DNA from: Shewanella japonica
GTDB taxonomy: Bacteria; Pseudomonadota; Gammaproteobacteria; Enterobacterales; Shewanellaceae
Length of the DNA stretch: 64,000 nucleotides
Assembly: GCF_002075795.1 (NCBI RefSeq)
Contig: NZ_CP020472.1
Location: forward strand, 3,393,001-3,457,000
Direction: 5' to 3'
A program made the translations under genes and the position numbers. Shown here one piece after another: positions 1 through 64,000 of the stretch (positions are counted from its first letter, which is position 1; each line of letters begins with the position of its first letter). The notes beneath the pieces were generated by a model that did no database searches, was not told where the DNA came from, and saw only the letters and a program-made list of their open reading frames with translations.

Positions 1-17
1 CCACAAGAAATACTTCT

Positions 18-44
18 GGCAACCCATTGGGTTGCCATTTTTTT
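18..44 (+). terminator. Rho-independent terminator, tail of a truncated leftmost array copy
   Basis: Perfect 8-bp stem GGCAACCC/GGGTTGCC with loop ATT, then A and seven T. It is the same as the ends of the four complete copies, so it is read as the end of an array unit cut by the window edge. Confidence 0.85.
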
Positions 45-183
45 ATCTGTGCTTTAATTAATACAAAAATCACCCCTTCCATACAAAGCCCGCACGCTTA
101 TGTTGGTATGAGATAGAAAGGAGTGTTAGATAAAAATGCATCTTGGATATAAATAGAATGAAAAGATCATTTTTTTATAAAAT

Positions 184-446
184 CATTGAACCTTTTATTA
201 AACCACCACTCTGAGTAACTGTAGCGAGTTGATAATGGTTAAGTGGATTCTTACTTACCCAACATCTCAAGTTTGATTAGCCCTTCATCACGGCAACATT
301 AAATGATCGCTAACCGAATTAGTTTACGACTGTTTCATTGTTCATCATCATCCCCCTTATTTGGGAACCTGTTAATTCGCTAGCGCTTGATTAACTTATG
401 TCCCGCAAGAAATACTTCTGGCAACCCATTGGGTTGCCATTTTTTT
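184..446 (+). ncRNA. Candidate structured small RNA, array copy 1
   Basis: Conserved core starting at CATTGAACC and ending at the T-run of a strong terminator, which sets the strand. Visible foldings: GGTTAAGT (237-244) with ACTTACC (253-259), leaving GGATTC in the loop; an outer GGGA/TCCC pair (363-366 with 401-404) enclosing GTTAATT/GATTAAC (371-377 with 389-395); and the terminator 420-446. No ORF of useful length. I see no convincing -35/-10 pair at a conserved place, so the 5' end is a guess from where similarity to copy 4 begins. I do not recognise the family. Confidence 0.5.
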
Positions 447-565
447 ATCTGTGCTTTAATCCATACAAAGCCCGCACGCTTATGTTGGTATGAGATAGAA
501 AGGAGTGTTGGTTAAAAATGAATCTTGGATAAAAATGAAATGAAAAGATCATTTTTTTATAAAAT

Positions 566-828
566 CATTGAACCTTTTATTAAACCACCACTCTGAGTAA
601 CTGTAGCGAGTTGATAATGGTTAAGTAGATTCTTACTTACCCAACATCTCAAGTTTGATTAGCCCTTCATCACGGCAACATCAAATGATCGCTAACCGAA
701 TTAGTTTAAGACTGTTTCATTGTTCATCATCATCCCCCTTATTTGGGAACCTGTTAATTCGCTAGCGCTTGATTAACTTATGTCCCGCAAGAAATACTTC
801 TGGCAACCCATTGGGTTGCCATTTTTTT
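566..828 (+). ncRNA. Candidate structured small RNA, array copy 2
   Basis: Almost base-identical to copy 1 over the 263-base core, with the same internal hairpins and the terminator at 802-828. The preceding spacer is about 20 bases shorter than that of copy 1 (a deletion after the previous terminator), which explains the 382-base period. Confidence 0.5.
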
Positions 829-984
829 ATCTGTGCTTTAATCAATACAAACATGACCCTTTCCATACAAAGCCCGCACGCTTATGTTGGTTTGAGATAG
901 AAAGGAGTGTTGGTTAAAAATGAATCTTGGATAAAAATGCATCTTGGATATAAATAGAATGAAAAAATGATTTTTTTATAAAAT

Positions 985-1248
985 CATTGAACCTTTTATT
1001 AAACCACCACTCTGAGTAACTGTAGCGAGTTGATAATGGTTAAGTGGATTCTTACTTACCCAACATCTCAAGTTTGATTAGCCCTTCATCACGGCAACAT
1101 TAAATGATCGCTAACCGAATTAGTTTAAGACTGTTTCATTGTTTGTTCATCATCCCCCTTATTTGGGAACCTGTTAATCCGCTAGCGTATGATTAACTTA
1201 TGTCCCACAAGAAATACTTCTGGCAACCTATTGGGTTGCCATTTTTTT
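985..1248 (+). ncRNA. Candidate structured small RNA, array copy 3
   Basis: Same core, terminator at 1222-1248. Here the terminator stem reads GGCAACCT against GGGTTGCC, so a G-C pair becomes G-U without breaking the stem. In the upstream hairpin, GTTAATT/GATTAAC of copies 1 and 2 becomes GTTAATC/GATTAAC, turning a U-G pair into C-G. Both changes preserve pairing, which favours a functional RNA fold. Confidence 0.5.
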
Positions 1249-1382
1249 ATCTTAAATTCAGCAAATAAAATTTGAGGTTAATCGGGCAAGTTTCGTTCAA
1301 AGCAAGAAGAGTTGGGTTAATTTTAAACAGGTCTCTTTAAGCTAAAAAATTTTTCCTAAAAAATGTATTTTTTTACTCATGA

Positions 1383-1645
1383 CATTGAACCTTTTGTTAA
1401 ACCGCTACTCTGAGTAAGTGTAGCGAGTTGATAATGGTTAAGTGGATTCTTACTTACCGACTATCTCAAGTTTGATTAGCCCTTCATCACGGCCACATTA
1501 AATGATCGCTAACAGAATTAGTTTAAGACTGTTTCATTGTTCATCATCATCCCCCTTATTTGGGAACCTGTTAATCCGCTAGCGTATGATTAACTTATGT
1601 CCCACAAGAAATACTTCTGGCAACCCATTGGGTTGCCATTTTTTT
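1383..1645 (+). ncRNA. Candidate structured small RNA, array copy 4 (different upstream flank)
   Basis: Most diverged copy, same core length, terminator at 1619-1645. The sequence before it (1250-1380) does not match the flank of the other copies, whereas the core does from CATTGAACC onward. It also carries the C-G version of the inner stem seen in copy 3. The flank difference implies either its own promoter or dependence on readthrough; neither can be told from sequence. It ends about 40 bases before the stop codon of the convergent aminopeptidase gene. Confidence 0.5.
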
Positions 1646-1685
1646 GTTCGTTATTTAGCTAAGGAGTATTGAGGTAACTGGAGTT

Positions 1686-3467
1686 TTATGACGTAAGCAT
1701 AACATCCAGTTGTACTTGTAATGATGGGTGATAGCTTGCTCTTGTTTGCTGATAAATATCTGACACAAAATCCACATAGCCAGCAATAAGCAATTCACTG
1801 TAGAGTGGTTTTACAAATTTTGCTCGTCCAATACTTCCTAAGAATTCAGCGACGGTTGGCAGCACTACCTCATAATGGTTTCGAATGGCGACTCTAAGCC
1901 AGTCACATGCAAGCTCTGCATTTTTGCTCTGAGTAAAACCAAAGGTCATATCCAAATCTTTCAACTGAACCTGCGTTAATTGAAATGGCAATTGGTTGAT
2001 AAAATACTGCCAATGGTGCACTCGCCAGCCTGCCACATTCAATTGCTTTGCATGCCCTCCTGCGCAAAATTGTGTTAATGCCGAGGTCACTTTGTCTAAG
2101 CTACTTGATGTTGGGCCCTCGAACCACTCAGGTAGGCCCTCACCATAAACCCAAGTGAGTAATTCACCCTCTGATATTTTGCCGCCATGCTGGGGCAATA
2201 AGGTTTGTTTGGCATACTCTACAAACGTCTCTGTTGTAATAGCCTCAAACTTAAACTGCTGAACATAATTAAATAAGAACACATCAAAATCAGCGCGTCC
2301 TAGCCTCGATTCAAGCTCATGTACAAACATAGAGGCTTTATCATAAGTAAATCGATTAAATGAGTCGTTAGCATCTTGAAACTGGACATTAGCTGGCAAA
2401 GTTTGTGCACTTAGTGGCATTGATAGCATTTCTTCTTTTAAGCGACCATATTCAATCACCCACTCAAGTTCCGCTTGTTCTTGGCCATATATTTTTTCAA
2501 CCAAACGATTGGTGAAATATGTGGTAAAACCTTCATTTAGCCATAAGTCACGCCAGGTTGCATTACTGACTAAATTGCCTGTCCAAGAGTGGGCTAATTC
2601 ATGCGCCACGGTTGACACTAAGCTTTTATCACCTGCAATCAATGTTGGAGTAATAAATGCTAAACGTGGGTTCTCCATTCCACCAAAAGGGAAACTGGGT
2701 GGCAGCACTATCATGTCATAACGATCCCAAGGATAAGGCCCCAATAAAGATTCTGCAGCCACAATCATTGATTCGGTATCTTCAAACTCCTTGAGCGCCT
2801 TATCAAGCATGCCAGGTTCTGTATAAATAGCGCATCGATGGCTAATCTCACCATAAGCTAAATCGCCAACTGCAAGCGCAAGCAAATGAGTTGGAATGGG
2901 TTTTTCCATTTCAAAATAGAATTGACCATCTTGAGGTATAGCAGAAGAATTAGCGGCGCTCATTACTGCACGAAGACCGTTATTAACTTTGACACTCGCA
3001 TTGAAAGTGATTCTGGCCTTCGGGCTGTCTTGCAGTGGGATCCAGCTTCGGGCATTAACAGGCTGAGATTGACTAAATAGATAAGGGTGTTGTTTACCTA
3101 AGGTTTGCTCAGGAGTTAACCATTGTAATCCTTGGGCGCTAGGCGAAGTATGATAATGAATAACCACTTCGGTAATCTCTGTACCGATATCAACAGTGAT
3201 TTGCCCGCCTTGAAACTCGCTTAGGCTTTCATATGAATAGTGACACTGGTTTCCATGGATATCTGTCACTGCATCAATCAACAAATCACGGCTATCTAGC
3301 ACCAAATGCACAGCGGATGTTTGCCGTTTAAATTGCAAATTAACCTGTCCATGAAGTTGCTGTTTGTCAAAGTCAACATCAAGGAAAAGCGTCATATGAT
3401 GCACGATAATGTCATCAGTGTTAGCAACAGAATGGTAGTCACGAGTGAAATCTAATTGTTCAGCCAC
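1686..3467 (-). CDS. M1 family zinc aminopeptidase (leukotriene-A4-hydrolase-like)
   Basis: A 593-residue zinc metallopeptidase that should remove N-terminal residues from peptides. The exopeptidase motif GGMEN lies just before the zinc site HELAH (His289, Glu290, His293), and the third ligand is Glu312 in WLNEGF, the spacing expected for M1 enzymes. The C-terminal third is helical, as in the leukotriene A4 hydrolase subgroup; the length is that of this short subgroup rather than the 870-residue PepN type. No signal peptide is seen, so it is probably cytoplasmic. The start is GTG with AAGGG six bases upstream; a nearby ATG is out of frame. It lies downstream of pstS but is separated from it by a terminator. 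Confidence 0.9.
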   Translation of the reverse strand: MAEQLDFTRDYHSVANTDDIIVHHMTLFLDVDFDKQQLHGQVNLQFKRQTSAVHLVLDSRDLLIDAVTDIHGNQCHYSYESLSEFQGGQITVDIGTEITEVVIHYHTSPSAQGLQWLTPEQTLGKQHPYLFSQSQPVNARSWIPLQDSPKARITFNASVKVNNGLRAVMSAANSSAIPQDGQFYFEMEKPIPTHLLALAVGDLAYGEISHRCAIYTEPGMLDKALKEFEDTESMIVAAESLLGPYPWDRYDMIVLPPSFPFGGMENPRLAFITPTLIAGDKSLVSTVAHELAHSWTGNLVSNATWRDLWLNEGFTTYFTNRLVEKIYGQEQAELEWVIEYGRLKEEMLSMPLSAQTLPANVQFQDANDSFNRFTYDKASMFVHELESRLGRADFDVFLFNYVQQFKFEAITTETFVEYAKQTLLPQHGGKISEGELLTWVYGEGLPEWFEGPTSSSLDKVTSALTQFCAGGHAKQLNVAGWRVHHWQYFINQLPFQLTQVQLKDLDMTFGFTQSKNAELACDWLRVAIRNHYEVVLPTVAEFLGSIGRAKFVKPLYSELLIAGYVDFVSDIYQQTRASYHPSLQVQLDVMLTS

Positions 3468-3544
3468 ATCAAACCCTTATTGGAATTATTATCGGGTTAT
3501 ATTAACTCACTTAGGTCTTTTCATCGAGTCTATTAAACGGACAC

Positions 3545-3571
3545 AAAAAAGCCTCACGAATGAGGCTTTTA
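3545..3571 (-). terminator. Terminator after pstS
   Basis: AAGCCTCA/TGAGGCTT stem with a 4-base loop. Read on the minus strand it is followed by six T, just downstream of the pstS stop, so pstS is probably a single-gene transcript. Confidence 0.8.
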
Positions 3572-3591
3572 GTGTCAAAAGTGGGATTGTA

Positions 3592-4563
3592 TTACAGCTT
3601 AATTCCAGCTTTTTCTAGGTCTTTTGCAACAACACTACGAGGTAGTGGTACGTAACCGTCTTTTTCTACGATTTGCTGACCTTGCTTAGATAACACGTAA
3701 CGGATGAATTCACGATCCATTGGTGATAAATCTTTGTTAGGGTGCTTGTTGATGTAAACATATAGGTAGCGAGATAATGGGTAAGTACCATTTGCAGCGT
3801 TACCTGCTGTTGCATCAATGTATTTAGTGCCTTTCTTAGAGATTGCTACAGCTTTAACACCTGCAGTCTTGTAACCGATACCTGAGTAACCGATTGCATT
3901 AAGGCCTTGAGACACAGATTGAACTACTGAAGCTGAACCCGGTTGCTCGTTTACGTTTGCTTTGAAATCACCTTTACAAAGTGCTTTCTTTTTGAAGTAA
4001 CCGTAAGTACCTGATACTGAGTTACGACCGTACAACTGGATGTCTTTCTTAGACCAGTTGCCGTCTAAACCAACATCACCCCAACGATTTACGTCGTTAC
4101 CGCCACATTTCTTAGTTGACGAGAAGATAGAATCGATTTGCTCGATGCTTAAACCTTCAATTGGGTTATCTTTATGTACGAAAACTGCTAATGCATCGAT
4201 TGCTACACGAATTGCCGTTGGTTGGTAACCGTAATGCTTTTCAAATGCTTCAACTTCGTTAGGCTTCATTTGACGGCTCATTGGACCGAATTGTGAAGTA
4301 CCTTCAGTTAATGCTGGTGGTGCAGTAGAAGAACCAGCAGCTTGAATTTGGATATTTACGTTAGGGTAAATATGTTTGAACTCTTCAGCCCATAACGTCA
4401 TCATGTTAGCAAGTGTATCTGAACCCACTGATGATAAATTACCTGAAACACCACTTGTTTTTTCGTACACAGGTAATGTTTTATCAATTGCTGCCATCGA
4501 TGTTGCTGAAAATACACCAGCTGCAGTAAAGGCAATAGCGCCAACTAGCTGTTTAAGTTTCAT
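3592..4563 (-). CDS. pstS: Phosphate ABC transporter periplasmic binding protein PstS
   Basis: A 323-residue periplasmic protein that captures inorganic phosphate for the Pst transporter. The N-terminus is a typical signal peptide (KLKQ, hydrophobic stretch, cleavage near SMAA). Phosphate-contact features of the family are present: SVGSDT near residue 47, the [11 protein letters not shown] segment near 75, and [12 protein letters not shown] near residue 180. The length suits the PhoX-like PstS subgroup common in marine gammaproteobacteria. It has two Pho boxes upstream and its own terminator. The permease and ATPase genes pstCAB do not follow it, so the rest of the transporter must be encoded elsewhere. 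It could instead act mainly as a high-affinity scavenging or sensing subunit. Confidence 0.93.
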
Positions 4564-4607
4564 TGTAATGCTCCGGTATTATAAGCGTTGTTATTTAAGA
4601 CACGCTC

Positions 4608-4663
4608 AGTATCAATTGCTACGATGACAAGTCTATGACCAATATGTGACAGTTGTATGACAA
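4608..4663 (-). promoter_or_regulatory. Two tandem Pho boxes and -10 element of the pstS promoter
   Basis: On the minus strand, TTGTCATACAACTGTCACA (4663-4645) and TGGTCATAGACTTGTCATC (4642-4624) both match the PhoB direct-repeat pattern CTGTCAT-N4-CTGTCAT and are spaced by 21 bases, two helical turns. A -10-like GATACT (4613-4608) follows ten bases after the second box, the position expected for a PhoB-dependent promoter lacking a -35. phoB and phoR are encoded 1.5-3.7 kb away. Confidence 0.82.
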
Positions 4664-4819
4664 TCAACATTTTTGACATTCTTGTTACACCTGCTGCAAC
4701 CCCGCAAATACTAACTTAAAATACTATTTAAACAGTGACTTATAGAGGCTTACTTTATCTTACCCTAAATACACACTCATTTTTTATTGACGTTATATGA
4801 CAATCTTTGTTGATTTCAA

Positions 4820-5776
4820 TTAAAAACGGCGCCCAAAACCGATAATTAAATGCTGCCAATTTAAAAAGCCATACTCAGCATATAAATTCCATTCATTTTT
4901 CGGCCCGAAGTCATAGTTCATACTCAATGACATATTTTTAGTTTCTTCTTTCGCCAAATCGATATCAAATTTCACATCTTCCATTAAAGGCTCAAGCTCT
5001 GTGCCAACAAAGGAGTAATCACCGGTGACATTCTGATCAACACTTTGATGGCTGAATGCTAAAAACCAAGCTAGCTTGTCGGTGCCTACATCAAATCGTT
5101 GCCCTACTCTTACTGAAGCAATTTTAGTTTTAATGACACTATCAGTTGTATTAGTGTTGGCTTTCACTATTGCCCCCACGGCCATCACAATTACAGGAGT
5201 ATCACCAATAATGGGATCTATTTGTCCCGCAAGCACAGTACCGATACCGTAATTTTTAGCGGTATAATTAATAGGAATTGGCAGTACCACGCCATTACAG
5301 GCCTCATCACAAGGCAAACCTTCAACATTATCTAACTTAGCCAAGATATCTTTGTTGCCTTCGGTATACCCCAACAAAGCATAGACATTCCAAAACGGTA
5401 ATATCCACGCATCAATTTTAAGCTGCACACTTCTATCAGAACCTGTAATACTGACATCTTCAGCAGGCACGACGTAATCATTGGGGCCACGAAACCCTAA
5501 TAAACCACCATCTACTTGAACCTCAAAGTCATTAACAGCGATGTAGTCGGCATCAATGTTGTTATAAAAAAGGCTCACGCCTACGGGGATAGGTAACTCA
5601 TAGCCTCGCTCAGTCGCTTTATCAGACAATAAGGGTAAACCACTCCAGTGAGAAGGCTTAGTCTGTTGTTGTACCACAGTGTTAACATCGTTGTTGGCAT
5701 TAGCAGTAAAACTAACACCTGAAAGTAAAACACTGGCCAATAACACCGATTGAGATTTAACTGAGTAATTAAACAT
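4820..5776 (-). CDS. Uncharacterised outer-membrane beta-barrel-like protein
   Basis: A 318-residue exported protein, not assigned to a named family. It has a signal peptide (cleavage near TANA), then many alternating hydrophobic/polar stretches typical of beta strands, and ends in GRRF with a terminal phenylalanine, as outer-membrane barrels do. A short cysteine pair (CDEAC, near residue 155) may form a disulfide in a loop. It sits between phoR and pstS on the same strand. That suggests a role in phosphate-limited growth, but I see no Pho box before it, so the link is positional only. Start ATG with weak CGGAA upstream. Confidence 0.65.
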   Translation of the reverse strand: MFNYSVKSQSVLLASVLLSGVSFTANANNDVNTVVQQQTKPSHWSGLPLLSDKATERGYELPIPVGVSLFYNNIDADYIAVNDFEVQVDGGLLGFRGPNDYVVPAEDVSITGSDRSVQLKIDAWILPFWNVYALLGYTEGNKDILAKLDNVEGLPCDEACNGVVLPIPINYTAKNYGIGTVLAGQIDPIIGDTPVIVMAVGAIVKANTNTTDSVIKTKIASVRVGQRFDVGTDKLAWFLAFSHQSVDQNVTGDYSFVGTELEPLMEDVKFDIDLAKEETKNMSLSMNYDFGPKNEWNLYAEYGFLNWQHLIIGFGRRF

Positions 5777-5974
5777 AATTCCGAAACAAAAGTAATTAAA
5801 TGAGGTTCAGCCAAAACAGCTGAGCGAAAGCGTCACAGAGAAAGCGCCTTGATACATATTGTAGAGCATGTTAATGAATTGCGTGATACTTTACGACTTA
5901 CTCTGAGCGGGGATGTTAACTGCATCACAAGCAGCCTAATCACAGGCAGTTAAAACGATTAGCCTATAAATTAA

Positions 5975-6006
5975 AAAGCTAACTCGCATTGACATGAGTT
6001 GGCTTT
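5975..6006 (-). terminator. Terminator after phoR
   Basis: Minus-strand stem AAGCCAACTC/GAGTTAGCTT (one G-U pair) followed by a T-rich run, 24 bases past the phoR stop codon. Confidence 0.7.
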
Positions 6007-6029
6007 ATTAAATGAAGTAATACTAGCAA

Positions 6030-7337
6030 TTAATTACTTGTGTTGTTTTTTACAACCAAGTTTATGGGGATAATAAAACTAAAACAGCTGCCTTTATCAA
6101 GCTCACTAGTAATGGTTAACTCACTGTAATGATGGCTTAAAGCATGCTTTACAATAGCTAGGCCTAGCCCACTACCGCCCGTCTTACTTGAACGTGCATT
6201 ATCCACACGATAAAAGCGTTCGGTTAAACGATTAATATGCTGTGGAGCAATACCAAGACCTGTATCAGTCACACTAAATTGGGCGCCTGCTGGTACCATT
6301 TCCCAGCGCACAGTCACCTTACCACCAGGCTCGGTATAACGAATCGCATTAGAGATTAAATTTGTGCACGCGCTACGTAATTGTAGCTCGTTACCGTGGC
6401 AATCTAAGCCGTCTTCGCAATAAAAAGATAAATCATATTGATCAAGGGCTAGCGCTGAAGCTTCATCTTTTAAGATATCTAACATCGCTCTCATATTGAT
6501 GGTTTTTTCCAAATCAATATCGGCACCATCTTCGATACGAGACAAAGCTAACAATTGCTCGACCATTGATTGCATACGTCTTGTTTGTTGTTGCATCAGA
6601 TTCAATGGTTTATGGTTCATGCTGTCTGGCTCTTCCATGCTTTGCATGATTTCTAAATAGCCTTGAAGCACTGTTAGCGGTGTCTTAAGTTCATGGGATA
6701 CATTCGCTACAAACTCTTTTCGCATCCCTTCTAATTGATTAATTCGTGTGACATCGCGAGCGATTAATAATAATTGCCTGTCACCGTAACTCATTAAGCG
6801 GATTTCTAATAAACGCTGCTCTGACACTGGAGATGCCAATTCAAGCGGTTCATTAAATTCACCTTTTTTAAGGTATTCAGAAAAATCTGGGTGACGGATT
6901 AAATTATCGATTCTTTGACCATTATCTTGCGGCCAAACAAACCCTAAAATCAGTTGAGCAAGCTTGTTACACCATAGAATATTCAACTCGGAATCTAGTA
7001 CAACTGCAGCATCAGGCAGTGCTTCTGCACCTTGTCTAAAGCGGCTCAATAACGAAGCGAGTTGGCCGACTCTACGACGGTTTTTACCTTGTAAGCGATA
7101 GATACCATTGAAAATACCTTCCCAGCTACCCGTCCCTTGAGGAGGCGTTAATTTTCTGTCTTTCCAAAGCCAAAAATTAAGACGACTAATTTGTCGGTAA
7201 TGCCATCCTAATAAAAGAATACTGCCGATAATAAGGGTGAGTGCGACTTGATTTATCAATAAGCCGATAAGGGCGAATACAAGCTCAATTCCGAGGAGCC
7301 GTAATAGCAAGCGAGATCCTGAATAAGATCGAAACAT
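6030..7337 (-). CDS. phoR: Phosphate regulon sensor histidine kinase PhoR
   Basis: A 435-residue membrane kinase that phosphorylates and dephosphorylates PhoB according to phosphate supply through Pst/PhoU. Two closely spaced N-terminal membrane segments (about residues 10-45) have no large periplasmic sensor, as is usual for PhoR. A PAS domain follows (about 95-205), then the HisKA phosphoacceptor box NVSHELKTPL near residue 213, and the ATPase lid and boxes (NLISNAIRYTEPGG, DTGLGIAP, GSGLGLAIVKH). It lies 215 bases downstream of phoB on the same strand, a wider gap than in most phoBR operons. Confidence 0.95.
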   Translation of the reverse strand: MFRSYSGSRLLLRLLGIELVFALIGLLINQVALTLIIGSILLLGWHYRQISRLNFWLWKDRKLTPPQGTGSWEGIFNGIYRLQGKNRRRVGQLASLLSRFRQGAEALPDAAVVLDSELNILWCNKLAQLILGFVWPQDNGQRIDNLIRHPDFSEYLKKGEFNEPLELASPVSEQRLLEIRLMSYGDRQLLLIARDVTRINQLEGMRKEFVANVSHELKTPLTVLQGYLEIMQSMEEPDSMNHKPLNLMQQQTRRMQSMVEQLLALSRIEDGADIDLEKTINMRAMLDILKDEASALALDQYDLSFYCEDGLDCHGNELQLRSACTNLISNAIRYTEPGGKVTVRWEMVPAGAQFSVTDTGLGIAPQHINRLTERFYRVDNARSSKTGGSGLGLAIVKHALSHHYSELTITSELDKGSCFSFIIPINLVVKNNTSN

Positions 7338-7552
7338 AAGTAGCCTAAAATTAATGTAAATAATCCAGTTTGCGGATTATTACCTAATTGTTGGTAGGTA
7401 AATATTGGCTCACAAGATAGCGTAAAATGAAATCTCTGACCACGACTAATTGTTAAAAAACCACTGAGAGATTGTAAAATACAACAACATACTCCTTATG
7501 TCGTTACTCAATGCAATCTACTGCAGTAGTTTTTTATCTGCGGCTTTAAATA

Positions 7553-8242
7553 TTACATTCTGGTCGAAAAACGGTAACCAGCACCACGAACGGTTTGAAT
7601 TAACTTATCATGCCCAGAGTCTTCAACCGCTTTACGTAAACGACGAATATGTACATCAACAGTTCTGTCTTCTACATAAACATTCGTGCCCCACACATTA
7701 TCTAATAGCTGTTCACGGCTATAGACACGCTCTGGGTGAGTCATAAAGAAGTGCAGCAATCTAAACTCGGTTGGCCCCATGTCTAGAACCGACTCGCCTA
7801 CCGAAACGCGATGACTGACAGGATCCAGTAACAATCCTTGCACATCAATGGTTTCTTCTAGACGCGTAGGTGCACTACGACGTAAAACGGCTTTAATACG
7901 TGCCACAAGCTCTTTAGGAGAGAAAGGTTTAGTGATGTAATCATCAGCTCCCACTTCTAAGCCTTTTACCTTATCTTCTTCTTCACCGCGAGCAGTTAGC
8001 ATGATGATAGGAATTTGACGTGTAAATTCATCTTGCTTTAAGCGTTTAGCCAATTGTATGCCACTGCCGCCAGGGAACATCCAATCCAACAGGATGAGAT
8101 CCGGGTAAGGCTCTTGCAATAGCTCAACGGCTGAATCAAAGTCTTCAGCAGCAGATGTGGTAAAACCATGTTGTTCCATAACAAAGGTCAGCATCTCACG
8201 AATGGCTGACTCATCTTCTACAATTAAAATCTTAGCTGTCAT
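7553..8242 (-). CDS. phoB: Phosphate regulon response regulator PhoB
   Basis: A 229-residue OmpR-type regulator. The receiver has the acidic pair E9-D10, phosphoacceptor Asp53 in LLDWMFPG, a conserved Thr in MLTARGE and Lys in YITKPFSP. The C-terminal winged helix ends in the conserved VRGAGYRF signature. Phosphorylated PhoB binds Pho boxes such as those upstream of pstS here. It is the first gene of phoB-phoR. A Pho-box-like sequence lies about 100 bases upstream but is oriented away from phoB. Confidence 0.96.
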
Positions 8243-8339
8243 AATCTTTTCTGTGTTTAGTAAGCCGCATGAGTATTATTGGTCAGTTTTATTACAGAAA
8301 TATGATCTTAGCACTCAAAAAAGCTATAAAATCATATTT

Positions 8340-8357
8340 TTGTCATAAATCTATCAT
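8340..8357 (+). promoter_or_regulatory. Pho-box-like sequence upstream of phoB, reversed orientation
   Basis: TTGTCATAAATCTATCAT matches the 18-base Pho box at 16 of 18 positions, but on the plus strand, so it points away from phoB and towards the 3' end of the porin gene. Autoregulation of phoB by PhoB is known in other bacteria; with this orientation the site may instead be a coincidence or act at a distance. Confidence 0.4.
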
Positions 8358-8426
8358 TCTTTTCAATCTAACTTGTTAACAGTGCAACGTATAGAGAGCT
8401 AACTCACTATTGCTGCAATAAAAAAT

Positions 8427-8448
8427 AAAGGAGACTAACGCCTCCTTT
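8427..8448 (-). terminator. Terminator after the porin gene
   Basis: AAAGGAGG/CCTCCTTT-type stem with a 7-base loop; on the minus strand it is followed by TTTATTTTT, about 40 bases past the porin stop. Confidence 0.75.
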
Positions 8449-8489
8449 ATTATCAAGAATCTAGCTGAAGCATTGATTAAATGCTTAAT

Positions 8490-9446
8490 TTAGAACTTGT
8501 GTTCAATACCTACAGCGAAGTAGCTTTCATCGATAGAGATATCGATAATGTCACCATTGTCTTCTTCTACTGTGCCCATTGAAGTACGGTCAGTGTAGAA
8601 AGCGAATAGTTTTGTAGGCTTACCTAACGAGTAATCTGCACCAATTGACCATGAATCACCTTTGTCTTCCATGTCTTGGTATTGTGCTTTTAACGTTACT
8701 TCTTGAATTTTGTAAGCTGCACTTAATAAGTAACCATCGATGCTTGAACCGCTATCAACTTTTTCTTCTTGCTGGTACATACCGCCTAATACAAAACCAG
8801 CGATTTTACCTTGAACAGTACCACGAACGATGTCGTAACCGGCAACTTCAGAGTCGTAAGCAATTGCAGCATAAACTGGGCTTTTCTTTAGACCAGAATC
8901 ACCGTACATAGCCGCAATACTGAAACCATCACTTTCTTCTTGCTTGCTATCACCTTCAGCAGCGTAAGTTACACCAACTTGAAAATCACCAAACTTTGGC
9001 GTTAAGTAAGTTGCAGTTTGCGCTAGACGGTTTTCACCTTTGAAAAGTGCTTTTAAATCGCCTGAGTAATCGTTAAATAGGTCAACTTTACCTTGTGATT
9101 TTTTCAGCATAGTGTCGTTACGACCCACAGCGAAAGAACCAAAGTTACCTTTTAAACCAACAAACTGGTTACGAGCAGTGAAGTTATCTGAACTAGCATT
9201 GCCAGTATCAACTTGGTATTCGATAGTGTAAAACGCTTCTAAAGACTCACTTAATTCAAATCCGCCTTTTACACCGAAACGTGATGCATTACTTTGAATT
9301 TCAGTTACTGAACCGTCACCTTCGTCATTCGACTGAACTGACACATTCAACTTACCATATACTTCTAGAGGTTCTGCTGCATGGGCAGTTGAAAGCGTAG
9401 CAGTGGCAATAGCAGAAGCAACTAACGTTTTATAAAAAGCATTCAT
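8490..9446 (-). CDS. Outer-membrane porin (gram-negative general porin family)
   Basis: A trimeric-porin-like barrel of about 318 residues. After a signal peptide ending in AHA, the mature start LEVYGKLNVSVQ is characteristic of this family. Further family segments are ASRFGVKGGFELSE, TARNQFVGLKG and FAVGRND, and the chain ends in a terminal Phe (VGIEHKF). I chose the ATG at 9446: AAGGA lies seven bases before it, and a longer in-frame start at 9515 would put 20 charged residues before the signal peptide. It lies upstream of phoB on the same strand, but I see no Pho box in its promoter region, so a PhoE-like phosphate role is not supported. Confidence 0.88.
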   Translation of the reverse strand: MNAFYKTLVASAIATATLSTAHAAEPLEVYGKLNVSVQSNDEGDGSVTEIQSNASRFGVKGGFELSESLEAFYTIEYQVDTGNASSDNFTARNQFVGLKGNFGSFAVGRNDTMLKKSQGKVDLFNDYSGDLKALFKGENRLAQTATYLTPKFGDFQVGVTYAAEGDSKQEESDGFSIAAMYGDSGLKKSPVYAAIAYDSEVAGYDIVRGTVQGKIAGFVLGGMYQQEEKVDSGSSIDGYLLSAAYKIQEVTLKAQYQDMEDKGDSWSIGADYSLGKPTKLFAFYTDRTSMGTVEEDNGDIIDISIDESYFAVGIEHKF

Positions 9447-9794
9447 CATTTCATCCTTTAGACATATTTTTTGGTGTTTTACACCATTTTTTGTGCTGCT
9501 ATCAGGTTGGAACAAGCAGATATTTGCTGCCTAATAGCTTGGGAACGATGCGAATAGTGCACGCCTTTTGTTGCAGAAATATTTCAAAAAGCCGAGTTTA
9601 TTAAGCTAAAGCTAATTCAGCAAAAGCAAAGAACAAACAAGCTGCTGATTTTTAATGGATTTAATTTAAAATTATGAAATATTACAGTTTAATGAATTCT
9701 GAATATGGAACAATCAAGCTGCAGTCTTTTGATGGTTTACCCCAGCGCATGGATCCCGTAAACTGCATTTTTAATTTTTGATGAGTGTCTTTTT

Positions 9795-10706
9795 ATGTGG
9801 TTTAAAAATCTCACCCTTTATCGTTTCAATAAACCTTTCACTACCGATACCGAGGCACTAGAAACAGCATTAGCTGATTTCACTTTCTCGCCATGTTCTA
9901 GCCAAGACATCAGTAAATCTGGATTTTCAAAAGCGTTAGGTAAACAAGGCCATGCATTGGTGCACAGTGCTGAAAATCGCCACCTCATTTGTGTGACCAA
10001 AGAAGAAAAGATTCTACCAGGTCAGGTGATTAAAGAAGCTTTAGATGAAAAAGTGGCATTAATAGAAGATCAAGAAAGTCGCAAAGTCACCAAGAAAGAA
10101 AAAGATGCGATGAAAGAAGAGATCACTATGACGCTTCTGCCTCGGGCATTTTCTCGTCGCAGTCAAACTCACGCGTTAATCATGCCAGAACTTGAGATGA
10201 TTCTGGTTGATAGCTCAAGTGCAGCAAAAGCTGAAGAGTTACTCGCATTATTACGTAAAGCGCTCGGTAGCTTACCAGTTATACCACTTCACTTTACTAC
10301 GCCAATTGAAACCACATTAACTGAATGGTTACGCAATGGTTCATCGCCACAGCCATTTGAAATGCAAGATGAAGCAGAACTTAAGTCAGATTCAGATGAA
10401 GGTGGTATCGTGCGCTTTAAACAGCAGGTACTGCAAGAAGATGAAGTGCTAGCACACCTTGCTACAGGTAAGCAGGTGCACAAGTTAGCGCTACATTTTG
10501 GCCAATCTATCGCATTTTTATTGCAATCAGACGCCAGCGTGAAGCGTCTTAAATTCTCAGAAGAATTCAGAGCGGCAACTGATGATGTTGGCACTGAAGA
10601 TCCTTTAGCCAAATTAGATGCTGACTTCGCACTAATGGGCGGAGAGCTTGTTGCCTTTATCAATGCATTACAACAAGCATTAGGCCCAATAGAAGAGAAT
10701 ATCTAA
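9795..10706 (+). CDS. rdgC: Recombination-associated protein RdgC
   Basis: A 303-residue, ring-forming, nucleoid-associated DNA-binding protein that limits RecA filament activity. It matches RdgC throughout: N-terminal [11 protein letters not shown], then [38 protein letters not shown] and a C-terminal [12 protein letters not shown]. The length equals that of the enterobacterial protein. It is a single gene, divergent from the porin, with a terminator downstream. The intergenic space 9447-9794 (about 350 bases) is AT-rich and should hold both promoters; I could not pick out a clear operator in it. Confidence 0.97.
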
Positions 10707-10756
10707 ATGACTTCCCCTGCTTGGATAACAAGCAGCGGTTAAGATTATTGATACAT

Positions 10757-10792
10757 AAAAAAGCCCTCAACGCATCCGCATTGAGGGCTTTT
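10757..10792. terminator. Bidirectional terminator between rdgC and the M61 peptidase
   Basis: AAAAAAGCCCTCAA/TTGAGGGCTTTT with a 10-base loop; A and T runs on both sides serve the two convergent genes. Confidence 0.85.
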
Positions 10793-10804
10793 AACAATTA
10801 ATAA

Positions 10805-12607
10805 CTAGATGAATTTACCTGCATCATCAAATGGCCAATCAATACCAAGCCAAGCTTTTAAGAATGCTTTTTGCGCATTAGTCGGATTAGACACACCTTC
10901 AATCGCTAAGTCACCTTTAGGTTGCTCTTCTAGTGTCAGTGAAACTTGAGTTAACTTATCATTATTAAAAATAGTCAGTTCAATTTCGTCACCTGCGTTA
11001 AAGTCTTCTAAACGCTTTTTGAACCCAGCTGTAGTCACTTTTAATCCATTAACCGCAATAATTTCATTGCCCGCCACAATACCCGCCAGCCATGCAGGGC
11101 TGTTACGTGTCACATGAGCAAGCGTGAGATCGTTATGCTGACCAGTTAATGTAAGACCGCTGTAAACGGTCGCTTTTTCACTGTCGCCATAAGATAAGAC
11201 CAATCCAGCTTGAGCCAGTAATGAGTCAAACTCTAAACTAAATGGTGATGTAATATGTGACTGCCACCAAGGTTGATAATCTTTACCAGAAAGCGATGCT
11301 AATATGTTTTTCACATCATCAACGTTATACCCTTTAGGTAACTTGAAGTCTTGATATAACTTACGATGAACATCACGATAAGAATGAGCAAGCTCAGTGT
11401 CTGCTAACAGGTTAAAATCTAAAGATAAAGAAGCTAAATAACCTTCAGAATAAATATTAACACCATGGTTAATGGCATAATCGCCACCTGTATTAGTCCA
11501 TTCATTCAAGCTAGCTTCAGCAACAGATTGAATTTCCCGCCCAGGTTTGTTGAGATTTCTATCAATACGTTTTGCTAAATCAGCAAAAAACTCTTTTGGC
11601 GTAATAACGTCAGCACGAAGCAATAATTGATTTTGGAAATAACTGGTTGAGCCTTCGGCCATCCACAATAACTCAGTCATGCTTGCCTTTTGATAGTCGT
11701 AAGGTACTAACCCTTCAGGACGGTAGGCTTTCACATTCCATGTATGGATAAACTCATGTGATGCTGTACTAATGAAGCGTAAGTAATCCTTTCGCTCACG
11801 AAAGTTAAACCTTGGCAGTTGAATAATGGTCGAATTTAAGTGCTCAGTTGCACCACGTGCGCCACTGGTAGCGTGGATCATGTAGACGTAACGTTCAAAA
11901 GGATAATCATCCCATATGACTTCCGCTGTGCTACTGATTTTTGTTAGGTCTGTAACGATCTGTTCAGCGTCATAGTTACCTTCCCCCCAAAAAACCACTT
12001 CATAATCACGTCCATCAGCTTCAAAGCTGTAGTGTGTGTTTACTCCAGTTTCGATTGGAGAATCGATCAATACATCATAATTATCAGCAACAAAAGAGTG
12101 CTTACTACGTCCTGATTCCATTCCTGAATAACTTTGCCAGCCTTTAGGCACCGTCATAGAAACATTCACCTTATCTTGGCGAAACTCGGGGCTATACATA
12201 AATACGCCACTGGCATCTAAATAAGCATGGGATTCATCAATATGGCGAACACGAGTTCCTAAATCATTAGCGTAAAGCTGATAACTCACATTGACCTCTG
12301 TCGGCTCTTGTAGCTCAATCGTCCACTCACCTGTTGCAGTTCTCTGCCAATTTAGTGCATTACCATCGTCATCTGTCGCCTTAAACAAACGCACACCATC
12401 TGCAAGTGGAAGCACTGCATATTTACCAGTACGCCAAACCGGTAAATTTACTGTAAGCGTATCTGCAGATGACTCGGGAAAGGTCACATTCACTTTTGCA
12501 AGGTGATGTTGTGGTTGAGTGAGATCAATCTGATATTGCACTTCAGCCAGGGTAGAAGCTGAAAAAAATATCCCTGCGGTAAAAATAGCCAGTTTTGAGA
12601 CTTTCAC
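10805..12607 (-). CDS. M61 family metallopeptidase with PDZ domain (glycyl aminopeptidase type)
   Basis: A 600-residue exported zinc peptidase. It has a signal peptide (cleavage after STLA), an N-terminal beta domain, then the zinc motif HEFIHTWNVKAYRPEG with the downstream acidic ligand in WMAEGSTSYFQ, as in Sphingomonas glycyl aminopeptidase. A PDZ domain occupies about residues 485-560 (NSPAWLAGIVAGNEIIAVNG) and probably binds substrate termini. Probably periplasmic. It is divergent from the TPR gene at 12791 across 183 bases that contain a 16-base palindrome. Confidence 0.9.
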   Translation of the reverse strand: MKVSKLAIFTAGIFFSASTLAEVQYQIDLTQPQHHLAKVNVTFPESSADTLTVNLPVWRTGKYAVLPLADGVRLFKATDDDGNALNWQRTATGEWTIELQEPTEVNVSYQLYANDLGTRVRHIDESHAYLDASGVFMYSPEFRQDKVNVSMTVPKGWQSYSGMESGRSKHSFVADNYDVLIDSPIETGVNTHYSFEADGRDYEVVFWGEGNYDAEQIVTDLTKISSTAEVIWDDYPFERYVYMIHATSGARGATEHLNSTIIQLPRFNFRERKDYLRFISTASHEFIHTWNVKAYRPEGLVPYDYQKASMTELLWMAEGSTSYFQNQLLLRADVITPKEFFADLAKRIDRNLNKPGREIQSVAEASLNEWTNTGGDYAINHGVNIYSEGYLASLSLDFNLLADTELAHSYRDVHRKLYQDFKLPKGYNVDDVKNILASLSGKDYQPWWQSHITSPFSLEFDSLLAQAGLVLSYGDSEKATVYSGLTLTGQHNDLTLAHVTRNSPAWLAGIVAGNEIIAVNGLKVTTAGFKKRLEDFNAGDEIELTIFNNDKLTQVSLTLEEQPKGDLAIEGVSNPTNAQKAFLKAWLGIDWPFDDAGKFI

Positions 12608-12685
12608 TATCGATTCCTTCTGTTATTATTCTTGTTATATTTTTACACGCTGTAGTTAAGCGTTTTCAACATCATATAGATTTGT

Positions 12686-12701
12686 TGTAATAAATATTAC
12701 A
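12686..12701. promoter_or_regulatory. Operator-like palindrome between divergent M61 and TPR genes
   Basis: TGTAATAAATATTACA has 7-bp perfect arms around two bases and lies 79 bases upstream of the M61 start and 90 bases upstream of the TPR gene. It resembles the HexR-type TGTAAT-ATTACA operator, but that one has a 3-base centre whereas this has 4, so no regulator is assigned. Confidence 0.4.
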
Positions 12702-12790
12702 TTAAATGAGGTGGCATTATAACAAGAGCTTATTGTAGGCTCACCCACTTCCAACAAAAGCTTACAAAATAATAAGGTCACTGTTCTTAC

Positions 12791-14950
12791 ATGCGAAAAT
12801 TGATACCAAACTGCTTGGCCTTTATTTTATTAATAATTTCAATTCCGGCATTAGCAATCGATCCACAAGAACGTGAAATTGAATTCAATGAAACACCGCA
12901 AGCGCTATTTGACCAACTATTAGTTCGAACACAATTTCCGCTTTCATTCAATAACCGCCAAGAATTTGAGTTAATAGCAAAAGAACTCAAATATACGCCA
13001 GATGAATTACAAGCAGACCTCGAAACTTTGGCTCGTTTGTATATGGAAACGGTTGTCAGAACACCAAATAAAACTGAAAACTCTCGTTTATTGACTCAAC
13101 AGTTAGAATCAATTGCAGTAACCCCAATGCAAGAAGCGATGATATTGCTACTTGAAGCAAGATTTCGCGGTATTGAAGATCAACAGTACAAACAATCCAT
13201 TATTTTATTTAAAGAAGCTTTGAAGAAAATTGCTTCAATACGTGATGAGCACAGCCTCACCTTACAATTTGTTTTACATGGCGGTTTAAGCAGCCTTCAC
13301 GCCATATTAAAGCAAGATACCCAAGCCTTATATCATTATAAAAATTATCGAGAAATTGCTTACCAGCTGCGAAATGACTATTTTATTGCCCAATCTGAAA
13401 CCGCTATTGGTAAATATTACACTGGTAAAAACCAGCTAGCGAAAGCGCTGCAACATCATAGCGAAGCCTATCGAATTTCCAATCGATTGAATTACCCAGT
13501 AATTCAAGCTCACGCTCAATTTCAGCTTTCAAGGGCTTATCGTGATTTAGGCCAATGGGATGAAGCATTAAAAAATGCAAATGAAGCTGCCATTAGCTTT
13601 CAGGAGTTAGGACATGAAGCCTTACAGTCTAATGCCATGACAGTCATCGCCATGGTGTACGGCAACCAAAAACAATGGAATAAAGCCATTGATTATTATT
13701 TAAATGCACAACAGCTCGATAAAAAAAATAATCAGGTTATTAGCCAAGGACTAAATTTCCATAATATTGGCGAAGCGTACATGTATCTAGACAACTACCC
13801 GTCTTCTGTCAGTTATTTGAAAATGGCCAACGAGATTTTTAAAAGCCGTAGAGTCATGCATTATTTGGTATACAACGAGTTGCTGTTTGCTGAAGTGATG
13901 TCAAAACAAGCCTTATGGGAAGAAACGATTACTCATGCCAAGGCCGCGCTAGTCATTGCAGAAGAAAAGCAACTTATTGATGCGCAAAAAGAGGCCCTTT
14001 CTTTTCTTTCCAAAGCTTACCGCGGGATAAAAGATGATTCCTCAGCGCTTGAAATGATGGATAAGCTTGTAGCGATAGATAATGAACAGCAAGAAAATAT
14101 TGTGGATGAAGCGGTAAACTCAAACCTGAATGAAGAAAAGCTCAAATTTGAAATAAACGTTTACCAAAACAAGTTAAATGGCTATATCAAGAGCAGTAAA
14201 GATCAGCAAATGGCGATTATCATTCTACTGGCCGCTATCTTTATTTTGTCGTTTGTGTGGTTATATAGCTTAAAAAGAATTAATACATTAAAACAAAAAC
14301 AACAGTCATTAACCGCCAAAGTTATTCAAGACCCACTCACCGAAGTAAAGGGCTACAGAGGGATGCTTGACTGCATGTCCACTGGCACATCGCCTAAAAC
14401 CATTGCCTTAGTTAATATCAAAGCACTTACCGATTTAGATATTGACTTTGGGCTATCGGAATCAAAATTAATTACAGAAAGCTTAATCCAGCAATTTGAG
14501 AAAGACCTTCCAGCTTGTGTTTATGTCATTAAGCCAGGCGAATTTGCTTTTTGCTTTAAAGAAACATTCACAGCTAATGAAACACTCAAAAAGATTGAGG
14601 CAAGTTTGGCTTCGCAAGATTTAGCAATCAATACCAATATTCCTAATTACTCGGTAGTAAAACATGACCCCCTTGAATGCATCATGGGTCATATTAATCT
14701 CCCTTTATTGGCGAACCCTAATTTACGCCTTACCAACGACCTTCAGTTTGAAACAGTACAATATGCCCTTGCAGCAGCAAAAACCATTGATAAAGGTAGT
14801 ACTTACGTCAGTATACGTACACTGAACTTTGCTCCAGCAGCCATCTTTTTCAAACCTTTATATTTAAACCTTACTCATGCATTGCAAAGAGGCATTATCA
14901 GAGCTGAAAGTAATAGACCTATCGCTGAGATAAAATGGCCTACAAATTAA
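12791..14950 (+). CDS. TPR-repeat signalling protein with degenerate GGDEF-like C-terminus
   Basis: A 719-residue protein. It has a signal peptide (cleavage near PALA), then about ten helical TPR-type units (residues 120-450; for example QLAKALQHHSEAYRISNRL, KQWNKAIDYYLNAQQL), a coiled-coil stretch, one membrane helix (about 474-495), and a cytoplasmic domain. That last domain begins like a GGDEF domain (VIQDPLTEVKGYRGML compared with the usual DPLTGLPNR), but the catalytic motif is replaced by PGEFAF. Synthesis of c-di-GMP is therefore not expected. It may sense in the periplasm and signal through protein contacts. An active diguanylate cyclase follows 170 bases downstream. Confidence 0.78.
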   Translation: MRKLIPNCLAFILLIISIPALAIDPQEREIEFNETPQALFDQLLVRTQFPLSFNNRQEFELIAKELKYTPDELQADLETLARLYMETVVRTPNKTENSRLLTQQLESIAVTPMQEAMILLLEARFRGIEDQQYKQSIILFKEALKKIASIRDEHSLTLQFVLHGGLSSLHAILKQDTQALYHYKNYREIAYQLRNDYFIAQSETAIGKYYTGKNQLAKALQHHSEAYRISNRLNYPVIQAHAQFQLSRAYRDLGQWDEALKNANEAAISFQELGHEALQSNAMTVIAMVYGNQKQWNKAIDYYLNAQQLDKKNNQVISQGLNFHNIGEAYMYLDNYPSSVSYLKMANEIFKSRRVMHYLVYNELLFAEVMSKQALWEETITHAKAALVIAEEKQLIDAQKEALSFLSKAYRGIKDDSSALEMMDKLVAIDNEQQENIVDEAVNSNLNEEKLKFEINVYQNKLNGYIKSSKDQQMAIIILLAAIFILSFVWLYSLKRINTLKQKQQSLTAKVIQDPLTEVKGYRGMLDCMSTGTSPKTIALVNIKALTDLDIDFGLSESKLITESLIQQFEKDLPACVYVIKPGEFAFCFKETFTANETLKKIEASLASQDLAINTNIPNYSVVKHDPLECIMGHINLPLLANPNLRLTNDLQFETVQYALAAAKTIDKGSTYVSIRTLNFAPAAIFFKPLYLNLTHALQRGIIRAESNRPIAEIKWPTN

Positions 14951-15059
14951 CCAATAAACACAAACATCATTAATCTTTCGTCCACAGCGGCCGATATAGG
15001 TATATAGTTAATAATATTATTTCTATAAAAATACCAAATACAGTATTATAAACGTCACT

Positions 15060-15104
15060 AATCAATCAAATAGGTGATTGATGTTGTTAGTTATTTGATT
15101 GATT
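15060..15104 (+). promoter_or_regulatory. 13-bp perfect inverted repeat just before the diguanylate cyclase start
   Basis: AATCAATCAAATA (15060-15072) and TATTTGATTGATT (15092-15104) are exact reverse complements separated by 19 bases; the loop contains a further GATTGAT. The right arm ends two bases before the AGGA that serves the start at 15121. It could be a DNA operator or an mRNA hairpin affecting translation. It has no T-run, so it is not a terminator. Confidence 0.55.
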
Positions 15105-15120
15105 TAGGAAGCTCATAAGC

Positions 15121-16677
15121 ATGAAAGATTCTTCGACGGCAGTGTCACAAGTTTCACTTTTGAAACAGAAACTAAACTCTGCCAAGTTGGCGCTTGAAGA
15201 AATCCATAAGGATCGTAATGAAAAATTACGCACCCTAATTCAATTTTTAGGTCATTTAAGCCTTGCCTGTAAAGGTCAAAATCTAGAACTTGATAATCGA
15301 TTAGCCAAGCTAAGACATCATTTACAAGGTTATGATCAAATTGATGAGGCCTTGCCTGAGCTCGTTGAAATTGAGCGCCTATTAAAAGGCCAATACAATC
15401 ATACAATGACTCAACTTGAAGAAAGCCGTACCAGTCTTTCTCGAGTTATCAGCCAAATTCAACGTGTAGACTCCGCCCCAGAAGAAATTAAAAAAGAAAT
15501 TAATTACTTCAAAAAAGATCTCAATAAACCGATTCATACCATTTGGGAGTACATCCCTAAAGTTGAACAAGTCATCGGCTTTTACGAGCATATTTTACAA
15601 AAGCAATTTGCAGGTACTGATGAACACGTTATTTTGCCTCAGCACCTTATTTTAGCCAAAGAGCTAGCCCAAAAAATTTCTGAGATAGAATTTAGAAAAG
15701 AACAGCGTGATCAAATTTTGGTCATGAAAGAAGTATTAATGGGTGATATTAAACTCAATACCCTGCTTGAGTCGTATCAAACAATATTAAGCCTTTTACT
15801 CAATAACATCGCACGTGAAAAAACAGCGTCCCAAGACTTTTTATATGCTTTGAATGATGCCATTAGTGTCGTTAGAGATGTGGTAAGTAACACGGCTAAT
15901 AACAATGAACGTTCACAGCAAATAAAAAGCCAGCTGAACAAAGAGATTAACTTACGTGTTGACAATGCCGATGGCATTTTAATTGAGTCAGATGATTTAA
16001 ACGCATTAAAGACAGCGCTGACAATTCAATTATCTTCGCTTAAAGATGCGCTAAGCCGTAAAGAAGCATTGGAAAACAGAGAGCAAACACTGCTCAGAAA
16101 ATCCATTGAGTCAATGCGAAAAGAATTAACCAGTATTACCAAAGAGGCAAATAGTTATAAAGAAAAACTATTTGAACATCAAAAACTTAATTTACTTGAT
16201 CCATTAACACAATTGCCTAACAGAACCGCACTTGAGGATAGAATGGAGCAAGAATTTCGCAACCATAAGCGTTTTAATGCACCGCTTTGGGTTGCTGTTA
16301 CTGACATAGATTACTTTAAATCAGTCAATGATAACTTTGGTCACAGCACCGGTGATAAAACATTGCAGGTCATTGCTATGGCGCTAAAAAACTCATTGCG
16401 AGAAAGCGAGTTTGTCGCACGATACGGCGGTGAAGAATTTGTTTTATTACTTCCAGAAGTCAATGAAGACAATATTGGTTTATTATTAAATCGTGTCAGA
16501 GAAAAAATTAAGAACATTCCATTTAAATTTAAAAATCAGCGAATTACAGTTACATTATCAATAGGTGCTGCGCAAGTAATGGAAAATGAACGTATCGAAG
16601 AAACCTTTGAACGTGCCGATGCAGCCCTATACAAAGCCAAACACAATGGCAGAGATAGAGTCGTAATCGATATCTAA
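15121..16677 (+). CDS. Diguanylate cyclase (GGDEF domain) with helical N-terminal domain
   Basis: A 518-residue soluble enzyme expected to make c-di-GMP from two GTP. The first 350 residues are helical with heptad-like stretches (for example 280-350) and no membrane segment; they probably carry sensing and dimerisation. The GGDEF domain (about 360-518) starts [14 protein letters not shown], has the metal-binding [12 protein letters not shown] and an intact active site GGEEF at residues 436-440. The allosteric I-site position five residues before it reads RESE rather than RxxD, so product inhibition may be weakened. It may be co-transcribed with ppnN, which starts 34 bases later. Confidence 0.92.
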
Positions 16678-16684
16678 CCTTCGA

Positions 16685-16710
16685 TGCAACTCATCTCAAG
16701 AGGAGTTGCA
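16685..16710 (+). promoter_or_regulatory. Hairpin covering the ppnN ribosome binding site
   Basis: TGCAACTC (16685-16692) pairs perfectly with GAGTTGCA (16703-16710) around a 10-base loop. The Shine-Dalgarno AGGAG (16701-16705) lies partly in the right arm and the ATG is one base past the stem. When folded this should limit ribosome access. Confidence 0.55.
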
Positions 16711-16711
16711 T

Positions 16712-18094
16712 ATGATAGTAAAAATAAGCCCTCGCGGAAGTTTAGATCAACTTTCACAAATGGAAGTTAATCGACTCAAACAAAGCGCTAAGAGTGATTT
16801 ATACCAACTACTTCGAAACTGCGCCCTTGCAGTGCTTGCCTCAGGATTACAAAGTGATAATTCTGAGGCCCTATTTGATAAATACACCAATTTTGACATC
16901 AATGTACTCCAGCGCGAACGAGGCTTATTAATTGAATTGATTAATCCGCCAGAGCAAGCATTTGTTGATGGCGAGATTATCGCAGGAATTCAAGAGCATC
17001 TTTTCGCCGTTCTTCGAGACATCGTCTATATCGACAATAAATACGACAATCTCAAACACATCAATCTTACTAATGCGAGCCATATCACCAATGTTGTGTT
17101 CGATATTTTACGCAACGCAAGAGTCATCTCACCGATGAAAGATCCTAATGTCGTCGTTTGTTGGGGAGGCCATAGTATCAATCCTATTGAATATCAATAT
17201 ACCCGTGAAGTGGGCTATGAACTTGGGCTACGTGGACTCGACATTTGTACAGGTTGCGGCCCTGGAGCAATGGAAGGACCAATGAAGGGAGCAGCCATTG
17301 GTCATGCTAAGCAAAGGGTTAATAACGCTCGTTATATTGGCTTAACTGAGCCAAGTATCATCGCCGCAGAGCCGCCAAATCAAATTGTTAATGAGCTAGT
17401 GATTTTACCCGACATAGAAAAACGCTTAGAAGCCTTTGTGAGGCTAGGCCATGGTATTGTTATCTTCCCTGGTGGTGCGGGTACAGCCGAAGAACTGCTT
17501 TATATTTTAGGTATCTTACTTAACAATGCTAACCAATCCTTACCCTTCCCTTTGATACTCACAGGTCCCATTGAGAGTGCCGATTACTTTACCGAGATCG
17601 ATGCGTTTATTGGGGCCACTTTAGGACCTGACGCTCAAGCTAAATACCAAATCATTATCGATGATCCCGTCAAAGTAGGACAAATCATGAAACAAGGTAT
17701 GCAAGCCGTTAAAAACAGCCGCAAAGAATTGGGCGATGCATATCAATATCAATGGTCTTTAAAAATAGAGCCCGAGTTTCAGCTACCATTCGATCCGACC
17801 CATGAAGTGATGCAAAACCTGCATTTATATTTCCAGCCTAATAAGGCCGAGCTAGCAGCAACCCTTCGACGTGCTTTTTCAGGGATAGTCGCTGGCAATG
17901 TGAAAGGAGACACCATAAAGCTCATTGAAGAGCTAGGCCCCTTTGAGATCCGCGGTGACAAACAATTAATGATGATGATGGATAAACTGCTCAATGCATT
18001 TGTTAGCCAGCAACGAATGAAATTACCAGGCAGTGCATACGTGCCTTGCTATCGCATAATGAATAAAACGGAAAATGAAACGGAATCCCAATAG
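16712..18094 (+). CDS. ppnN: Pyrimidine/purine nucleotide 5'-monophosphate nucleosidase PpnN
   Basis: A 460-residue enzyme that hydrolyses nucleoside monophosphates to ribose 5-phosphate and free base; in E. coli (YgdH) it is stimulated by (p)ppGpp. It has the LOG/lysine-decarboxylase-like core: CWGGHS, the nucleotide site [14 protein letters not shown], and [13 protein letters not shown]. The N-terminus [19 protein letters not shown] aligns with YgdH, so the ATG at 16712 is chosen (AGGAG six bases upstream) over the TTG two codons earlier. A short hairpin overlaps the ribosome binding site. xni follows, the same neighbourhood as in enterobacteria. Confidence 0.95.
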
Positions 18095-18267
18095 GGTTCC
18101 GTCAATATCTGTCGCTTTAATGGTGGTGATTGTTTAACAAAACGTTAAATAGCTATATGATTAGTCATCATAAATTAAAACTGAATTTAATCACCTATAT
18201 GGTGAGCTAAAACTATTCAATCTAACGTGGGCTCACTTGAGCCTTACCACCAGCAACGAAAATAAAC

Positions 18268-19044
18268 ATGAACAAACTGTTGATCATTGATGGTCTGAAC
18301 CTTGTTAGACGTATTCATGCAGTACTACCAGATGAAAATGATATTGCCAGCGTCAAAGAACGTACGTTAGCCGCAGCCAAAAAACTGTTAGTTCACCATG
18401 AGCCCAGCCATGCGATTGTCGTCTGGGATGGTGATGAAGAATCTTGGCGAAAACAGTTATACCCTGATTATAAAAAAGGACGTAAGCCGATGCCTACGCC
18501 TTTAAAATCGGGATTAGCCGATATTAAAGCGGCGCTTTCTGAAGCACATATACATTCTCATGACGCCGTCTCAGAAGCAGATGATGTCATCGCTACCCTA
18601 GCGACTAAAATCACTGAAAATAAAGGTAAAGCAATTATCGTCTCTACTGATAAAGGTTTCAGCCAAATCATTGATGACAATATCGTCATATGGGATCACT
18701 TCAAACAACAATATTTCGATTTAACTGAATACGAAAAAAAGCTTGCTGTACAACAAAGTCAGATACTTGATTTTATCGCGCTAGCTGGAGACAGCGGCAA
18801 TAAAGTACCTGGGATAGCAGGTATTGGGCCGAAGTCAGCAGCCGATTTATTAAATAAGTTCAGAAGCTTAGCAAACCTATACAAGTCCATTGATAACTTA
18901 GGTGCAAAACAAGCGCAAAAGCTCATTGATGGTAAAGACATGGCGAGAGTGAGTTACAAGTTAGCCCAATTACAATGTCATATGCCCCTCAATATCAATC
19001 TCAAACAATTCAGAGTCATTAGCAATAGCGAAAGGAATACCTAA
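18268..19044 (+). CDS. xni: Flap endonuclease-like protein Xni (ExoIX)
   Basis: A 258-residue FEN-family nuclease related to the 5' nuclease domain of DNA polymerase I. Metal-binding acidic residues occur in LLIIDGLNLVRR, VVWDGDEESW and SEADDVIATLA; the helix-hairpin-helix that contacts DNA is VPGIAGIGPKSAADLL. The length matches E. coli Xni (251). As in E. coli it lies next to ppnN (ygdH). Four bases separate its stop from the DUF3192 start, so the two are probably co-transcribed. Confidence 0.95.
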   Translation: MNKLLIIDGLNLVRRIHAVLPDENDIASVKERTLAAAKKLLVHHEPSHAIVVWDGDEESWRKQLYPDYKKGRKPMPTPLKSGLADIKAALSEAHIHSHDAVSEADDVIATLATKITENKGKAIIVSTDKGFSQIIDDNIVIWDHFKQQYFDLTEYEKKLAVQQSQILDFIALAGDSGNKVPGIAGIGPKSAADLLNKFRSLANLYKSIDNLGAKQAQKLIDGKDMARVSYKLAQLQCHMPLNINLKQFRVISNSERNT

Positions 19045-19048
19045 GCAA

Positions 19049-19516
19049 ATGAATTCAAAAATGTCCTTTACCATCGCCTCCATGTTCATTGCCTACATCG
19101 TCTTCGCAATTGCCGTTGTGATGGTGTATGAACCGAAACCAGAAGATAGAAGTTGGCAAGAAAGACAAGAGTTTAATCACAATATGCTCAGTGAAATCAA
19201 TATAGGCCAGCCTATTGAGAACATTAGAAAATTAATGGGTCGAGCGGACTTTACCGAAGCGAAAGCAACTGACAACGCTAACTTTCAGATCATGTTTTAT
19301 CGAACCCATCATGTTAAATCTGACGGCATCACTACTAAAGATGAGTGCACGCCATTGTTATTTAAAGATGGAAAATTGATTGCGTGGGGACAAGAGACTT
19401 ACGATCAGTTTTTACAAATTCCCATTTTAAATAATGTCATCCCAGCTTCTCCCCCTGCAGTCGCCGAAACAGATTCTGATGACCATAAGACCCCTTTATC
19501 AGAAGGTGAAAAGTAA
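19049..19516 (+). CDS. DUF3192 family membrane-anchored protein
   Basis: 155 residues with one N-terminal membrane helix (about 6-27), then a periplasmic domain of about 125 residues typical of DUF3192 proteins, with the conserved segment INIGQPIENIRKLMGRADF and an FYRTHH stretch. The fold resembles the small SmpA/OmlA-like group in having a G-x-x-x-x-x-V/I-x-x-x-x-G repeat, but no lipobox is seen. Function unknown. It follows xni immediately. Confidence 0.8.
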   Translation: MNSKMSFTIASMFIAYIVFAIAVVMVYEPKPEDRSWQERQEFNHNMLSEINIGQPIENIRKLMGRADFTEAKATDNANFQIMFYRTHHVKSDGITTKDECTPLLFKDGKLIAWGQETYDQFLQIPILNNVIPASPPAVAETDSDDHKTPLSEGEK

Positions 19517-19608
19517 TCTGATAATTGCCCCTAATATCTCAGTTTTAAAACGAGAATTCGACTGTCAGCCTATTGAGCCACAATCGTGTGCAAGGTTACT
19601 TTAGCCAT

Positions 19609-19636
19609 AAAAAATGCCACATAATGTGGCATTTTT
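19609..19636. terminator. Bidirectional terminator between DUF3192 and S9 peptidase genes
   Basis: AAAAATGCCAC/GTGGCATTTTT with loop ATAAT and A/T runs on both sides, placed between convergent genes. Confidence 0.85.
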
Positions 19637-19664
19637 ATTAATCACAATTAAGTCTATTTAACTG

Positions 19665-22433
19665 TTATTGATACTCTTTATAAGCCTCACCTTTCTCTAA
19701 CCATTCAGGGGCTTTAGCACCTTTAAGATAATGGTCAAAGTACTGCTTCATTCTGATTGTATAGTCGAGTTTATTCGGATATTTCTTCAAATGATGCGGC
19801 TCGTCTTCATATTGTAAAAACACCACATCCTTACCAGTGCGTCGCATTGCAAGGTATAACTCAACGCCTTGCTCCCATGGCACCGCATCATCTTTATCAC
19901 CAAACATGATCATCATTGGTGTCTGAATACGTTCAGCATAAAATACTGGTGAATTCTCAATATATTTTTGTGGGGAGTTAAATAAACTTTCTCCAATTCG
20001 ACTTTGGCCTGTTTCATACTGGAACTGTCGAGCTAAACCAGAACCATGACGAATACCACTGTATGCACTCGTCATATTAGACACAGGGGCCCCCGTTACA
20101 GCTGCTTTAAAGATATTGGTTTGGGTAACCGCAAATGCAGTTTGATAACCACCCCATGAGTGTCCTTGAATACCGACAGCATCAGGATCTGCAATGCCCA
20201 TATCAATTAACTTTTGCACACCAGAAGTTAACCCTTTAACCGCTGATGCACCTGGATAACCAACTTCAAACCGAATGTCCGGTAAGAAAATCGCATAACC
20301 ATTGTCAGCGTACCAAGCGAAGTTAGGACGATGATTAATAGCCATATGCGGGAATGAATGTAATCGGTCGCTCATAAAGCGATAGAAATACACCATAACA
20401 GGATACTGTTTACCTTCTTGATAATTAGTCGGCTTGATCAATACACCGTCAGTTAATCGGCCATCTGCATCACGCCATTGCACTAGCTCGGCACTGGCCC
20501 AATTAAAATCATCTCGCTGTTTATCTAACGCCGTTTGCTTAACACCATCTTGCGGTGCTGCAATGTCAGCGGTGTAAAGATCAGGATAAAGATCATAACG
20601 CTCTTTTGAATACACGATAGTGTCAGCATTTTTACTTTTTGCTAGCACTTTCACTTTCGCATCGGTTTCCATCAAGGTTGTTAACCCAGGCACACCTACA
20701 ACGGCACTGTATAAGCTATCCGCTTTGGTTTTTTCGTTGTAACCATGCACCAACACCGTTTGCTGCTGTGCTATCGTTGCTGGGACATTCTTGTCTTCAT
20801 ACAACCCTTCAATTCTCATTTGCGTACTGGTTTTACGCCCCTCACCGGCCGTCAGCATAAAGCCATCGAATGATGCACTGCTAAATTGCCAAGCATCATA
20901 CTTGTCGTAAGCAATAATACCTGAACCATCAGCTAACCAAGGGCCAAAGCCATAACTCGGTGCATTACCTGGGTAGTCATGATCTTCATTGGCAAAGCTC
21001 ACGCTAATGTCTTTAGAGATGGTATGCCTTCTTACTCCTGCAATGTCATAGAGAAAGAGCTGACCTTGCTGATAATAAGCCACAAATCTCGCATTAGGTG
21101 ATAGCGTCGGCATTTCATTCGTTGGGTGCTGGGTTAAAAGCTGCTGCTTTCGGCCTGTATTTAAGTCCACTAAATACACATCTTGATAAAAACCAGCCCA
21201 AGTGATCATTTTTTGATAAGGCACATCTGATGTGGCCAATAGATATCGTTTTTGCTCACCATATTGCACATTTGGTACATCTTTATCTGCTAGTTGCACA
21301 ATACGGTTGGCATTGACGTGAAGAACAGCTAAGTAAGTACGTTGTAATTCTTTACTGTATTGTTTGACTTCATGGGGCTTAATTTTAGGATCATCCCCAT
21401 GCCATACTTTCAGGTTTCGTAAGCCGGTTACGACTTCAGTATCAAACAAATCAGCTTGCTGTTTTATTTCAGGTAAAGAAACCACTTTATCAACCTGTGG
21501 TACTCGACCTACAAATAAACGCAAACTATCTTCTGAGAAGAAGATTTTTGAATATTGATTAAGTGTCCATTCATCCGTTGTAGGCGTTGGCTTAACCTGG
21601 CTATTTTTCAAATCAATAATAGATAACTGATACTCACGTTCATCTCGCTTAACGGCGGCATCACCACTGGTAAACGCAAGCCATAATCCGTCGTCAGATA
21701 CGCTTAACTCTCCAAATTGTTGAGTTTGGCTTTGGTGTAGTTGGTTTAAGGTATTATTGATTAAATTAACTTTTTTAATGGTGTGGCGCTGATTATTGAT
21801 ATCGTTGCTCGCAACAACAAAGTTTTTACCGACTGTGTCAAAAGCAAACTGTGTCACATGCTCAAACTCATGAGCATTATTATCAGCTAGATGAATAAGT
21901 TTGATTTTACTGCCAGTGTCTTTCTCATCAACTTTGGCTTTATCGTCTTTATCCGCCTCCTTATCAGCCTCTTCGGATTCTTCAGCTTCAAACCATATCG
22001 CGACAAACTCACCATTAGGGCTAAATTCTGCGTGTTTTACCTTTTCAAACTGCTGTTGCTCTCCAGTGCTGGTATTTAGCAATACCAAACCACTATGAAG
22101 TTCAGACTTTTTGAGGGTCTCTGCAGATAATAAACTCGGCTCAATTTTCGCTATTGCAAAAGAGCCTTGGCTATTAAGCTGAAGTGCCGAACCACCATCA
22201 ATAACGTACTGTTTTTGAGTCGCGGCAATATTCACTAAGGCGCGACTGTCGCCTCTATCAGGCATCGCTTCAACCGCAATAACACGACCATTATCAGAAA
22301 TAACTGGCTGTTGCAGGGTTTCAAAATGCATGATGTCATTTAAGCTTAACGTTTTTGGCTGCTGCGCAGCGTTTACTGCAACGGACGCGGCGAGTAACGT
22401 CAGTGGTAGAAATGTATGTAACTTCAAAGTCAT
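19665..22433 (-). CDS. S9 family (prolyl-oligopeptidase-type) exported serine peptidase
   Basis: A 922-residue exported peptidase: signal peptide (cleavage after VNAA), a long beta-propeller region (about 30-640) that limits access to small peptides, and a C-terminal alpha/beta hydrolase domain. Catalytic Ser lies in GHSWGGYQ, Asp in GDKDDAVPW and His in EDEPHHLKK. An Asp/Glu/Lys-rich insertion (near residues 155-175) lies on the propeller, consistent with an exposed loop. It resembles dipeptidyl/acylaminoacyl-peptidases; the exact specificity cannot be told. Confidence 0.9.
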   Translation of the reverse strand: MTLKLHTFLPLTLLAASVAVNAAQQPKTLSLNDIMHFETLQQPVISDNGRVIAVEAMPDRGDSRALVNIAATQKQYVIDGGSALQLNSQGSFAIAKIEPSLLSAETLKKSELHSGLVLLNTSTGEQQQFEKVKHAEFSPNGEFVAIWFEAEESEEADKEADKDDKAKVDEKDTGSKIKLIHLADNNAHEFEHVTQFAFDTVGKNFVVASNDINNQRHTIKKVNLINNTLNQLHQSQTQQFGELSVSDDGLWLAFTSGDAAVKRDEREYQLSIIDLKNSQVKPTPTTDEWTLNQYSKIFFSEDSLRLFVGRVPQVDKVVSLPEIKQQADLFDTEVVTGLRNLKVWHGDDPKIKPHEVKQYSKELQRTYLAVLHVNANRIVQLADKDVPNVQYGEQKRYLLATSDVPYQKMITWAGFYQDVYLVDLNTGRKQQLLTQHPTNEMPTLSPNARFVAYYQQGQLFLYDIAGVRRHTISKDISVSFANEDHDYPGNAPSYGFGPWLADGSGIIAYDKYDAWQFSSASFDGFMLTAGEGRKTSTQMRIEGLYEDKNVPATIAQQQTVLVHGYNEKTKADSLYSAVVGVPGLTTLMETDAKVKVLAKSKNADTIVYSKERYDLYPDLYTADIAAPQDGVKQTALDKQRDDFNWASAELVQWRDADGRLTDGVLIKPTNYQEGKQYPVMVYFYRFMSDRLHSFPHMAINHRPNFAWYADNGYAIFLPDIRFEVGYPGASAVKGLTSGVQKLIDMGIADPDAVGIQGHSWGGYQTAFAVTQTNIFKAAVTGAPVSNMTSAYSGIRHGSGLARQFQYETGQSRIGESLFNSPQKYIENSPVFYAERIQTPMMIMFGDKDDAVPWEQGVELYLAMRRTGKDVVFLQYEDEPHHLKKYPNKLDYTIRMKQYFDHYLKGAKAPEWLEKGEAYKEYQ

Positions 22434-22913
22434 CCTCGTGAGTTATTATTATCGAGCAATTAAACAAATGGATCTTTATTCAATCAAGCGCTTTGACACA
22501 TACGCAATGAATACGAGCTAACATTTAATCGACTTGAGTGATGTTGAGGTAAACCATCCAGCTATTTACTGGTGCATTTTTAACCTGTTAGACCAAAGTC
22601 GTCTGTAAAAATATTCTTATCTACCTAAGCTACTCAGGTAAAATCATTGCCGCGCCAACCTTTTTGCAACATGTAAAGTGTATTTATGACGCTAATTGAA
22701 TCTTAAATTTACGCTATTGTGAATATATTAAAGCAATCAGCTGAGGATTAACTTAAAAAATACAAAAAATATGTGATTAAACTCACTAAATCCTGTAAAA
22801 AAAATTCTAAATTCGTTAAAATGCGGCGCATTAAAACGTTAGTAAATCGTTCTGTTACAAGCTTGTTAACGTAAACAGAGAAATGCAGTAACTACTAGGT
22901 GGAAGGACTATCC
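22434..22913. other. 480-bp divergent intergenic region, no gene seen
   Basis: AT-rich space between the S9 peptidase and isocitrate dehydrogenase genes. A -10-like TAAAAT occurs in TTCGTTAAAATG (about 22815-22824), upstream of the dehydrogenase start, without a good -35. I see no RNA gene, operator palindrome or conserved ORF. Confidence 0.4.
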
Positions 22914-23924
22914 ATGCCAAAACGTACTATAACCGTAATCCCAGGTGACGGGATTGGACCAAGCATTATCGATTCCGCTTTAAAGATTCTCGACAAAGCT
23001 GGTTGCGACTTTGAATATGAATTTGCAGACGCCGGTTTAGCCGCTTTAGAAAAACAAGGTGAATTAGTACCTCAGCGTACCTTAGACCTTATTGAAAAAA
23101 ACCGTATCACTCTTAAAGGTCCATTAACCACTCCAGTGGGTGAAGGCTTTACTTCTATCAATGTTAGCTTGCGTAAAAAGTTCAGTTTATACGCAAACGT
23201 ACGTCCAGTGCTTTCGTTTAAAGGTACTCAAGCACGTTACGACAATATTGATATCATCACCGTTCGTGAAAACACCGAAGGTATGTACTCTGGTTTAGGC
23301 CAAAAAGTATCTGAAGATGGTGCTACTGCAGAAGCAACTAGTATCATTACTCGCCAAGGTGCTGAACAAATTACCACTTTCGCTTATGAGCTTGCTCGTA
23401 AAGAAAACCGTAAAAAAGTAACGATTGTTCACAAAGCAAACATCATGAAGTCGACTTCAGGTTTATTCTTGAAAGTGGCGCGTGAAGTAAGCCAGCGTTA
23501 CCCAGATATCGAAACAGAAGAAATGATTGTTGATGCAACATGTATGAAGTTGGTCATGAATCCAGAAAATTTCGATGTATTGGTAACAACTAACTTATTC
23601 GGTGACATTTTATCTGACTTATGTGCAGGTTTAGTGGGCGGTTTAGGCATGGCACCAGGTGCTAACATCGGTAGCGACGCTGCGATTTTTGAAGCCGTAC
23701 ATGGCAGTGCACCTGATATTGCGGGTAAAAACTTAGCAAACCCAACTTCAGTTATTCTTGCATCTATCCAAATGCTTGAGTATCTAGGTATGGCTGATAA
23801 AGCTGAAATGATCCGTAGTGCAGTATCTGCAGTGATCGAAGAAGGCGACCGTACGACTCGCGATTTAGGTGGTACACACGGTACGACTGACTTCACTCAA
23901 GCCGTTATTGACCGTTTAGGCTAA
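22914..23924 (+). CDS. Isocitrate dehydrogenase, NAD-dependent type
   Basis: 336 residues, converting isocitrate to 2-oxoglutarate in the TCA cycle. It shows the short IDH/IPMDH beta-decarboxylating fold: IPGDGIGP at the N-terminus, TTPVGEGFTSINVSLRK (substrate serine region), Tyr in ENTEGMYSGLG, the metal aspartates in DLCAGLVGGLGMAPGANIG, and AVHGSAPDIAGK near the cofactor. The length and N-terminus fit the IDH3-like NAD enzymes rather than the roughly 416-residue Icd. The ATG at 22914 is preferred (GGAAGG upstream) over the GTG at 22899. Isopropylmalate dehydrogenase is less likely because the substrate loop is of the isocitrate type. Confidence 0.87.
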   Translation: MPKRTITVIPGDGIGPSIIDSALKILDKAGCDFEYEFADAGLAALEKQGELVPQRTLDLIEKNRITLKGPLTTPVGEGFTSINVSLRKKFSLYANVRPVLSFKGTQARYDNIDIITVRENTEGMYSGLGQKVSEDGATAEATSIITRQGAEQITTFAYELARKENRKKVTIVHKANIMKSTSGLFLKVAREVSQRYPDIETEEMIVDATCMKLVMNPENFDVLVTTNLFGDILSDLCAGLVGGLGMAPGANIGSDAAIFEAVHGSAPDIAGKNLANPTSVILASIQMLEYLGMADKAEMIRSAVSAVIEEGDRTTRDLGGTHGTTDFTQAVIDRLG

Positions 23925-23955
23925 TCTTTGCATTAAGCTAAGCTAAATAGATAAT

Positions 23956-23992
23956 AAAAAGCCCTTAGTGAGATTCACTAAGGGCTTTTTTA
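23956..23992. terminator. Terminator between isocitrate dehydrogenase and rlmM
   Basis: AAAAAGCCCTTAGTGA/TCACTAAGGGCTTTTTT hairpin working on both strands for two convergent genes. Confidence 0.87.
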
Positions 23993-24042
23993 TAGCTGAA
24001 ACAATAAACATCACAAAAACAATGCCAATATCGCTTCAAGGA

Positions 24043-25134
24043 TTAATTAAAGTTCCATGGTGTATTTGGTTTAACCCATAAATGCACTGTCACTTCATCA
24101 CGGTCATGATAAAGATGCTTACATTGGATTTTAAAATCTTCGATTTCGTTTTCTTTTAAAATCTCAGCCATAGTATCGAGGATTTGTCTCACCTCTTTAT
24201 AACGGCTTTTCATTGGTAGCTTAAGGTTAAAAATAGCTTCTTTAAACCAACCATTTATCGCCCATGCTTCCATAAGCTCTGCAACCCGTGAAGGCTTCTC
24301 AACCATGTCACACACCAACCAATAGATGTTCTTTCGCGGTGGGTCAAAACGGAAACCATCAGCACGATAGTGACGAACCTGACCTGTATCCATCAACTTT
24401 TGATCCATAGGACCATTATCAACAGCAGCGACAAACATACCGCGGCGAACGAGTTGATAGGTCCAACCGCCAGGACATGCCCCTAAATCAACAGAATGAA
24501 GACCTGAGCGACAGCGCTGTTCTTGTTCTTCTTTTGTTAAGAAGTGCCCAAATGCTTCGTCTAATTTCAAACTTGACCGGCTAGGTGCATCAGCCGCCAT
24601 TTTAAGACGTGGGATCCCCATAAAATGAGGCGAGCTATTATTAGTTAGTGAGTAACCAACGTACGCTTGACCTGGCCCAACAAAACAAACGTGAATAATG
24701 GGTCTTTTGTCATTTTCTTGAGCAAGCAATGAGCCTGACTTTTTCAAACCTTGCCTTAGTGGCACGGTAAACTTACGACAAAAACCCGATAATTCCTTCG
24801 CTTCATTAGTATCCGGCGTTTCAACACGTAACTCTCCCGCTTTTGACACTTCCGCTAAAGCTGCAACAATTGGAGAGACACGGTCTGATTCAGGCAAATC
24901 TTTTAGTAAATCATTTGCCGCAAACATTTGTCGCGCGAACACCAAAGAGTTGAGCTCAATTCTTTTTGCTAGTTGTTCACCACCATCTTCTTCAAAGCTT
25001 TGGAAAATAACATAAGCATCATTGGTATTGGTTTTTACAAAACCACCAATATTCAATTCAGCTGCACGCTGTTGAATTTCTGCTGCGCAATCTTTCTCAT
25101 AGCCTGCACGGCAGAATAAAAATAGGTTTTTCAT
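24043..25134 (-). CDS. rlmM: 23S rRNA 2'-O-ribose methyltransferase RlmM (C2498)
   Basis: A 363-residue SAM-dependent enzyme that methylates the ribose of C2498 in 23S rRNA. An N-terminal THUMP-like region (1-180) is followed by the Rossmann-like methyltransferase domain with the SAM loop DLGACPGGWTYQL near residue 224, and the Lys/Asp catalytic environment (FNLKLPMKSRY). The length equals that of the E. coli protein (YgdE). The gene order gcvA, ygdD, rlmM matches E. coli, with a hydrolase inserted. ATG with AAAGG six bases upstream. Confidence 0.95.
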   Translation of the reverse strand: MKNLFLFCRAGYEKDCAAEIQQRAAELNIGGFVKTNTNDAYVIFQSFEEDGGEQLAKRIELNSLVFARQMFAANDLLKDLPESDRVSPIVAALAEVSKAGELRVETPDTNEAKELSGFCRKFTVPLRQGLKKSGSLLAQENDKRPIIHVCFVGPGQAYVGYSLTNNSSPHFMGIPRLKMAADAPSRSSLKLDEAFGHFLTKEEQEQRCRSGLHSVDLGACPGGWTYQLVRRGMFVAAVDNGPMDQKLMDTGQVRHYRADGFRFDPPRKNIYWLVCDMVEKPSRVAELMEAWAINGWFKEAIFNLKLPMKSRYKEVRQILDTMAEILKENEIEDFKIQCKHLYHDRDEVTVHLWVKPNTPWNFN

Positions 25135-25277
25135 GATGAACCTTTGGTGTCGATAACGAGACTGTACGTTCCATTAGAATAATGACGTCAGTGCTTGTGA
25201 TTAAAAATAGTTTGCTGGGCTGCATTATACGCAAAATTCATAATTCTGTGTGAAATGAAACGAGAAATACAGAAACT

Positions 25278-25312
25278 AAAAAAGCAGCTAAAACGATGTT
25301 TCAGCTGCTTTT
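25278..25312 (-). terminator. Terminator after ygdD
   Basis: Minus-strand stem AAAAGCAGCTGAAA/TTTTAGCTGCTTTT followed by a T-run, 35 bases past the ygdD stop, separating it from rlmM. Confidence 0.78.
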
Positions 25313-25347
25313 AATAAACTCATATGGCTTTTCAGTAGGTTAACTCA

Positions 25348-25728
25348 TTAATCTTTCTGATACTTAGCAATGGCAACTGCAAATAATATCCAACCGATTA
25401 ACATGCATCCACCACCCATTGGAGTTATTGGTCCGATCCACTTAGCCCCAGTAAAGGCATAAAGATACAATGAACCAGAAAACAGTAAGATGCCGATAAA
25501 AAACAGATACCCAGCCCAATCAAGTAACTTTGACGAGATCCAATGGCCTGCAAACGCAACAGCGATAATCGCAAAGGTATGATAAAAGTGATAATCAACG
25601 CCTAAATTAAAAATGGCAATTAACTCTGGTGAGGCAATATTTTTTAATCCGTGTGCACCAAATGCGCCAAGCGCAACGGCTAAAAAACCATTTAGCGCTG
25701 CTAAAAGTAGTAAACCTTTTTTCATCAT
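25348..25728 (-). CDS. ygdD: DUF423 family inner-membrane protein YgdD
   Basis: 126 residues, almost entirely four hydrophobic helices, with the family's N-terminal ALNGFLAVALGAFGAHGLK and the central segment HTFAIIAVA. The function of DUF423 proteins is not established. The neighbourhood (gcvA upstream, rlmM downstream) supports orthology with E. coli ygdD. The start has AAGG five bases before two consecutive ATG codons. It is 16 bases downstream of the hydrolase gene, probably one operon. Confidence 0.88.
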   Translation of the reverse strand: MMKKGLLLLAALNGFLAVALGAFGAHGLKNIASPELIAIFNLGVDYHFYHTFAIIAVAFAGHWISSKLLDWAGYLFFIGILLFSGSLYLYAFTGAKWIGPITPMGGGCMLIGWILFAVAIAKYQKD

Positions 25729-25744
25729 GATTGCCTTTAAATGA

Positions 25745-26479
25745 TCAATTTATATGTGCATTAATGAAATGCTGACATTGTTGAATACAAGTTTGCAGAT
25801 TATCCTCTAATGTGGTCCCTGACGACTTCCGTGGTTTAAAACTATGATCGCCATCCTTAATCCACTGTATTTCAATCGACTTGTTTAAAGGCCATTGCGG
25901 GAGTTCTTCTTTACCGCCAAATTTGTCCCGCTCTCCTTGCATAACTAATAACGGTACAGTGCAATCATTGACTGGTGCTAACCTAGGTTCTCCACCTTTT
26001 AATGGAACAAAAGGATAACCAAGGCAAATCACGCCTTTGATCAATTTAGCGAACTCAGAAAATTCAGGTACAAGTTCGACCTTCGCCATTTCAGCTAACT
26101 CTGGCGTCATCAATATGGCCGACATTCTACCACCCATAGATTTCCCCATTAAAATAATATTCTCAACCGCTAAGGTTTGCTGTTTATTTTGCGCTAGTAC
26201 TTGCTGCAATACTTGTTGAAAATGATTGAGTAGTTTTGGCGCCCTATCTGGAGGTCTGCGTTTGCCATCTTGCATGTTGGCTTGCATATACAAAAAGTTA
26301 AAACGTAACACTTGAACGCCAGTTTGGCTCAGTCCAGTTGCCACAGCCTCCATAAACTCATGATGCATATTAGCGCCAGCACCATGAGCAAAAACCACTA
26401 AAGTTTTGCTCTGCTCACCTTGTAAAATATATTCTATTGCTTGACCATTGATTTCACTAGAGCACAACTTATCTGTCAT
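25745..26479 (-). CDS. Alpha/beta hydrolase of the KANL3/TEX30-like family
   Basis: About 244 residues. Hydrolase-fold features: the strand LVVFAHGAGANMHHEFM (oxyanion region), nucleophile elbow GKSMGGR, the Asp strand LLVMQGERDKFGG, and the catalytic His in DGDHSF. Substrate unknown. Two starts are possible: ATG at 26479, where the family similarity begins, or GTG at 26542, which adds 21 polar residues. Neither has a clear Shine-Dalgarno. It lies between gcvA and ygdD on the same strand. Confidence 0.78.
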   Translation of the reverse strand: MTDKLCSSEINGQAIEYILQGEQSKTLVVFAHGAGANMHHEFMEAVATGLSQTGVQVLRFNFLYMQANMQDGKRRPPDRAPKLLNHFQQVLQQVLAQNKQQTLAVENIILMGKSMGGRMSAILMTPELAEMAKVELVPEFSEFAKLIKGVICLGYPFVPLKGGEPRLAPVNDCTVPLLVMQGERDKFGGKEELPQWPLNKSIEIQWIKDGDHSFKPRKSSGTTLEDNLQTCIQQCQHFINAHIN

Positions 26480-26624
26480 TGATTGGGGTTCACTTATTGA
26501 TGAATAATTGTTGAATGGTAAGTTGAGGCCTCTTAGCAACACTTTGCTTTAAACGCCTCATAGTTTCGTGCAGCTTAAGCACAGCAAGTAATAAATCACT
26601 TCTAGAAAGTAACGACTTATTTAT

Positions 26625-27536
26625 CTAACCAGCTAATAGCTCACTGCGTGACTCTTCAGCAAACATATCTACCATCCATTCTCTGAAAGCTGCCACTTTT
26701 CCGAGCTCTGAGTGGCTCTGCTGACACACAAGGTAATAAGCGTCTTTACTGACTAATATTTCCGAGAACGGACACACAAGTCGACCGGCTTTAATATCAG
26801 GCCTTGCCAATACGCTATACCCCAATGCCACACCTTGACCATGAGCCGCAGCTTGCAATACTAATGATGAATGGCTGAAGATAGGACCAGAATTAACATT
26901 AATTTCACTAATCCCGCATTGTCTAAACCAAGCCTGCCAATCTTGACGACTCGAGTCGTGTAATAAGGTGTGATTTTTTAAATCGCTGGGTTTTTCAAGA
27001 GGCTTAGGACCGCTCAATAACAGCGGTGAACAAACAGGAATTAACACTTCATTACGAAGTTTATCTGCACGTAGCCCAGGCCAATTACCTTGACCATAAT
27101 AAATAGCGACATCGACATCATCAGTCAATGAGTCGACCTCGCTATCTACAGCTTTAATTCGCACATCAATGTCTGGGTTTTTCTCACTAAACTTTGCAAG
27201 TCTTGGCACAAGCCATTGAATTGCAAAGCTTGGTGACATGCTTACCGTTAACGAACCAATCGCGCTTCTGGCTAATAGCCTATCGGTAGATTCGCCTAAT
27301 TGGATAAAAATATCTTTGATATCGAGGAAGTAGCTTTGGCCTTCTTCAGTCAATAATAGCGAGCGATTTTTGCGTCGAAATAGTTTTAAGCCCAAAAAAT
27401 CTTCTAGTGCTTTTATCTGGTGACTGACTGCTGCTTGCGTGACAAATAGCTCTTCTGCCGCTCGAGTAAAACTTAAGTGCCTCGCAGCAGCCTCGAATGC
27501 TTTGACTGCATTCAAAGGTGGCAATCTTCTCGACAT
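26625..27536 (-). CDS. gcvA: LysR-type transcriptional regulator GcvA
   Basis: 303 residues. The N-terminal winged HTH (MSRRLPPLNAVKAFEAAARH) and the stretch through EEGQSYFLDIKDIF are near-identical to E. coli GcvA, the regulator of the glycine cleavage system; an effector domain follows (about 90-300). The ATG at 27536 is chosen because it starts the conserved region; a TTG three codons earlier is unlikely. No gcvTHP genes are in the window. It is divergent from the small exported protein at 27718, which it could control, but no operator was identified. Confidence 0.93.
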   Translation of the reverse strand: MSRRLPPLNAVKAFEAAARHLSFTRAAEELFVTQAAVSHQIKALEDFLGLKLFRRKNRSLLLTEEGQSYFLDIKDIFIQLGESTDRLLARSAIGSLTVSMSPSFAIQWLVPRLAKFSEKNPDIDVRIKAVDSEVDSLTDDVDVAIYYGQGNWPGLRADKLRNEVLIPVCSPLLLSGPKPLEKPSDLKNHTLLHDSSRQDWQAWFRQCGISEINVNSGPIFSHSSLVLQAAAHGQGVALGYSVLARPDIKAGRLVCPFSEILVSKDAYYLVCQQSHSELGKVAAFREWMVDMFAEESRSELLAG

Positions 27537-27717
27537 AGTGATCAATCTCTCGTTTTTTAATTAGTTTTTCTAATGATTATCGTTATTTTTTGTCGTTTGT
27601 AAAGAACACTGTGTTCGTTTAAATTATAACCATTGAAATTTAGTGAGTTGGACAATCTCTACCAGGTAATAAGGGAGTGTCCGACAGTGTGATTTGTCAC
27701 CTCGGAGGCGACCCTTT

Positions 27718-27954
27718 ATGTTTAACTTAACAACGTTAGCAGCAGCTGCTTTACTCTCTTCATGTGCATTTATGGCTACAGCAAATGATACCACAATTGA
27801 TATCAGCGACCTTCAAGCATCAATTAATGCTGAACTTGAGCAAAGCATGAATGAAATGCAAAACAACATCGATGTTAACGTGAAAAACACGCTAACCGAA
27901 GAGAAAGAAGACAAAGCGACAATCAAAACGGCTGAAACACGTATTGCTGATTAA
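27718..27954 (+). CDS. Small exported protein, function unknown
   Basis: 78 residues: a signal peptide (FNLTTLAAAALLSS, cleavage near ATA-ND; the CAF at residues 17-19 is not a good lipobox), then a short acidic helical tail rich in Glu, Asn and Lys. Start ATG at 27718 with GGAGG nine bases upstream; the longer in-frame GTG at 27694 has no such support. No family recognised. It has its own strong terminator and stands alone, so it is probably a real single-gene unit. Confidence 0.7.
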   Translation: MFNLTTLAAAALLSSCAFMATANDTTIDISDLQASINAELEQSMNEMQNNIDVNVKNTLTEEKEDKATIKTAETRIAD

Positions 27955-27974
27955 TTTACTGTAAAAACCGTTTC

Positions 27975-28017
27975 AAAAAAACCGCATTAACCATTTTATT
28001 GGTAATGCGGTTTTTTT
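27975..28017 (+). terminator. Terminator after the small exported protein
   Basis: ACCGCATTA/TAATGCGGT stem, preceded by A-run and followed by seven T; it can serve thiI (minus strand) as well. Confidence 0.85.
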
Positions 28018-28117
28018 ATATTCAATATTCACAGCTATTTCAGGTAAAAAAATAGCCACTAGAATTAATCTAATGGCTATTTAGCATTAACATAGTTTAT
28101 TCGAATCGACGAATCAA

Positions 28118-29572
28118 TTAAGGACGGTAAACCTTAACGTTAGTGTAGCCTTGCTCAGTTAAATACAGAGCTTGTAATTTACTCATCACACCACGATCGC
28201 AATACAATAGGTAAGTTTTTTCTTTACTTAAGTCTGCAAATTGAGTGGCTAGTTTGAAGAAAGGGATCTTCAATATTTCTGTATCAGCTATTTTTAGCGG
28301 ATTTTGCTCTTCTTCATCTTGAGCACGAATATCAATAACTACTTCGTCATTATCGATTGCAGCGACTGTTTCAGTTTCACTTACCGTTGTTTCGACCTTT
28401 TCTGCAATTTGCTTGATATCAATCACGACAGCGTCATTAACGACTCTATCGACAAGATCTTCTGAAAACTTCAATTCTTCAGCTTCAATTTTAGATAAAA
28501 TGGCTTTCACTGTTGGTTTCTGTGAAATCACACCACAATATTCAGGAATAGCTTTAGCAAAATCTTCTGTGCCAATTTTACGGCTTTCATTAATGATATC
28601 TTGCTTATCCATGGTGATCAGTGGACGCAGAATCAATAAATCGGTGCAACGGTCGATTACATTGAGGTTAGTCAAGGTTTGACTTGAAACTTGACCGAGA
28701 CTTTCACCTGTAACTAGTGCTTGAATACCGTATTTCTCGGCAATTTTAGTGGCCGCACGCATCATCACACGCTTTAAAATAACGCCCATTTGACCATTGT
28801 CGATTTTCTCAAGGATCTCTTCTACAACTGGCTCAAAAGGCACTGTGATAAAACGAACTTTATGAGATTCTCCATACTTTTGCCATAAGTGGTAAGCAAC
28901 TTGTTTAACGCCAATCTCATGTTGAGCGCCACCTAAGTTAAAGAAACAGTAATGTGTACGTGCGCCCTTTTTGATAAACTGATAGCTAGAAACACCAGAA
29001 TCAAAACCACCCGAAATAAGTGATAACACATCTTCTTGAGTCGCCATAGGGAAGCCACCTAGACCTTCAATACGACGTACAACCATGTATAGCTTTTCAT
29101 GATCAATCTCAAGATTCACTGTCATATCAGGATTTTTTAACTTCACGCCAACAGCGTCAGTGTGCTGGTTTAAACCACCACCGACATAACGTTCGACTTC
29201 AATTGAATTGAAATCATGTTTACCTGTTCGCTTAACACGAACACAGAAGGTTTTACCTGCTAGTTCATCTTTATATACAGGCAAAACTTGCTGGTAAATG
29301 TCATCAATTGACTCAAATGAGTATTCATCAACTTGAATCACATGAGCAATACCAGGGATACATTTTAATCTAGCTGAAATCGCATCAATTCTTGCTTGTT
29401 CATCGCTCGCTACGTGGATCATGATACGATCCCATTGGCGTTGCACTTTTACATCGTCATCAACTTTTTTAAGTACATTGCGAATGTTTGTTTCAAGGAT
29501 TTTAGTAAAACGCATTCTCACCGTTTTACTTTTCATCATGATTTCTGGGTATAGCTTTACGATAAACTTCAT
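28118..29572 (-). CDS. thiI: tRNA 4-thiouridine synthase / sulfurtransferase ThiI
   Basis: A 484-residue enzyme that adds sulfur to U8 of tRNA and supplies sulfur for the thiamine thiazole. N-terminal ferredoxin-like and THUMP domains (about 1-165), the PP-loop ATPase [10 protein letters not shown] near residue 185, the catalytic Cys in [11 protein letters not shown], and a C-terminal rhodanese domain with the persulfide Cys in [10 protein letters not shown]. The presence of the rhodanese extension and the total length match E. coli ThiI (482). Single gene on the minus strand. Confidence 0.96.
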
Positions 29573-29997
29573 TGGATTTCCGCGGGCTTCTGTTTCGGTA
29601 TTACCTTACTAGCAAACTAAACCAATGATATAAAACAAAAATATATCAAAATTTAATATGTAAAAAGGCTTAAAAATGATGGCTAGAAAAGCAACCAGCC
29701 ATTAAAGGCGGGATTATAACAAAAATTGTCTATTTACCAAACACAATAAATCACCAGATTTGAGCGCAGGCTTATTGATTTATCAGGCTTCAGGCCAATA
29801 AAAAAACCGCAGTAATAACAGAATTAATCTGATACTAAAACGGCTTGATAACTCACCATAAAAACAATAATCAAAACAACAAACTTAACAAAAACGCCAC
29901 TGATGATAATCCAACCATAGGTTATTATTAAGCCACTGTATGTCGCTAAAAACTATGATTCAAAAAACTATGGTACAAAAAACCTATGGCGCAAAAT
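29573..29997. other. 425-bp intergenic region between pomB and thiI
   Basis: AT-rich, no ORF of note. It holds the thiI promoter region and, at its right end, a small tandem repeat next to the pomB stop codon (listed separately). No terminator with a clear T-run was found for pomB. Confidence 0.4.
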
Positions 29998-30010
29998 CTA
30001 TGGCGACATA
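29939..30010. repeat. Four degenerate ~15-bp tandem repeats enclosed by an 8-bp inverted repeat, overlapping the pomB stop
   Basis: Units of the form A5-6 C(C)TATG(G) plus 4-5 bases recur between 29947 and 30006, the last one containing the pomB stop. The outer TATGTCGC (29939-29946) and GCGACATA (30003-30010) are exact reverse complements. On the minus strand each unit repeats CCATAG or CATAG, the bases that end pomB. Confidence 0.65.
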
Positions 30011-30930
30011 ACCTCAATTTCATCTGACTCTTTAGCTTTACCTTGCTCAATGGCAATTTCCACTCGACGATTACGACTGCGATTTTGGTTAGAGTCATTG
30101 GGTACTAACGGGGCATTTGATGCCATACCAACCACTTGCATTCTCGCTTCATCAAACCCTTTCACTTTTGCTAGCTCATGGGCGACAGCAACAGCACGTT
30201 TACTAGACAAGTCCCAGTTAGAGCTATAAAGCTCATTACTAATATGCATTCCGTCTGTATGCCCCGAAACCGTGACAATACCAGGGACATCTTTTAATAA
30301 CTCACCAATTGAACGAACCACAGGCTTAAAACGAGGTTGTAGAAAACCAGATCCCGAAGCAAAGGAGCCTTTTTCACGAATTCGAATAATAATTTGCTGA
30401 CCTAATGATTCAATTTCTATGGCACCATCAACAATCTCTTCATTGAGTTTTTCAGCCATTTTCTTAACTTGATCGTTAATATTCTCTTGTTCTGATGAAG
30501 CTTGAGATTGCTGAGCTTGAGCTTGTTGCTGCGCAGTAGCAGAAGAATTGCCGCCTCGGTTTTCACCTTGTTGCTTTTGAACGCCGCCAGCACTGGCATC
30601 TTCACCTGCTTGATACTCAATCGTTTGTTGAGTCATCTCGTTGGTTTGCTGGTTAATAATTTCAATCGGGGTAGGATCGGGCTTGCCTGGGCGAAACTCC
30701 AGCGCAATCACAGAGGTACCTTTGGGAATATCTTTCACTTCGACTTTATTTTGCACCCCGAAGGCGTATTTCATTGAACCGGCAATTTGCTTGAACTTCA
30801 TCACATCCATTTCGGAAAAAGCCAATAACAGTACAAAGAAACACATTAGCAGCGACATTAAATCAGCAAATGTCGCTAGCCATAAAGGGGCGCCAGGTGG
30901 CGGACAATTACACTTGGCTTTTTTGGCCAT
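29998..30930 (-). CDS. pomB: Flagellar stator protein PomB (MotB family)
   Basis: 310 residues. A single N-terminal membrane helix contains the ion-binding Asp23 (FADLMSLLMCFFVLLLAF), followed by a long Gln/Ser-rich periplasmic linker (about 100-165) and an OmpA-like peptidoglycan-binding domain (VSGHTDGMHISNELYSSNWDLS; NRSRNRRVEI). The residue context of the membrane helix is of the sodium-driven PomB type; this is inferred from similarity, not proved. Three bases separate it from pomA. Confidence 0.92.
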   Translation of the reverse strand: MAKKAKCNCPPPGAPLWLATFADLMSLLMCFFVLLLAFSEMDVMKFKQIAGSMKYAFGVQNKVEVKDIPKGTSVIALEFRPGKPDPTPIEIINQQTNEMTQQTIEYQAGEDASAGGVQKQQGENRGGNSSATAQQQAQAQQSQASSEQENINDQVKKMAEKLNEEIVDGAIEIESLGQQIIIRIREKGSFASGSGFLQPRFKPVVRSIGELLKDVPGIVTVSGHTDGMHISNELYSSNWDLSSKRAVAVAHELAKVKGFDEARMQVVGMASNAPLVPNDSNQNRSRNRRVEIAIEQGKAKESDEIEVMSP

Positions 30931-30933
30931 GAG

Positions 30934-31701
30934 TTACTCTCCGTCCGTGGTATCGATTTGACGTTGTTTTTCAGCTAAGTAGTTTTTCAAAAATCCTTCA
31001 ATTACACGTGGATTCTGACCATCTTGAATCGCTAATACAGCATCCATGATTAAATTACGATTGAGGAGTTCTTCACTCATTCTTAACTGCAATTTATCCG
31101 CGATTGGAATAGCAATCATGTTGGCAATGATTGCACCGTAAAGTGTGGTTAATAATGCCACAGCCATCGATGGTCCAATAGATTTCGGGTCATCCATATT
31201 TGATAACATGGCAACCAAACCAATCAAGGTACCGATCATCCCCATTGCAGGTGCTACATCACCTAAAGATTTAAAAATGCCGATACCGGTTTTATGACGT
31301 TCTTCGGTCAAGGCTATGTCTTTTTCTAAGGCTTCTCGTACGACATCGCCATCGTGACCATCAACCAGCATATCAACTGCTTTTTGCATAAAACTGTTGG
31401 TGATTTGCGCTTCTTCTAAAGCTAAGAAACCACCTTTACGAGCGGCATCTGCCATATTGACTGATTGCTCGATGAGATCTTCTGGCTTGTCAATTTTGAA
31501 CATAAAAGCTTTAGCACCAATTTTAACAGCGCCAAGAAACTGCTTTAAATTGTACTTCATCATGACCACAAACAATGAACCGATAAATACGATCATAATC
31601 GACGGCACATCAACAAAGATGGAAATACCACCACTGCTGACCATTGACCCAATAATAAATGCAAATGCGCCTATCAAACCGATTAGGGTTGCTAAATCCA
31701 C
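30934..31701 (-). CDS. pomA: Flagellar stator protein PomA (MotA family)
   Basis: 255 residues, four membrane helices. The conserved GDVAPAMGMIGTLIGLVAML segment (third helix) and the loop charges used for torque (between helices 2 and 3) are present. With PomB it forms the ion channel that drives the polar flagellum. Start GTG with AAGGAG five bases upstream. It is the first gene of pomAB and divergent from xseB. Confidence 0.92.
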   Translation of the reverse strand: MDLATLIGLIGAFAFIIGSMVSSGGISIFVDVPSIMIVFIGSLFVVMMKYNLKQFLGAVKIGAKAFMFKIDKPEDLIEQSVNMADAARKGGFLALEEAQITNSFMQKAVDMLVDGHDGDVVREALEKDIALTEERHKTGIGIFKSLGDVAPAMGMIGTLIGLVAMLSNMDDPKSIGPSMAVALLTTLYGAIIANMIAIPIADKLQLRMSEELLNRNLIMDAVLAIQDGQNPRVIEGFLKNYLAEKQRQIDTTDGE

Positions 31702-32116
31702 AATGTCTCCTTGATTGCAGTCTTAAAATGCTGCCTTAGCTGATAAATCACTACCAACGCAGCACTTATCTTTTCAGTATCAATGTAACACCCTGTGCAA
31801 CAGGGATAATAGTTCAAATATCAAAAAACACTGAAAAAACAGCATTCGATTATAAAATAACGGCCAGTGCTAAAAAATTCATCAATTATTAGGTCACTAT
31901 TTACGAGTGGGCCATCAATTAAATGAATGCGAATGAAGGAAACTGGCTTTCGTTATAGTTATCGGTCAAACTTAGCCCAAGTTTAGAGATTTTTTACTAA
32001 TTTGTATAAATTTTCAGTCTTAAAGCGTGCTATTGAGCAAATAAACAACGACTGAATTTGACCCTTAGGTCGCCCTGATATACCTTGTCATCCGCAAATC
32101 AGAAGGAATCATAATT
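31702..32116. other. 415-bp divergent region between pomA and xseB
   Basis: It contains CCCTGTGCAACAGGG (31791-31805), a 6-bp perfect palindrome about 90 bases upstream of pomA, which may be an operator. No sigma-28 consensus was found upstream of pomA. The remainder is AT-rich without ORFs. Confidence 0.4.
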
Positions 32117-32353
32117 GTGGCTAAAAAACCTGAGAATCTAAGTTTTGAAGAATCGTTATCGGAGCTTGAAAACATCGTTGCAGATCTTGAGCAAGGTGAA
32201 GTCACACTAGACAATGCCCTCAAACAATTCGAGCGCGGAATTAAGCTTGTACGTCAAAGCCAATCTAAGCTTGAACAAGCCCAACAAAAAGTATCTATCC
32301 TACTTGATGAAGATGATACGAATCTGACCCCATTTACCGTTGAAGGCGAATAA
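32117..32353 (+). CDS. xseB: Exodeoxyribonuclease VII small subunit XseB
   Basis: 78 residues matching XseB throughout: LSFEESLSELENIVADLEQGEVTLDNALKQFERG. Together with XseA it makes the single-strand exonuclease VII. GTG start with GAAGGA upstream. First gene of xseB-ispA-dxs; two bases separate its stop from the ispA start. Confidence 0.95.
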   Translation: MAKKPENLSFEESLSELENIVADLEQGEVTLDNALKQFERGIKLVRQSQSKLEQAQQKVSILLDEDDTNLTPFTVEGE

Positions 32354-32355
32354 GC

Positions 32356-33237
32356 GTGTTAGACCAAGCTATTGAAAAATATCAACAACGTGTCAATCGA
32401 GTTCTTGAAGCAAAACTAAATGAACTTGATGACAATGCTCCCCAATTAAAAGCTGCGATGATTCATGGTGCTTTACTTGGCGGCAAGCGTATTCGTCCAT
32501 TTATGGTATACAGTATCGGTGAAATGCTTGGTGCTGATAGTCGCATACTCGATAATGCCGCAGCGGCCATTGAGTGCGTCCATGCTTACTCATTAATCCA
32601 TGACGATTTACCCGCTATGGATGATGATGCGCTTCGCCGTGGCCAACCAACGGTACATATTGCTTTTGATGAAGCGACAGCGATATTAGCAGGTGATGCA
32701 CTACAAACACTGGCATTTGAGCTCATTTGTCAGCCAGTCGAAGGGATCAATCCACAGCAACAATTGGCAATGGTAACGGCACTAGCTAAAGCCTCAGGCT
32801 ATAGTGGTATGTGTGGCGGACAAGCAATTGATCTGAGTTCGACAGATAAACGTATTAATATTGAACAGCTGACCCAATTACATAACAAAAAAACTGGTGC
32901 GTTAATAAGTTGCGCCGCAGAATTAGCGTTAATTGCCGCTAATGCCTCTGACACAGAGCAGCAAATCATCAGAGAATTCGCCGAAAATATTGGTTTAGCT
33001 TTTCAAGTTCAAGATGACATTTTAGATATCACTGCCAGCACCGAAGAGCTTGGTAAACCACAAGGCAGTGACGAAGAAGCCAACAAAAGCACTTTCCCCA
33101 GCTTACTTGGACTTGACGGTGCTAATGAATGCGCCGAAAAACTAATTAACGATGCACTTTCAGCGCTGGCTAAATTGACCTACAATAGCCAGTTAATTGC
33201 AGACTTCGCCCGCTATATCATTGCGCGAAGATTATAA
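32356..33237 (+). CDS. ispA: Farnesyl diphosphate synthase (geranyltranstransferase) IspA
   Basis: A 293-residue prenyl synthase that condenses IPP with DMAPP and GPP to farnesyl diphosphate. The first Asp-rich motif is DDLPAMDD (near residue 83) and the second is DDILD (near 223); GGKRIRPF binds IPP. GTG start. Coupled to xseB and followed 20 bases later by dxs, which supplies the same pathway. Confidence 0.95.
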
Positions 33238-33257
33238 AAGAGACAGTTTATCTCATT

Positions 33258-35123
33258 ATGAGTTTCGATAATTCTCAATTTCCAGTGTTAGCACAAGCTA
33301 ATACGCCTGAAGATTTAAAAAAGCTACCGCAAGGTATGCTGCCACAGCTGTCTGATGAGTTAAGACAATTCTTACTAAAATCAGTAAGTAATTCCAGTGG
33401 CCATTTTGCATCAGGCTTAGGCACAGTCGAATTGACCGTGGCGCTTCATTACGTCTATAACACGCCATTCGATCGTTTAGTTTGGGACGTTGGTCATCAA
33501 GCTTACCCGCACAAAATTTTAACCGGTCGTCGTGAACAAATGCATACTATTCGTCAAAAGAATGGTTTGCACCCGTTCCCATGGCGTGAAGAAAGTGAAT
33601 ACGATACGTTCAGTGTTGGTCACTCTGGCACGTCAGTTAGCGCTGCTTTAGCGATGGCAGTTGCAGCTGAAAAAGAACAAAAAGATCGTAAAGTTGTTGC
33701 CGTTATTGGTGATGGTGCTATGACAGGCGGCATGGTGTTTGAAGCCATGAACCACGCCGGTGATTTACACAATGACATGTTAGTTGTGCTAAATGACAAC
33801 GAGATGTCAATTTCTGAAAACGTCGGAGCACTCAACAACCACCTAGCACAATTAATGTCGGGCCGCTTTTACACCACGATCCGTGAAGGCAGTAAAAAAG
33901 TCCTCAAAGGTATGCCAGTCATTAAAGAAATGGCAAAGCGCACCGAAGAGCATCTTAAAGGCATGGTTGTGCCTGGAACACTATTCGAAGAACTTGGATT
34001 CAACTACATCGGCCCTATCGATGGTCATGATGTAGATTCGTTAGTCGAAACATTGCGCAATATGCGTGACCTTAAAGGTCCACAAATTCTTCATATCATG
34101 ACCAAGAAAGGTCGTGGTTATGAACCTGCAGAAAAAGATCCTATCGGCTGGCATGCGGTCCCTAAATTTGATCACACTCAATTTAGAAAGCCTAAAGCGA
34201 AACCAAGCTCACCAACCTTCTCGCAAGTGTTTGGTAAATGGTTATGCGATGTTGCCAAAGAAGATGAGAAGCTTTTAGCGATTACGCCTGCAATGCGTGA
34301 AGGTTCAGGAATGGTTGAGTTTTCGCAAAAATTCCCTAAACAGTACTTTGATGCCGCCATTGCAGAACAACATGCTGTCACCCTCGGGGCTGGTTTTGCG
34401 TGTGAAGGGTTCAATGCGGTTGTGGCAATTTACTCAACCTTCTTACAACGTGGCTACGATCAAATCATTCATGACGTCGCCTTACAAAAACTGCCAGTAC
34501 TATTTGCCATAGACCGCGGTGGTATTGTGGGTGCCGATGGTCCTACACACCAAGGTGCATTTGACTTAAGTTTTTTACGTTGCGTACCTAATATGGTCAT
34601 AATGGCACCATCTGACGAAGATGAGTGCCGCCAAATGCTTTATACAGGTTATTGCTATAAAGACGGTCCTACCGCGGTTCGATACCCTCGTGGGAGTGCT
34701 ACTGGCATTGAGCAAACTGAAGTTATGACTGCTCTGCCAATTGGTAAAGGCTTGATAAAACGTCAAGGCAAACGAATTGCCATTGTTAATTTTGGTACGA
34801 CATTGGCCGCAGGTTTAGAAGCTGGCGAAGCACTTGACGCTACCGTTGCTGATATGCGCTTTGTTAAGCCACTCGATGAAGCTTTACTGGCTGAATTGGC
34901 CACTAGCCATGATGTGATCGTGACATTAGAAGAAAACGCCATTATGGGCGGTGCTGGTAGCGGTGTTATTGAAGCGTTGCAAAAAATGAAAATCATTAAG
35001 CCTGTTTTACAAATTGGTTTACCTGATGAATTCATTAAGCACGGCGCACCCGATGAGATAATTAAAGAATTAAAACTCGATGGTGAAGGTGTACTCGCTC
35101 AAATCAATGCCTATTTAGATTAA
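33258..35123 (+). CDS. dxs: 1-deoxy-D-xylulose-5-phosphate synthase Dxs
   Basis: A 621-residue thiamine diphosphate enzyme, the first step of the MEP isoprenoid pathway. The N-terminal domain has the ThDP motif [18 protein letters not shown] with metal-binding Asp and Asn (LNDNEMSIS); the middle domain has [16 protein letters not shown]; the C-terminal transketolase domain ends with [16 protein letters not shown]. Length as in E. coli Dxs (620). Last gene of the operon, with a strong terminator after it. Confidence 0.97.
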
Positions 35124-35199
35124 CTTACTCCTTGTTTGATTGCCTCGTCTGTTAAACGGTTGAAGCGAGTATTTGCTTTAAATGGCGATAAAGAGACAT

Positions 35200-35235
35200 A
35201 AAAAAAAAGGACTGCAATTGCAGTCCTTTTTTTTT
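35200..35235. terminator. Bidirectional terminator between dxs and grpE
   Basis: A 36-base perfect palindrome: nine A, GGACTGCA, TGCAGTCC, nine T. It ends the dxs operon on the plus strand and grpE on the minus strand. Confidence 0.9.
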
Positions 35236-35326
35236 GATACTTAATCGCTGTTTTAATGCTTGAATAGTCTCTTCGTGTGAGCCTATTCGTTTGAATATCT
35301 GCGCTTGAGTATCTGCACTTAAGTAT

Positions 35327-35944
35327 CTATGCTTGAGTATCTACGCTTGGGCCACCTTGAGAAACCATAACCATAGCTGGACGGAGTAAGCGTGAATTTA
35401 AGGTATAACCCTTCTGCATAACCAACATGACAGTGTCTTTTGGATATTCTGCGCTAGGTTGCATACCAATTGCTTGGTGATGTTCAGGGTTAAATGCTTC
35501 GCCGATTGGGTTAACTTGTACCACTCCGAATTTCTCTACTGAACCTAAGAAACCTTTCATGGTTAATTCAACACCTTCAACGATAGCTTTAGTCGCTTCA
35601 TCTTCAGGATTAACACCTGTTAACGCACGCTCCATGTTGTCCAACACAGGTAGCAGTTCGTTTACAAACTTCTCTAAAGCGAATGCACGTGCTTTTTCAA
35701 CATCTTTAGCCGCGCGAGTACGGATATTTGCTGTTTCTGCTGCAGCACGAATTTCTACATCTTTACGTTCAGCTAATGCTGCTTCAGATGCCGCAAGTTG
35801 TTGTTCTAACTCTTCAATTCTAAGGTTAGCTTGAGTTAGCTCATCAACTTCTTGTGTTGCTTCAGTTTCAACTTCTGTTTCGATTTCAGTGGTTTCAGCT
35901 GCATCAATAACGTCTTGATCTGCTTTATTTGACTCGTTGCTCAT
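35327..35944 (-). CDS. grpE: Nucleotide exchange factor GrpE
   Basis: 205 residues. An acidic disordered N-terminus (Glu/Thr-rich, to about 45) precedes a long coiled coil ([20 protein letters not shown]...), then the beta-wing domain with [15 protein letters not shown] and [21 protein letters not shown]. It releases ADP from DnaK. The ATG at 35944 (GGAG five bases before) is chosen; a longer start at 35989 is unlikely. dnaKJ is not in the window. Divergent from nadK across about 100 bases. Confidence 0.95.
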
Positions 35945-36042
35945 TTTCACTCCAGCTAAAAATGCTTTGTTTCTGATTACTATGGGCATATTATGGGGAT
36001 CAATTTCTTTGTTTCAAGCCTTTGAGCAAATCAAATACTAAT

Positions 36043-36921
36043 ATGACCAAAAAGTTCCAAACAATTGGCCTAATCGGCAAACCACACCACAAGGGTACAA
36101 ACCTCACTTTGAAGCGTTTGCATCACTGGTTGTCGATGCAAGGTTTCGATATTTTAGCCGAAGAACGTGTCGCCTCAGAACTGAAAGTCGACATTGAATC
36201 GGTTGATTTAACAGAATTAGGTGAGCGTTGCGATTTAGCCATTGTGGTAGGCGGCGACGGAAATATGCTTGGAGCTGCCAGAGTATTAGCTAGGTTTGAT
36301 ATTGCAGTGATTGGTGTAAACCGTGGCAACTTAGGTTTTTTAACTGATTTACCTCCAGATAACTTCGAAGCGTCGTTGTCGAAGGTGTTAGACGGACAAT
36401 ATGACACTGAGTACCGTTTTTTGCTTGAGGCAGAAGTCCATCGCCATGGCATGCTCAAATCAAGTAATACCGCTGTCAATGAGGCCGTACTGCATCCAGG
36501 TAAAGTGGCGCACATGATCCAGTTTGAGGTCTATATTGATGATCAATTCATGTATAGTCAGCGGGCTGACGGCATGATTGTCTCAACGCCTACAGGCTCG
36601 ACCGCGTACTCATTATCTGCTGGCGGCTCAATTCTCACCCCTAACCTGCAAGCATTAATTTTAGTGCCAATGTTTCCACACACCTTATCTTGTCGCCCTA
36701 TTGTTGTGGATGCAAGCAGTACAATTAAGTTAGTCGTCTCGCCCGATAATGGCGAAAACCTTGAAGTAAGCTGTGATGGGCATGTGCATTTATCTGTACT
36801 GCCTGGTGATGAGATTTTAATAAGCCGCAGTGAAGACAGGCTTAGAATGATTCACCCTAAGGGGCATAATTACTTTAATGTGTTAAGAGCTAAATTGGGC
36901 TGGGGCAGTAAGTTATTTTAA
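36043..36921 (+). CDS. nadK: NAD kinase
   Basis: A 292-residue enzyme that phosphorylates NAD to NADP. It has the [13 protein letters not shown] motif with catalytic Asp, [11 protein letters not shown], the NE...LHPGKVAHM segment, [16 protein letters not shown], and CDGHV near the C-terminus. The ATG at 36043 is chosen; the TTG at 36022 would add seven residues without similarity. No good ribosome binding site is seen for either. Divergent from grpE, an order common in gammaproteobacteria. Confidence 0.94.
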
Positions 36922-36979
36922 GGTGCTGAAATATTGATGCGCGCAGAAGGCGCATCAATATTCCCCTGTGTTAACTGAT

Positions 36980-38050
36980 TTAATTTGCTGTTAAGCAAGC
37001 GAGCAATTGCTCGGTAAGGGTTGTTTCATTTAGTGCAGGTAGCGAAATTATCTCGATGCGAGAATCCATCGCATCATCCAGTTCCATCACTGATAATTTG
37101 CCATCAGACATATTAAAACCCGCAATCCCTTCTTCAGTGATCATCACAGCCTTAATACGTACCACATTATGTGCAATTAATTGATTAATGAAACTAATAA
37201 GCTTATCAAATTCAAAGCATAAACTAGGATCAAAAATCCAACCAATACTAAATGCTCCCTCACCTTGATTAGATTTAACCCAATAACCACCTTGATTAAA
37301 CTCGACAGGCTTTGGTAATGGCTCTGATGAAGAAACAGGCTTAAATATTGAAGCTGAACTTTGTGTTAATGACGTGCTTTTGCCCAAGCTAGTAGATTGC
37401 TTAATTGGTGTTGTCGATTTAGCGCGAGGTAAAAGTGGCTTATCAATCTCATTTAATAACAATTTAATCGCACTTTCAGCATTGGCGCTAATTAGTATCG
37501 ATTCTTGGTTAACTCGGCCAATAAGTGCCGATAAGCTTTCAAACTCTTGTGCTTGATATAAATCAGCTTTACTTGCATAAACAATATCAGCAATGCGTAG
37601 CTGCTGATTAAAATTTTCATTATCACGATAAGCTTCAATGAGCACTTTACGTGCATCAACCACACATACCGTTTGATTGACCGATAGTACTTGGCGGTTA
37701 TATTCGTTGGTTAATACTTTTAAAATCTCAGCTGGATGCCCTAAACCTGTAGGCTCGATAAAAAGTCTGTCAGGTTTGGCTTTTTGAATCAGTTGGTTAA
37801 TAGCAACTTGAGTCGGGATCCCAGCAGCACAGCACAAACAACCACCAGCAACTTCTTTAATCACCACTTGCTCGGATGAGTGAGTGCCAGCCATTAGACT
37901 GGCATCAATACCAATTTCACCAAACTCATTAACTAATATAGCCCATGTTTCATTTTCAGGTTTTAACTTGAGTAAAGACAAAATAAGGCTAGTTTTACCT
38001 GCGCCTAAAAAACCCGTAATTACATTTGTTTTGATAGTCTTGAGGATCAC
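36980..38050 (-). CDS. COG0523 (CobW/G3E) GTPase, putative metallochaperone
   Basis: 356 residues. The P-loop is GFLGAGKTS and the metal-binding motif is GGCLCC (about residue 72), with the switch region IEPTGLGHPAEIL and a nucleotide-specificity motif (SKADL). A Ser/Thr-rich linker near 215-245 leads to a small C-terminal domain. G3E proteins deliver Zn, Ni or cobalamin; I cannot assign the metal. The start is GTG with AAGGA eight bases before. No metalloenzyme or Zur site was recognised beside it. Confidence 0.87.
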   Translation of the reverse strand: MILKTIKTNVITGFLGAGKTSLILSLLKLKPENETWAILVNEFGEIGIDASLMAGTHSSEQVVIKEVAGGCLCCAAGIPTQVAINQLIQKAKPDRLFIEPTGLGHPAEILKVLTNEYNRQVLSVNQTVCVVDARKVLIEAYRDNENFNQQLRIADIVYASKADLYQAQEFESLSALIGRVNQESILISANAESAIKLLLNEIDKPLLPRAKSTTPIKQSTSLGKSTSLTQSSASIFKPVSSSEPLPKPVEFNQGGYWVKSNQGEGAFSIGWIFDPSLCFEFDKLISFINQLIAHNVVRIKAVMITEEGIAGFNMSDGKLSVMELDDAMDSRIEIISLPALNETTLTEQLLACLTAN

Positions 38051-38094
38051 CCAACATTTCCTTGTTCAATTAGTACTTAAAAAAGCCGTAATGA

Positions 38095-39378
38095 TCACTT
38101 AGCTTTTTTAGCATATTTACCTTGTCGACTTGGTTTGGCTTTATCATTGCCACGATGACCATTTGGTCTTTTATGTTTAAAAGATTTCTTTGGCTTAACC
38201 GCTTCAACTTCACGGTATCTGGCTGGTAAAGGAGCGCCAGCTTCATAGCCAGGCTGAACATGGACTTCTATTTGGCATTGAATTAGCGACTCAATATCAC
38301 TTAATAATTCCATTTCATTTTGAGCTACTAACGAAATTGCCTGTCCAGCAAGTCCTGCTCGCCCTGTTCGACCAATACGGTGAACATAATCTTCAGGCTC
38401 AGGCGGTAACTCAAAGTTAATCACCAAAGGTAAAGCCTCAATATCTAGGCCTCGAGCAGCAAGATCGGTAGCAATCATGACACGCAGTTTACCGCTTTTA
38501 AATTCTTCTAACGCTCTATTTCGTGCTCCCTGAGTTTTATCGCCATGAAACACTGCAGCTTTAATACCGTCTAATTTCAACTCTTTAAGAAGGTGTTCCG
38601 CAGTTTCTTTCATACTGGTAAACACCATTACTTGTTGCCAATTATTACGGCCAATCAGTTCTGATAACAACTCTGCTTTACGTCGTTTGTCCACTTGAAA
38701 TACCGATTGAGAAATCGTATCGGCAGTGGCTTGATTTGACACATGCACAAACTCAGGCGACTTAAGCATTTTTGCCGCTAAGCTTTTGACATCTTCTGAA
38801 TAGGTTGCTGAAAACATCATGGTTTGATGTTGACGATTGACTAAACGTTTTACCTTCTCTATGTCTTTGACAAAACCAAGATCAAGCATCCTGTCAGCTT
38901 CATCAATCACTAAATGAGTGACAAAAGATAAATCCAGATCGTACTGGCCAATAATGTCAAATAATCTACCAGGCGTAGCAACGAGAATGTCTACCCCTTT
39001 ATTTAACGCTTTACGTTGGGGGTTAATGCTTGCCCCGCCATATACTGCGACACTCTCAAACGGTAAAAATTGAGCGTAATCAACAATGTTACGCTCAATT
39101 TGGATTGCTAACTCTCGTGTTGGCGTCATAATTAACACACGGAGTCTTTGCCAAGCAGTTTTGGTCTCTTGTTGCTCAATTTGTTGCGACAACAATGATA
39201 ATAATGGCAACGAAAACGCAGCGGTCTTACCTGTACCTGTTTGAGCACTTGCTAAAACATCTTTACCTTCAATCACAAGTGGCATCACAACCTGCTGTAC
39301 TGGCGTCATTTTGTCGTAGCCGCACGCCTTAACCGCATCTAAAATAGGCTGTGAAAAGCCAACAGAATCAAAAGTCAT
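38095..39378 (-). CDS. DEAD-box RNA helicase (RhlE-like)
   Basis: 427 residues with every DEAD-box motif: the Q-motif (GFSQPILDAV, Q in PVQQVV), AQTGTGKTAAF, PTRELAIQ, the Walker B DEAD in VIDEADRMLDLGF, SAT in FSATYS, and helicase motifs V/VI (ATDLAARGLDIE, HRIGRTGRAG). The Lys/Arg-rich tail (380-427) is likely an RNA-binding extension. Start ATG at 39378, because the seven residues before it are not conserved. Between the RhlE and SrmB types, RhlE is preferred from the N-terminus. Confidence 0.93.
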   Translation of the reverse strand: MTFDSVGFSQPILDAVKACGYDKMTPVQQVVMPLVIEGKDVLASAQTGTGKTAAFSLPLLSLLSQQIEQQETKTAWQRLRVLIMTPTRELAIQIERNIVDYAQFLPFESVAVYGGASINPQRKALNKGVDILVATPGRLFDIIGQYDLDLSFVTHLVIDEADRMLDLGFVKDIEKVKRLVNRQHQTMMFSATYSEDVKSLAAKMLKSPEFVHVSNQATADTISQSVFQVDKRRKAELLSELIGRNNWQQVMVFTSMKETAEHLLKELKLDGIKAAVFHGDKTQGARNRALEEFKSGKLRVMIATDLAARGLDIEALPLVINFELPPEPEDYVHRIGRTGRAGLAGQAISLVAQNEMELLSDIESLIQCQIEVHVQPGYEAGAPLPARYREVEAVKPKKSFKHKRPNGHRGNDKAKPSRQGKYAKKAK

Positions 39379-39611
39379 ATTTTTCTCTAATCTACACAAG
39401 TAATAATGGCGCTATTGTAGCGGCTCAATGACATTTAAGCGATGTATTCAAGGCTGGATCAGTCCCTTTCACTATTAAATACACAAAATTCAATAAATAC
39501 TGTTTTTAAGTGCAAAGTAACAGTTTGTATCTTGTGGTTTTTTTTGTTGATTTACCTAGACCAATTAAGCAACATAACCGCAACAAAAACAAAACACAAA
39601 AAAGGCCCACA

Positions 39612-40238
39612 ATGAAATTGATGTACCCGTTGTTATTTGCATTGACCTTATCTGCATGTGGTGGAAGTTCAGATTCAAGCACAACCGATCCAGTAGAACC
39701 TGTCGACCCAAATCCACCTGTAGAAGAAAAAGAGCTTCAAGCTGATATTTGTTACATCATGTCGACATCGCTAGGTGACATTACACTTGCTATCGATACA
39801 ACAAACACACCGATCACTGGTGAAAATTTTAAAACCTATGTTGAAGAAGAGTTCTACAATGGCACAATTTTTCACCGTGTAATTCATAACTTTGTTTCGC
39901 AAGGTGGTGGCTTCACATCAGGATTAGTCGCAAAACCAACTAATGATCCCATTGAGTTAGAAAGTAACGTCGGCTTATCGAATGCTCGCGGCACCATTGC
40001 AATGGCAAGAACCAACGTGGCAAATTCAGCAACATCGCAGTTTTATATTAACGCGCTAGATAATACACAACTGGATTACAGTTCAAGTACAAATCCTGGT
40101 TATGCTGTTTTCGGTCAAGTTGTACAAGGAATGGAAGTCGTTGATCAAATCAATATCACTGATACTAATAGTAGTGATGTGCCGACGACAGATATCGTCA
40201 TCAACACAGTAACTGAAACCACTTGTCCTCAAGTTTAA
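39612..40238 (+). CDS. Cyclophilin-type peptidyl-prolyl isomerase, predicted lipoprotein
   Basis: 208 residues. A lipoprotein signal peptide with lipobox LSAC (Cys at residue 15) is followed by a Ser/Pro linker (about 16-40), then a cyclophilin domain: TSLGDITLAIDTTNTPITGENF, FYNGTIFHRVIHNFVSQGGGF, GTIAMARTNVANSATSQFYIN. ATG at 39612 with AAAGG upstream; a start at 39510 would put 34 basic/polar residues before the signal peptide. It catalyses proline cis-trans isomerisation, probably in the periplasm. An extra cysteine (CYIMST) near the domain start may pair with one at the C-terminus (TCPQV). Confidence 0.88.
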   Translation: MKLMYPLLFALTLSACGGSSDSSTTDPVEPVDPNPPVEEKELQADICYIMSTSLGDITLAIDTTNTPITGENFKTYVEEEFYNGTIFHRVIHNFVSQGGGFTSGLVAKPTNDPIELESNVGLSNARGTIAMARTNVANSATSQFYINALDNTQLDYSSSTNPGYAVFGQVVQGMEVVDQINITDTNSSDVPTTDIVINTVTETTCPQV

Positions 40239-40298
40239 CGACCTGAATGATAGCGGGTATATTCTAGTTTTATCTCTAACGGTTTCTCTTATTTAAAT

Positions 40299-40332
40299 GC
40301 TGATAACACTTTTAGTTATCAGCGTTTTTTTA
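40299..40332 (+). terminator. Terminator after the cyclophilin gene
   Basis: GCTGATAAC/GTTATCAGC perfect 9-bp stem, then CG and seven T. Confidence 0.85.
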
Positions 40333-40526
40333 GTGGATAATGTGCTCAATATCTCGCAAAAAACTAAAATAAGCGCCAAATCCCCATTTCGTATTAAAAC
40401 TACAAAATGACAAAAATTTAGTATCAATATATGATTTTCATCACAAACCACAGTGCATTTGGTTGTTACTTTAACGACAGAAAAGAATTTTAACTTTATT
40501 AATTTCAAGCGTTGAAGAGGTTTATT

Positions 40527-41675
40527 ATGGCGACTAAATTTTTCATTCCAAGTGTAAATGTTCTCGGTCAAGGTGGTGTTGATGAAGCAATTAATGACAT
40601 TAAAACATTAGGCTTCAAACGTGCTCTGATAGTTACTGATACGCCATTAGTTAACATTGGTTTAGTAGATAAGGTCGCTGCTAAACTCATCGATAATGGC
40701 ATTACAGTATTCATCTTTGATGGCGTACAACCTAACCCAACAGTGAGCAATGTTGAAGCTGGTTTAGCCATGCTAAATGCACATGAATGTGATTTTGTTA
40801 TTTCATTAGGTGGCGGTTCACCGCACGACTGCGCCAAAGGTATTGCATTAGTCGCAACCAATGGCGGCAGTATTAGTGACTATGAAGGTCTGGATGTATC
40901 AACTCGTCCACAATTACCTTTAGTTGCTATCAATACAACAGCCGGTACGGCCAGTGAAATGACACGCTTTTGTATCATTACTGATGAAACTCGTCACATT
41001 AAAATGGCTATCGTCGACAAAAACACGACACCAATTTTATCAGTAAATGATCCTGAGCTTATGATTGAAAAGCCGGCGGCATTGACTGCGGCTACTGGTA
41101 TGGATGCACTAACGCACGCAATTGAAGCATACGTTTCAATCGCTGCCACTCCCATTACCGATGCTTGCGCGATTAAAGCAATCGAGTTAATTAAAGCCAA
41201 TTTAGTCAATGCGGTAGAGCAAGGCGATAATATTGACGCTCGAGAACAAATGGCATACGCGCAATTCTTAGCGGGTATGGCATTTAATAATGCAAGCCTT
41301 GGGTATGTCCATGCTATGGCGCATCAACTTGGTGGTTTTTACGACCTACCTCATGGGGTTTGTAATGCATTGTTACTGCCGCATGTTCAGGCATGCAATG
41401 CAAAAGTGGTTCCAGGTAAGTTAAAAGACATCGCTAAAGCAATGGGGGTAGATGTTGCTCAACTATCTGATGAACAAGGTGCTGAGTCTGCAATTGAAGC
41501 AATTAAAGCGTTATCTGTTGCAGTGAATATACCTGCTAACTTAACCGAGTTAGGTGTGAACCCTGAAGACATTCCAGTCTTAGCTGACAATGCGTTAAAA
41601 GATGCATGCGGATTGACTAACCCGCAACAAGCAACACACGCAGAAATTTGCGAAATTTTTACCAACGCTCTATAA
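40527..41675 (+). CDS. Iron-containing alcohol dehydrogenase
   Basis: A 382-residue group III alcohol dehydrogenase, NAD-dependent. It has the cofactor loop [14 protein letters not shown] (near residue 95) and the iron ligands Asp and His in [12 protein letters not shown], and two His in [20 protein letters not shown]. It resembles the YiaY/AdhB subgroup; substrate (ethanol, butanol, methanol) uncertain. Start ATG at 40527 with AGAGG six bases before; the TTG at 40512 is rejected. A strong hairpin follows at 41740. Confidence 0.92.
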
Positions 41676-41739
41676 GTTAATAAGTACCTAATCAGCATAA
41701 GCTGACTCATTGTCTAACATGATGTGTTAAGAAAGACAG

Positions 41740-41785
41740 AAATCGTACTGCGGCAAGCTAACTTGGTTGCAGCAGTACGATTTTC
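41740..41785 (+). terminator. Strong hairpin after the alcohol dehydrogenase gene, terminator-like
   Basis: AAATCGTACTGC (41740-41751) pairs exactly with GCAGTACGATTT (41772-41783), and the inner GCAA/TTGC also pairs. The T-run after it is short (four T), so termination is likely but less certain. It lies 65 bases past the dehydrogenase stop. The rest of 41676-42054 is AT-rich and holds no clear gene. Confidence 0.6.
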
Positions 41786-42054
41786 ATTCAAGTATCGAGC
41801 TACAACAACTGGCAAGTTTGGTATACCTGCTTGGCAGTAATTCACGCATGTGCTTATAGGCAAACTATCAATATTAAGCATCAAAAAACAAAGTACCAAT
41901 CACAGATAAAAACACATAAACAACTGTTTAATATATATTTTTAATTACCATCATTTAAGAACTGTTAACTGGCTCTAACTTCTATAAATAACCATTGACC
42001 AAAGTTAAATTAGCAGTCTATGATGAATTACATTCTTAAAAAAGTAGGTAAGCT

Positions 42055-42420
42055 ATGACAGCAATCACTCATGTGTATAACTACACAGTAAGATGTCCTC
42101 ATTACAAAGAAAATGAAAAACCAGCAAGCTGGTTAAATCATGTCGAAATTAACCAATCTAGTGAAATCGCACTAAATAGAATTACTAAGTGGCACTGTGA
42201 GCCAGGCTCAAAAGCATTTGAAAATGGTGAGTTTGTGGTTAGAAAATCTGACACTGACGATACCTACTATGCAATGCAAAGTAACCGCATGTTAAATAAC
42301 GCCCACTCACTGGTGACGTTTAAAATATTCTTAGACCAATGCTGCCAAGATGCGGATCCCGAAAAAATTGTAGCTCACCTTGTTGAAGATTATAACGGCC
42401 GACTGGCTAAAGCTCAGTAA
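42055..42420 (+). CDS. Hypothetical 121-residue protein
   Basis: No family recognised. A soluble, mixed alpha/beta protein without signal peptide or membrane helix. Its N-terminal half has a repeated aromatic/polar pattern (HVYNYTVRCPHY; KWHCEPGSKAFENGEF), and it has cysteines at 14, 48 and two adjacent (QCCQ). The codon use and start (ATG after TAGGTAAGCT) look like those of a real gene. It stands alone, with two hairpins downstream, so no operon partner suggests a role. Confidence 0.65.
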   Translation: MTAITHVYNYTVRCPHYKENEKPASWLNHVEINQSSEIALNRITKWHCEPGSKAFENGEFVVRKSDTDDTYYAMQSNRMLNNAHSLVTFKIFLDQCCQDADPEKIVAHLVEDYNGRLAKAQ

Positions 42421-42450
42421 ATCAGTCATGACAACTTAATAAAGCACAAT

Positions 42451-42543
42451 TGTTTTCCAAAATCTTCACTGACTCGTATATCGTTCTAAATGGAAAACAG
42501 TCATATCAACCCGACAATACATTGCGATTGTCGGTGTTGTTTT
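42451..42543 (+). terminator. Two consecutive hairpins after the 121-residue gene
   Basis: TGTTTTCCA (42451-42459) pairs with TGGAAAACA (42491-42499). Immediately afterwards CCGACAAT (42511-42518) pairs with ATTGTCGG (42527-42534), followed by TGTTGTTTT. The second hairpin is the likely terminator. The remainder to 42961 (about 415 bases) is AT-rich and should contain the ndh promoter; I found no certain operator. Confidence 0.6.
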
Positions 42544-42961
42544 AACTGTAATTAACTTTCCAACTCCGCGCATATTTTGTGATCGACTCTTCGTTTTTGG
42601 TAACAGCATTGATATGCGATCACAGTTTATCGATCAAAATCTGACGAACTCCCCTGTATTACTATATAAACACTGCTCAAATTTCTATTTTAATATCAGA
42701 ACACAGTGAACTTACAGGCTCAGTCAATTGAACTTAGTCTCACTGAAAACAAGTGATTTAAAACGCTTTTACAATTAGCCCCGCTTTATCAAACTTATGT
42801 TTACATTATAAAGATAATACGAGTAGATAAAGTTCAATATGGCCAAGCTTTTCGATTTCTGCCATTAACCAAATTAACAAGTGAGCTAATTGGCGTTCAT
42901 ATAACGCCCCAAATAGAAATTAACTGAATTTTTAAACTTACCTTTATAGGAGCATCATCAG

Positions 42962-44263
42962 ATGCAAGCAGTTCCAAATATCGTCATTATTGGTGGCGGC
43001 GCAGGTGGTATGGAAATCGCCACAAAACTTGGTCATAAAGTTGGCAGAAAAGGCAAAGCAAAAGTCACATTAATTGATTGCGCCGAAAGCCATGTGTGGA
43101 AGCCGTTATTGCACGAAGTGGCAACAGGCGCCTTAGATATTGGCCTAGATGCAATCAGCTATCGAGGCCACGCATCAGCCCATGGTTATCATTTCCAGCA
43201 AGGTGCGATGATTGATATTAATCGAGACGAAAAACAGATTGTTTTGGCGCCAATTAATGACGAAGAAGGTCAAGAGCTGTTACCAGCGCGCCATATTCCA
43301 TATGATTATGCCGTAATCGCAATTGGTAGTGTTGCAAACGACTTCAATATACCAGGCGTTAAAGAACACAGTTTATTCTTAGATAACACTGAACAAGCCA
43401 TGTCTATTCGTAAAATATTACTGAATAAATTCATGCGCTACGCAAGCCACCATCAACTTGATGAAAAAATCAAAATTGCTGTCGTTGGCGCTGGTGCTAC
43501 AGGTGTGGAAATGTCAGCGGAAATGCACCATGCAGTTGAACAGCTAAGTGGCTTTGGCTATAAAATTGATACTAGCTTGCTTGAAGTGACCTTAATTGAA
43601 GCTGATGAACGTATTTTACCAAAAGTCGATAAGGTAGAGATTTCAAATTCAGTTACCCGTGAGCTGAAACAGCTTGGCGTAAACGTAATGACAAATACGC
43701 GTATCACACAAGTAACCCCTGAAGGTTTATCAACAACTGAAGGCAACTTAATTCCTTCAGACATGGTTATTTGGTCTACTGGTGTAAAAGCGCCTGACTT
43801 CCTGAACAATATTGGTGGCCTTGAAAGCAACCATATCAATCAGGTGATGGTAAAGCAGAACATGCAAACGACGCTAGATGACCATATTTTCTCAATTGGA
43901 GACTGTGCAGCGTGCCCACAAGAAGATGGCAGCTGGGTACCGCCTAGAGGTCAATCAGCAAGACAAATGGCGTTAATGACAGCCGATAACATTATATTAA
44001 TGCTTGAAGGCAAAGCACCTAAGAATGAATATGTGTATAAAGATTTAGGCTCTTTGGTGAATTTATCTAAGTTTCATACTGTCGGTAATTTAATGTCATT
44101 CATGGGCGGTGGTGTATTAGTGGAAGGTAAAATTGCCCGTTTCGTTTACACTTCTTTATATCGTCGTCATTTGATTGAATTACACGGTGTAGTTAAAGGG
44201 ACATTAATGATGTTGGCTAAAGGCATTGGTCGCATCATTCATCCACATTTAAAACTACATTAA
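42962..44263 (+). CDS. ndh: Type II NADH dehydrogenase Ndh
   Basis: 433-residue, single-subunit flavoprotein passing electrons from NADH to quinone without pumping. FAD-binding GGGAGGMEIA at the N-terminus, the NAD-binding VVGAGATGVEMSAE near residue 180, and the second FAD motif FSIGDCAACP near residue 310. The C-terminal amphipathic helix typical of NDH-2 membrane attachment is present (TLMMLAKGIGRIIHPHL). GGAG upstream of the ATG. Single gene with a terminator. Confidence 0.94.
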   Translation: MQAVPNIVIIGGGAGGMEIATKLGHKVGRKGKAKVTLIDCAESHVWKPLLHEVATGALDIGLDAISYRGHASAHGYHFQQGAMIDINRDEKQIVLAPINDEEGQELLPARHIPYDYAVIAIGSVANDFNIPGVKEHSLFLDNTEQAMSIRKILLNKFMRYASHHQLDEKIKIAVVGAGATGVEMSAEMHHAVEQLSGFGYKIDTSLLEVTLIEADERILPKVDKVEISNSVTRELKQLGVNVMTNTRITQVTPEGLSTTEGNLIPSDMVIWSTGVKAPDFLNNIGGLESNHINQVMVKQNMQTTLDDHIFSIGDCAACPQEDGSWVPPRGQSARQMALMTADNIILMLEGKAPKNEYVYKDLGSLVNLSKFHTVGNLMSFMGGGVLVEGKIARFVYTSLYRRHLIELHGVVKGTLMMLAKGIGRIIHPHLKLH

Positions 44264-44302
44264 AGGCAGGTAAGCCCTTTTAGGCTTTTAATGCGTTTTA
44301 GC

Positions 44303-44336
44303 AAAAGCCCATTTCAATATTGAAATGGGCTTTTTT
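44303..44336. terminator. Bidirectional terminator between ndh and the thioesterase
   Basis: AAAAGCCCATTTCA/TGAAATGGGCTTTTTT stem with a 4-base loop; convergent genes on either side. Confidence 0.87.
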
Positions 44337-44346
44337 GTTTTAAGCC

Positions 44347-44715
44347 TTACGCAGCATTCGCTCTGATCCCATGTGGCACAGGCAAACCACGTTCATTGAT
44401 ATTCACAAAAACAACTTTATCAACCACCGCAATAGGCGCGTTTGTTGATTGATTTCTTGCTTTACAGCGAAGTGTTATAGAGCTTTGACCTAAGCTAATA
44501 ATTTCCATTCCAAACTCAACTACATCACCCAAGCTTGCTGAGCACATAAAATTAATTTCCGACACTAGCTTGGGCATCAATAATTTACTGTGCATTTCAC
44601 ATCGAGCATAAAGAGACGTTTCTTCATTTAGCCACTTCATCAACTGGCCACTGCATAATTTCTTATCTGAATTTAAATCAACTAATTTGACAATATGACG
44701 GCCTAAATATTCCAT
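44347..44715 (-). CDS. Hotdog-fold acyl-CoA thioesterase
   Basis: 122 residues of the YciA/BACH-like hotdog family. The catalytic-segment helix is the LMKWLNEETSLYARCEM region (the acidic-residue position of this family), followed by a beta sheet with FGMEIISLGQSSITLRCKARNQ. It probably hydrolyses acyl-CoA; the chain length is unknown. ATG with AGGAT upstream. Single gene; it converges with ndh at the shared terminator. Confidence 0.78.
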   Translation of the reverse strand: MEYLGRHIVKLVDLNSDKKLCSGQLMKWLNEETSLYARCEMHSKLLMPKLVSEINFMCSASLGDVVEFGMEIISLGQSSITLRCKARNQSTNAPIAVVDKVVFVNINERGLPVPHGIRANAA

Positions 44716-44932
44716 GATATTGATCCTTTTATAGAGAATACCCCTAAAGAGGTAGCAACATTAATACCACTAAGGTAAACAATTGAAATATAAGGAGTAG
44801 AACAAAATAAACTTAACCCAAAAGAGATGGCTTGCGCTACAAATGAGCATAACATGAGTAAGATTGCACGATAAAAGCGCAACGATAGTCGCTCGCTACG
44901 CTTTGTCTTTGATTGGCAATATTTTAGATAAA

Positions 44933-45958
44933 CTACTTAGTGAGAGCCTGAGGCAAACATGCTTTAAGTGCTTTAACAAACGTCAGTATGTCTTGTCGGC
45001 TAATATCTTTATGGGTCACAAAGCGAAGAGAATAACTAGAACTGATTAATATCCCTTGTTGTGCGAGTAACAAGGTTAAATGCTTTACATCAAAGCGTTT
45101 ATCTAACGTCGCAAAAACCATATTAGTCTGTACTTGTGAAATATCTACGTTAAGCTCAGGCATCTCAAGTAAATGTTGCGCGAGTAAAGCTGCGTTATCA
45201 TGATCTTCTGCTAATCTATCAACCTGATCGGTAATCGCAAGTTCTGCGGCAGCTGCGATTATCCCAGCCTGACGCATACCACCACCTAACATTTTACGCC
45301 ATCGAATTGCTTTATTAATTAATCGCTCATCACCTAACAATATTGATCCAATTGGCGCCGATAACCCCTTTGATAAACAAATAGAAACAGAATCAAAATA
45401 TTGGGTAATATCACTTATCGCTATATTTTGAGCCACTGCAGCATTGGCAACTCTAGCACCATCAAGGTGAATTTTTAAATTATGATTAAACGCTAACGCT
45501 TGGGCATCAGCCAAATATTGTTGCGGTAGGACTTTTCCCCCAATCGTGTTTTCAATGCTCAGCAAGCGAGTTCTGGCAAAGTGCACATCATCGGGTTTAA
45601 TTGCTGCTTCAATATCCGTTAATAAGATACTGCCATCAGCTTGATTATTTAGCGGTTGTGGTTGAATACTCCCCAGTACGGCAGCCCCACCACCCTCAAA
45701 TTTGTAATTATGAGCCTGCTGACCACAAAGGTATTCATCGCCTCGGTCACAATGGCTTATCAAGGCCAGTAAATTGGCTTGAGTGCCTGAACTAACAAAC
45801 AAGGCACTGTCAAAGCCGAATCGCTCAGCGGCCATGTCTTGCAAACGATTCACCGTCGGGTCATCGCCATAAACATCATCGCCGACTTTTGCATTCGCCA
45901 TTGCCGCTCGCATCGCATCGGTAGGTTTTGTGACTGTATCACTACGAAAATCTATCAT
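44933..45958 (-). CDS. ltaE: Low-specificity L-threonine aldolase
   Basis: A 341-residue PLP enzyme that splits L-threonine and L-allo-threonine into glycine and acetaldehyde. The N-terminus MIDFRSDTVTKPTDAMRAAM and VGDDVYGDDPTVNRL match LtaE. The PLP lysine lies in CLSKGLSAPIGS, and the phosphate-binding HLDGARVANAAV precedes it. The ATG at 45958 starts the conserved region; an upstream TTG is not used here. Single gene. The gcvA regulator, also linked to glycine metabolism, is in this window but not adjacent. Confidence 0.94.
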   Translation of the reverse strand: MIDFRSDTVTKPTDAMRAAMANAKVGDDVYGDDPTVNRLQDMAAERFGFDSALFVSSGTQANLLALISHCDRGDEYLCGQQAHNYKFEGGGAAVLGSIQPQPLNNQADGSILLTDIEAAIKPDDVHFARTRLLSIENTIGGKVLPQQYLADAQALAFNHNLKIHLDGARVANAAVAQNIAISDITQYFDSVSICLSKGLSAPIGSILLGDERLINKAIRWRKMLGGGMRQAGIIAAAAELAITDQVDRLAEDHDNAALLAQHLLEMPELNVDISQVQTNMVFATLDKRFDVKHLTLLLAQQGILISSSYSLRFVTHKDISRQDILTFVKALKACLPQALTK

Positions 45959-46094
45959 GTTTGTTCTCATCAACATCAAGCTTGTAATAAGCAGCTAAAT
46001 TAAAGACATTCATTCTACCTTAATTAATCATGCCTTCATTATTTAATGTCACACCATTTGAACCAATTCAGCCTATGTTGATTAAATTTGTCAC

Positions 46095-46126
46095 AAAAAA
46101 AACCAGCAACAAGTGCTGGTTTTTTT
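46095..46126. terminator. Terminator after the MscS gene
   Basis: AAAACCAGCA/TGCTGGTTTT stem flanked by A and T runs, just past the mscS stop. Confidence 0.85.
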
Positions 46127-46141
46127 AAAAGAGTTACCAAC

Positions 46142-46966
46142 TTATTTGGCAGGCATCTCTTTTAAGTGAAGATCCATTTGTGGGTATGGAATTTCAATAT
46201 TCGCTGCATCAAGTGCATTTTTAATTTGTTCAAGTAGTTCGAACTTAGCACCCCAATAATCTGGTGTCTTTACCCAAGGACGTACAACAAAGTTAATTGA
46301 AGAATCAGCAAGCTCAGCCAGTGCGATTGTGTACGCAGGATCTTTTAAGACATAGGCATTGTTGTCTAACACTTCAGTTAATATTTTCTTGGTTTGAGCA
46401 ATATCAGCACCGTAGCCAACACCAATAACCATATCGATACGACGTTTTTCTTGTGCAGAATAGTTGGTAATTGTGCCATTCATCATTGCTGAGTTAGGAG
46501 CAACAATCACTTTGTTATCAGGCGTTAAAAGACGTGTTGAAAAGATAGTGATTTCATCAATCGTACCAGAGACACCTGCCGCATCAACGTAATCACCTAC
46601 GCGACATGGACGAAATACAACCATAAGCACGCCAGAAGCAAAGTTTGATAATGAACCTTGAAGCGCTAAACCTACCGCTAAACCAGCCGCACCCAATACA
46701 GCAACCAATGACGCTGTTTGCACGCCAATTTGGCCTAAAGTGGCGATAATGGTAAATACAAAAACAACGCCCCAGACTAAGTTACCGACAAAAGAGGCAA
46801 CTGTTTCATCAATTTTACGGCTTAGCATCATCTTAGTGGTTAAGTTCTTAGCCACGTTTGATAAGTACTTACCGATAATAAAGATAACAATTGCCATGAC
46901 CACTTTCAGTCCGTAAGTGACAATAAATTCTGGCGCTTGTTGCATTAAGCCTTCAATATTTTCCAT
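46142..46966 (-). CDS. mscS: Small-conductance mechanosensitive channel, MscS family
   Basis: 274 residues. Three N-terminal membrane helices end in the pore helix (AVLGAAGLAVGLALQGSLSNFASGVLM), then the beta domain (RPCRVGDYVDAAGVSGTIDEI) and the alpha/beta C-terminal vestibule. It opens under membrane tension to release solutes. The length (about 286 in E. coli) and pore residues are those of the minimal MscS. Probably co-transcribed with the OmpA-like gene 22 bases upstream. Confidence 0.92.
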   Translation of the reverse strand: MENIEGLMQQAPEFIVTYGLKVVMAIVIFIIGKYLSNVAKNLTTKMMLSRKIDETVASFVGNLVWGVVFVFTIIATLGQIGVQTASLVAVLGAAGLAVGLALQGSLSNFASGVLMVVFRPCRVGDYVDAAGVSGTIDEITIFSTRLLTPDNKVIVAPNSAMMNGTITNYSAQEKRRIDMVIGVGYGADIAQTKKILTEVLDNNAYVLKDPAYTIALAELADSSINFVVRPWVKTPDYWGAKFELLEQIKNALDAANIEIPYPQMDLHLKEMPAK

Positions 46967-46988
46967 TGTTTAACTCCCTAAATATAAA

Positions 46989-47573
46989 TTATTTTGTACT
47001 TTTACTATTTAATAAAATGTCTACTCGTCTATTTAATTGACGTGATTCTTTAGATAAATTATCAGTCATAGGCTGACTGCTACCCTTGCCTAACACTTCT
47101 ATAAATTCTGTATTAACGCCATACTCTTTACTTAGTAATGACTTCACTGCTTTTGCCCGTGCTAAAGACAAGGCGTTATTAAACTGCTCTGCTCCAATAT
47201 TGTCTGTGTGCCCTACCAACAACACCTTTGCGGAATGCCTAATCTCTGGTAAAAATGCCTGTAAAGAAGCTCTCTGCGTTTGCGATAAGTCTGCGTGGGC
47301 AAATTCAAAGAATAGCCGTATTGGAGATTCAATAGCTGAAACTGAATGACCTTGCACATCAGCAACACCTGCAGCTTTTTCATCGATGACATTCGTTTCA
47401 CTTGATAACAAAGTAAGGTCCTGGCAGCCATTGGCTAACACAACCGCATCAGCGGGTGTATCAGGACATGCATCTTTTTTATCTGGTACGCCGTCTTTAT
47501 CGGTATCAACCCACGCCGAACAAGGTAAACTCAAACTTAATAAGCAAGCTAAGACAAATACTTTGTAAAACAT
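46989..47573 (-). CDS. OmpA-family protein with thrombospondin type 3 repeat
   Basis: 194 residues. A signal peptide (cleavage near CSA), a Ca-binding TSP3 segment DTDKDGVPDKKDACPDTP, and an OmpA-like peptidoglycan-binding domain (VGHTDNIGAEQFNNALSLARAKAV; ESRQLNRRVDILLNS). No N-terminal barrel: the length allows only the linker and the binding domain. It probably anchors to peptidoglycan in the periplasm. GGAGG four bases before the ATG. It precedes mscS on the same strand. Confidence 0.85.
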   Translation of the reverse strand: MFYKVFVLACLLSLSLPCSAWVDTDKDGVPDKKDACPDTPADAVVLANGCQDLTLLSSETNVIDEKAAGVADVQGHSVSAIESPIRLFFEFAHADLSQTQRASLQAFLPEIRHSAKVLLVGHTDNIGAEQFNNALSLARAKAVKSLLSKEYGVNTEFIEVLGKGSSQPMTDNLSKESRQLNRRVDILLNSKSTK

Positions 47574-48193
47574 CTTGCCTCCACGCTTATAAATCCAAGA
47601 TTAGGCATGCGAAAACAGCACATGTTGCTAACAGGTAAATCAAACAATTGAATATCTAATTAAGACAAACAGATCCAAAGAGTTATATTTTATCTCCTTG
47701 TTAACAGATTGCAAAGCAATTAACCAAACTTACTCTAGTATAGGTAGGATTTTTTAACTTGCTTATCCTTAGCCCCTCTCGCTTCAACACTGCATTAACC
47801 AAAACAGTGAAATACAAGCTTGAACCTGCACCAGCGTTAAACGAATACAAACCCACTACAAATATCAACAAAGGTATCTAAAAATCCAACGAAGTTGTGA
47901 TTTTATACAAGTATTTACAGAGCCAGATGTCGCATTAGCATTGACTTTTAAGGCCTTTAAAGGGTATATAAGGTTAGCTTTTTGAGGTTTTAATGATTAA
48001 AACTTTAAAATGATGACATTTAATATAATAAATAAACAACAAAGTGATTAATTTTATAGCAACTAAATTGAAACACTAACGGGCGTAGACCCTTAAATAA
48101 TCAATACGTTGAAATTAATCACCATTTGCAGACAACAATTTCTGTGGCGACCCTTGTCCCGCAGGCAATCACAAGCTTAAGGTGGAAGACTTA
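47574..48193. other. 620-bp region upstream of the POT transporter, candidate promoter
   Basis: No ORF. A sigma-70-like pair TTGACT (47941-47946) and TATATA (47965-47970), spaced 18, would give a 5' leader of about 215 bases for the transporter gene. The region otherwise shows no repeat or palindrome that I can support. Promoter confidence is low. Confidence 0.35.
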
Positions 48194-49666
48194 ATGAGCA
48201 ATGCAAAACCACAGGGGACCATGCTTGGTCATCCCAAGGGGCTTTTCCTGCTGTTTACAACAGAATTATGGGAAAGATTTAGTTACTACGCAATGCGCGC
48301 CATTTTGGTGCTCTATCTAGTCGATAAGGTTCAATCAGATGGTGGTCATGGTCTTGGTTGGACACAAGCAGATGCAATCTCTCTTTATGGTACTTTCACA
48401 GGTCTAGTATACTTAACACCGCTTATTGGTGGTTGGTTAGCTGATAATTATTTAGGTCAACGTAAAGCCATCATGATTGGTGGTGCATTAATGGCTGCTG
48501 GTCAATTTACTTTGGCATTTCCTCATAGTTGGGCACCGGGTGCCGAAACGACTATTTTCTATATCGGTCTATTTACTCTTATCATTGGTAACGGCTTATT
48601 TAAGCCAAATATCTCTACTATGGTAGGTGACTTATATGAAGAAGGTGATCACCGTCGTGATGGTGCATTTACTATCTTCTATATGGGTATCAACGTAGGT
48701 GCATTCCTTTCAGGTATCATTGTTGGTTCGGTTGTTGCAGCTTACGATGGTAACTTCCAAATGGGCTTCTTGTGTGCAGGTATCGGTATGGTACTTTCAC
48801 TGATTATTCAATTTGTTTTTGCGCAAAAATTATTAGGTGACATTGGTCGCTACCCTGCTGCAAAACTTGAAAAAGAGAAGCAAAAAGAAAAAGGTGATGT
48901 ACGTAAAGAGCCATTAACTAAAGTTGAGCGTGACCGTATTAAAGTGATTATGGTTATGGGTCTGTTCACCATTATCTTCTGGGCTGGCTTTGAGCAAGCT
49001 GGTGGTCTGATGAACTTGTTCACTAATGACTTTACTGACCGTATGATTGGTAGCTGGGAAGTACCAACAACTTGGTTCCAGTCTTTAAACGCTATGTTTA
49101 TTGTTATTTTTGCGCCAGTGATAGCCTCTATTTGGGTACGTCTTGGTAAAAATGAGCCTAACTCACCTGTAAAATTTGCTTTAGGTTTAGTATTACTGGG
49201 TATTGGTTTCCTATTCATGATTGGTGCGGTATTAGAAATGGGCGGTGACGCCAATGCCAAATCAAGCATGTGGTGGCTTGTAGGTGCATACTTCTTCCAT
49301 ACTATGGGCGAACTATGTTTATCTCCAATCGGTCTATCAATGGTAACTAAACTTGCTCCACTGCGTATTGCTTCTCTAATGATGGGTGCTTGGTTCCTAT
49401 TCGTTGCTATTGCAAACAAAGTTGGCGGCATTGTAGGTTCATTCATTGGTCATGGTGGCGAAAAAGAAGAGCAACTTGCTAATGCAATGGCCATTTTCGC
49501 TGGTATCGCAATTACTTCTGCTGTATCAGGCATTATCCTTTACTTCATGGCTGACAAGCTCGTTGACTGGATGCGCGGCGCTGAAGGACACAATGAAAGC
49601 GAAGAAGAAGCATTAGCAGAAGAAATCGCTGTTACTGCTGAACATGAAGCGATTAAACCAAGTTAA
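48194..49666 (+). CDS. Proton-dependent oligopeptide transporter (POT/PTR family MFS)
   Basis: 490 residues, about 14 membrane helices, importing di- and tripeptides with protons. The POT signature is present: TTELWERFSYYAMRAILVLYL near the N-terminus and the FYMGINVGAFLSG motif in helix 5; the proton-coupling ExxER-type segment lies in the first helix. ATG at 48194 preceded by GGAAG; a GTG four codons earlier is rejected. Single gene with its own terminator. It resembles the DtpA/B group, but the exact subgroup is not assigned. Confidence 0.92.
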   Translation: MSNAKPQGTMLGHPKGLFLLFTTELWERFSYYAMRAILVLYLVDKVQSDGGHGLGWTQADAISLYGTFTGLVYLTPLIGGWLADNYLGQRKAIMIGGALMAAGQFTLAFPHSWAPGAETTIFYIGLFTLIIGNGLFKPNISTMVGDLYEEGDHRRDGAFTIFYMGINVGAFLSGIIVGSVVAAYDGNFQMGFLCAGIGMVLSLIIQFVFAQKLLGDIGRYPAAKLEKEKQKEKGDVRKEPLTKVERDRIKVIMVMGLFTIIFWAGFEQAGGLMNLFTNDFTDRMIGSWEVPTTWFQSLNAMFIVIFAPVIASIWVRLGKNEPNSPVKFALGLVLLGIGFLFMIGAVLEMGGDANAKSSMWWLVGAYFFHTMGELCLSPIGLSMVTKLAPLRIASLMMGAWFLFVAIANKVGGIVGSFIGHGGEKEEQLANAMAIFAGIAITSAVSGIILYFMADKLVDWMRGAEGHNESEEEALAEEIAVTAEHEAIKPS

Positions 49667-49686
49667 TCGATAAGTGTTAAAAAGCT

Positions 49687-49712
49687 AAAAACCTCGCAAT
49701 TGCGAGGTTTTT
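49687..49712 (+). terminator. Terminator after the POT transporter
   Basis: AAAAACCTCGCA/TGCGAGGTTTTT, a perfect palindromic stem with no spare loop bases, followed by AG and further T. Confidence 0.8.
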
Positions 49713-49814
49713 AGTTTTTTACTTTCTTAATGCTTGTTAGCTAATGACTTATCACTTATTTAAAAACTTGAAACAGCCCAAAATAAACCTACCTTGTCTT
49801 ATACTAGTAACCGA

Positions 49815-50960
49815 CTAGTTAACCGCTAACTCAATAAAACCACCAGCAGGAACAGTTTCATCATAATATAATCCGTCAAATTCATTATTCAAAAGTTTAT
49901 TACGATGCTGACTAATATTACTGGCGATACAAATTTTTTCTTCAGGCATTAACGTTCTAAACTGCATACTTGGTTTATTCCATTCAACAGTTCCCAGCTG
50001 TAACGATTCAGACATTGCCAATGGCGCAAGCCCATTATTATTACGTAAATAACAGCGTAAACCGCTACCAGCCTGCCCTATTGCCACTCTAAAGTTACTT
50101 AAATCAATGCAGACATAAACAATATCTACAAATAAATTAATGCCAGAATTAACCATACGGTCATTTAGGTAGCTCAACATATTAAACGGCTCAATGAGTG
50201 TGGTGCTCAATCCATTTCTAAATAACTTTAGTTTTTGATTTACGAAACTTCTTAATAGTACGCAGCCAAATGCAGCACGATTATCCTCGGGATGGAAATG
50301 AGCCATATACATCATTAAGTGATTGTCACCCACCATCGTTGAGTCAATAAAGTAGGCACTGACATCACTATTTTTGCAGAGGCTATAATGAATTTTAGCT
50401 GATGGATAACACACATTTGATGCAGGAAATAATTGCTGCTGAACACTTTTAGCCGCTTCTGAATTATGTTCAAGCAAACTGAAATTATCGGTTAACTCTT
50501 GGTAGGATAAATCCTGACTCATGTTTGCCGCTGAATTAATCACCGCGTCACTATCATTAAAATCGAGATGTTCTAATTGCGTGTTTTGTGGGGAAATAGC
50601 TTGCAAGATGGCTTGTTCGATAATACTAAAATCAGCCAAAGGTTTAACCAAATAATCACTGGCGCCATATCGCAAAGCCTCAACAACATCGGCCATGACA
50701 TTGTTTCCAGAAATGACAATTGAAGGCACTGCTGGATTAATTTTAATAATTTGCTTGAGCATCCCTAACCCATCGAGTTTAGGCATACTCAAGTCTGCAA
50801 TCACAATATCAACAGTATGAGCCTGAAACTCACTGACACCTTCGTTACCATCTGCGGCTTCGAATACAACGGCACCTTGCTGGACTAAAAAATCGGCCAA
50901 CAATTGCCTAAAAACTGAATCATCTTCAACTAACAGCACAGCGACATCTGTTAATGCCAT
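49815..50960 (-). CDS. Response regulator with degenerate PP2C/SpoIIE-like output domain
   Basis: 381 residues. The receiver domain (about 1-125) has the acidic pair in LLVEDDSVFR, phosphoacceptor Asp in IVIADLSMPKLDG, and Lys in YLVKPLAD. The second half (about 175-380) has the layout of the RssB-type phosphatase domain (QQQLFPASNVCYPSAKIHYSL, then core strands). The metal-binding aspartates of an active PP2C are not at the expected positions (YFIDSTMVGDNHLMMYMAHF), so catalysis is doubtful. It may act as a phosphorylation-switched binding protein, by analogy with RssB. It lies 50 bases downstream of the mlaA-like gene and on the same strand, probably one operon. Confidence 0.8.
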   Translation of the reverse strand: MALTDVAVLLVEDDSVFRQLLADFLVQQGAVVFEAADGNEGVSEFQAHTVDIVIADLSMPKLDGLGMLKQIIKINPAVPSIVISGNNVMADVVEALRYGASDYLVKPLADFSIIEQAILQAISPQNTQLEHLDFNDSDAVINSAANMSQDLSYQELTDNFSLLEHNSEAAKSVQQQLFPASNVCYPSAKIHYSLCKNSDVSAYFIDSTMVGDNHLMMYMAHFHPEDNRAAFGCVLLRSFVNQKLKLFRNGLSTTLIEPFNMLSYLNDRMVNSGINLFVDIVYVCIDLSNFRVAIGQAGSGLRCYLRNNNGLAPLAMSESLQLGTVEWNKPSMQFRTLMPEEKICIASNISQHRNKLLNNEFDGLYYDETVPAGGFIELAVN

Positions 50961-51009
50961 ACTTTTCCCCGGCAGATTATCTACCGGCGAAATAATTAGT
51001 CCGGCAGGT

Positions 51010-51795
51010 TTACTCGAGCTCTAATAGGTATTCTTCGAGTAACTCGTCATCGTCTTGTTTTGAAGGCACATTGCCGTCATAAACTTTATAATCCATATAC
51101 TGAAAATAGGCTTCTTTTACAAAGGTATATGGATCAAGCGCATTATCCAATAAGCGTTCTTGATCAATAGCAGCAGCACGAGAATCAAGGTTTTTTAAAC
51201 CCCATTTCAAAATGGACTGCCATAACAAGAACTCTGATAAAGGAAAGTATAGACCATCAACCCAATCTGAGGCGAGTTCCCTTGTCACATAGGGACCAAA
51301 AAAAGGCGCCATAAAATAAGGCCCATTTGGTACACCGTAATAGCCCAAAACTTCGTTAAATTGATCTTGTTTTCTTACCATCCCCATCATGTCAGCAACA
51401 TCAATGATGCCGAATAAACCTAAGGTGGTATTAACTGTGAAGCGGCCACCAGCATTGGCAGCCCAACCCCATTTTCCTTGTAATGCATTATTCACAAGTG
51501 AACTTGGCTCTTCAAAGTTACGTACAAAGTTATTGACACCTGATTTAACGGGTAAGGGTAAATAGTCGTTGTAGCCGTGGGCTATGGGGCGAAATAAATG
51601 CCTGTCTAGCACCAAGTAATTAAAGTCCCACATTGCACGGTTAAAACCTTCAATGGGGTCTCTTGGGTCGTTATAAATAACTTCAACTGCTGGTTTTACG
51701 GTTGATTGAGGTGCATTGGTTGAAGCTTCTTCAGCGTGCGCTAAAAAAACCGAATTACCCAACATCAAAGAAAGTAACATCCATTTATACTTCAT
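51010..51795 (-). CDS. mlaA: MlaA (VacJ) family outer-membrane lipid-asymmetry protein, non-lipoprotein form
   Basis: 261 residues. MlaA family core: DPIEGFNRAMWDFNYLVLDRHLFRP, then NNALQGKWGWAANAGGRF and the amphipathic segment GVPNGPYFMAPFFGPYVTRELA. In E. coli MlaA is a lipoprotein that removes misplaced phospholipid from the outer leaflet. Here the signal peptide (VFLAHA) has no Cys, so no lipid anchor is expected. The C-terminus is acidic (DDDELLEEYLLELE). AGAGAG upstream of the ATG. The partner genes mlaBCDEF are not in this window. Confidence 0.87.
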   Translation of the reverse strand: MKYKWMLLSLMLGNSVFLAHAEEASTNAPQSTVKPAVEVIYNDPRDPIEGFNRAMWDFNYLVLDRHLFRPIAHGYNDYLPLPVKSGVNNFVRNFEEPSSLVNNALQGKWGWAANAGGRFTVNTTLGLFGIIDVADMMGMVRKQDQFNEVLGYYGVPNGPYFMAPFFGPYVTRELASDWVDGLYFPLSEFLLWQSILKWGLKNLDSRAAAIDQERLLDNALDPYTFVKEAYFQYMDYKVYDGNVPSKQDDDELLEEYLLELE

Positions 51796-52181
51796 ACATC
51801 TCTCTTTAGGGAATTAGTAACTACCAGCAAATGACAATATTTATGATACTAATGAGTACGTTATATACATATGATGAGATCAAATAGAGACTACAAAGAA
51901 AGTTGGAAATCATCATATTCTTGCTGATAGTGTTAAAGCTTAATCTTAGTAAGTCGATAAAAGAGCACTGAGGTTATAACTTGTTCATTGAGCTTATCGG
52001 CAACGATAAATAACAAAGTTATTTAAACAATAAGTCAATATTTGTAAGTTTAGCAATGTTACAAATACCACCAAGTGACTTACGATTAGGCTACACAATG
52101 ACTTTTAAGGATACGTGTGGCCAACAAGATATCAACCATTAAATTGTAATAGAACATATTATAAGGTGCTATTGCCCTGTT
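51796..52181. other. 386-bp divergent region between mlaA and the FliK-like gene
   Basis: AT-rich, no ORF. I looked for a sigma-54 (TGGCAC-N5-TTGC) or sigma-28 promoter before the FliK-like gene and did not find a convincing one. Confidence 0.4.
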
Positions 52182-54326
52182 ATGACAACTATCAAAACAA
52201 GTGCACATATAGACAAAAGTGAAGTAGGTGCCGCATTAAAAAATGCAGCTAAATCCCACAGTCTAGACTCGTCCTCGTCAAGGCCAGCATCATCACAATT
52301 AGAGCAAGGTACTGTGCTGGTTCCTGCTAAAATAATTGCTGATAAACCAATAGCTAATTCTTCAACAAGTCGTGCGCAAGTGGATAAGCCTCAACCAGCA
52401 GCAGCGAATCCAAGTCAAGTTACACTTGATATAAAAGGTAAACAGATACAATTTAAACCGAGCCTGCAAGTCAACCAACTGTTGCAGGCTGGCGCTAAAG
52501 TCATGATTAGCGCCGAGCAAGTCACTCAGTTGACAACCAGCACACAGCCAAGCCCAACACAAGCCGTTAATCTAGGGCAACAACAAATTGTCATTGTAGG
52601 CCAGCCTGTTAGGCTTAACTTACCGGATGAAATTTTAAATATTGCCTATTCAAATGGAATTTCATCCAAGCAGCTTTTGACGTTAGCATCTCGACCACAA
52701 GGTTATCCGCTACCAATTGTAAACATCAATACCAATGTAATGAGATTCGATAATGGCACCAATGTCACTGTTTCAACATTACCCACACTACCTAGTGGTA
52801 CCCAAGTTGCCTATGTATCTCAGATCGCAGGCAAACTGCAGCTCATATTAAGCCCAGTAAGACTTATAGAGTCGGTACCAATGACACTAAAAGTCGACCA
52901 TATTACCGATGCGAGTACTAAGGCTGCGCCCAGCTTGACCTCCCAATTAGACCAACGCATTATCACTCGAAATGAGCCGGTCCAGGTCTTATCGCAATTT
53001 TTAAAAAAGCTTGAGCACATGCCTGCAGCTATAGAGAATAGTCATGTCAGACAGGTACAATCTAATACAACCATGTACCCAGTGCAGAAACCTTCTACAG
53101 AGTTGATTGCAAAACAAAGCCATCAAGAACAAGCGTTGTTTATAAAAATTAAAGATGTATTAACGAGCCCTTTCAATAACAGAAGCATTGACCTTCTCAA
53201 CAGCAATGTTTCGCAATTATTATCTAAAGGGGCGTCGTTATCTCCAGATCAGTTTAAACAACTCACCAACCTTATTCTGCAAATGGCCCAATCAAGCAAT
53301 GCTGGGAGCTTGAGGGTGACGCAGGAGCAAATAGCTGCGATTACTGCGCAGGTGAATAAGTTAACCCCTCAAGCTAAGCTTGATGCCGCTCATATTTGCG
53401 CAGCAACTAAACTTACTGGCGAAACTTTGGCGAATACAGTCTCGAATAGCACTGTGGCTGGTAATAGCCTAGTTAGTCATAGTAAGTCACCATTTGAAGT
53501 ACTAAACCAAAATTTATCTAAAGCTGGTGCAATGCCCTCTCAGCAAGCCGATACTACTCAATCACAAAGCCTAGCATCACAACTATTAAAAATACTGCCT
53601 AAGCTCGATCCATCGCCAATAACTGAGTTAGTTAATCCTCAACTTCTAAAGGCTGAACTAACACAACTTGCAAACCTTAACCTGAGCCAGACAGCATCTA
53701 TTCCAAATAGCACACTAATGGGCGGAGCAATAACAAGTCTATTTCAATTATTGCTCGGATTTAAACTCAAAAGTGTTAATACCAGTATGAGCCCGAAGCT
53801 GCAAAACTATATGGCTAAATTACAACAGAAAGTTGTTAGTTCAATGACCGCCAATCATCCGATGCTAGCAGCATTAGATAAAGCGGGCAGCTTAGAATCA
53901 CTCACTAAATTTGCATCAAGTGTGAACCTTTACCAACAAGCCAGTAATGAAAACAGTCAAACGCAGACTTGGTACTTTGCTTTACCTTATTCTATTGGGC
54001 AAAGAAATGAGCAGTTTGAAGGCAAATTTGAACAGTCCGCAGCTAAGGATGAAGATGAAAAACAGCAAGGTTGGCGTCTTCAGCTTAAGTTTAACCTTGC
54101 CCACGGCCCATTACTAATTAATGCCCATAAACAAGGTGAGTACCTAGACTTAGCCTTCACTGGTGACAATCCTGCTATTTTGTCAAAAGTGGATTCATTT
54201 CAAGAAGCTTTAGCTGAAAAAATAAACCAAGCAGGCTTACAAGCGCGAGAGATAAAAACCACTGTAGCCCCAGTTGCCGCGACCTTATTACCTGGCGACC
54301 ATTACTTGGTGAAAACCAACGCTTAA
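52182..54326 (+). CDS. FliK-like (flagellar hook-length control) C-terminal domain protein
   Basis: 714 residues. A long Ser/Thr/Gln/Ala-rich, low-complexity N-terminal region (to about 560) is followed by a compact C-terminal domain (about 590-714) with WYFALPYSIGQRNEQFEG and WRLQLKFNLAHGPLLINAH, matching the hook-length-control C-terminal (Flg_hook) type. Its long disordered region is consistent with the ruler role of FliK, but this is not the fliK of the flagellar operon as far as this window shows. It is followed by a stand-alone FlhB-like gene, the kind of partner FliK acts on. Weak ribosome binding site; the start could be internal. Confidence 0.7.
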   Translation: MTTIKTSAHIDKSEVGAALKNAAKSHSLDSSSSRPASSQLEQGTVLVPAKIIADKPIANSSTSRAQVDKPQPAAANPSQVTLDIKGKQIQFKPSLQVNQLLQAGAKVMISAEQVTQLTTSTQPSPTQAVNLGQQQIVIVGQPVRLNLPDEILNIAYSNGISSKQLLTLASRPQGYPLPIVNINTNVMRFDNGTNVTVSTLPTLPSGTQVAYVSQIAGKLQLILSPVRLIESVPMTLKVDHITDASTKAAPSLTSQLDQRIITRNEPVQVLSQFLKKLEHMPAAIENSHVRQVQSNTTMYPVQKPSTELIAKQSHQEQALFIKIKDVLTSPFNNRSIDLLNSNVSQLLSKGASLSPDQFKQLTNLILQMAQSSNAGSLRVTQEQIAAITAQVNKLTPQAKLDAAHICAATKLTGETLANTVSNSTVAGNSLVSHSKSPFEVLNQNLSKAGAMPSQQADTTQSQSLASQLLKILPKLDPSPITELVNPQLLKAELTQLANLNLSQTASIPNSTLMGGAITSLFQLLLGFKLKSVNTSMSPKLQNYMAKLQQKVVSSMTANHPMLAALDKAGSLESLTKFASSVNLYQQASNENSQTQTWYFALPYSIGQRNEQFEGKFEQSAAKDEDEKQQGWRLQLKFNLAHGPLLINAHKQGEYLDLAFTGDNPAILSKVDSFQEALAEKINQAGLQAREIKTTVAPVAATLLPGDHYLVKTNA

Positions 54327-54417
54327 TAAAGCTGGGAGAGTAAAACCAGTACAAGTGAAATCAGTGTTTAGTCAAAACACGTTTTTAATTGAAAGCAAAA
54401 TAAAGAATAGGATATGT

Positions 54418-54717
54418 ATGAGTAAGATTAAGAAAGCGGTTGCGTTGAGCTTTGATGGAAAAGAAGCGCCAAAAGTAACAGCAACAGGCAAGGATTTAGT
54501 CGCGCAAGAAATCATTGCTTTAGCAGAAGCAACGGGGGTTTATATCCATCAGGATGAGCATTTAAGTGAGTTTTTACAATTGCTAGAGCTAGGTGAAGAA
54601 GTTCCCAAAGAGCTCTACACGCTAATCGCAGAGCTCATTGCATTTGTCTATATGCTAGATGGTAAATTTCCTGAGCAATGGAACAACCTTCATCAAAGGA
54701 TCCTAGATAAAGCCTAA
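54418..54717 (+). CDS. Stand-alone FlhB C-terminal-domain protein (EscU/YscU/HrcU type)
   Basis: 99 residues corresponding to the cytoplasmic part of FlhB after the membrane domain: VALSFDGKEAPKVTATGKDLVAQEIIALAE..GVYIHQDEHLSEFLQLLELGEEVPKELY. It lacks the membrane domain and the NPTH autocleavage loop of full FlhB. Start ATG at 54418 with AGGAT upstream; a longer start at 54355 adds unrelated residues. Such short FlhB-like proteins are known beside flagellar loci; their role is not settled. It lies 91 bases after the FliK-like gene on the same strand. Confidence 0.85.
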   Translation: MSKIKKAVALSFDGKEAPKVTATGKDLVAQEIIALAEATGVYIHQDEHLSEFLQLLELGEEVPKELYTLIAELIAFVYMLDGKFPEQWNNLHQRILDKA

Positions 54718-54729
54718 TGACAATGTACG

Positions 54730-55128
54730 CTATTTTTTATGTAAACGAATGATAAGTTCAGCTTCGGCTTTCGGTAATTCACATTCTTCCATTAATTCTT
54801 GTACCCCAGCGCCTAACCCCACCATTTTTAATGCGCGAGAATATAACTTAGACTGGGGATCTTGCTGACTGGCCTCTTCAATCATATCTGATTGTTTAGC
54901 AATCTTTTGCTCGAGTTCTAATACTCTTTTACCTACCCCTATAGTGCCACTTCTTAGCTCTTGCAGCTCGCGCTTGACCGACTCGCGCTGTCGATCATTT
55001 TCTTTAACTAACAAGGTAAGTGCATCAACTTTGCTTTGCAGCTTAGCTGTTTTTTTACTAAACACAGTCCAAAAAATTGCCCCTGCAACAACAATAATAA
55101 CGATAAGAATCAGCAACTCTTGTGACAT
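54730..55128 (-). CDS. DUF2802 family membrane-anchored protein
   Basis: 132 residues. One N-terminal membrane helix (about 5-22), a long coiled coil (about 30-100), and a C-terminal part with the ARALKMVGLGAGVQELMEECELPKAEAELI-type helical motif (here starting SRALKMVG). It occurs at the end of the chemotaxis operon in related bacteria, but its function is not established. A terminator-like hairpin sits between it and cheW, so expression may be lower than that of the preceding genes. Confidence 0.83.
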   Translation of the reverse strand: MSQELLILIVIIVVAGAIFWTVFSKKTAKLQSKVDALTLLVKENDRQRESVKRELQELRSGTIGVGKRVLELEQKIAKQSDMIEEASQQDPQSKLYSRALKMVGLGAGVQELMEECELPKAEAELIIRLHKK

Positions 55129-55165
55129 TTATTTTCCTTGGTAAATTTTTTAGTCATTAAAACAC

Positions 55166-55194
55166 AAAAGCCAGCAAAAAATAATGCTGGCTTT
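55166..55194 (-). terminator. Terminator-like hairpin after cheW
   Basis: AAAGCCAGCA/TGCTGGCTTT stem; on the minus strand it is followed by TTTTGTGTTTT, between cheW and the DUF2802 gene. Confidence 0.6.
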
Positions 55195-55213
55195 CATTGG
55201 TATAGCGTTAACA

Positions 55214-55708
55214 CTATAACTGAGTGATTTCAGCCCACTCATCATCCGATAATAATTTATCTAAGTCGACTAAAATAAGTAACTCATTGTCACGGTTGCT
55301 CACACCTTGGATAAATTTAGCACTTTCTTCAGTGCCGACATTCGGTGCATTATCAATTTCAGAGCGGCGTAAGTAAACGACTTCAGCAACGCTATCCACT
55401 AAAATACCAATAACTTGTTTTTCAGCTTCAATGATAACGATACGAGACGAGTCATCGACCTCAGCCGAATCAAGGCCAAAGCGCGAGCGTGTATCAATAA
55501 CAGTAACCACATTACCACGAAGATTAATAATACCCAGTACATATAATGGCGCACCTGGTACAGGGGCGATTTCAGTGTAACGTAACACCTCTTGTACTTG
55601 CATCACATTAATGCCGTAGGTTTCATTATCTAACTTAAATGTTACCCACTGTAAAACTACATCTTCTTTACCCGTAGCAACCGCTGCTACATTTCTTGAG
55701 TCTGTCAT
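55214..55708 (-). CDS. cheW: Chemotaxis coupling protein CheW
   Basis: A 164-residue SH3-like adaptor linking chemoreceptors to CheA. Family motifs: QWVTFKLDNETYGINVMQVQEVLRY, GVINLRGNVVTVIDTRSRFGL, and VDSVAEVVYLRR near the C-terminus. Eight bases separate it from parP upstream. Single-domain length; no extra domains. Confidence 0.95.
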   Translation of the reverse strand: MTDSRNVAAVATGKEDVVLQWVTFKLDNETYGINVMQVQEVLRYTEIAPVPGAPLYVLGIINLRGNVVTVIDTRSRFGLDSAEVDDSSRIVIIEAEKQVIGILVDSVAEVVYLRRSEIDNAPNVGTEESAKFIQGVSNRDNELLILVDLDKLLSDDEWAEITQL

Positions 55709-55716
55709 AAATAACC

Positions 55717-56949
55717 TCAGTCAATCGAATCTTGACAACCTAATCCTGCATCTAGCATTTCAATAAGCGCTTGCACGTTTAAAATGCCACACATTTGTTC
55801 TTTTACCACACCAGCAAGCCACGGACGCTTACCAGGTTTTTCACGCCAATTAACTTGTGATTTATCTATTTTTACAGCGTTAACTAATGACTCACAAGCC
55901 AAGCCCCAATCACTGTCTTCTAGCATTACTAAATACTGATAATCTACGCTTTCAGCCAATTCTTTAGTGTATTTCTCTGGCATAACCCAGCGGCAACTAT
56001 CCACTACGTTAACTTTTTGCTCCCTGCGTGTTTGTACTCCTAAAAACCAATCCGGGCGACCTATTAGATGACTAATATGCTCTATTTTAACAATACCACC
56101 TAGACTTACCAATGGCACAGCAAGTGTCAGCCCTGCAACATTAAAAAACAGTACCTGAAACTCATTATCAAGCACTTCTTGCAAGTTTTGAGTGACACTT
56201 GGTGGTGTTGCTCCAGTTTGTAAAGCAGGAGATGACTCTCGTTTACTATCAAGGGTGTCTTCCCTTGAATGGTTTTTCTTTAATGATATATCGGCAGTTT
56301 TTTCAGATACTTTACTGACAGATGCGCCAGAAGTGTCAATTTTTTTATCTAGGCTGTTTGCCTGAGTTTCTGGGCTTGCTTGGCTAAGCTTTTCCCTCAA
56401 TAACTGTGCTTTTAATTTAATATCATCTTGAACCTTGCTACTTGAAGGTTGTTTAATATCCGCAGCAAGATTTTCTTGTGCTTTTTCTAATGTTGGCTCG
56501 ACAACACCTTGCTTCTTAATCGTTGCACTAACGGCTGGTTCAGCATGTTTCGACACGGCTGAAAGTAATTTAGATAAAGCCGCTTTATCAACTGGAGGTT
56601 CAGCAAACGCTTTGCTCTGTTGTGATGTGCCAGCAACCCTAGCCTCGTTGAGCTGCGGAACATCGTCAATTGGAGCGACAGGCTTGTGTACCACTTTGCT
56701 GTGCTTTTTCTTGAAATCTACTGAATTGATATCTCGAGGGTTAGCTGCTGTTTTTTCATTTACTGATGCCTCGTGAGTATCAATAGTCTTTTTCGTTGCG
56801 GCAATGGAGTTAGTTGCATTGTCTGTTTTAGCAGTTGTTGAATTAGATAAGGGAGTTTCGGAGTCAGCTAAGCCTGCCGGCTCTTCTAGAGCTTCTTGTA
56901 ATAAAACAGAAAAAAAATCAAAAACAGTTTCGTCAACCGATTTTGACAT
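55717..56949 (-). CDS. parP: Polar chemotaxis protein ParP (CheW-like C-terminal domain)
   Basis: 410 residues. A long Lys/Ser/Ala-rich disordered N-terminal part (to about 250) precedes a C-terminal CheW-like (AIF-type) domain: FQVLFFNVAGLTLAVPLVSLGGIVKIEHI, RREQKVNVVDSCRWVMPEK, and AGVVKEQMCGILNVQALIEML. It lies directly after parC with overlapping ends, as in Vibrio, where ParP keeps CheA in polar arrays and bridges ParC to it. Length and layout fit that assignment; the name is given by order and domain, not by a search. Confidence 0.85.
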   Translation of the reverse strand: MSKSVDETVFDFFSVLLQEALEEPAGLADSETPLSNSTTAKTDNATNSIAATKKTIDTHEASVNEKTAANPRDINSVDFKKKHSKVVHKPVAPIDDVPQLNEARVAGTSQQSKAFAEPPVDKAALSKLLSAVSKHAEPAVSATIKKQGVVEPTLEKAQENLAADIKQPSSSKVQDDIKLKAQLLREKLSQASPETQANSLDKKIDTSGASVSKVSEKTADISLKKNHSREDTLDSKRESSPALQTGATPPSVTQNLQEVLDNEFQVLFFNVAGLTLAVPLVSLGGIVKIEHISHLIGRPDWFLGVQTRREQKVNVVDSCRWVMPEKYTKELAESVDYQYLVMLEDSDWGLACESLVNAVKIDKSQVNWREKPGKRPWLAGVVKEQMCGILNVQALIEMLDAGLGCQDSID

Positions 56950-57736
56950 GCTTAAACTCCTTGGCGAGCAAAAAATCTAATAGTCGATTATAAGCTTTCA
57001 TACCTCGGCTGCTCGGGGAATAGTGAGAAGCAGGGACATGCGCAAGACTCGCATCTCTAAACTTAGTATCGACAGGAATAACATCTGGCCACAAGGTATC
57101 AGGATATTTTTCCTCTAACGACTGCAATGCAATAGGTGATGCTTTGGTTCTTCTATCGAACATGGTAGGTAAAATGGTAAAACTATAGGTCGTTTTTTTA
57201 GAACGCCCCATTAACCCCATTGTTTTAACCATACGTTCTAAGCCTTTAATCGCCAGAAATTCTGTTTGCACAGGAATAACGATATGCTGGCTCGCAGCCA
57301 ATGCATTGACCATCAACACCCCTAAAATAGGTGGACAGTCGATGATAGCCACATCGTATTTATCTGCAAGTAACGAGGTCACATTTCTAAGTACTAACCC
57401 CACCCCCTCTTGATGACCGAGCGCTCTATCTAGGGTAGCAAGGGCCATTGAAGCAGGAATAATATCCAATCCATCTATGGATGTGGGGACGATATGCTTT
57501 TCAACACTTTCAAGAGTAAGGGTCTTATGTGAAAGGAAAATATCATATAGTGAGCTTGGGATTTCTTCTGAATCAATGCCGAGATAGTAACCCAATGAAG
57601 CATGAGGATCCGTGTCAATCATAAGCACTTTTTGGCCACGTTTTACTAACGCACCCGCTAAACTTGCCACCGTTGTGGTTTTGCCGACACCACCCTTTTG
57701 ATTAGCAATTGTCCATACTTTCAAATCACGCCTCAT
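56933..57736 (-). CDS. parC: ParA-like polar localisation ATPase ParC
   Basis: 267-residue ParA/MinD-type ATPase with deviant Walker A ANQKGGVGKTTT, Walker B (VAIIDCPPIL) and the DTDPHASLGYYLG switch segment. In Vibrio this protein (ParC, not topoisomerase ParC) places chemotaxis arrays at the pole. Its 3' end overlaps parP by 17 bases. An alternative start is TTG at 57724 with GAGG upstream; it would give the conserved MKVWTIANQ beginning. The ATG at 57736 lacks a good ribosome binding site, so the shorter form may be the real one. Confidence 0.88.
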   Translation of the reverse strand: MRRDLKVWTIANQKGGVGKTTTVASLAGALVKRGQKVLMIDTDPHASLGYYLGIDSEEIPSSLYDIFLSHKTLTLESVEKHIVPTSIDGLDIIPASMALATLDRALGHQEGVGLVLRNVTSLLADKYDVAIIDCPPILGVLMVNALAASQHIVIPVQTEFLAIKGLERMVKTMGLMGRSKKTTYSFTILPTMFDRRTKASPIALQSLEEKYPDTLWPDVIPVDTKFRDASLAHVPASHYSPSSRGMKAYNRLLDFLLAKEFKHVKIG

Positions 57737-57765
57737 TACTCATAAGTGTTTGCACTATATTATTG

Positions 57766-58236
57766 TTATTGTTTGTTATTGCTATTACTAGGCTCAGCCT
57801 CACGCGTGGTAACTCTGATCCCCCCATGGGGTAAGGTAATCACTTTCACACCTTGTGCATTTTCAGTTACAACTCCGTTTGAAATGACTGAGTTTGAAAA
57901 TTGCTGCTCAGCATTAGTGTTTGCCGCGGGCTGTGATGAAACCGCATCACTCCCTGGGCCAAACGTCATTGTTATTCCTTCTCCATCAGCCGCTCTTGCC
58001 GCCAAAGCTTTAGTTTGATCAGGGTATTTCGCTAACCAATTGGCAATATCTGCAGCCTGCTCATCGGGTACCATCAATAATACTTGTGATGCTTTAAGCT
58101 CTTCTACTTGTTTTGTTAATTGTCGATTTTCTTTAGCAAGATCAAAATAAAGTGCACCAAGTGCAATCACTCCAATAACCAACAAAAACACGACAAGCAT
58201 GTGCTGGGTCGACATTGAATGGCTCGCTTTAGCCAC
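57766..58236 (-). CDS. Membrane-anchored coiled-coil protein between cheB and parC, unknown function
   Basis: 156 residues. One membrane helix (about 13-33) is followed by a coiled coil ([18 protein letters not shown]), then a Gly/Asn/Ser-rich tail with a GGIRVTTRE end. Its start overlaps the cheB stop by eight bases, so it is translationally coupled inside the chemotaxis operon. No named family is recognised. Proteins in this position are common in the polar-chemotaxis operons of this group. Confidence 0.75.
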
Positions 58237-59368
58237 GAGCTGTCTCTTTCATAATCGCTTCAGCCATATTATCTAAGGCTATAGAGTGTGATGATATTCC
58301 CGCTGATGTAACGGCTTGAGGCATGCCATAAACAACACAACTCGCCTCATCTTGCGCCCAAATAGTGGCACCAGCGGCCTTTAACATTCTAGCACCTTCA
58401 CGGCCATCTGCTCCCATTCCTGTTAGCACAACGGCCATAACATCGCTGCCAAATGCTTTTGAAGCAGAAGCAAAGGTAATATCGACACTGGGTTTGTAGT
58501 TCATGTCAGCATTACCTGCAATCACTTTTAATCGCCCTAGCGCCCCCGCTTTTTCTATCATCAATTGCATGCCACCTGGCGCTAAATACGCACAACCGGG
58601 TTTCAAGGTATCGCCAGTTTGTGCTTCTTTCACGTCAATTTTACATAAGCTATTAAGTCGACTGGCAAATGCTGGAGTAAAAGCAGCAGGCATATGTTGA
58701 ATTAGCAATATTGGATGAGGATAACTAGCTGGAAATGAGGTCAAAATTTTCTGCAGTGCGACTGGACCACCTGTCGATGTGCCAATTAGCAATGCTTTAT
58801 ATTTTTTACCACTTGCTCGAATGGATGACACAGATGCGGCATTAACTGGTTGTTCGCTAGCTCCACTCGTTTTTGAACGCAGTGATGTCAGCGAACTAGT
58901 AGGCTTGCCTGTTGAATGACTAGTCAACGGACGAGTAGTCGCATTGGCACGAGCTATAGGTTTATACAGTCTTCTACGACCTAACGCTTTTACCCTTTGT
59001 TGTAGTAGCTTAATCGCATCATCTTTATTAGATGCGATATCTTCAAATCGTTTAGGTAAAAAGTCTAATGCACCCGCATCTAATGCATCAAGCGTCGCCT
59101 GCGCACCATCATGGGTTAATGATGAAAACATTAAGATCGGTGTTGGATTCGAAGCCATGATATGGCGCACGGCAGTAATACCGTCCATAACAGGCATTTC
59201 AATATCCATAGTAATCACTTGAGGCTTAAGCTTCTCAGTCATCTCAATGGCTTCTTTGCCATTAACTGCAACACCAACAACTTCTAGGTCAGGATCTTGA
59301 TTAACAATCTCACTGACCCGTCGTCTAAAGAAACTTGAGTCATCTACAACTAATACTTTGGTAGCCAT
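58229..59368 (-). CDS. cheB: Chemotaxis protein-glutamate methylesterase CheB
   Basis: 379 residues. The N-terminal receiver (Asp in [13 protein letters not shown]) is joined by a Ser/Thr-rich linker (about 130-185) to the methylesterase domain. The catalytic Ser is in [12 protein letters not shown], the His in [16 protein letters not shown], and the Asp in [14 protein letters not shown]. It removes methyl groups from receptors to adapt the response. AAGGAC precedes the ATG. Coupled to the next gene by overlap. Confidence 0.96.
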
Positions 59369-59392
59369 TTAAGTCCTTAAAAATTGGAACTC

Positions 59393-61699
59393 TTACTTCT
59401 TATTCTTGGCGTAATATTTCAGCAATCCAGGTACATCTAAAATAAGTGCAATACCACCATCAGAAGTAATTGTTGCCCCAGCCATTCCTGGCGTACCTTG
59501 TAACATACTGCCAAGAGGTTTAATCACGACTTCTTCTTGGCCGATCAAGGCGTCAACGACAAAACCAATTTGCATTGTCCCTAATTGAACAATCACTACA
59601 TGGCCTTGCTGCTTATCACCGTGAGTAAAGTTGGTTTTATTTCGATGTAACCATTGCTCTAGATAGAATAGCGGTACCGCTTTATCACGCACAATGACAG
59701 TTAATTGACCATCTACTACATTTGTTTTAGTTAGATCGAGATGGAAAATCTCGTTAACACTTGATAACGGTAAGGCAAAGACTTGTTTAGCCACATCCAC
59801 CATCAAGGTTGGCATAATTGCTAAAGTCAGTGGCACTTTAATTTCTAAAATGGTGCCTTTACCCTTCACTGAATCAATATGTACGGTTCCGTTAAGCTGG
59901 GTAATACGTGTTTTAACGACATCCATACCAACACCACGGCCGGAGATGTCTGAAATTTCAACTTTGGTCGAAAAGCCTGGTGCGAAAATCAAGTTATAAG
60001 CTTCATTATCAGTCATTCTAGCGGCTGAATCTTCATCCAATACACCACGACTAATAGCAATTTCTTTTAACTTATCAGCATCCATTCCAGCGCCATCATC
60101 TTCAATTTTAAGAAGAATATGGTCACCTTCTTGGCTTGCCGACAGGGTAATTGTACCTGCACGTGACTTGCCATTGGCTTCACGAGTGATAGGCATTTCA
60201 ATACCATGATCCACTGAGTTTCTCACCAAGTGAACTAAAGGATCGGCTAATGCTTCAACCAAGTTTTTATCAAGGTCGGTATCTTCACCCACCATGACTA
60301 AATCAATTTCTTTATTTAATGTTCTCGCTAAATCACGTACAACTCGAGGGAAGCGACCAAACACTTTCTTGATCGGTTGCATACGAGTTTTCATCACTGC
60401 GCCTTGAAGGTCAGCAGTAACAAGATCGAGGTTAGCTAAAGCTTTAGACATCTCTTCGTCATCGCGAGAAATACCTAAACTCACTAATCGATTTCTAACC
60501 AGAACCAACTCACCGACCATATTCATAATTTGGTCGAGTCTCGAGGTATCTACGCGAACAGTTGTCTCACCTTGAGGCATTTGCGCTTTTGCAGGCTCTG
60601 CCTTCTTAGCCACAGCTGCTTTAGGCGCTGCTGGCGCTTTTGCAACCGGAGCAGCTTTCTCTACTTTAGCTGCAGGAGTTGCAACTGGTTCAGCAGCTTT
60701 AGCTTGGGTAGTTTGCGCTTTATCTGCAGCTGACTGACTTGCGTTTGATGGCGATGAGCTTGTTGATGATGAAGCAGGCTTTGAGGATGTCGATGCTGTT
60801 GCTGCAGGTTTAACGGCCGCTGGTGCAGACCCCTTTCCATGCAACTCATCTAATAACTTTTCAAATTCGTCATCAGTAATATCATCGGCATCTACGGCAG
60901 GTTCTTGTTCAACTGGCGCAGGAGTCGCTTTCGCTGTTGGCGCGGCATTAAAACCACTTGAACCATGAAGCTCATCTAATAGCGCTTCAAATTCATCATC
61001 GGTGATTTCATCGCTGCTGGCAGCTGGTTCAGATTCAGCAACTGGCGCAATTGCAGGTTCAGGCTCAACTTGAGACGTTGGACTTTTTCCTTCACCATGA
61101 AGTGCATCAAGTAAAGCTTCGAATTCACTTTCGTCGATATCATCAATAGAGCCTGACGCATCTGAGATTTCGTCATCAAGTTGTGCTTCAACTGCAGGTT
61201 CTTCAACAGTCTCTACAACGTCTTCAGAAATTGATTCAATAAATTCTTCGACAACTTCAACTTCATGATCGGCATGAGTTGCGCTGCCAGCAAGCTCTGA
61301 TGGTAAAGGCTCACCAGAACTTAATAATTTGAGTTTTTCCAACAACTCAGGATCAGCATCATCTTGTTGCTGACCTTGTTGAGTTTGTTCGAACATGCTG
61401 TTGATGGCATCAACTGCTTGCAGAATAATATCCATTAATTCTGCATTTACTTGGCGCTTGCCCGTTCTTAGTAAGTCAAAGGTATTTTCTGCCTCATGAC
61501 ACACATCGACCATTGGGCCTAAACTTAAAAATCCAGCACCACCTTTAACAGTGTGGAACCCTCTAAAAATAGCATTCAGTAAATCAGCATCATCAGGATT
61601 ATTTTCAAGAGCGACAAGTTGCTCTTGCAGAAGCTCTAAAATTTCACCAGCTTCAATTAAAAAGTCCTGGAGTATCTCTTCATCAACATCAAAAGACAT
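59393..61699 (-). CDS. cheA: Chemotaxis histidine kinase CheA
   Basis: 768 residues, longer than E. coli CheA (654). The P1 domain carries the phosphorylated His49 (FRGFHTVKGGAG). Between it and the dimerisation domain is a low-complexity region (about 130-385) with three near-copies of a DDEFEALLDELHG motif (starting near 186, 231 and 272) and no recognisable CheY-binding P2 domain. P3 starts at TSRLDQIMNMVGELVLVRN, then the ATPase (LVRNSVDHGIE; DDGAGMD; GRGVGMDVVK) and the CheW-like P5. GGAG upstream of the ATG. Confidence 0.96.
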   Translation of the reverse strand: MSFDVDEEILQDFLIEAGEILELLQEQLVALENNPDDADLLNAIFRGFHTVKGGAGFLSLGPMVDVCHEAENTFDLLRTGKRQVNAELMDIILQAVDAINSMFEQTQQGQQQDDADPELLEKLKLLSSGEPLPSELAGSATHADHEVEVVEEFIESISEDVVETVEEPAVEAQLDDEISDASGSIDDIDESEFEALLDALHGEGKSPTSQVEPEPAIAPVAESEPAASSDEITDDEFEALLDELHGSSGFNAAPTAKATPAPVEQEPAVDADDITDDEFEKLLDELHGKGSAPAAVKPAATASTSSKPASSSTSSSPSNASQSAADKAQTTQAKAAEPVATPAAKVEKAAPVAKAPAAPKAAVAKKAEPAKAQMPQGETTVRVDTSRLDQIMNMVGELVLVRNRLVSLGISRDDEEMSKALANLDLVTADLQGAVMKTRMQPIKKVFGRFPRVVRDLARTLNKEIDLVMVGEDTDLDKNLVEALADPLVHLVRNSVDHGIEMPITREANGKSRAGTITLSASQEGDHILLKIEDDGAGMDADKLKEIAISRGVLDEDSAARMTDNEAYNLIFAPGFSTKVEISDISGRGVGMDVVKTRITQLNGTVHIDSVKGKGTILEIKVPLTLAIMPTLMVDVAKQVFALPLSSVNEIFHLDLTKTNVVDGQLTVIVRDKAVPLFYLEQWLHRNKTNFTHGDKQQGHVVIVQLGTMQIGFVVDALIGQEEVVIKPLGSMLQGTPGMAGATITSDGGIALILDVPGLLKYYAKNKK

Positions 61700-61715
61700 T
61701 AAATTTGACTCCTAG

Positions 61716-62453
61716 TTAGAAACCCAGACTTGAGAGCAGATCATCCACTTCATCTTGGCCAGTCACCACGTCTTCACGTGTTTCAGCATTCAAGATAGGG
61801 CCTTCTGCTTCAATTTTATTTTCATCAACGACCCGTGCCGAGTCAGCTGCATTTTCGCCAAAGATGGTTAGCATTGACACTAAACTGCTTTCCACTTCTC
61901 TGACTAAATCAATAACACGACGGATCATTTGCCCGGTTAAGTCTTGGAAATCTTGCGCCATCAATATCTGATTGAGCAATTCTCTTAATCGACTTGAGTC
62001 ATGTTCGCTATGAGACATGATATGTTGAACGTCATGACACAGAGCCTTAAACTCATTAAGAGCAATGTCTCTACGCATCAATTTATCCCACATTGGCGTG
62101 ACCGATTGAATGTTATTTATTATTGTATCGGCCAAAGGTAAACATTCTTCAACTGCATCCATGGTTTTATTTGCAGCTTGCTCTGTCATATCGATGACAA
62201 AGTTCAATCTTTCTTTTGCGTCAGGTATTTCGTTGTTGGCAAGTTCGGCTAAACGCGTATCTAATTGGAATTCATTTAATGAACTGTGTAATTGACGTGT
62301 CAATTTACCCACTTCATCAAACAACTCTCTTTGAAGCGGCGCTGATAAGTCACGAATGACGTCATCAGCTTGTTCTTGTTGTCCATCTTCAAGTAGTGCT
62401 ACGAGCTGCTTGGCTTGCTCAAGGTCGATTAACCCCGATATTGCTGCCTGCAT
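61716..62453 (-). CDS. cheZ: Chemotaxis phosphatase CheZ
   Basis: A 245-residue helical protein that dephosphorylates CheY. A long antiparallel coiled-coil hairpin spans most of the length; the catalytic segment is AQDFQDLTGQMIRRV (Asp and Gln of the DFQDLTGQ motif). The C-terminal tail QDEVDDLLSSLGF is the conserved CheY-binding helix. AAGGAT precedes the ATG. Sixteen bases separate it from cheA. Confidence 0.95.
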   Translation of the reverse strand: MQAAISGLIDLEQAKQLVALLEDGQQEQADDVIRDLSAPLQRELFDEVGKLTRQLHSSLNEFQLDTRLAELANNEIPDAKERLNFVIDMTEQAANKTMDAVEECLPLADTIINNIQSVTPMWDKLMRRDIALNEFKALCHDVQHIMSHSEHDSSRLRELLNQILMAQDFQDLTGQMIRRVIDLVREVESSLVSMLTIFGENAADSARVVDENKIEAEGPILNAETREDVVTGQDEVDDLLSSLGF

Positions 62454-62467
62454 AACTTATCCTTAGC

Positions 62468-62851
62468 TTATGCTAAACGCTCAAAGATTTTATCGAGTTT
62501 TTCTTTTAGCGTTGCAGCGGTAAACGGTTTAACAACATAACCATTCACACCAGCTTGCGCTGCTGCGATAATTTGTTCGCGTTTTGCTTCTGCGGTCACC
62601 ATTAAAACAGGTAAATGTTTTAATGAATCATCAGCACGAATAGCCTTTAGCAAATCAATTCCTTGCATGCCTGGCATATTCCAGTCAGTGACAACAAAAT
62701 CAAATTCGCTTTTTTGTAACATTGGTAAGGCGGTTGAGCCATCATCTGCTTCTTGGGTATTATTAAACCCCAAGTCTCGCAACAAGTTCTTGATGATGCG
62801 TCTCATTGTTGAAAAGTCATCAACAATAAGAATCTTCATATTCTTGTCCAA
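62468..62851 (-). CDS. cheY: Chemotaxis response regulator CheY
   Basis: A 127-residue single receiver domain that binds the flagellar switch when phosphorylated. Conserved residues: DD in [11 protein letters not shown], phosphoacceptor Asp in VVTDWNMPG, Thr in VTAEA, Lys in VKPFTA. The start is read as TTG at 62851, because GGAGG lies five bases before it; the ATG four codons later is 19 bases from that site. A non-ATG start for cheY is unusual, so it is worth noting. Upstream gap to fliA is 41 bases. Confidence 0.96.
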
Positions 62852-62892
62852 GGTTTCCTCCGGTGAGCTTCACACTGTGCTTTTATTAATAA

Positions 62893-63612
62893 TTATACCT
62901 GTGTCCAATGCTTAAGCTTGCCTTTAAGACGCAGCATTGCCTGACTTAATATCTGGCTAACACGCGACTCGCTGACCTCAAGAATGGCACCGATTTCTTT
63001 TAAATTTAATGCTTCGTCATAATATAGCGACAAAACTAACGCATCTCTTTCGGGTAATGTTGTAATTGCTTCGGCTAACGCAGATTTAAACTGAGTTTCA
63101 GCTAAGGAATCAAAATTTTCATCGTGAGTTGTTTCCTCACTTACAATCACATCTTCAGAAACACCAAGATCTTCTATTCCGATGACTTTACCGACTGACA
63201 CATCATTGAGAATATGGTGATATTCTTCTAATGTCATTTCTAGCTTTTCAGCAATTTCGGTATCTCTAGCATCACGGCCAAGTTCTTGTCCTAGTTCATC
63301 AATAACCTGAGCCACTCGGCGCTGATTACGGTGCACAGAACGAGGAACCCAGTCTCCGCGACGGATTTCATCAATCATAGAGCCACGAATTCTGATGCCT
63401 GCAAAGGTTTCAAATTTTGCCCCTTTGCTTCCATCAAACTTCGTTGATGCTTCTAGCAACCCCATCATCCCTGCTTGTAATAAGTCATCTAATTGCACTG
63501 ATGCTGGCAGCCTTGCTAGCATGTGATGTGCAATTCTTTTTACCAACGGAGCATACTGTTCAACAATTGAAGTTTTATTATCAAACTGAGTATACGCGGC
63601 GGCTTTATTCAC
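62893..63612 (-). CDS. fliA: Flagellar sigma factor FliA (sigma-28)
   Basis: 239 residues. Region 2 (LDDLLQAGMMGLLEAS; FETFAGIRIRGSMIDE), region 3 (DWVPRSVHRNQRR) and region 4 (LSLYYDEALNLKEIGAILEVSESRVSQIL) match flagellar sigma factors. It directs late flagellar and chemotaxis genes. GTG start with GAGG nine bases upstream. It overlaps the flhG stop by eight bases and precedes cheY. Confidence 0.96.
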   Translation of the reverse strand: MNKAAAYTQFDNKTSIVEQYAPLVKRIAHHMLARLPASVQLDDLLQAGMMGLLEASTKFDGSKGAKFETFAGIRIRGSMIDEIRRGDWVPRSVHRNQRRVAQVIDELGQELGRDARDTEIAEKLEMTLEEYHHILNDVSVGKVIGIEDLGVSEDVIVSEETTHDENFDSLAETQFKSALAEAITTLPERDALVLSLYYDEALNLKEIGAILEVSESRVSQILSQAMLRLKGKLKHWTQV

Positions 63613-64000
63613 TCGTAGTATCCTCTTGTGGATCTTTACGCTGAACTAAACGTTCAACAAAAAATTCAAGATGTCCACCAGGCTGTTGCGGTATCGGCCA
63701 GCTCATAATTTTATTCGCTAAACCATGGTATGCAATGGCCGCAGGAGACTTAGGAAAGGCTTCGATAACTAATTTTTGTTTACGTACAGACTTACGTAAG
63801 TTCTCATCGAATGGCACCGTAGCAACCAATTCTAAAGCCACATCTAAGAATCTATCGGTTACTTTACTCAGTTTGGCAAATAACTCCATACCTTCGCGTA
63901 AACTTCGTACCATATTTGCTACAATTTTGAACCGGAACACACCATGTTCACGACTCAGAATTTTTATCAAGGCATATGCATCGGTAATTGATGTCGGTTC
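63605..64000 (-). CDS. flhG: Flagellar number regulator FlhG (C-terminal part, cut by window edge)
   Basis: The last 131 codons of a MinD/ParA-like ATPase; the N-terminal Walker A part lies beyond the right edge. The visible part begins EPTSITDAYALIK and continues through IVANMVRSLREGMELFAKL and VPFDENLRKSVRKQKLVIEAFPKS, as in FlhG (FleN/YlxH), which restricts the number of polar flagella. It sits directly upstream of fliA with an 8-base overlap, the usual order in polar flagellates. Confidence 0.9.
   Translation of the reverse strand, partial: EPTSITDAYALIKILSREHGVFRFKIVANMVRSLREGMELFAKLSKVTDRFLDVALELVATVPFDENLRKSVRKQKLVIEAFPKSPAAIAYHGLANKIMSWPIPQQPGGHLEFFVERLVQRKDPQEDTTSE

Follow-up and report, generated by a model that had tools for sequence, protein, structure and literature searches.

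The window, a 64,000-nucleotide stretch of the Shewanella japonica genome, begins with a tandem array on the forward strand, as described in a first-pass annotation. Core copies lie at 184–446, 566–828, 985–1248 and 1381–1646, and each 263-base core spans the region from a promoter to a terminator. What had been taken for a further, partial copy at the window edge is indeed a core copy, ending at position 44 (copy 1, 1–44 within the window), but it is whole: its 5′ part lies upstream of the window, in the locus L086 (window position 1 is L086 position 10001), where its promoter occupies 9770–9796 and its seed begins at 9939. The genome thus carries five tandem copies rather than four and a fragment. 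A diverged sixth copy, referred to below as type B, ends about 390 bases upstream of the window, with a predicted transcript at L086 9515–9614, and is followed by copy 1. In BLAST searches of the 4.98-Mb single-contig genome, the core matched the five array copies only and nowhere else. No open reading frame of at least 60 amino acids overlaps 1–1646, in agreement with the annotation.

Beyond the type B copy, the upstream neighbours are genes for a glutathione peroxidase (GPx) and YfaZ. On its downstream side, the array is followed by an M1 aminopeptidase, PstS, a barrel-like protein without Pfam match, PhoR, PhoB and a Porin_4 porin (8490–9449, reverse strand). The gene between pstS and phoR (4820–5776, reverse strand) encodes a 318-residue protein with a signal-like start, a terminal F and no Pfam match; it has tblastn matches in just 3 of 49 loci. 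The spacer upstream of copy 4 contains a 17-base repeat in 2.9 copies (910–960). We rejected the idea that the array is the cis-acting leader of a gene, as the M1 gene that follows the last copy lies on the opposite strand.

By its sequence, each copy resembles a self-contained transcription unit with the same anatomy: a promoter (GAAC-N17-TCNNA), an unpaired motif (GUUCAUCAU..CYCCC), which we call the seed, a covarying hairpin with CUAGCGC, and a terminator. In copy 2, the promoter regex places a sigma-E-type promoter (GAACC-N17-TCTGA) at 188–214; the predicted transcript covers 222–446, its start being set 7 nt after the -10 element and its end at the T run, with the seed TTCATCATCATCCCCC at 341–356 and, from the terminator search, the terminator at 419–446. 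Copy 3 has its sigma-E-type promoter at 570–596 and a predicted transcript at 604–828 (seed 723–738, terminator 801–828), and copy 4 a promoter of this type at 989–1015 and a predicted transcript at 1023–1248 with the shorter seed TTCATCATCCCCC (1146–1158) and a terminator at 1221–1248. In copy 5, the promoter, again GAACC-N17-TCTGA, is found at 1387–1413, and the predicted transcript at 1421–1645 includes the seed (1540–1555), the loop motif GCTAGCG (1578–1584) and the terminator (1618–1645). All these features are on the forward strand. Positions 1–1700 hold 5 terminator-like sites against 1.1 expected in shuffles, and every one of the five consists of a TGGCAACC..TTGCCA stem and seven T, which bears out the earlier reading that every unit is terminated. 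The hairpins had also been described as identical and perfect; this applies to most of them, but the stem at 1221–1241 carries one C-to-T change, with 9 pairs kept.

Related arrays are found throughout the genus. With the M1 protein as query, we fetched syntenic loci from named genomes, of which 80 were returned, 48 of them from Shewanella. An iterative profile search over 49 loci (these 48 and L086) gave 204 matches; after removal of 5 on the opposite strand, 199 same-strand copies remained in 48 of the 49 loci, with one to six copies per locus. The single locus without a match, L021, has just about 500 bases before its M1 gene, on the side where L018 and L030 carry their copies. These two loci have four copies each, spaced by about 233 nt, upstream of the M1 gene (L018 8780–9609, L030 8720–9554) and none that we found downstream; in this group, it was apparently on the opposite flank of the M1 gene that the array grew. 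The first-pass annotation had named an assembly artefact as a possible undoing of the array, but this is unlikely, because related arrays occupy the same locus in independently assembled relatives. Likewise, in BLAST searches with the S. japonica core, at least 74 of 129 Shewanella genomes have a match at E 0.001 (up to five candidates scored per genome), which is a lower bound since mainly the last 115 nt are conserved. A covariance model, which the annotation had proposed as a check, was built for type B and run on 295 genomes of the order: 21 genomes match at E 1e-8 or better, all of them Shewanella, and the four matches outside the genus are weak (8e-5 to 6.5e-4).

Among the copies listed, we recognize three recurrent subtypes. 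Type A comprises the tandem copies located 3′ of the M1 gene, type B is the outermost copy, and type C, seen in many species, lies between pstS and the M1 gene. A tree was built from 97 copies of 19 chosen loci and read without support values: type B copies form one group that tracks the species, and type A copies cluster by species or species group, a pattern that repeated amplification or gene conversion would produce. Three copies (L043 8284 and 8669, L047 6083) have predicted transcripts of 194–245 nt with a long stretch between CTAGCGC and the terminator, and possibly constitute a further subtype.

The features of the S. japonica copies recur across this collection. The promoter regex GAAC[CTA]-N16-18-TC[TAC]NA, sought within 300 nt of the terminator, matches 197 of 199 copies, and both misses (L010, L039) are cut by contig ends; the corresponding control counts are 3 of 199 for the reverse strands and a mean of 4.9 of 199 for shuffled sequences. 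With a stricter regex, the numbers are 153 copies, 0 reverse strands and 0.1 in shuffles. The promoter spacer is exactly 17 nt in 194 copies. Sigma-70 promoters, which we considered as an alternative for the array, are not in excess (5 found, 6.0 expected). Motif counts refer to 197 predicted transcripts: T runs of at least six end 196 of them, the seed TTCAT..YCCC is found in 190, and CTAGCG in 180, compared with 4.3 in shuffles. The seed region differs between copies by single-base insertions and deletions. Lengths, taken from 190 of the 199 copies, range from 97 to 258 nt for the predicted primary transcripts, with a median of 176.5 nt (n=190). Type B transcripts are predicted to be 97–107 nt long, with the seed 15–23 nt from the inferred start, and the type A transcripts of S. 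japonica 225–241 nt, with a leader of 119–135 nt that may be removed by processing. For the relative L051, the predicted sizes are near 105, 120 and 245 nt; by synteny with L051, the locus of S. oneidensis MR-1 would be expected close to pstS and cgpD.

These transcripts are also predicted to share a fold. Folding z-scores are -3.73 for the last 110 nt of copy 5, -2.34 for its 227-nt form and -2.79 for type B; the seed is unpaired in both copy 5 folds and, in the type B fold, in all but its first bases. In two alignments with hand-chosen members, A1 (type B, 31 copies) and A2 (type A, 32 copies), 98.8% and 95.2% of the cells are paired, with compensatory changes in 6 of 19 and 7 of 20 pairs, respectively; for type A, a count of 7 is also attained by 7 of 500 shuffles. 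For both types, neither any of the 500 shuffles nor any slid control comes up to the covariation score (type B 0.260 versus at most 0.087, type A 0.240 versus at most 0.066), although the tested structures are favoured in this comparison, as they were derived from the same alignments. The number of further pair types is not above shuffles in A1 or A2. Sequence evidence supports both the notion that the core is under selection and the reading of the array as tandem small-RNA genes. Sigma-E-type promoters, the sixth copy, conservation across the genus and a likely porin target are points that go beyond the first-pass annotation.

The sequence of the seed hints at possible targets. Its reverse complement, AAGGGAGATGATGATGAAC, resembles a Shine-Dalgarno sequence followed by start codons. 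At the start of the phoB-linked Porin_4 gene, the predicted pairing site AAAGGATGAAATGATGAAT (9441–9459, reverse strand) comprises the Shine-Dalgarno sequence and the start codons. We matched this porin in 42 loci, with a readable start in 41, and all 41 keep the start region AAAGGAT, 3–4 nt, ATGATGAAC (or AAT). Paired with seeds from the same locus, the porin starts reach a mean of -18.6 kcal/mol in the 41 loci (range -21.2 to -15.5), compared with -10.5 kcal/mol for shuffled seeds, where shuffles keep base composition only and duplex energies ignore mRNA folding. We tried the neighbouring genes in the same manner and rejected PstS (-10.3 versus -10.4 kcal/mol for shuffled seeds), PhoB (-8.2 versus -10.3) and PhoR (-6.8 versus -8.2); GPx is in between (-14.5 versus -12.6). 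The M1 aminopeptidase mRNA was likewise rejected: its pairing in S. japonica (-23.1 kcal/mol) is not kept in relatives, and the mean over the loci is -11.0 kcal/mol versus -12.1 for shuffled seeds. Judged by start conservation and duplex energies, the phoB-linked porin is probably the best predicted target of the family. Among 985 sampled S. japonica starts, this porin ranks 25 with seed A (-17.1 kcal/mol), 130 with the copy 4 seed and 116 with seed B. A genus-wide pattern, AGGAN{3,6}ATGATGAAC, is present in 123 of 126 genomes with mostly 0 control matches, although any pattern that combines a ribosome site with a start codon should outperform a reversed control. Among 30 of its loci that were read, the phoB-linked porin accounts for 15 and the antisense strand of type C copies for 2, and at least four others have a CXXCH haem motif in the stretch covered. 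The S. japonica genome lacks an exact match, since AAT takes the place of AAC in its porin.

Candidates of wider classes emerge from a second pattern, GGAGN{1,8}ATGATGAA, which has 9 matches in the genome versus 1 in the reversed control, 7 of the 9 preceding a plausible open reading frame. By inspection, these seven encode three tandem OmcA/MtrC-like multihaem lipoproteins, a porin-like protein, a small barrel-like protein, a small histidine-rich protein and the cytoplasmic IscS. The three lipoprotein genes (G000 4376718–4381534; L125, L126, L127, L222) have near-identical start regions, and that in L126 is an exact seed complement (GGAGATGATGATGAA). We rejected these cytochromes as a genus-wide target: L153 and L154 have good complements, but the other starts read lack one. 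Such outer-membrane multihaem cytochromes may be additional targets, but solely in certain lineages. For other porins, we drew on 21 of 27 fetched loci, 14 of which gave a start, some of them doubtful (L320, L324, L326, L327). In S. japonica, seed A pairs at -16 to -18 kcal/mol with 3 of the 4 full-length Porin_4 porins, two of them in addition to the phoB-linked one (L319, -16.2; L323, -17.9). The porins of two other genomes (L318, L321), which we take to be of the Omp35 type, do not pair, and Omp35-type porins were rejected as a genus-wide target.

As a class, outer-membrane-like genes are enriched among well-pairing starts in a systematic sample with L222 left out. The AUC is 0.649 with seed B, a value reached by 0 of 60 shuffled seeds, 0.626 with seed A (reached by 3 of 60) and, as a weaker signal, 0.587 with the copy 4 seed (5 of 60). 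A simple script assigned the gene starts and classes in this sample; before removal of L222, it gave 28 outer-membrane-like and 152 signal-peptide genes among 985. Signal-peptide genes give 0.561 with seed B (0 of 60), and no clear signal with seed A (0.526, 12 of 60) or the copy 4 seed (0.521, 12 of 60). MM or MK is a frequent beginning of secreted proteins, and this composition by itself raises the complementarity of their starts to such a seed; the porin result across the genus and the controls with shuffled seeds lessen this concern but do not remove it. One might therefore suppose that the sRNAs are sigma-E-dependent but mainly act elsewhere, the C-rich seed binding ribosome-binding sites broadly or other mRNAs. 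The seed resembles the 3′ end of 16S rRNA and is complementary to Shine-Dalgarno sequences and AUG in general, the strongest matches in the sampled starts are mostly not envelope genes, and many of the top-ranked starts belong to non-envelope genes. Yet the phoB-linked porin stands out in all 41 loci where the PstS, M1, PhoB and PhoR starts do not, and seeds B and A both favour outer-membrane-like genes, so that we consider mainly non-porin targets quite unlikely.

The assignment of the promoters builds on a comparison with rpoE itself. The rpoE gene of S. japonica (TIGR02939, 328.9 bits) is preceded by GAACT-N17-TCTAC, and the same element (once with TCTAT) is found 89–103 nt upstream of rpoE in 27 of 27 readable loci, out of 30 fetched. 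The element before Shewanella rpoE has been published as an RpoE promoter, and the same paper gives TGATCC/CGTATT as the promoter of RpoE2 (PMC4336711). Because the array promoters have the -35 element and spacer of the rpoE promoter, as well as much of its -10 element, and RpoE2 uses another motif, we assign them by sequence to sigma-E (RpoE). A degenerate sigma-E pattern is not enriched genome-wide (36 matches versus 110 in the reversed control). By itself, the motif is therefore no proof, and it is the fixed place before the copies that carries weight. For the same reason, this pattern is uninformative on the sigma-E regulon of S. japonica, the control exceeding the signal; the strict promoter form precedes one gene among the 985 sampled starts. 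At G000 4748005 and 4764728, 16.7 kb apart on the same strand, the same 27-base match occurs, which suggests a duplicated gene. A family search finds six ECF-type matches in the S. japonica genome, and the sRNAs could be real but driven by another ECF sigma factor or an activator; given the agreement with the rpoE promoter and the different motif of RpoE2, this is very unlikely.

The first-pass annotation had proposed that the copies provide sponge capacity, with a GGA in a hairpin loop as a CsrA-type contact. Several similar copies in a row would suit a CsrA-type or other sponge, but GGA (1.13 per transcript versus 1.24 in shuffles) and ANGGA (0.27 versus 0.31) are not above shuffles, and the GGA-loop hairpin regex matches 4 of 197 transcripts, all from S. 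japonica. The CsrA contact thus finds no backing, and neither does the sponge, because the conserved unpaired part instead complements ribosome-binding sites; we regard such a function as highly improbable. Least probable of all is a non-functional tandem duplication, a mobile repeat or a set of small-protein genes: type A copies within a species are alike, as recent duplications are, but the whole genus retains the promoter, fold and seed, type B follows the species, the core's matches in S. japonica are confined to the array, single-base indels distinguish the seed regions, no reading frame of 12 or more codons exists in the type B transcript, and the short reading frames of the S. japonica type A copies differ from one another.

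Taking the promoters, terminators, fold, conservation and complementarity together, we consider it probable that the array encodes a genus-specific, multi-copy family of sigma-E-dependent sRNAs that block outer-membrane mRNAs at their ribosome-binding sites. Under envelope stress, RpoE would be freed and would transcribe each copy from its own promoter, and each transcript (predicted 97–258 nt) would stop at its own intrinsic terminator, presumably to be used with Hfq. The unpaired seed, GUUCAUCAU-(CAU)n-CYCCC, would then pair with target mRNAs in two parts: GUUCAUCAU with the start codons AUGAUGAA(C), and the C-rich part with the Shine-Dalgarno sequence. This would block translation of outer-membrane proteins, the phoB-linked porin foremost among them, and probably lead to degradation of the mRNA. 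Dosage, set by copy number, would be a likely use of the multiple copies. A bolder idea, which we think rather unlikely, is that sibling seeds, differing in the distance between their start-codon half and their Shine-Dalgarno half, suit mRNAs of different Shine-Dalgarno-to-AUG spacing, and that the siblings jointly silence porins as well as, in certain lineages, the outer-membrane multihaem cytochromes that serve extracellular electron transfer; envelope stress would then directly restrain metal and electrode respiration.

Such a family would bear on earlier work in Shewanella. According to a 2009 study, micA and rybB were not found in S. oneidensis, and the porin Omp35, apparently controlled after transcription, was suggested to be subject to a different mechanism (PMC2659441). 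The passage on the predicted S. oneidensis RpoE regulon table lists no sRNA (PMC4336711). A literature search over titles and abstract beginnings returned no paper on this family; an in-silico list of 209 sRNA candidates in S. piezotolerans may contain members in its supplements (PMC5471319). The first-pass annotation did not recognize the family, and the Rfam search it suggested for the locus returns none: Rfam 15 gives no family at gathering score in the window or in L051, and the eight matches at E up to 10 within L086 9000–11800 are all far below gathering scores. The models of RybB (RF00110) and MicA (RF00078) have no match in 40 Shewanella genomes, with positive E. coli controls. This suggests a genus-specific family of a known functional kind, but with an unusual gene arrangement.

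In silico, the family has the features of three sRNA classes. As in sigma-E sRNAs, the promoter lies directly before the RNA and the seed is predicted to pair with outer-membrane mRNAs, with a modest class enrichment; as in Hfq-type sRNAs, an intrinsic terminator with a U tail ends 196 of 197 transcripts; and as in multi-copy siblings of the LhrC or Qrr kind, the copies share a seed and have their own promoters and terminators. The closest functional relatives are RybB and MicA of Enterobacteria, which have sigma-E promoters (GGAACTTTT / GTCAAA) and lower outer-membrane protein mRNAs on envelope stress (PMC1804206). The Shewanella family resembles them in its promoter and in its predicted targets; however, RybB and MicA are single-copy, 70–80 nt long and different in sequence and seed (PMC1804206). 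VrrA of Vibrio cholerae is likewise sigma-E-dependent, about 140 nt long, and binds by base pairing to the 5′ region of the mRNA for an outer-membrane protein (PMC2628432), but it is a single gene, with its model compared through the Rfam scan of the locus. MicV is named beside the sigma-E sRNAs (PMC11005410). In Fusobacterium nucleatum, FoxI and FoxJ are sigma-E-dependent, have a C-rich seed and repress an abundant porin, yet belong to another phylum and are two sRNAs, with no tandem array mentioned in the passages describing them (PMC11005410). The five similar copies of LhrC in Listeria, envelope-stress-induced and additive, block translation through CU-rich sites (PMC4132741); by this description they are alike in layout, but they occur in a Gram-positive organism and are controlled by LisRK rather than sigma-E (PMC4132741). 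If our reading is true, unrelated sRNAs do the same job in Enterobacteria, Vibrio, Fusobacterium and Shewanella, one circuit having been invented repeatedly, and the Shewanella version has the unusual layout of several self-promoted tandem copies.
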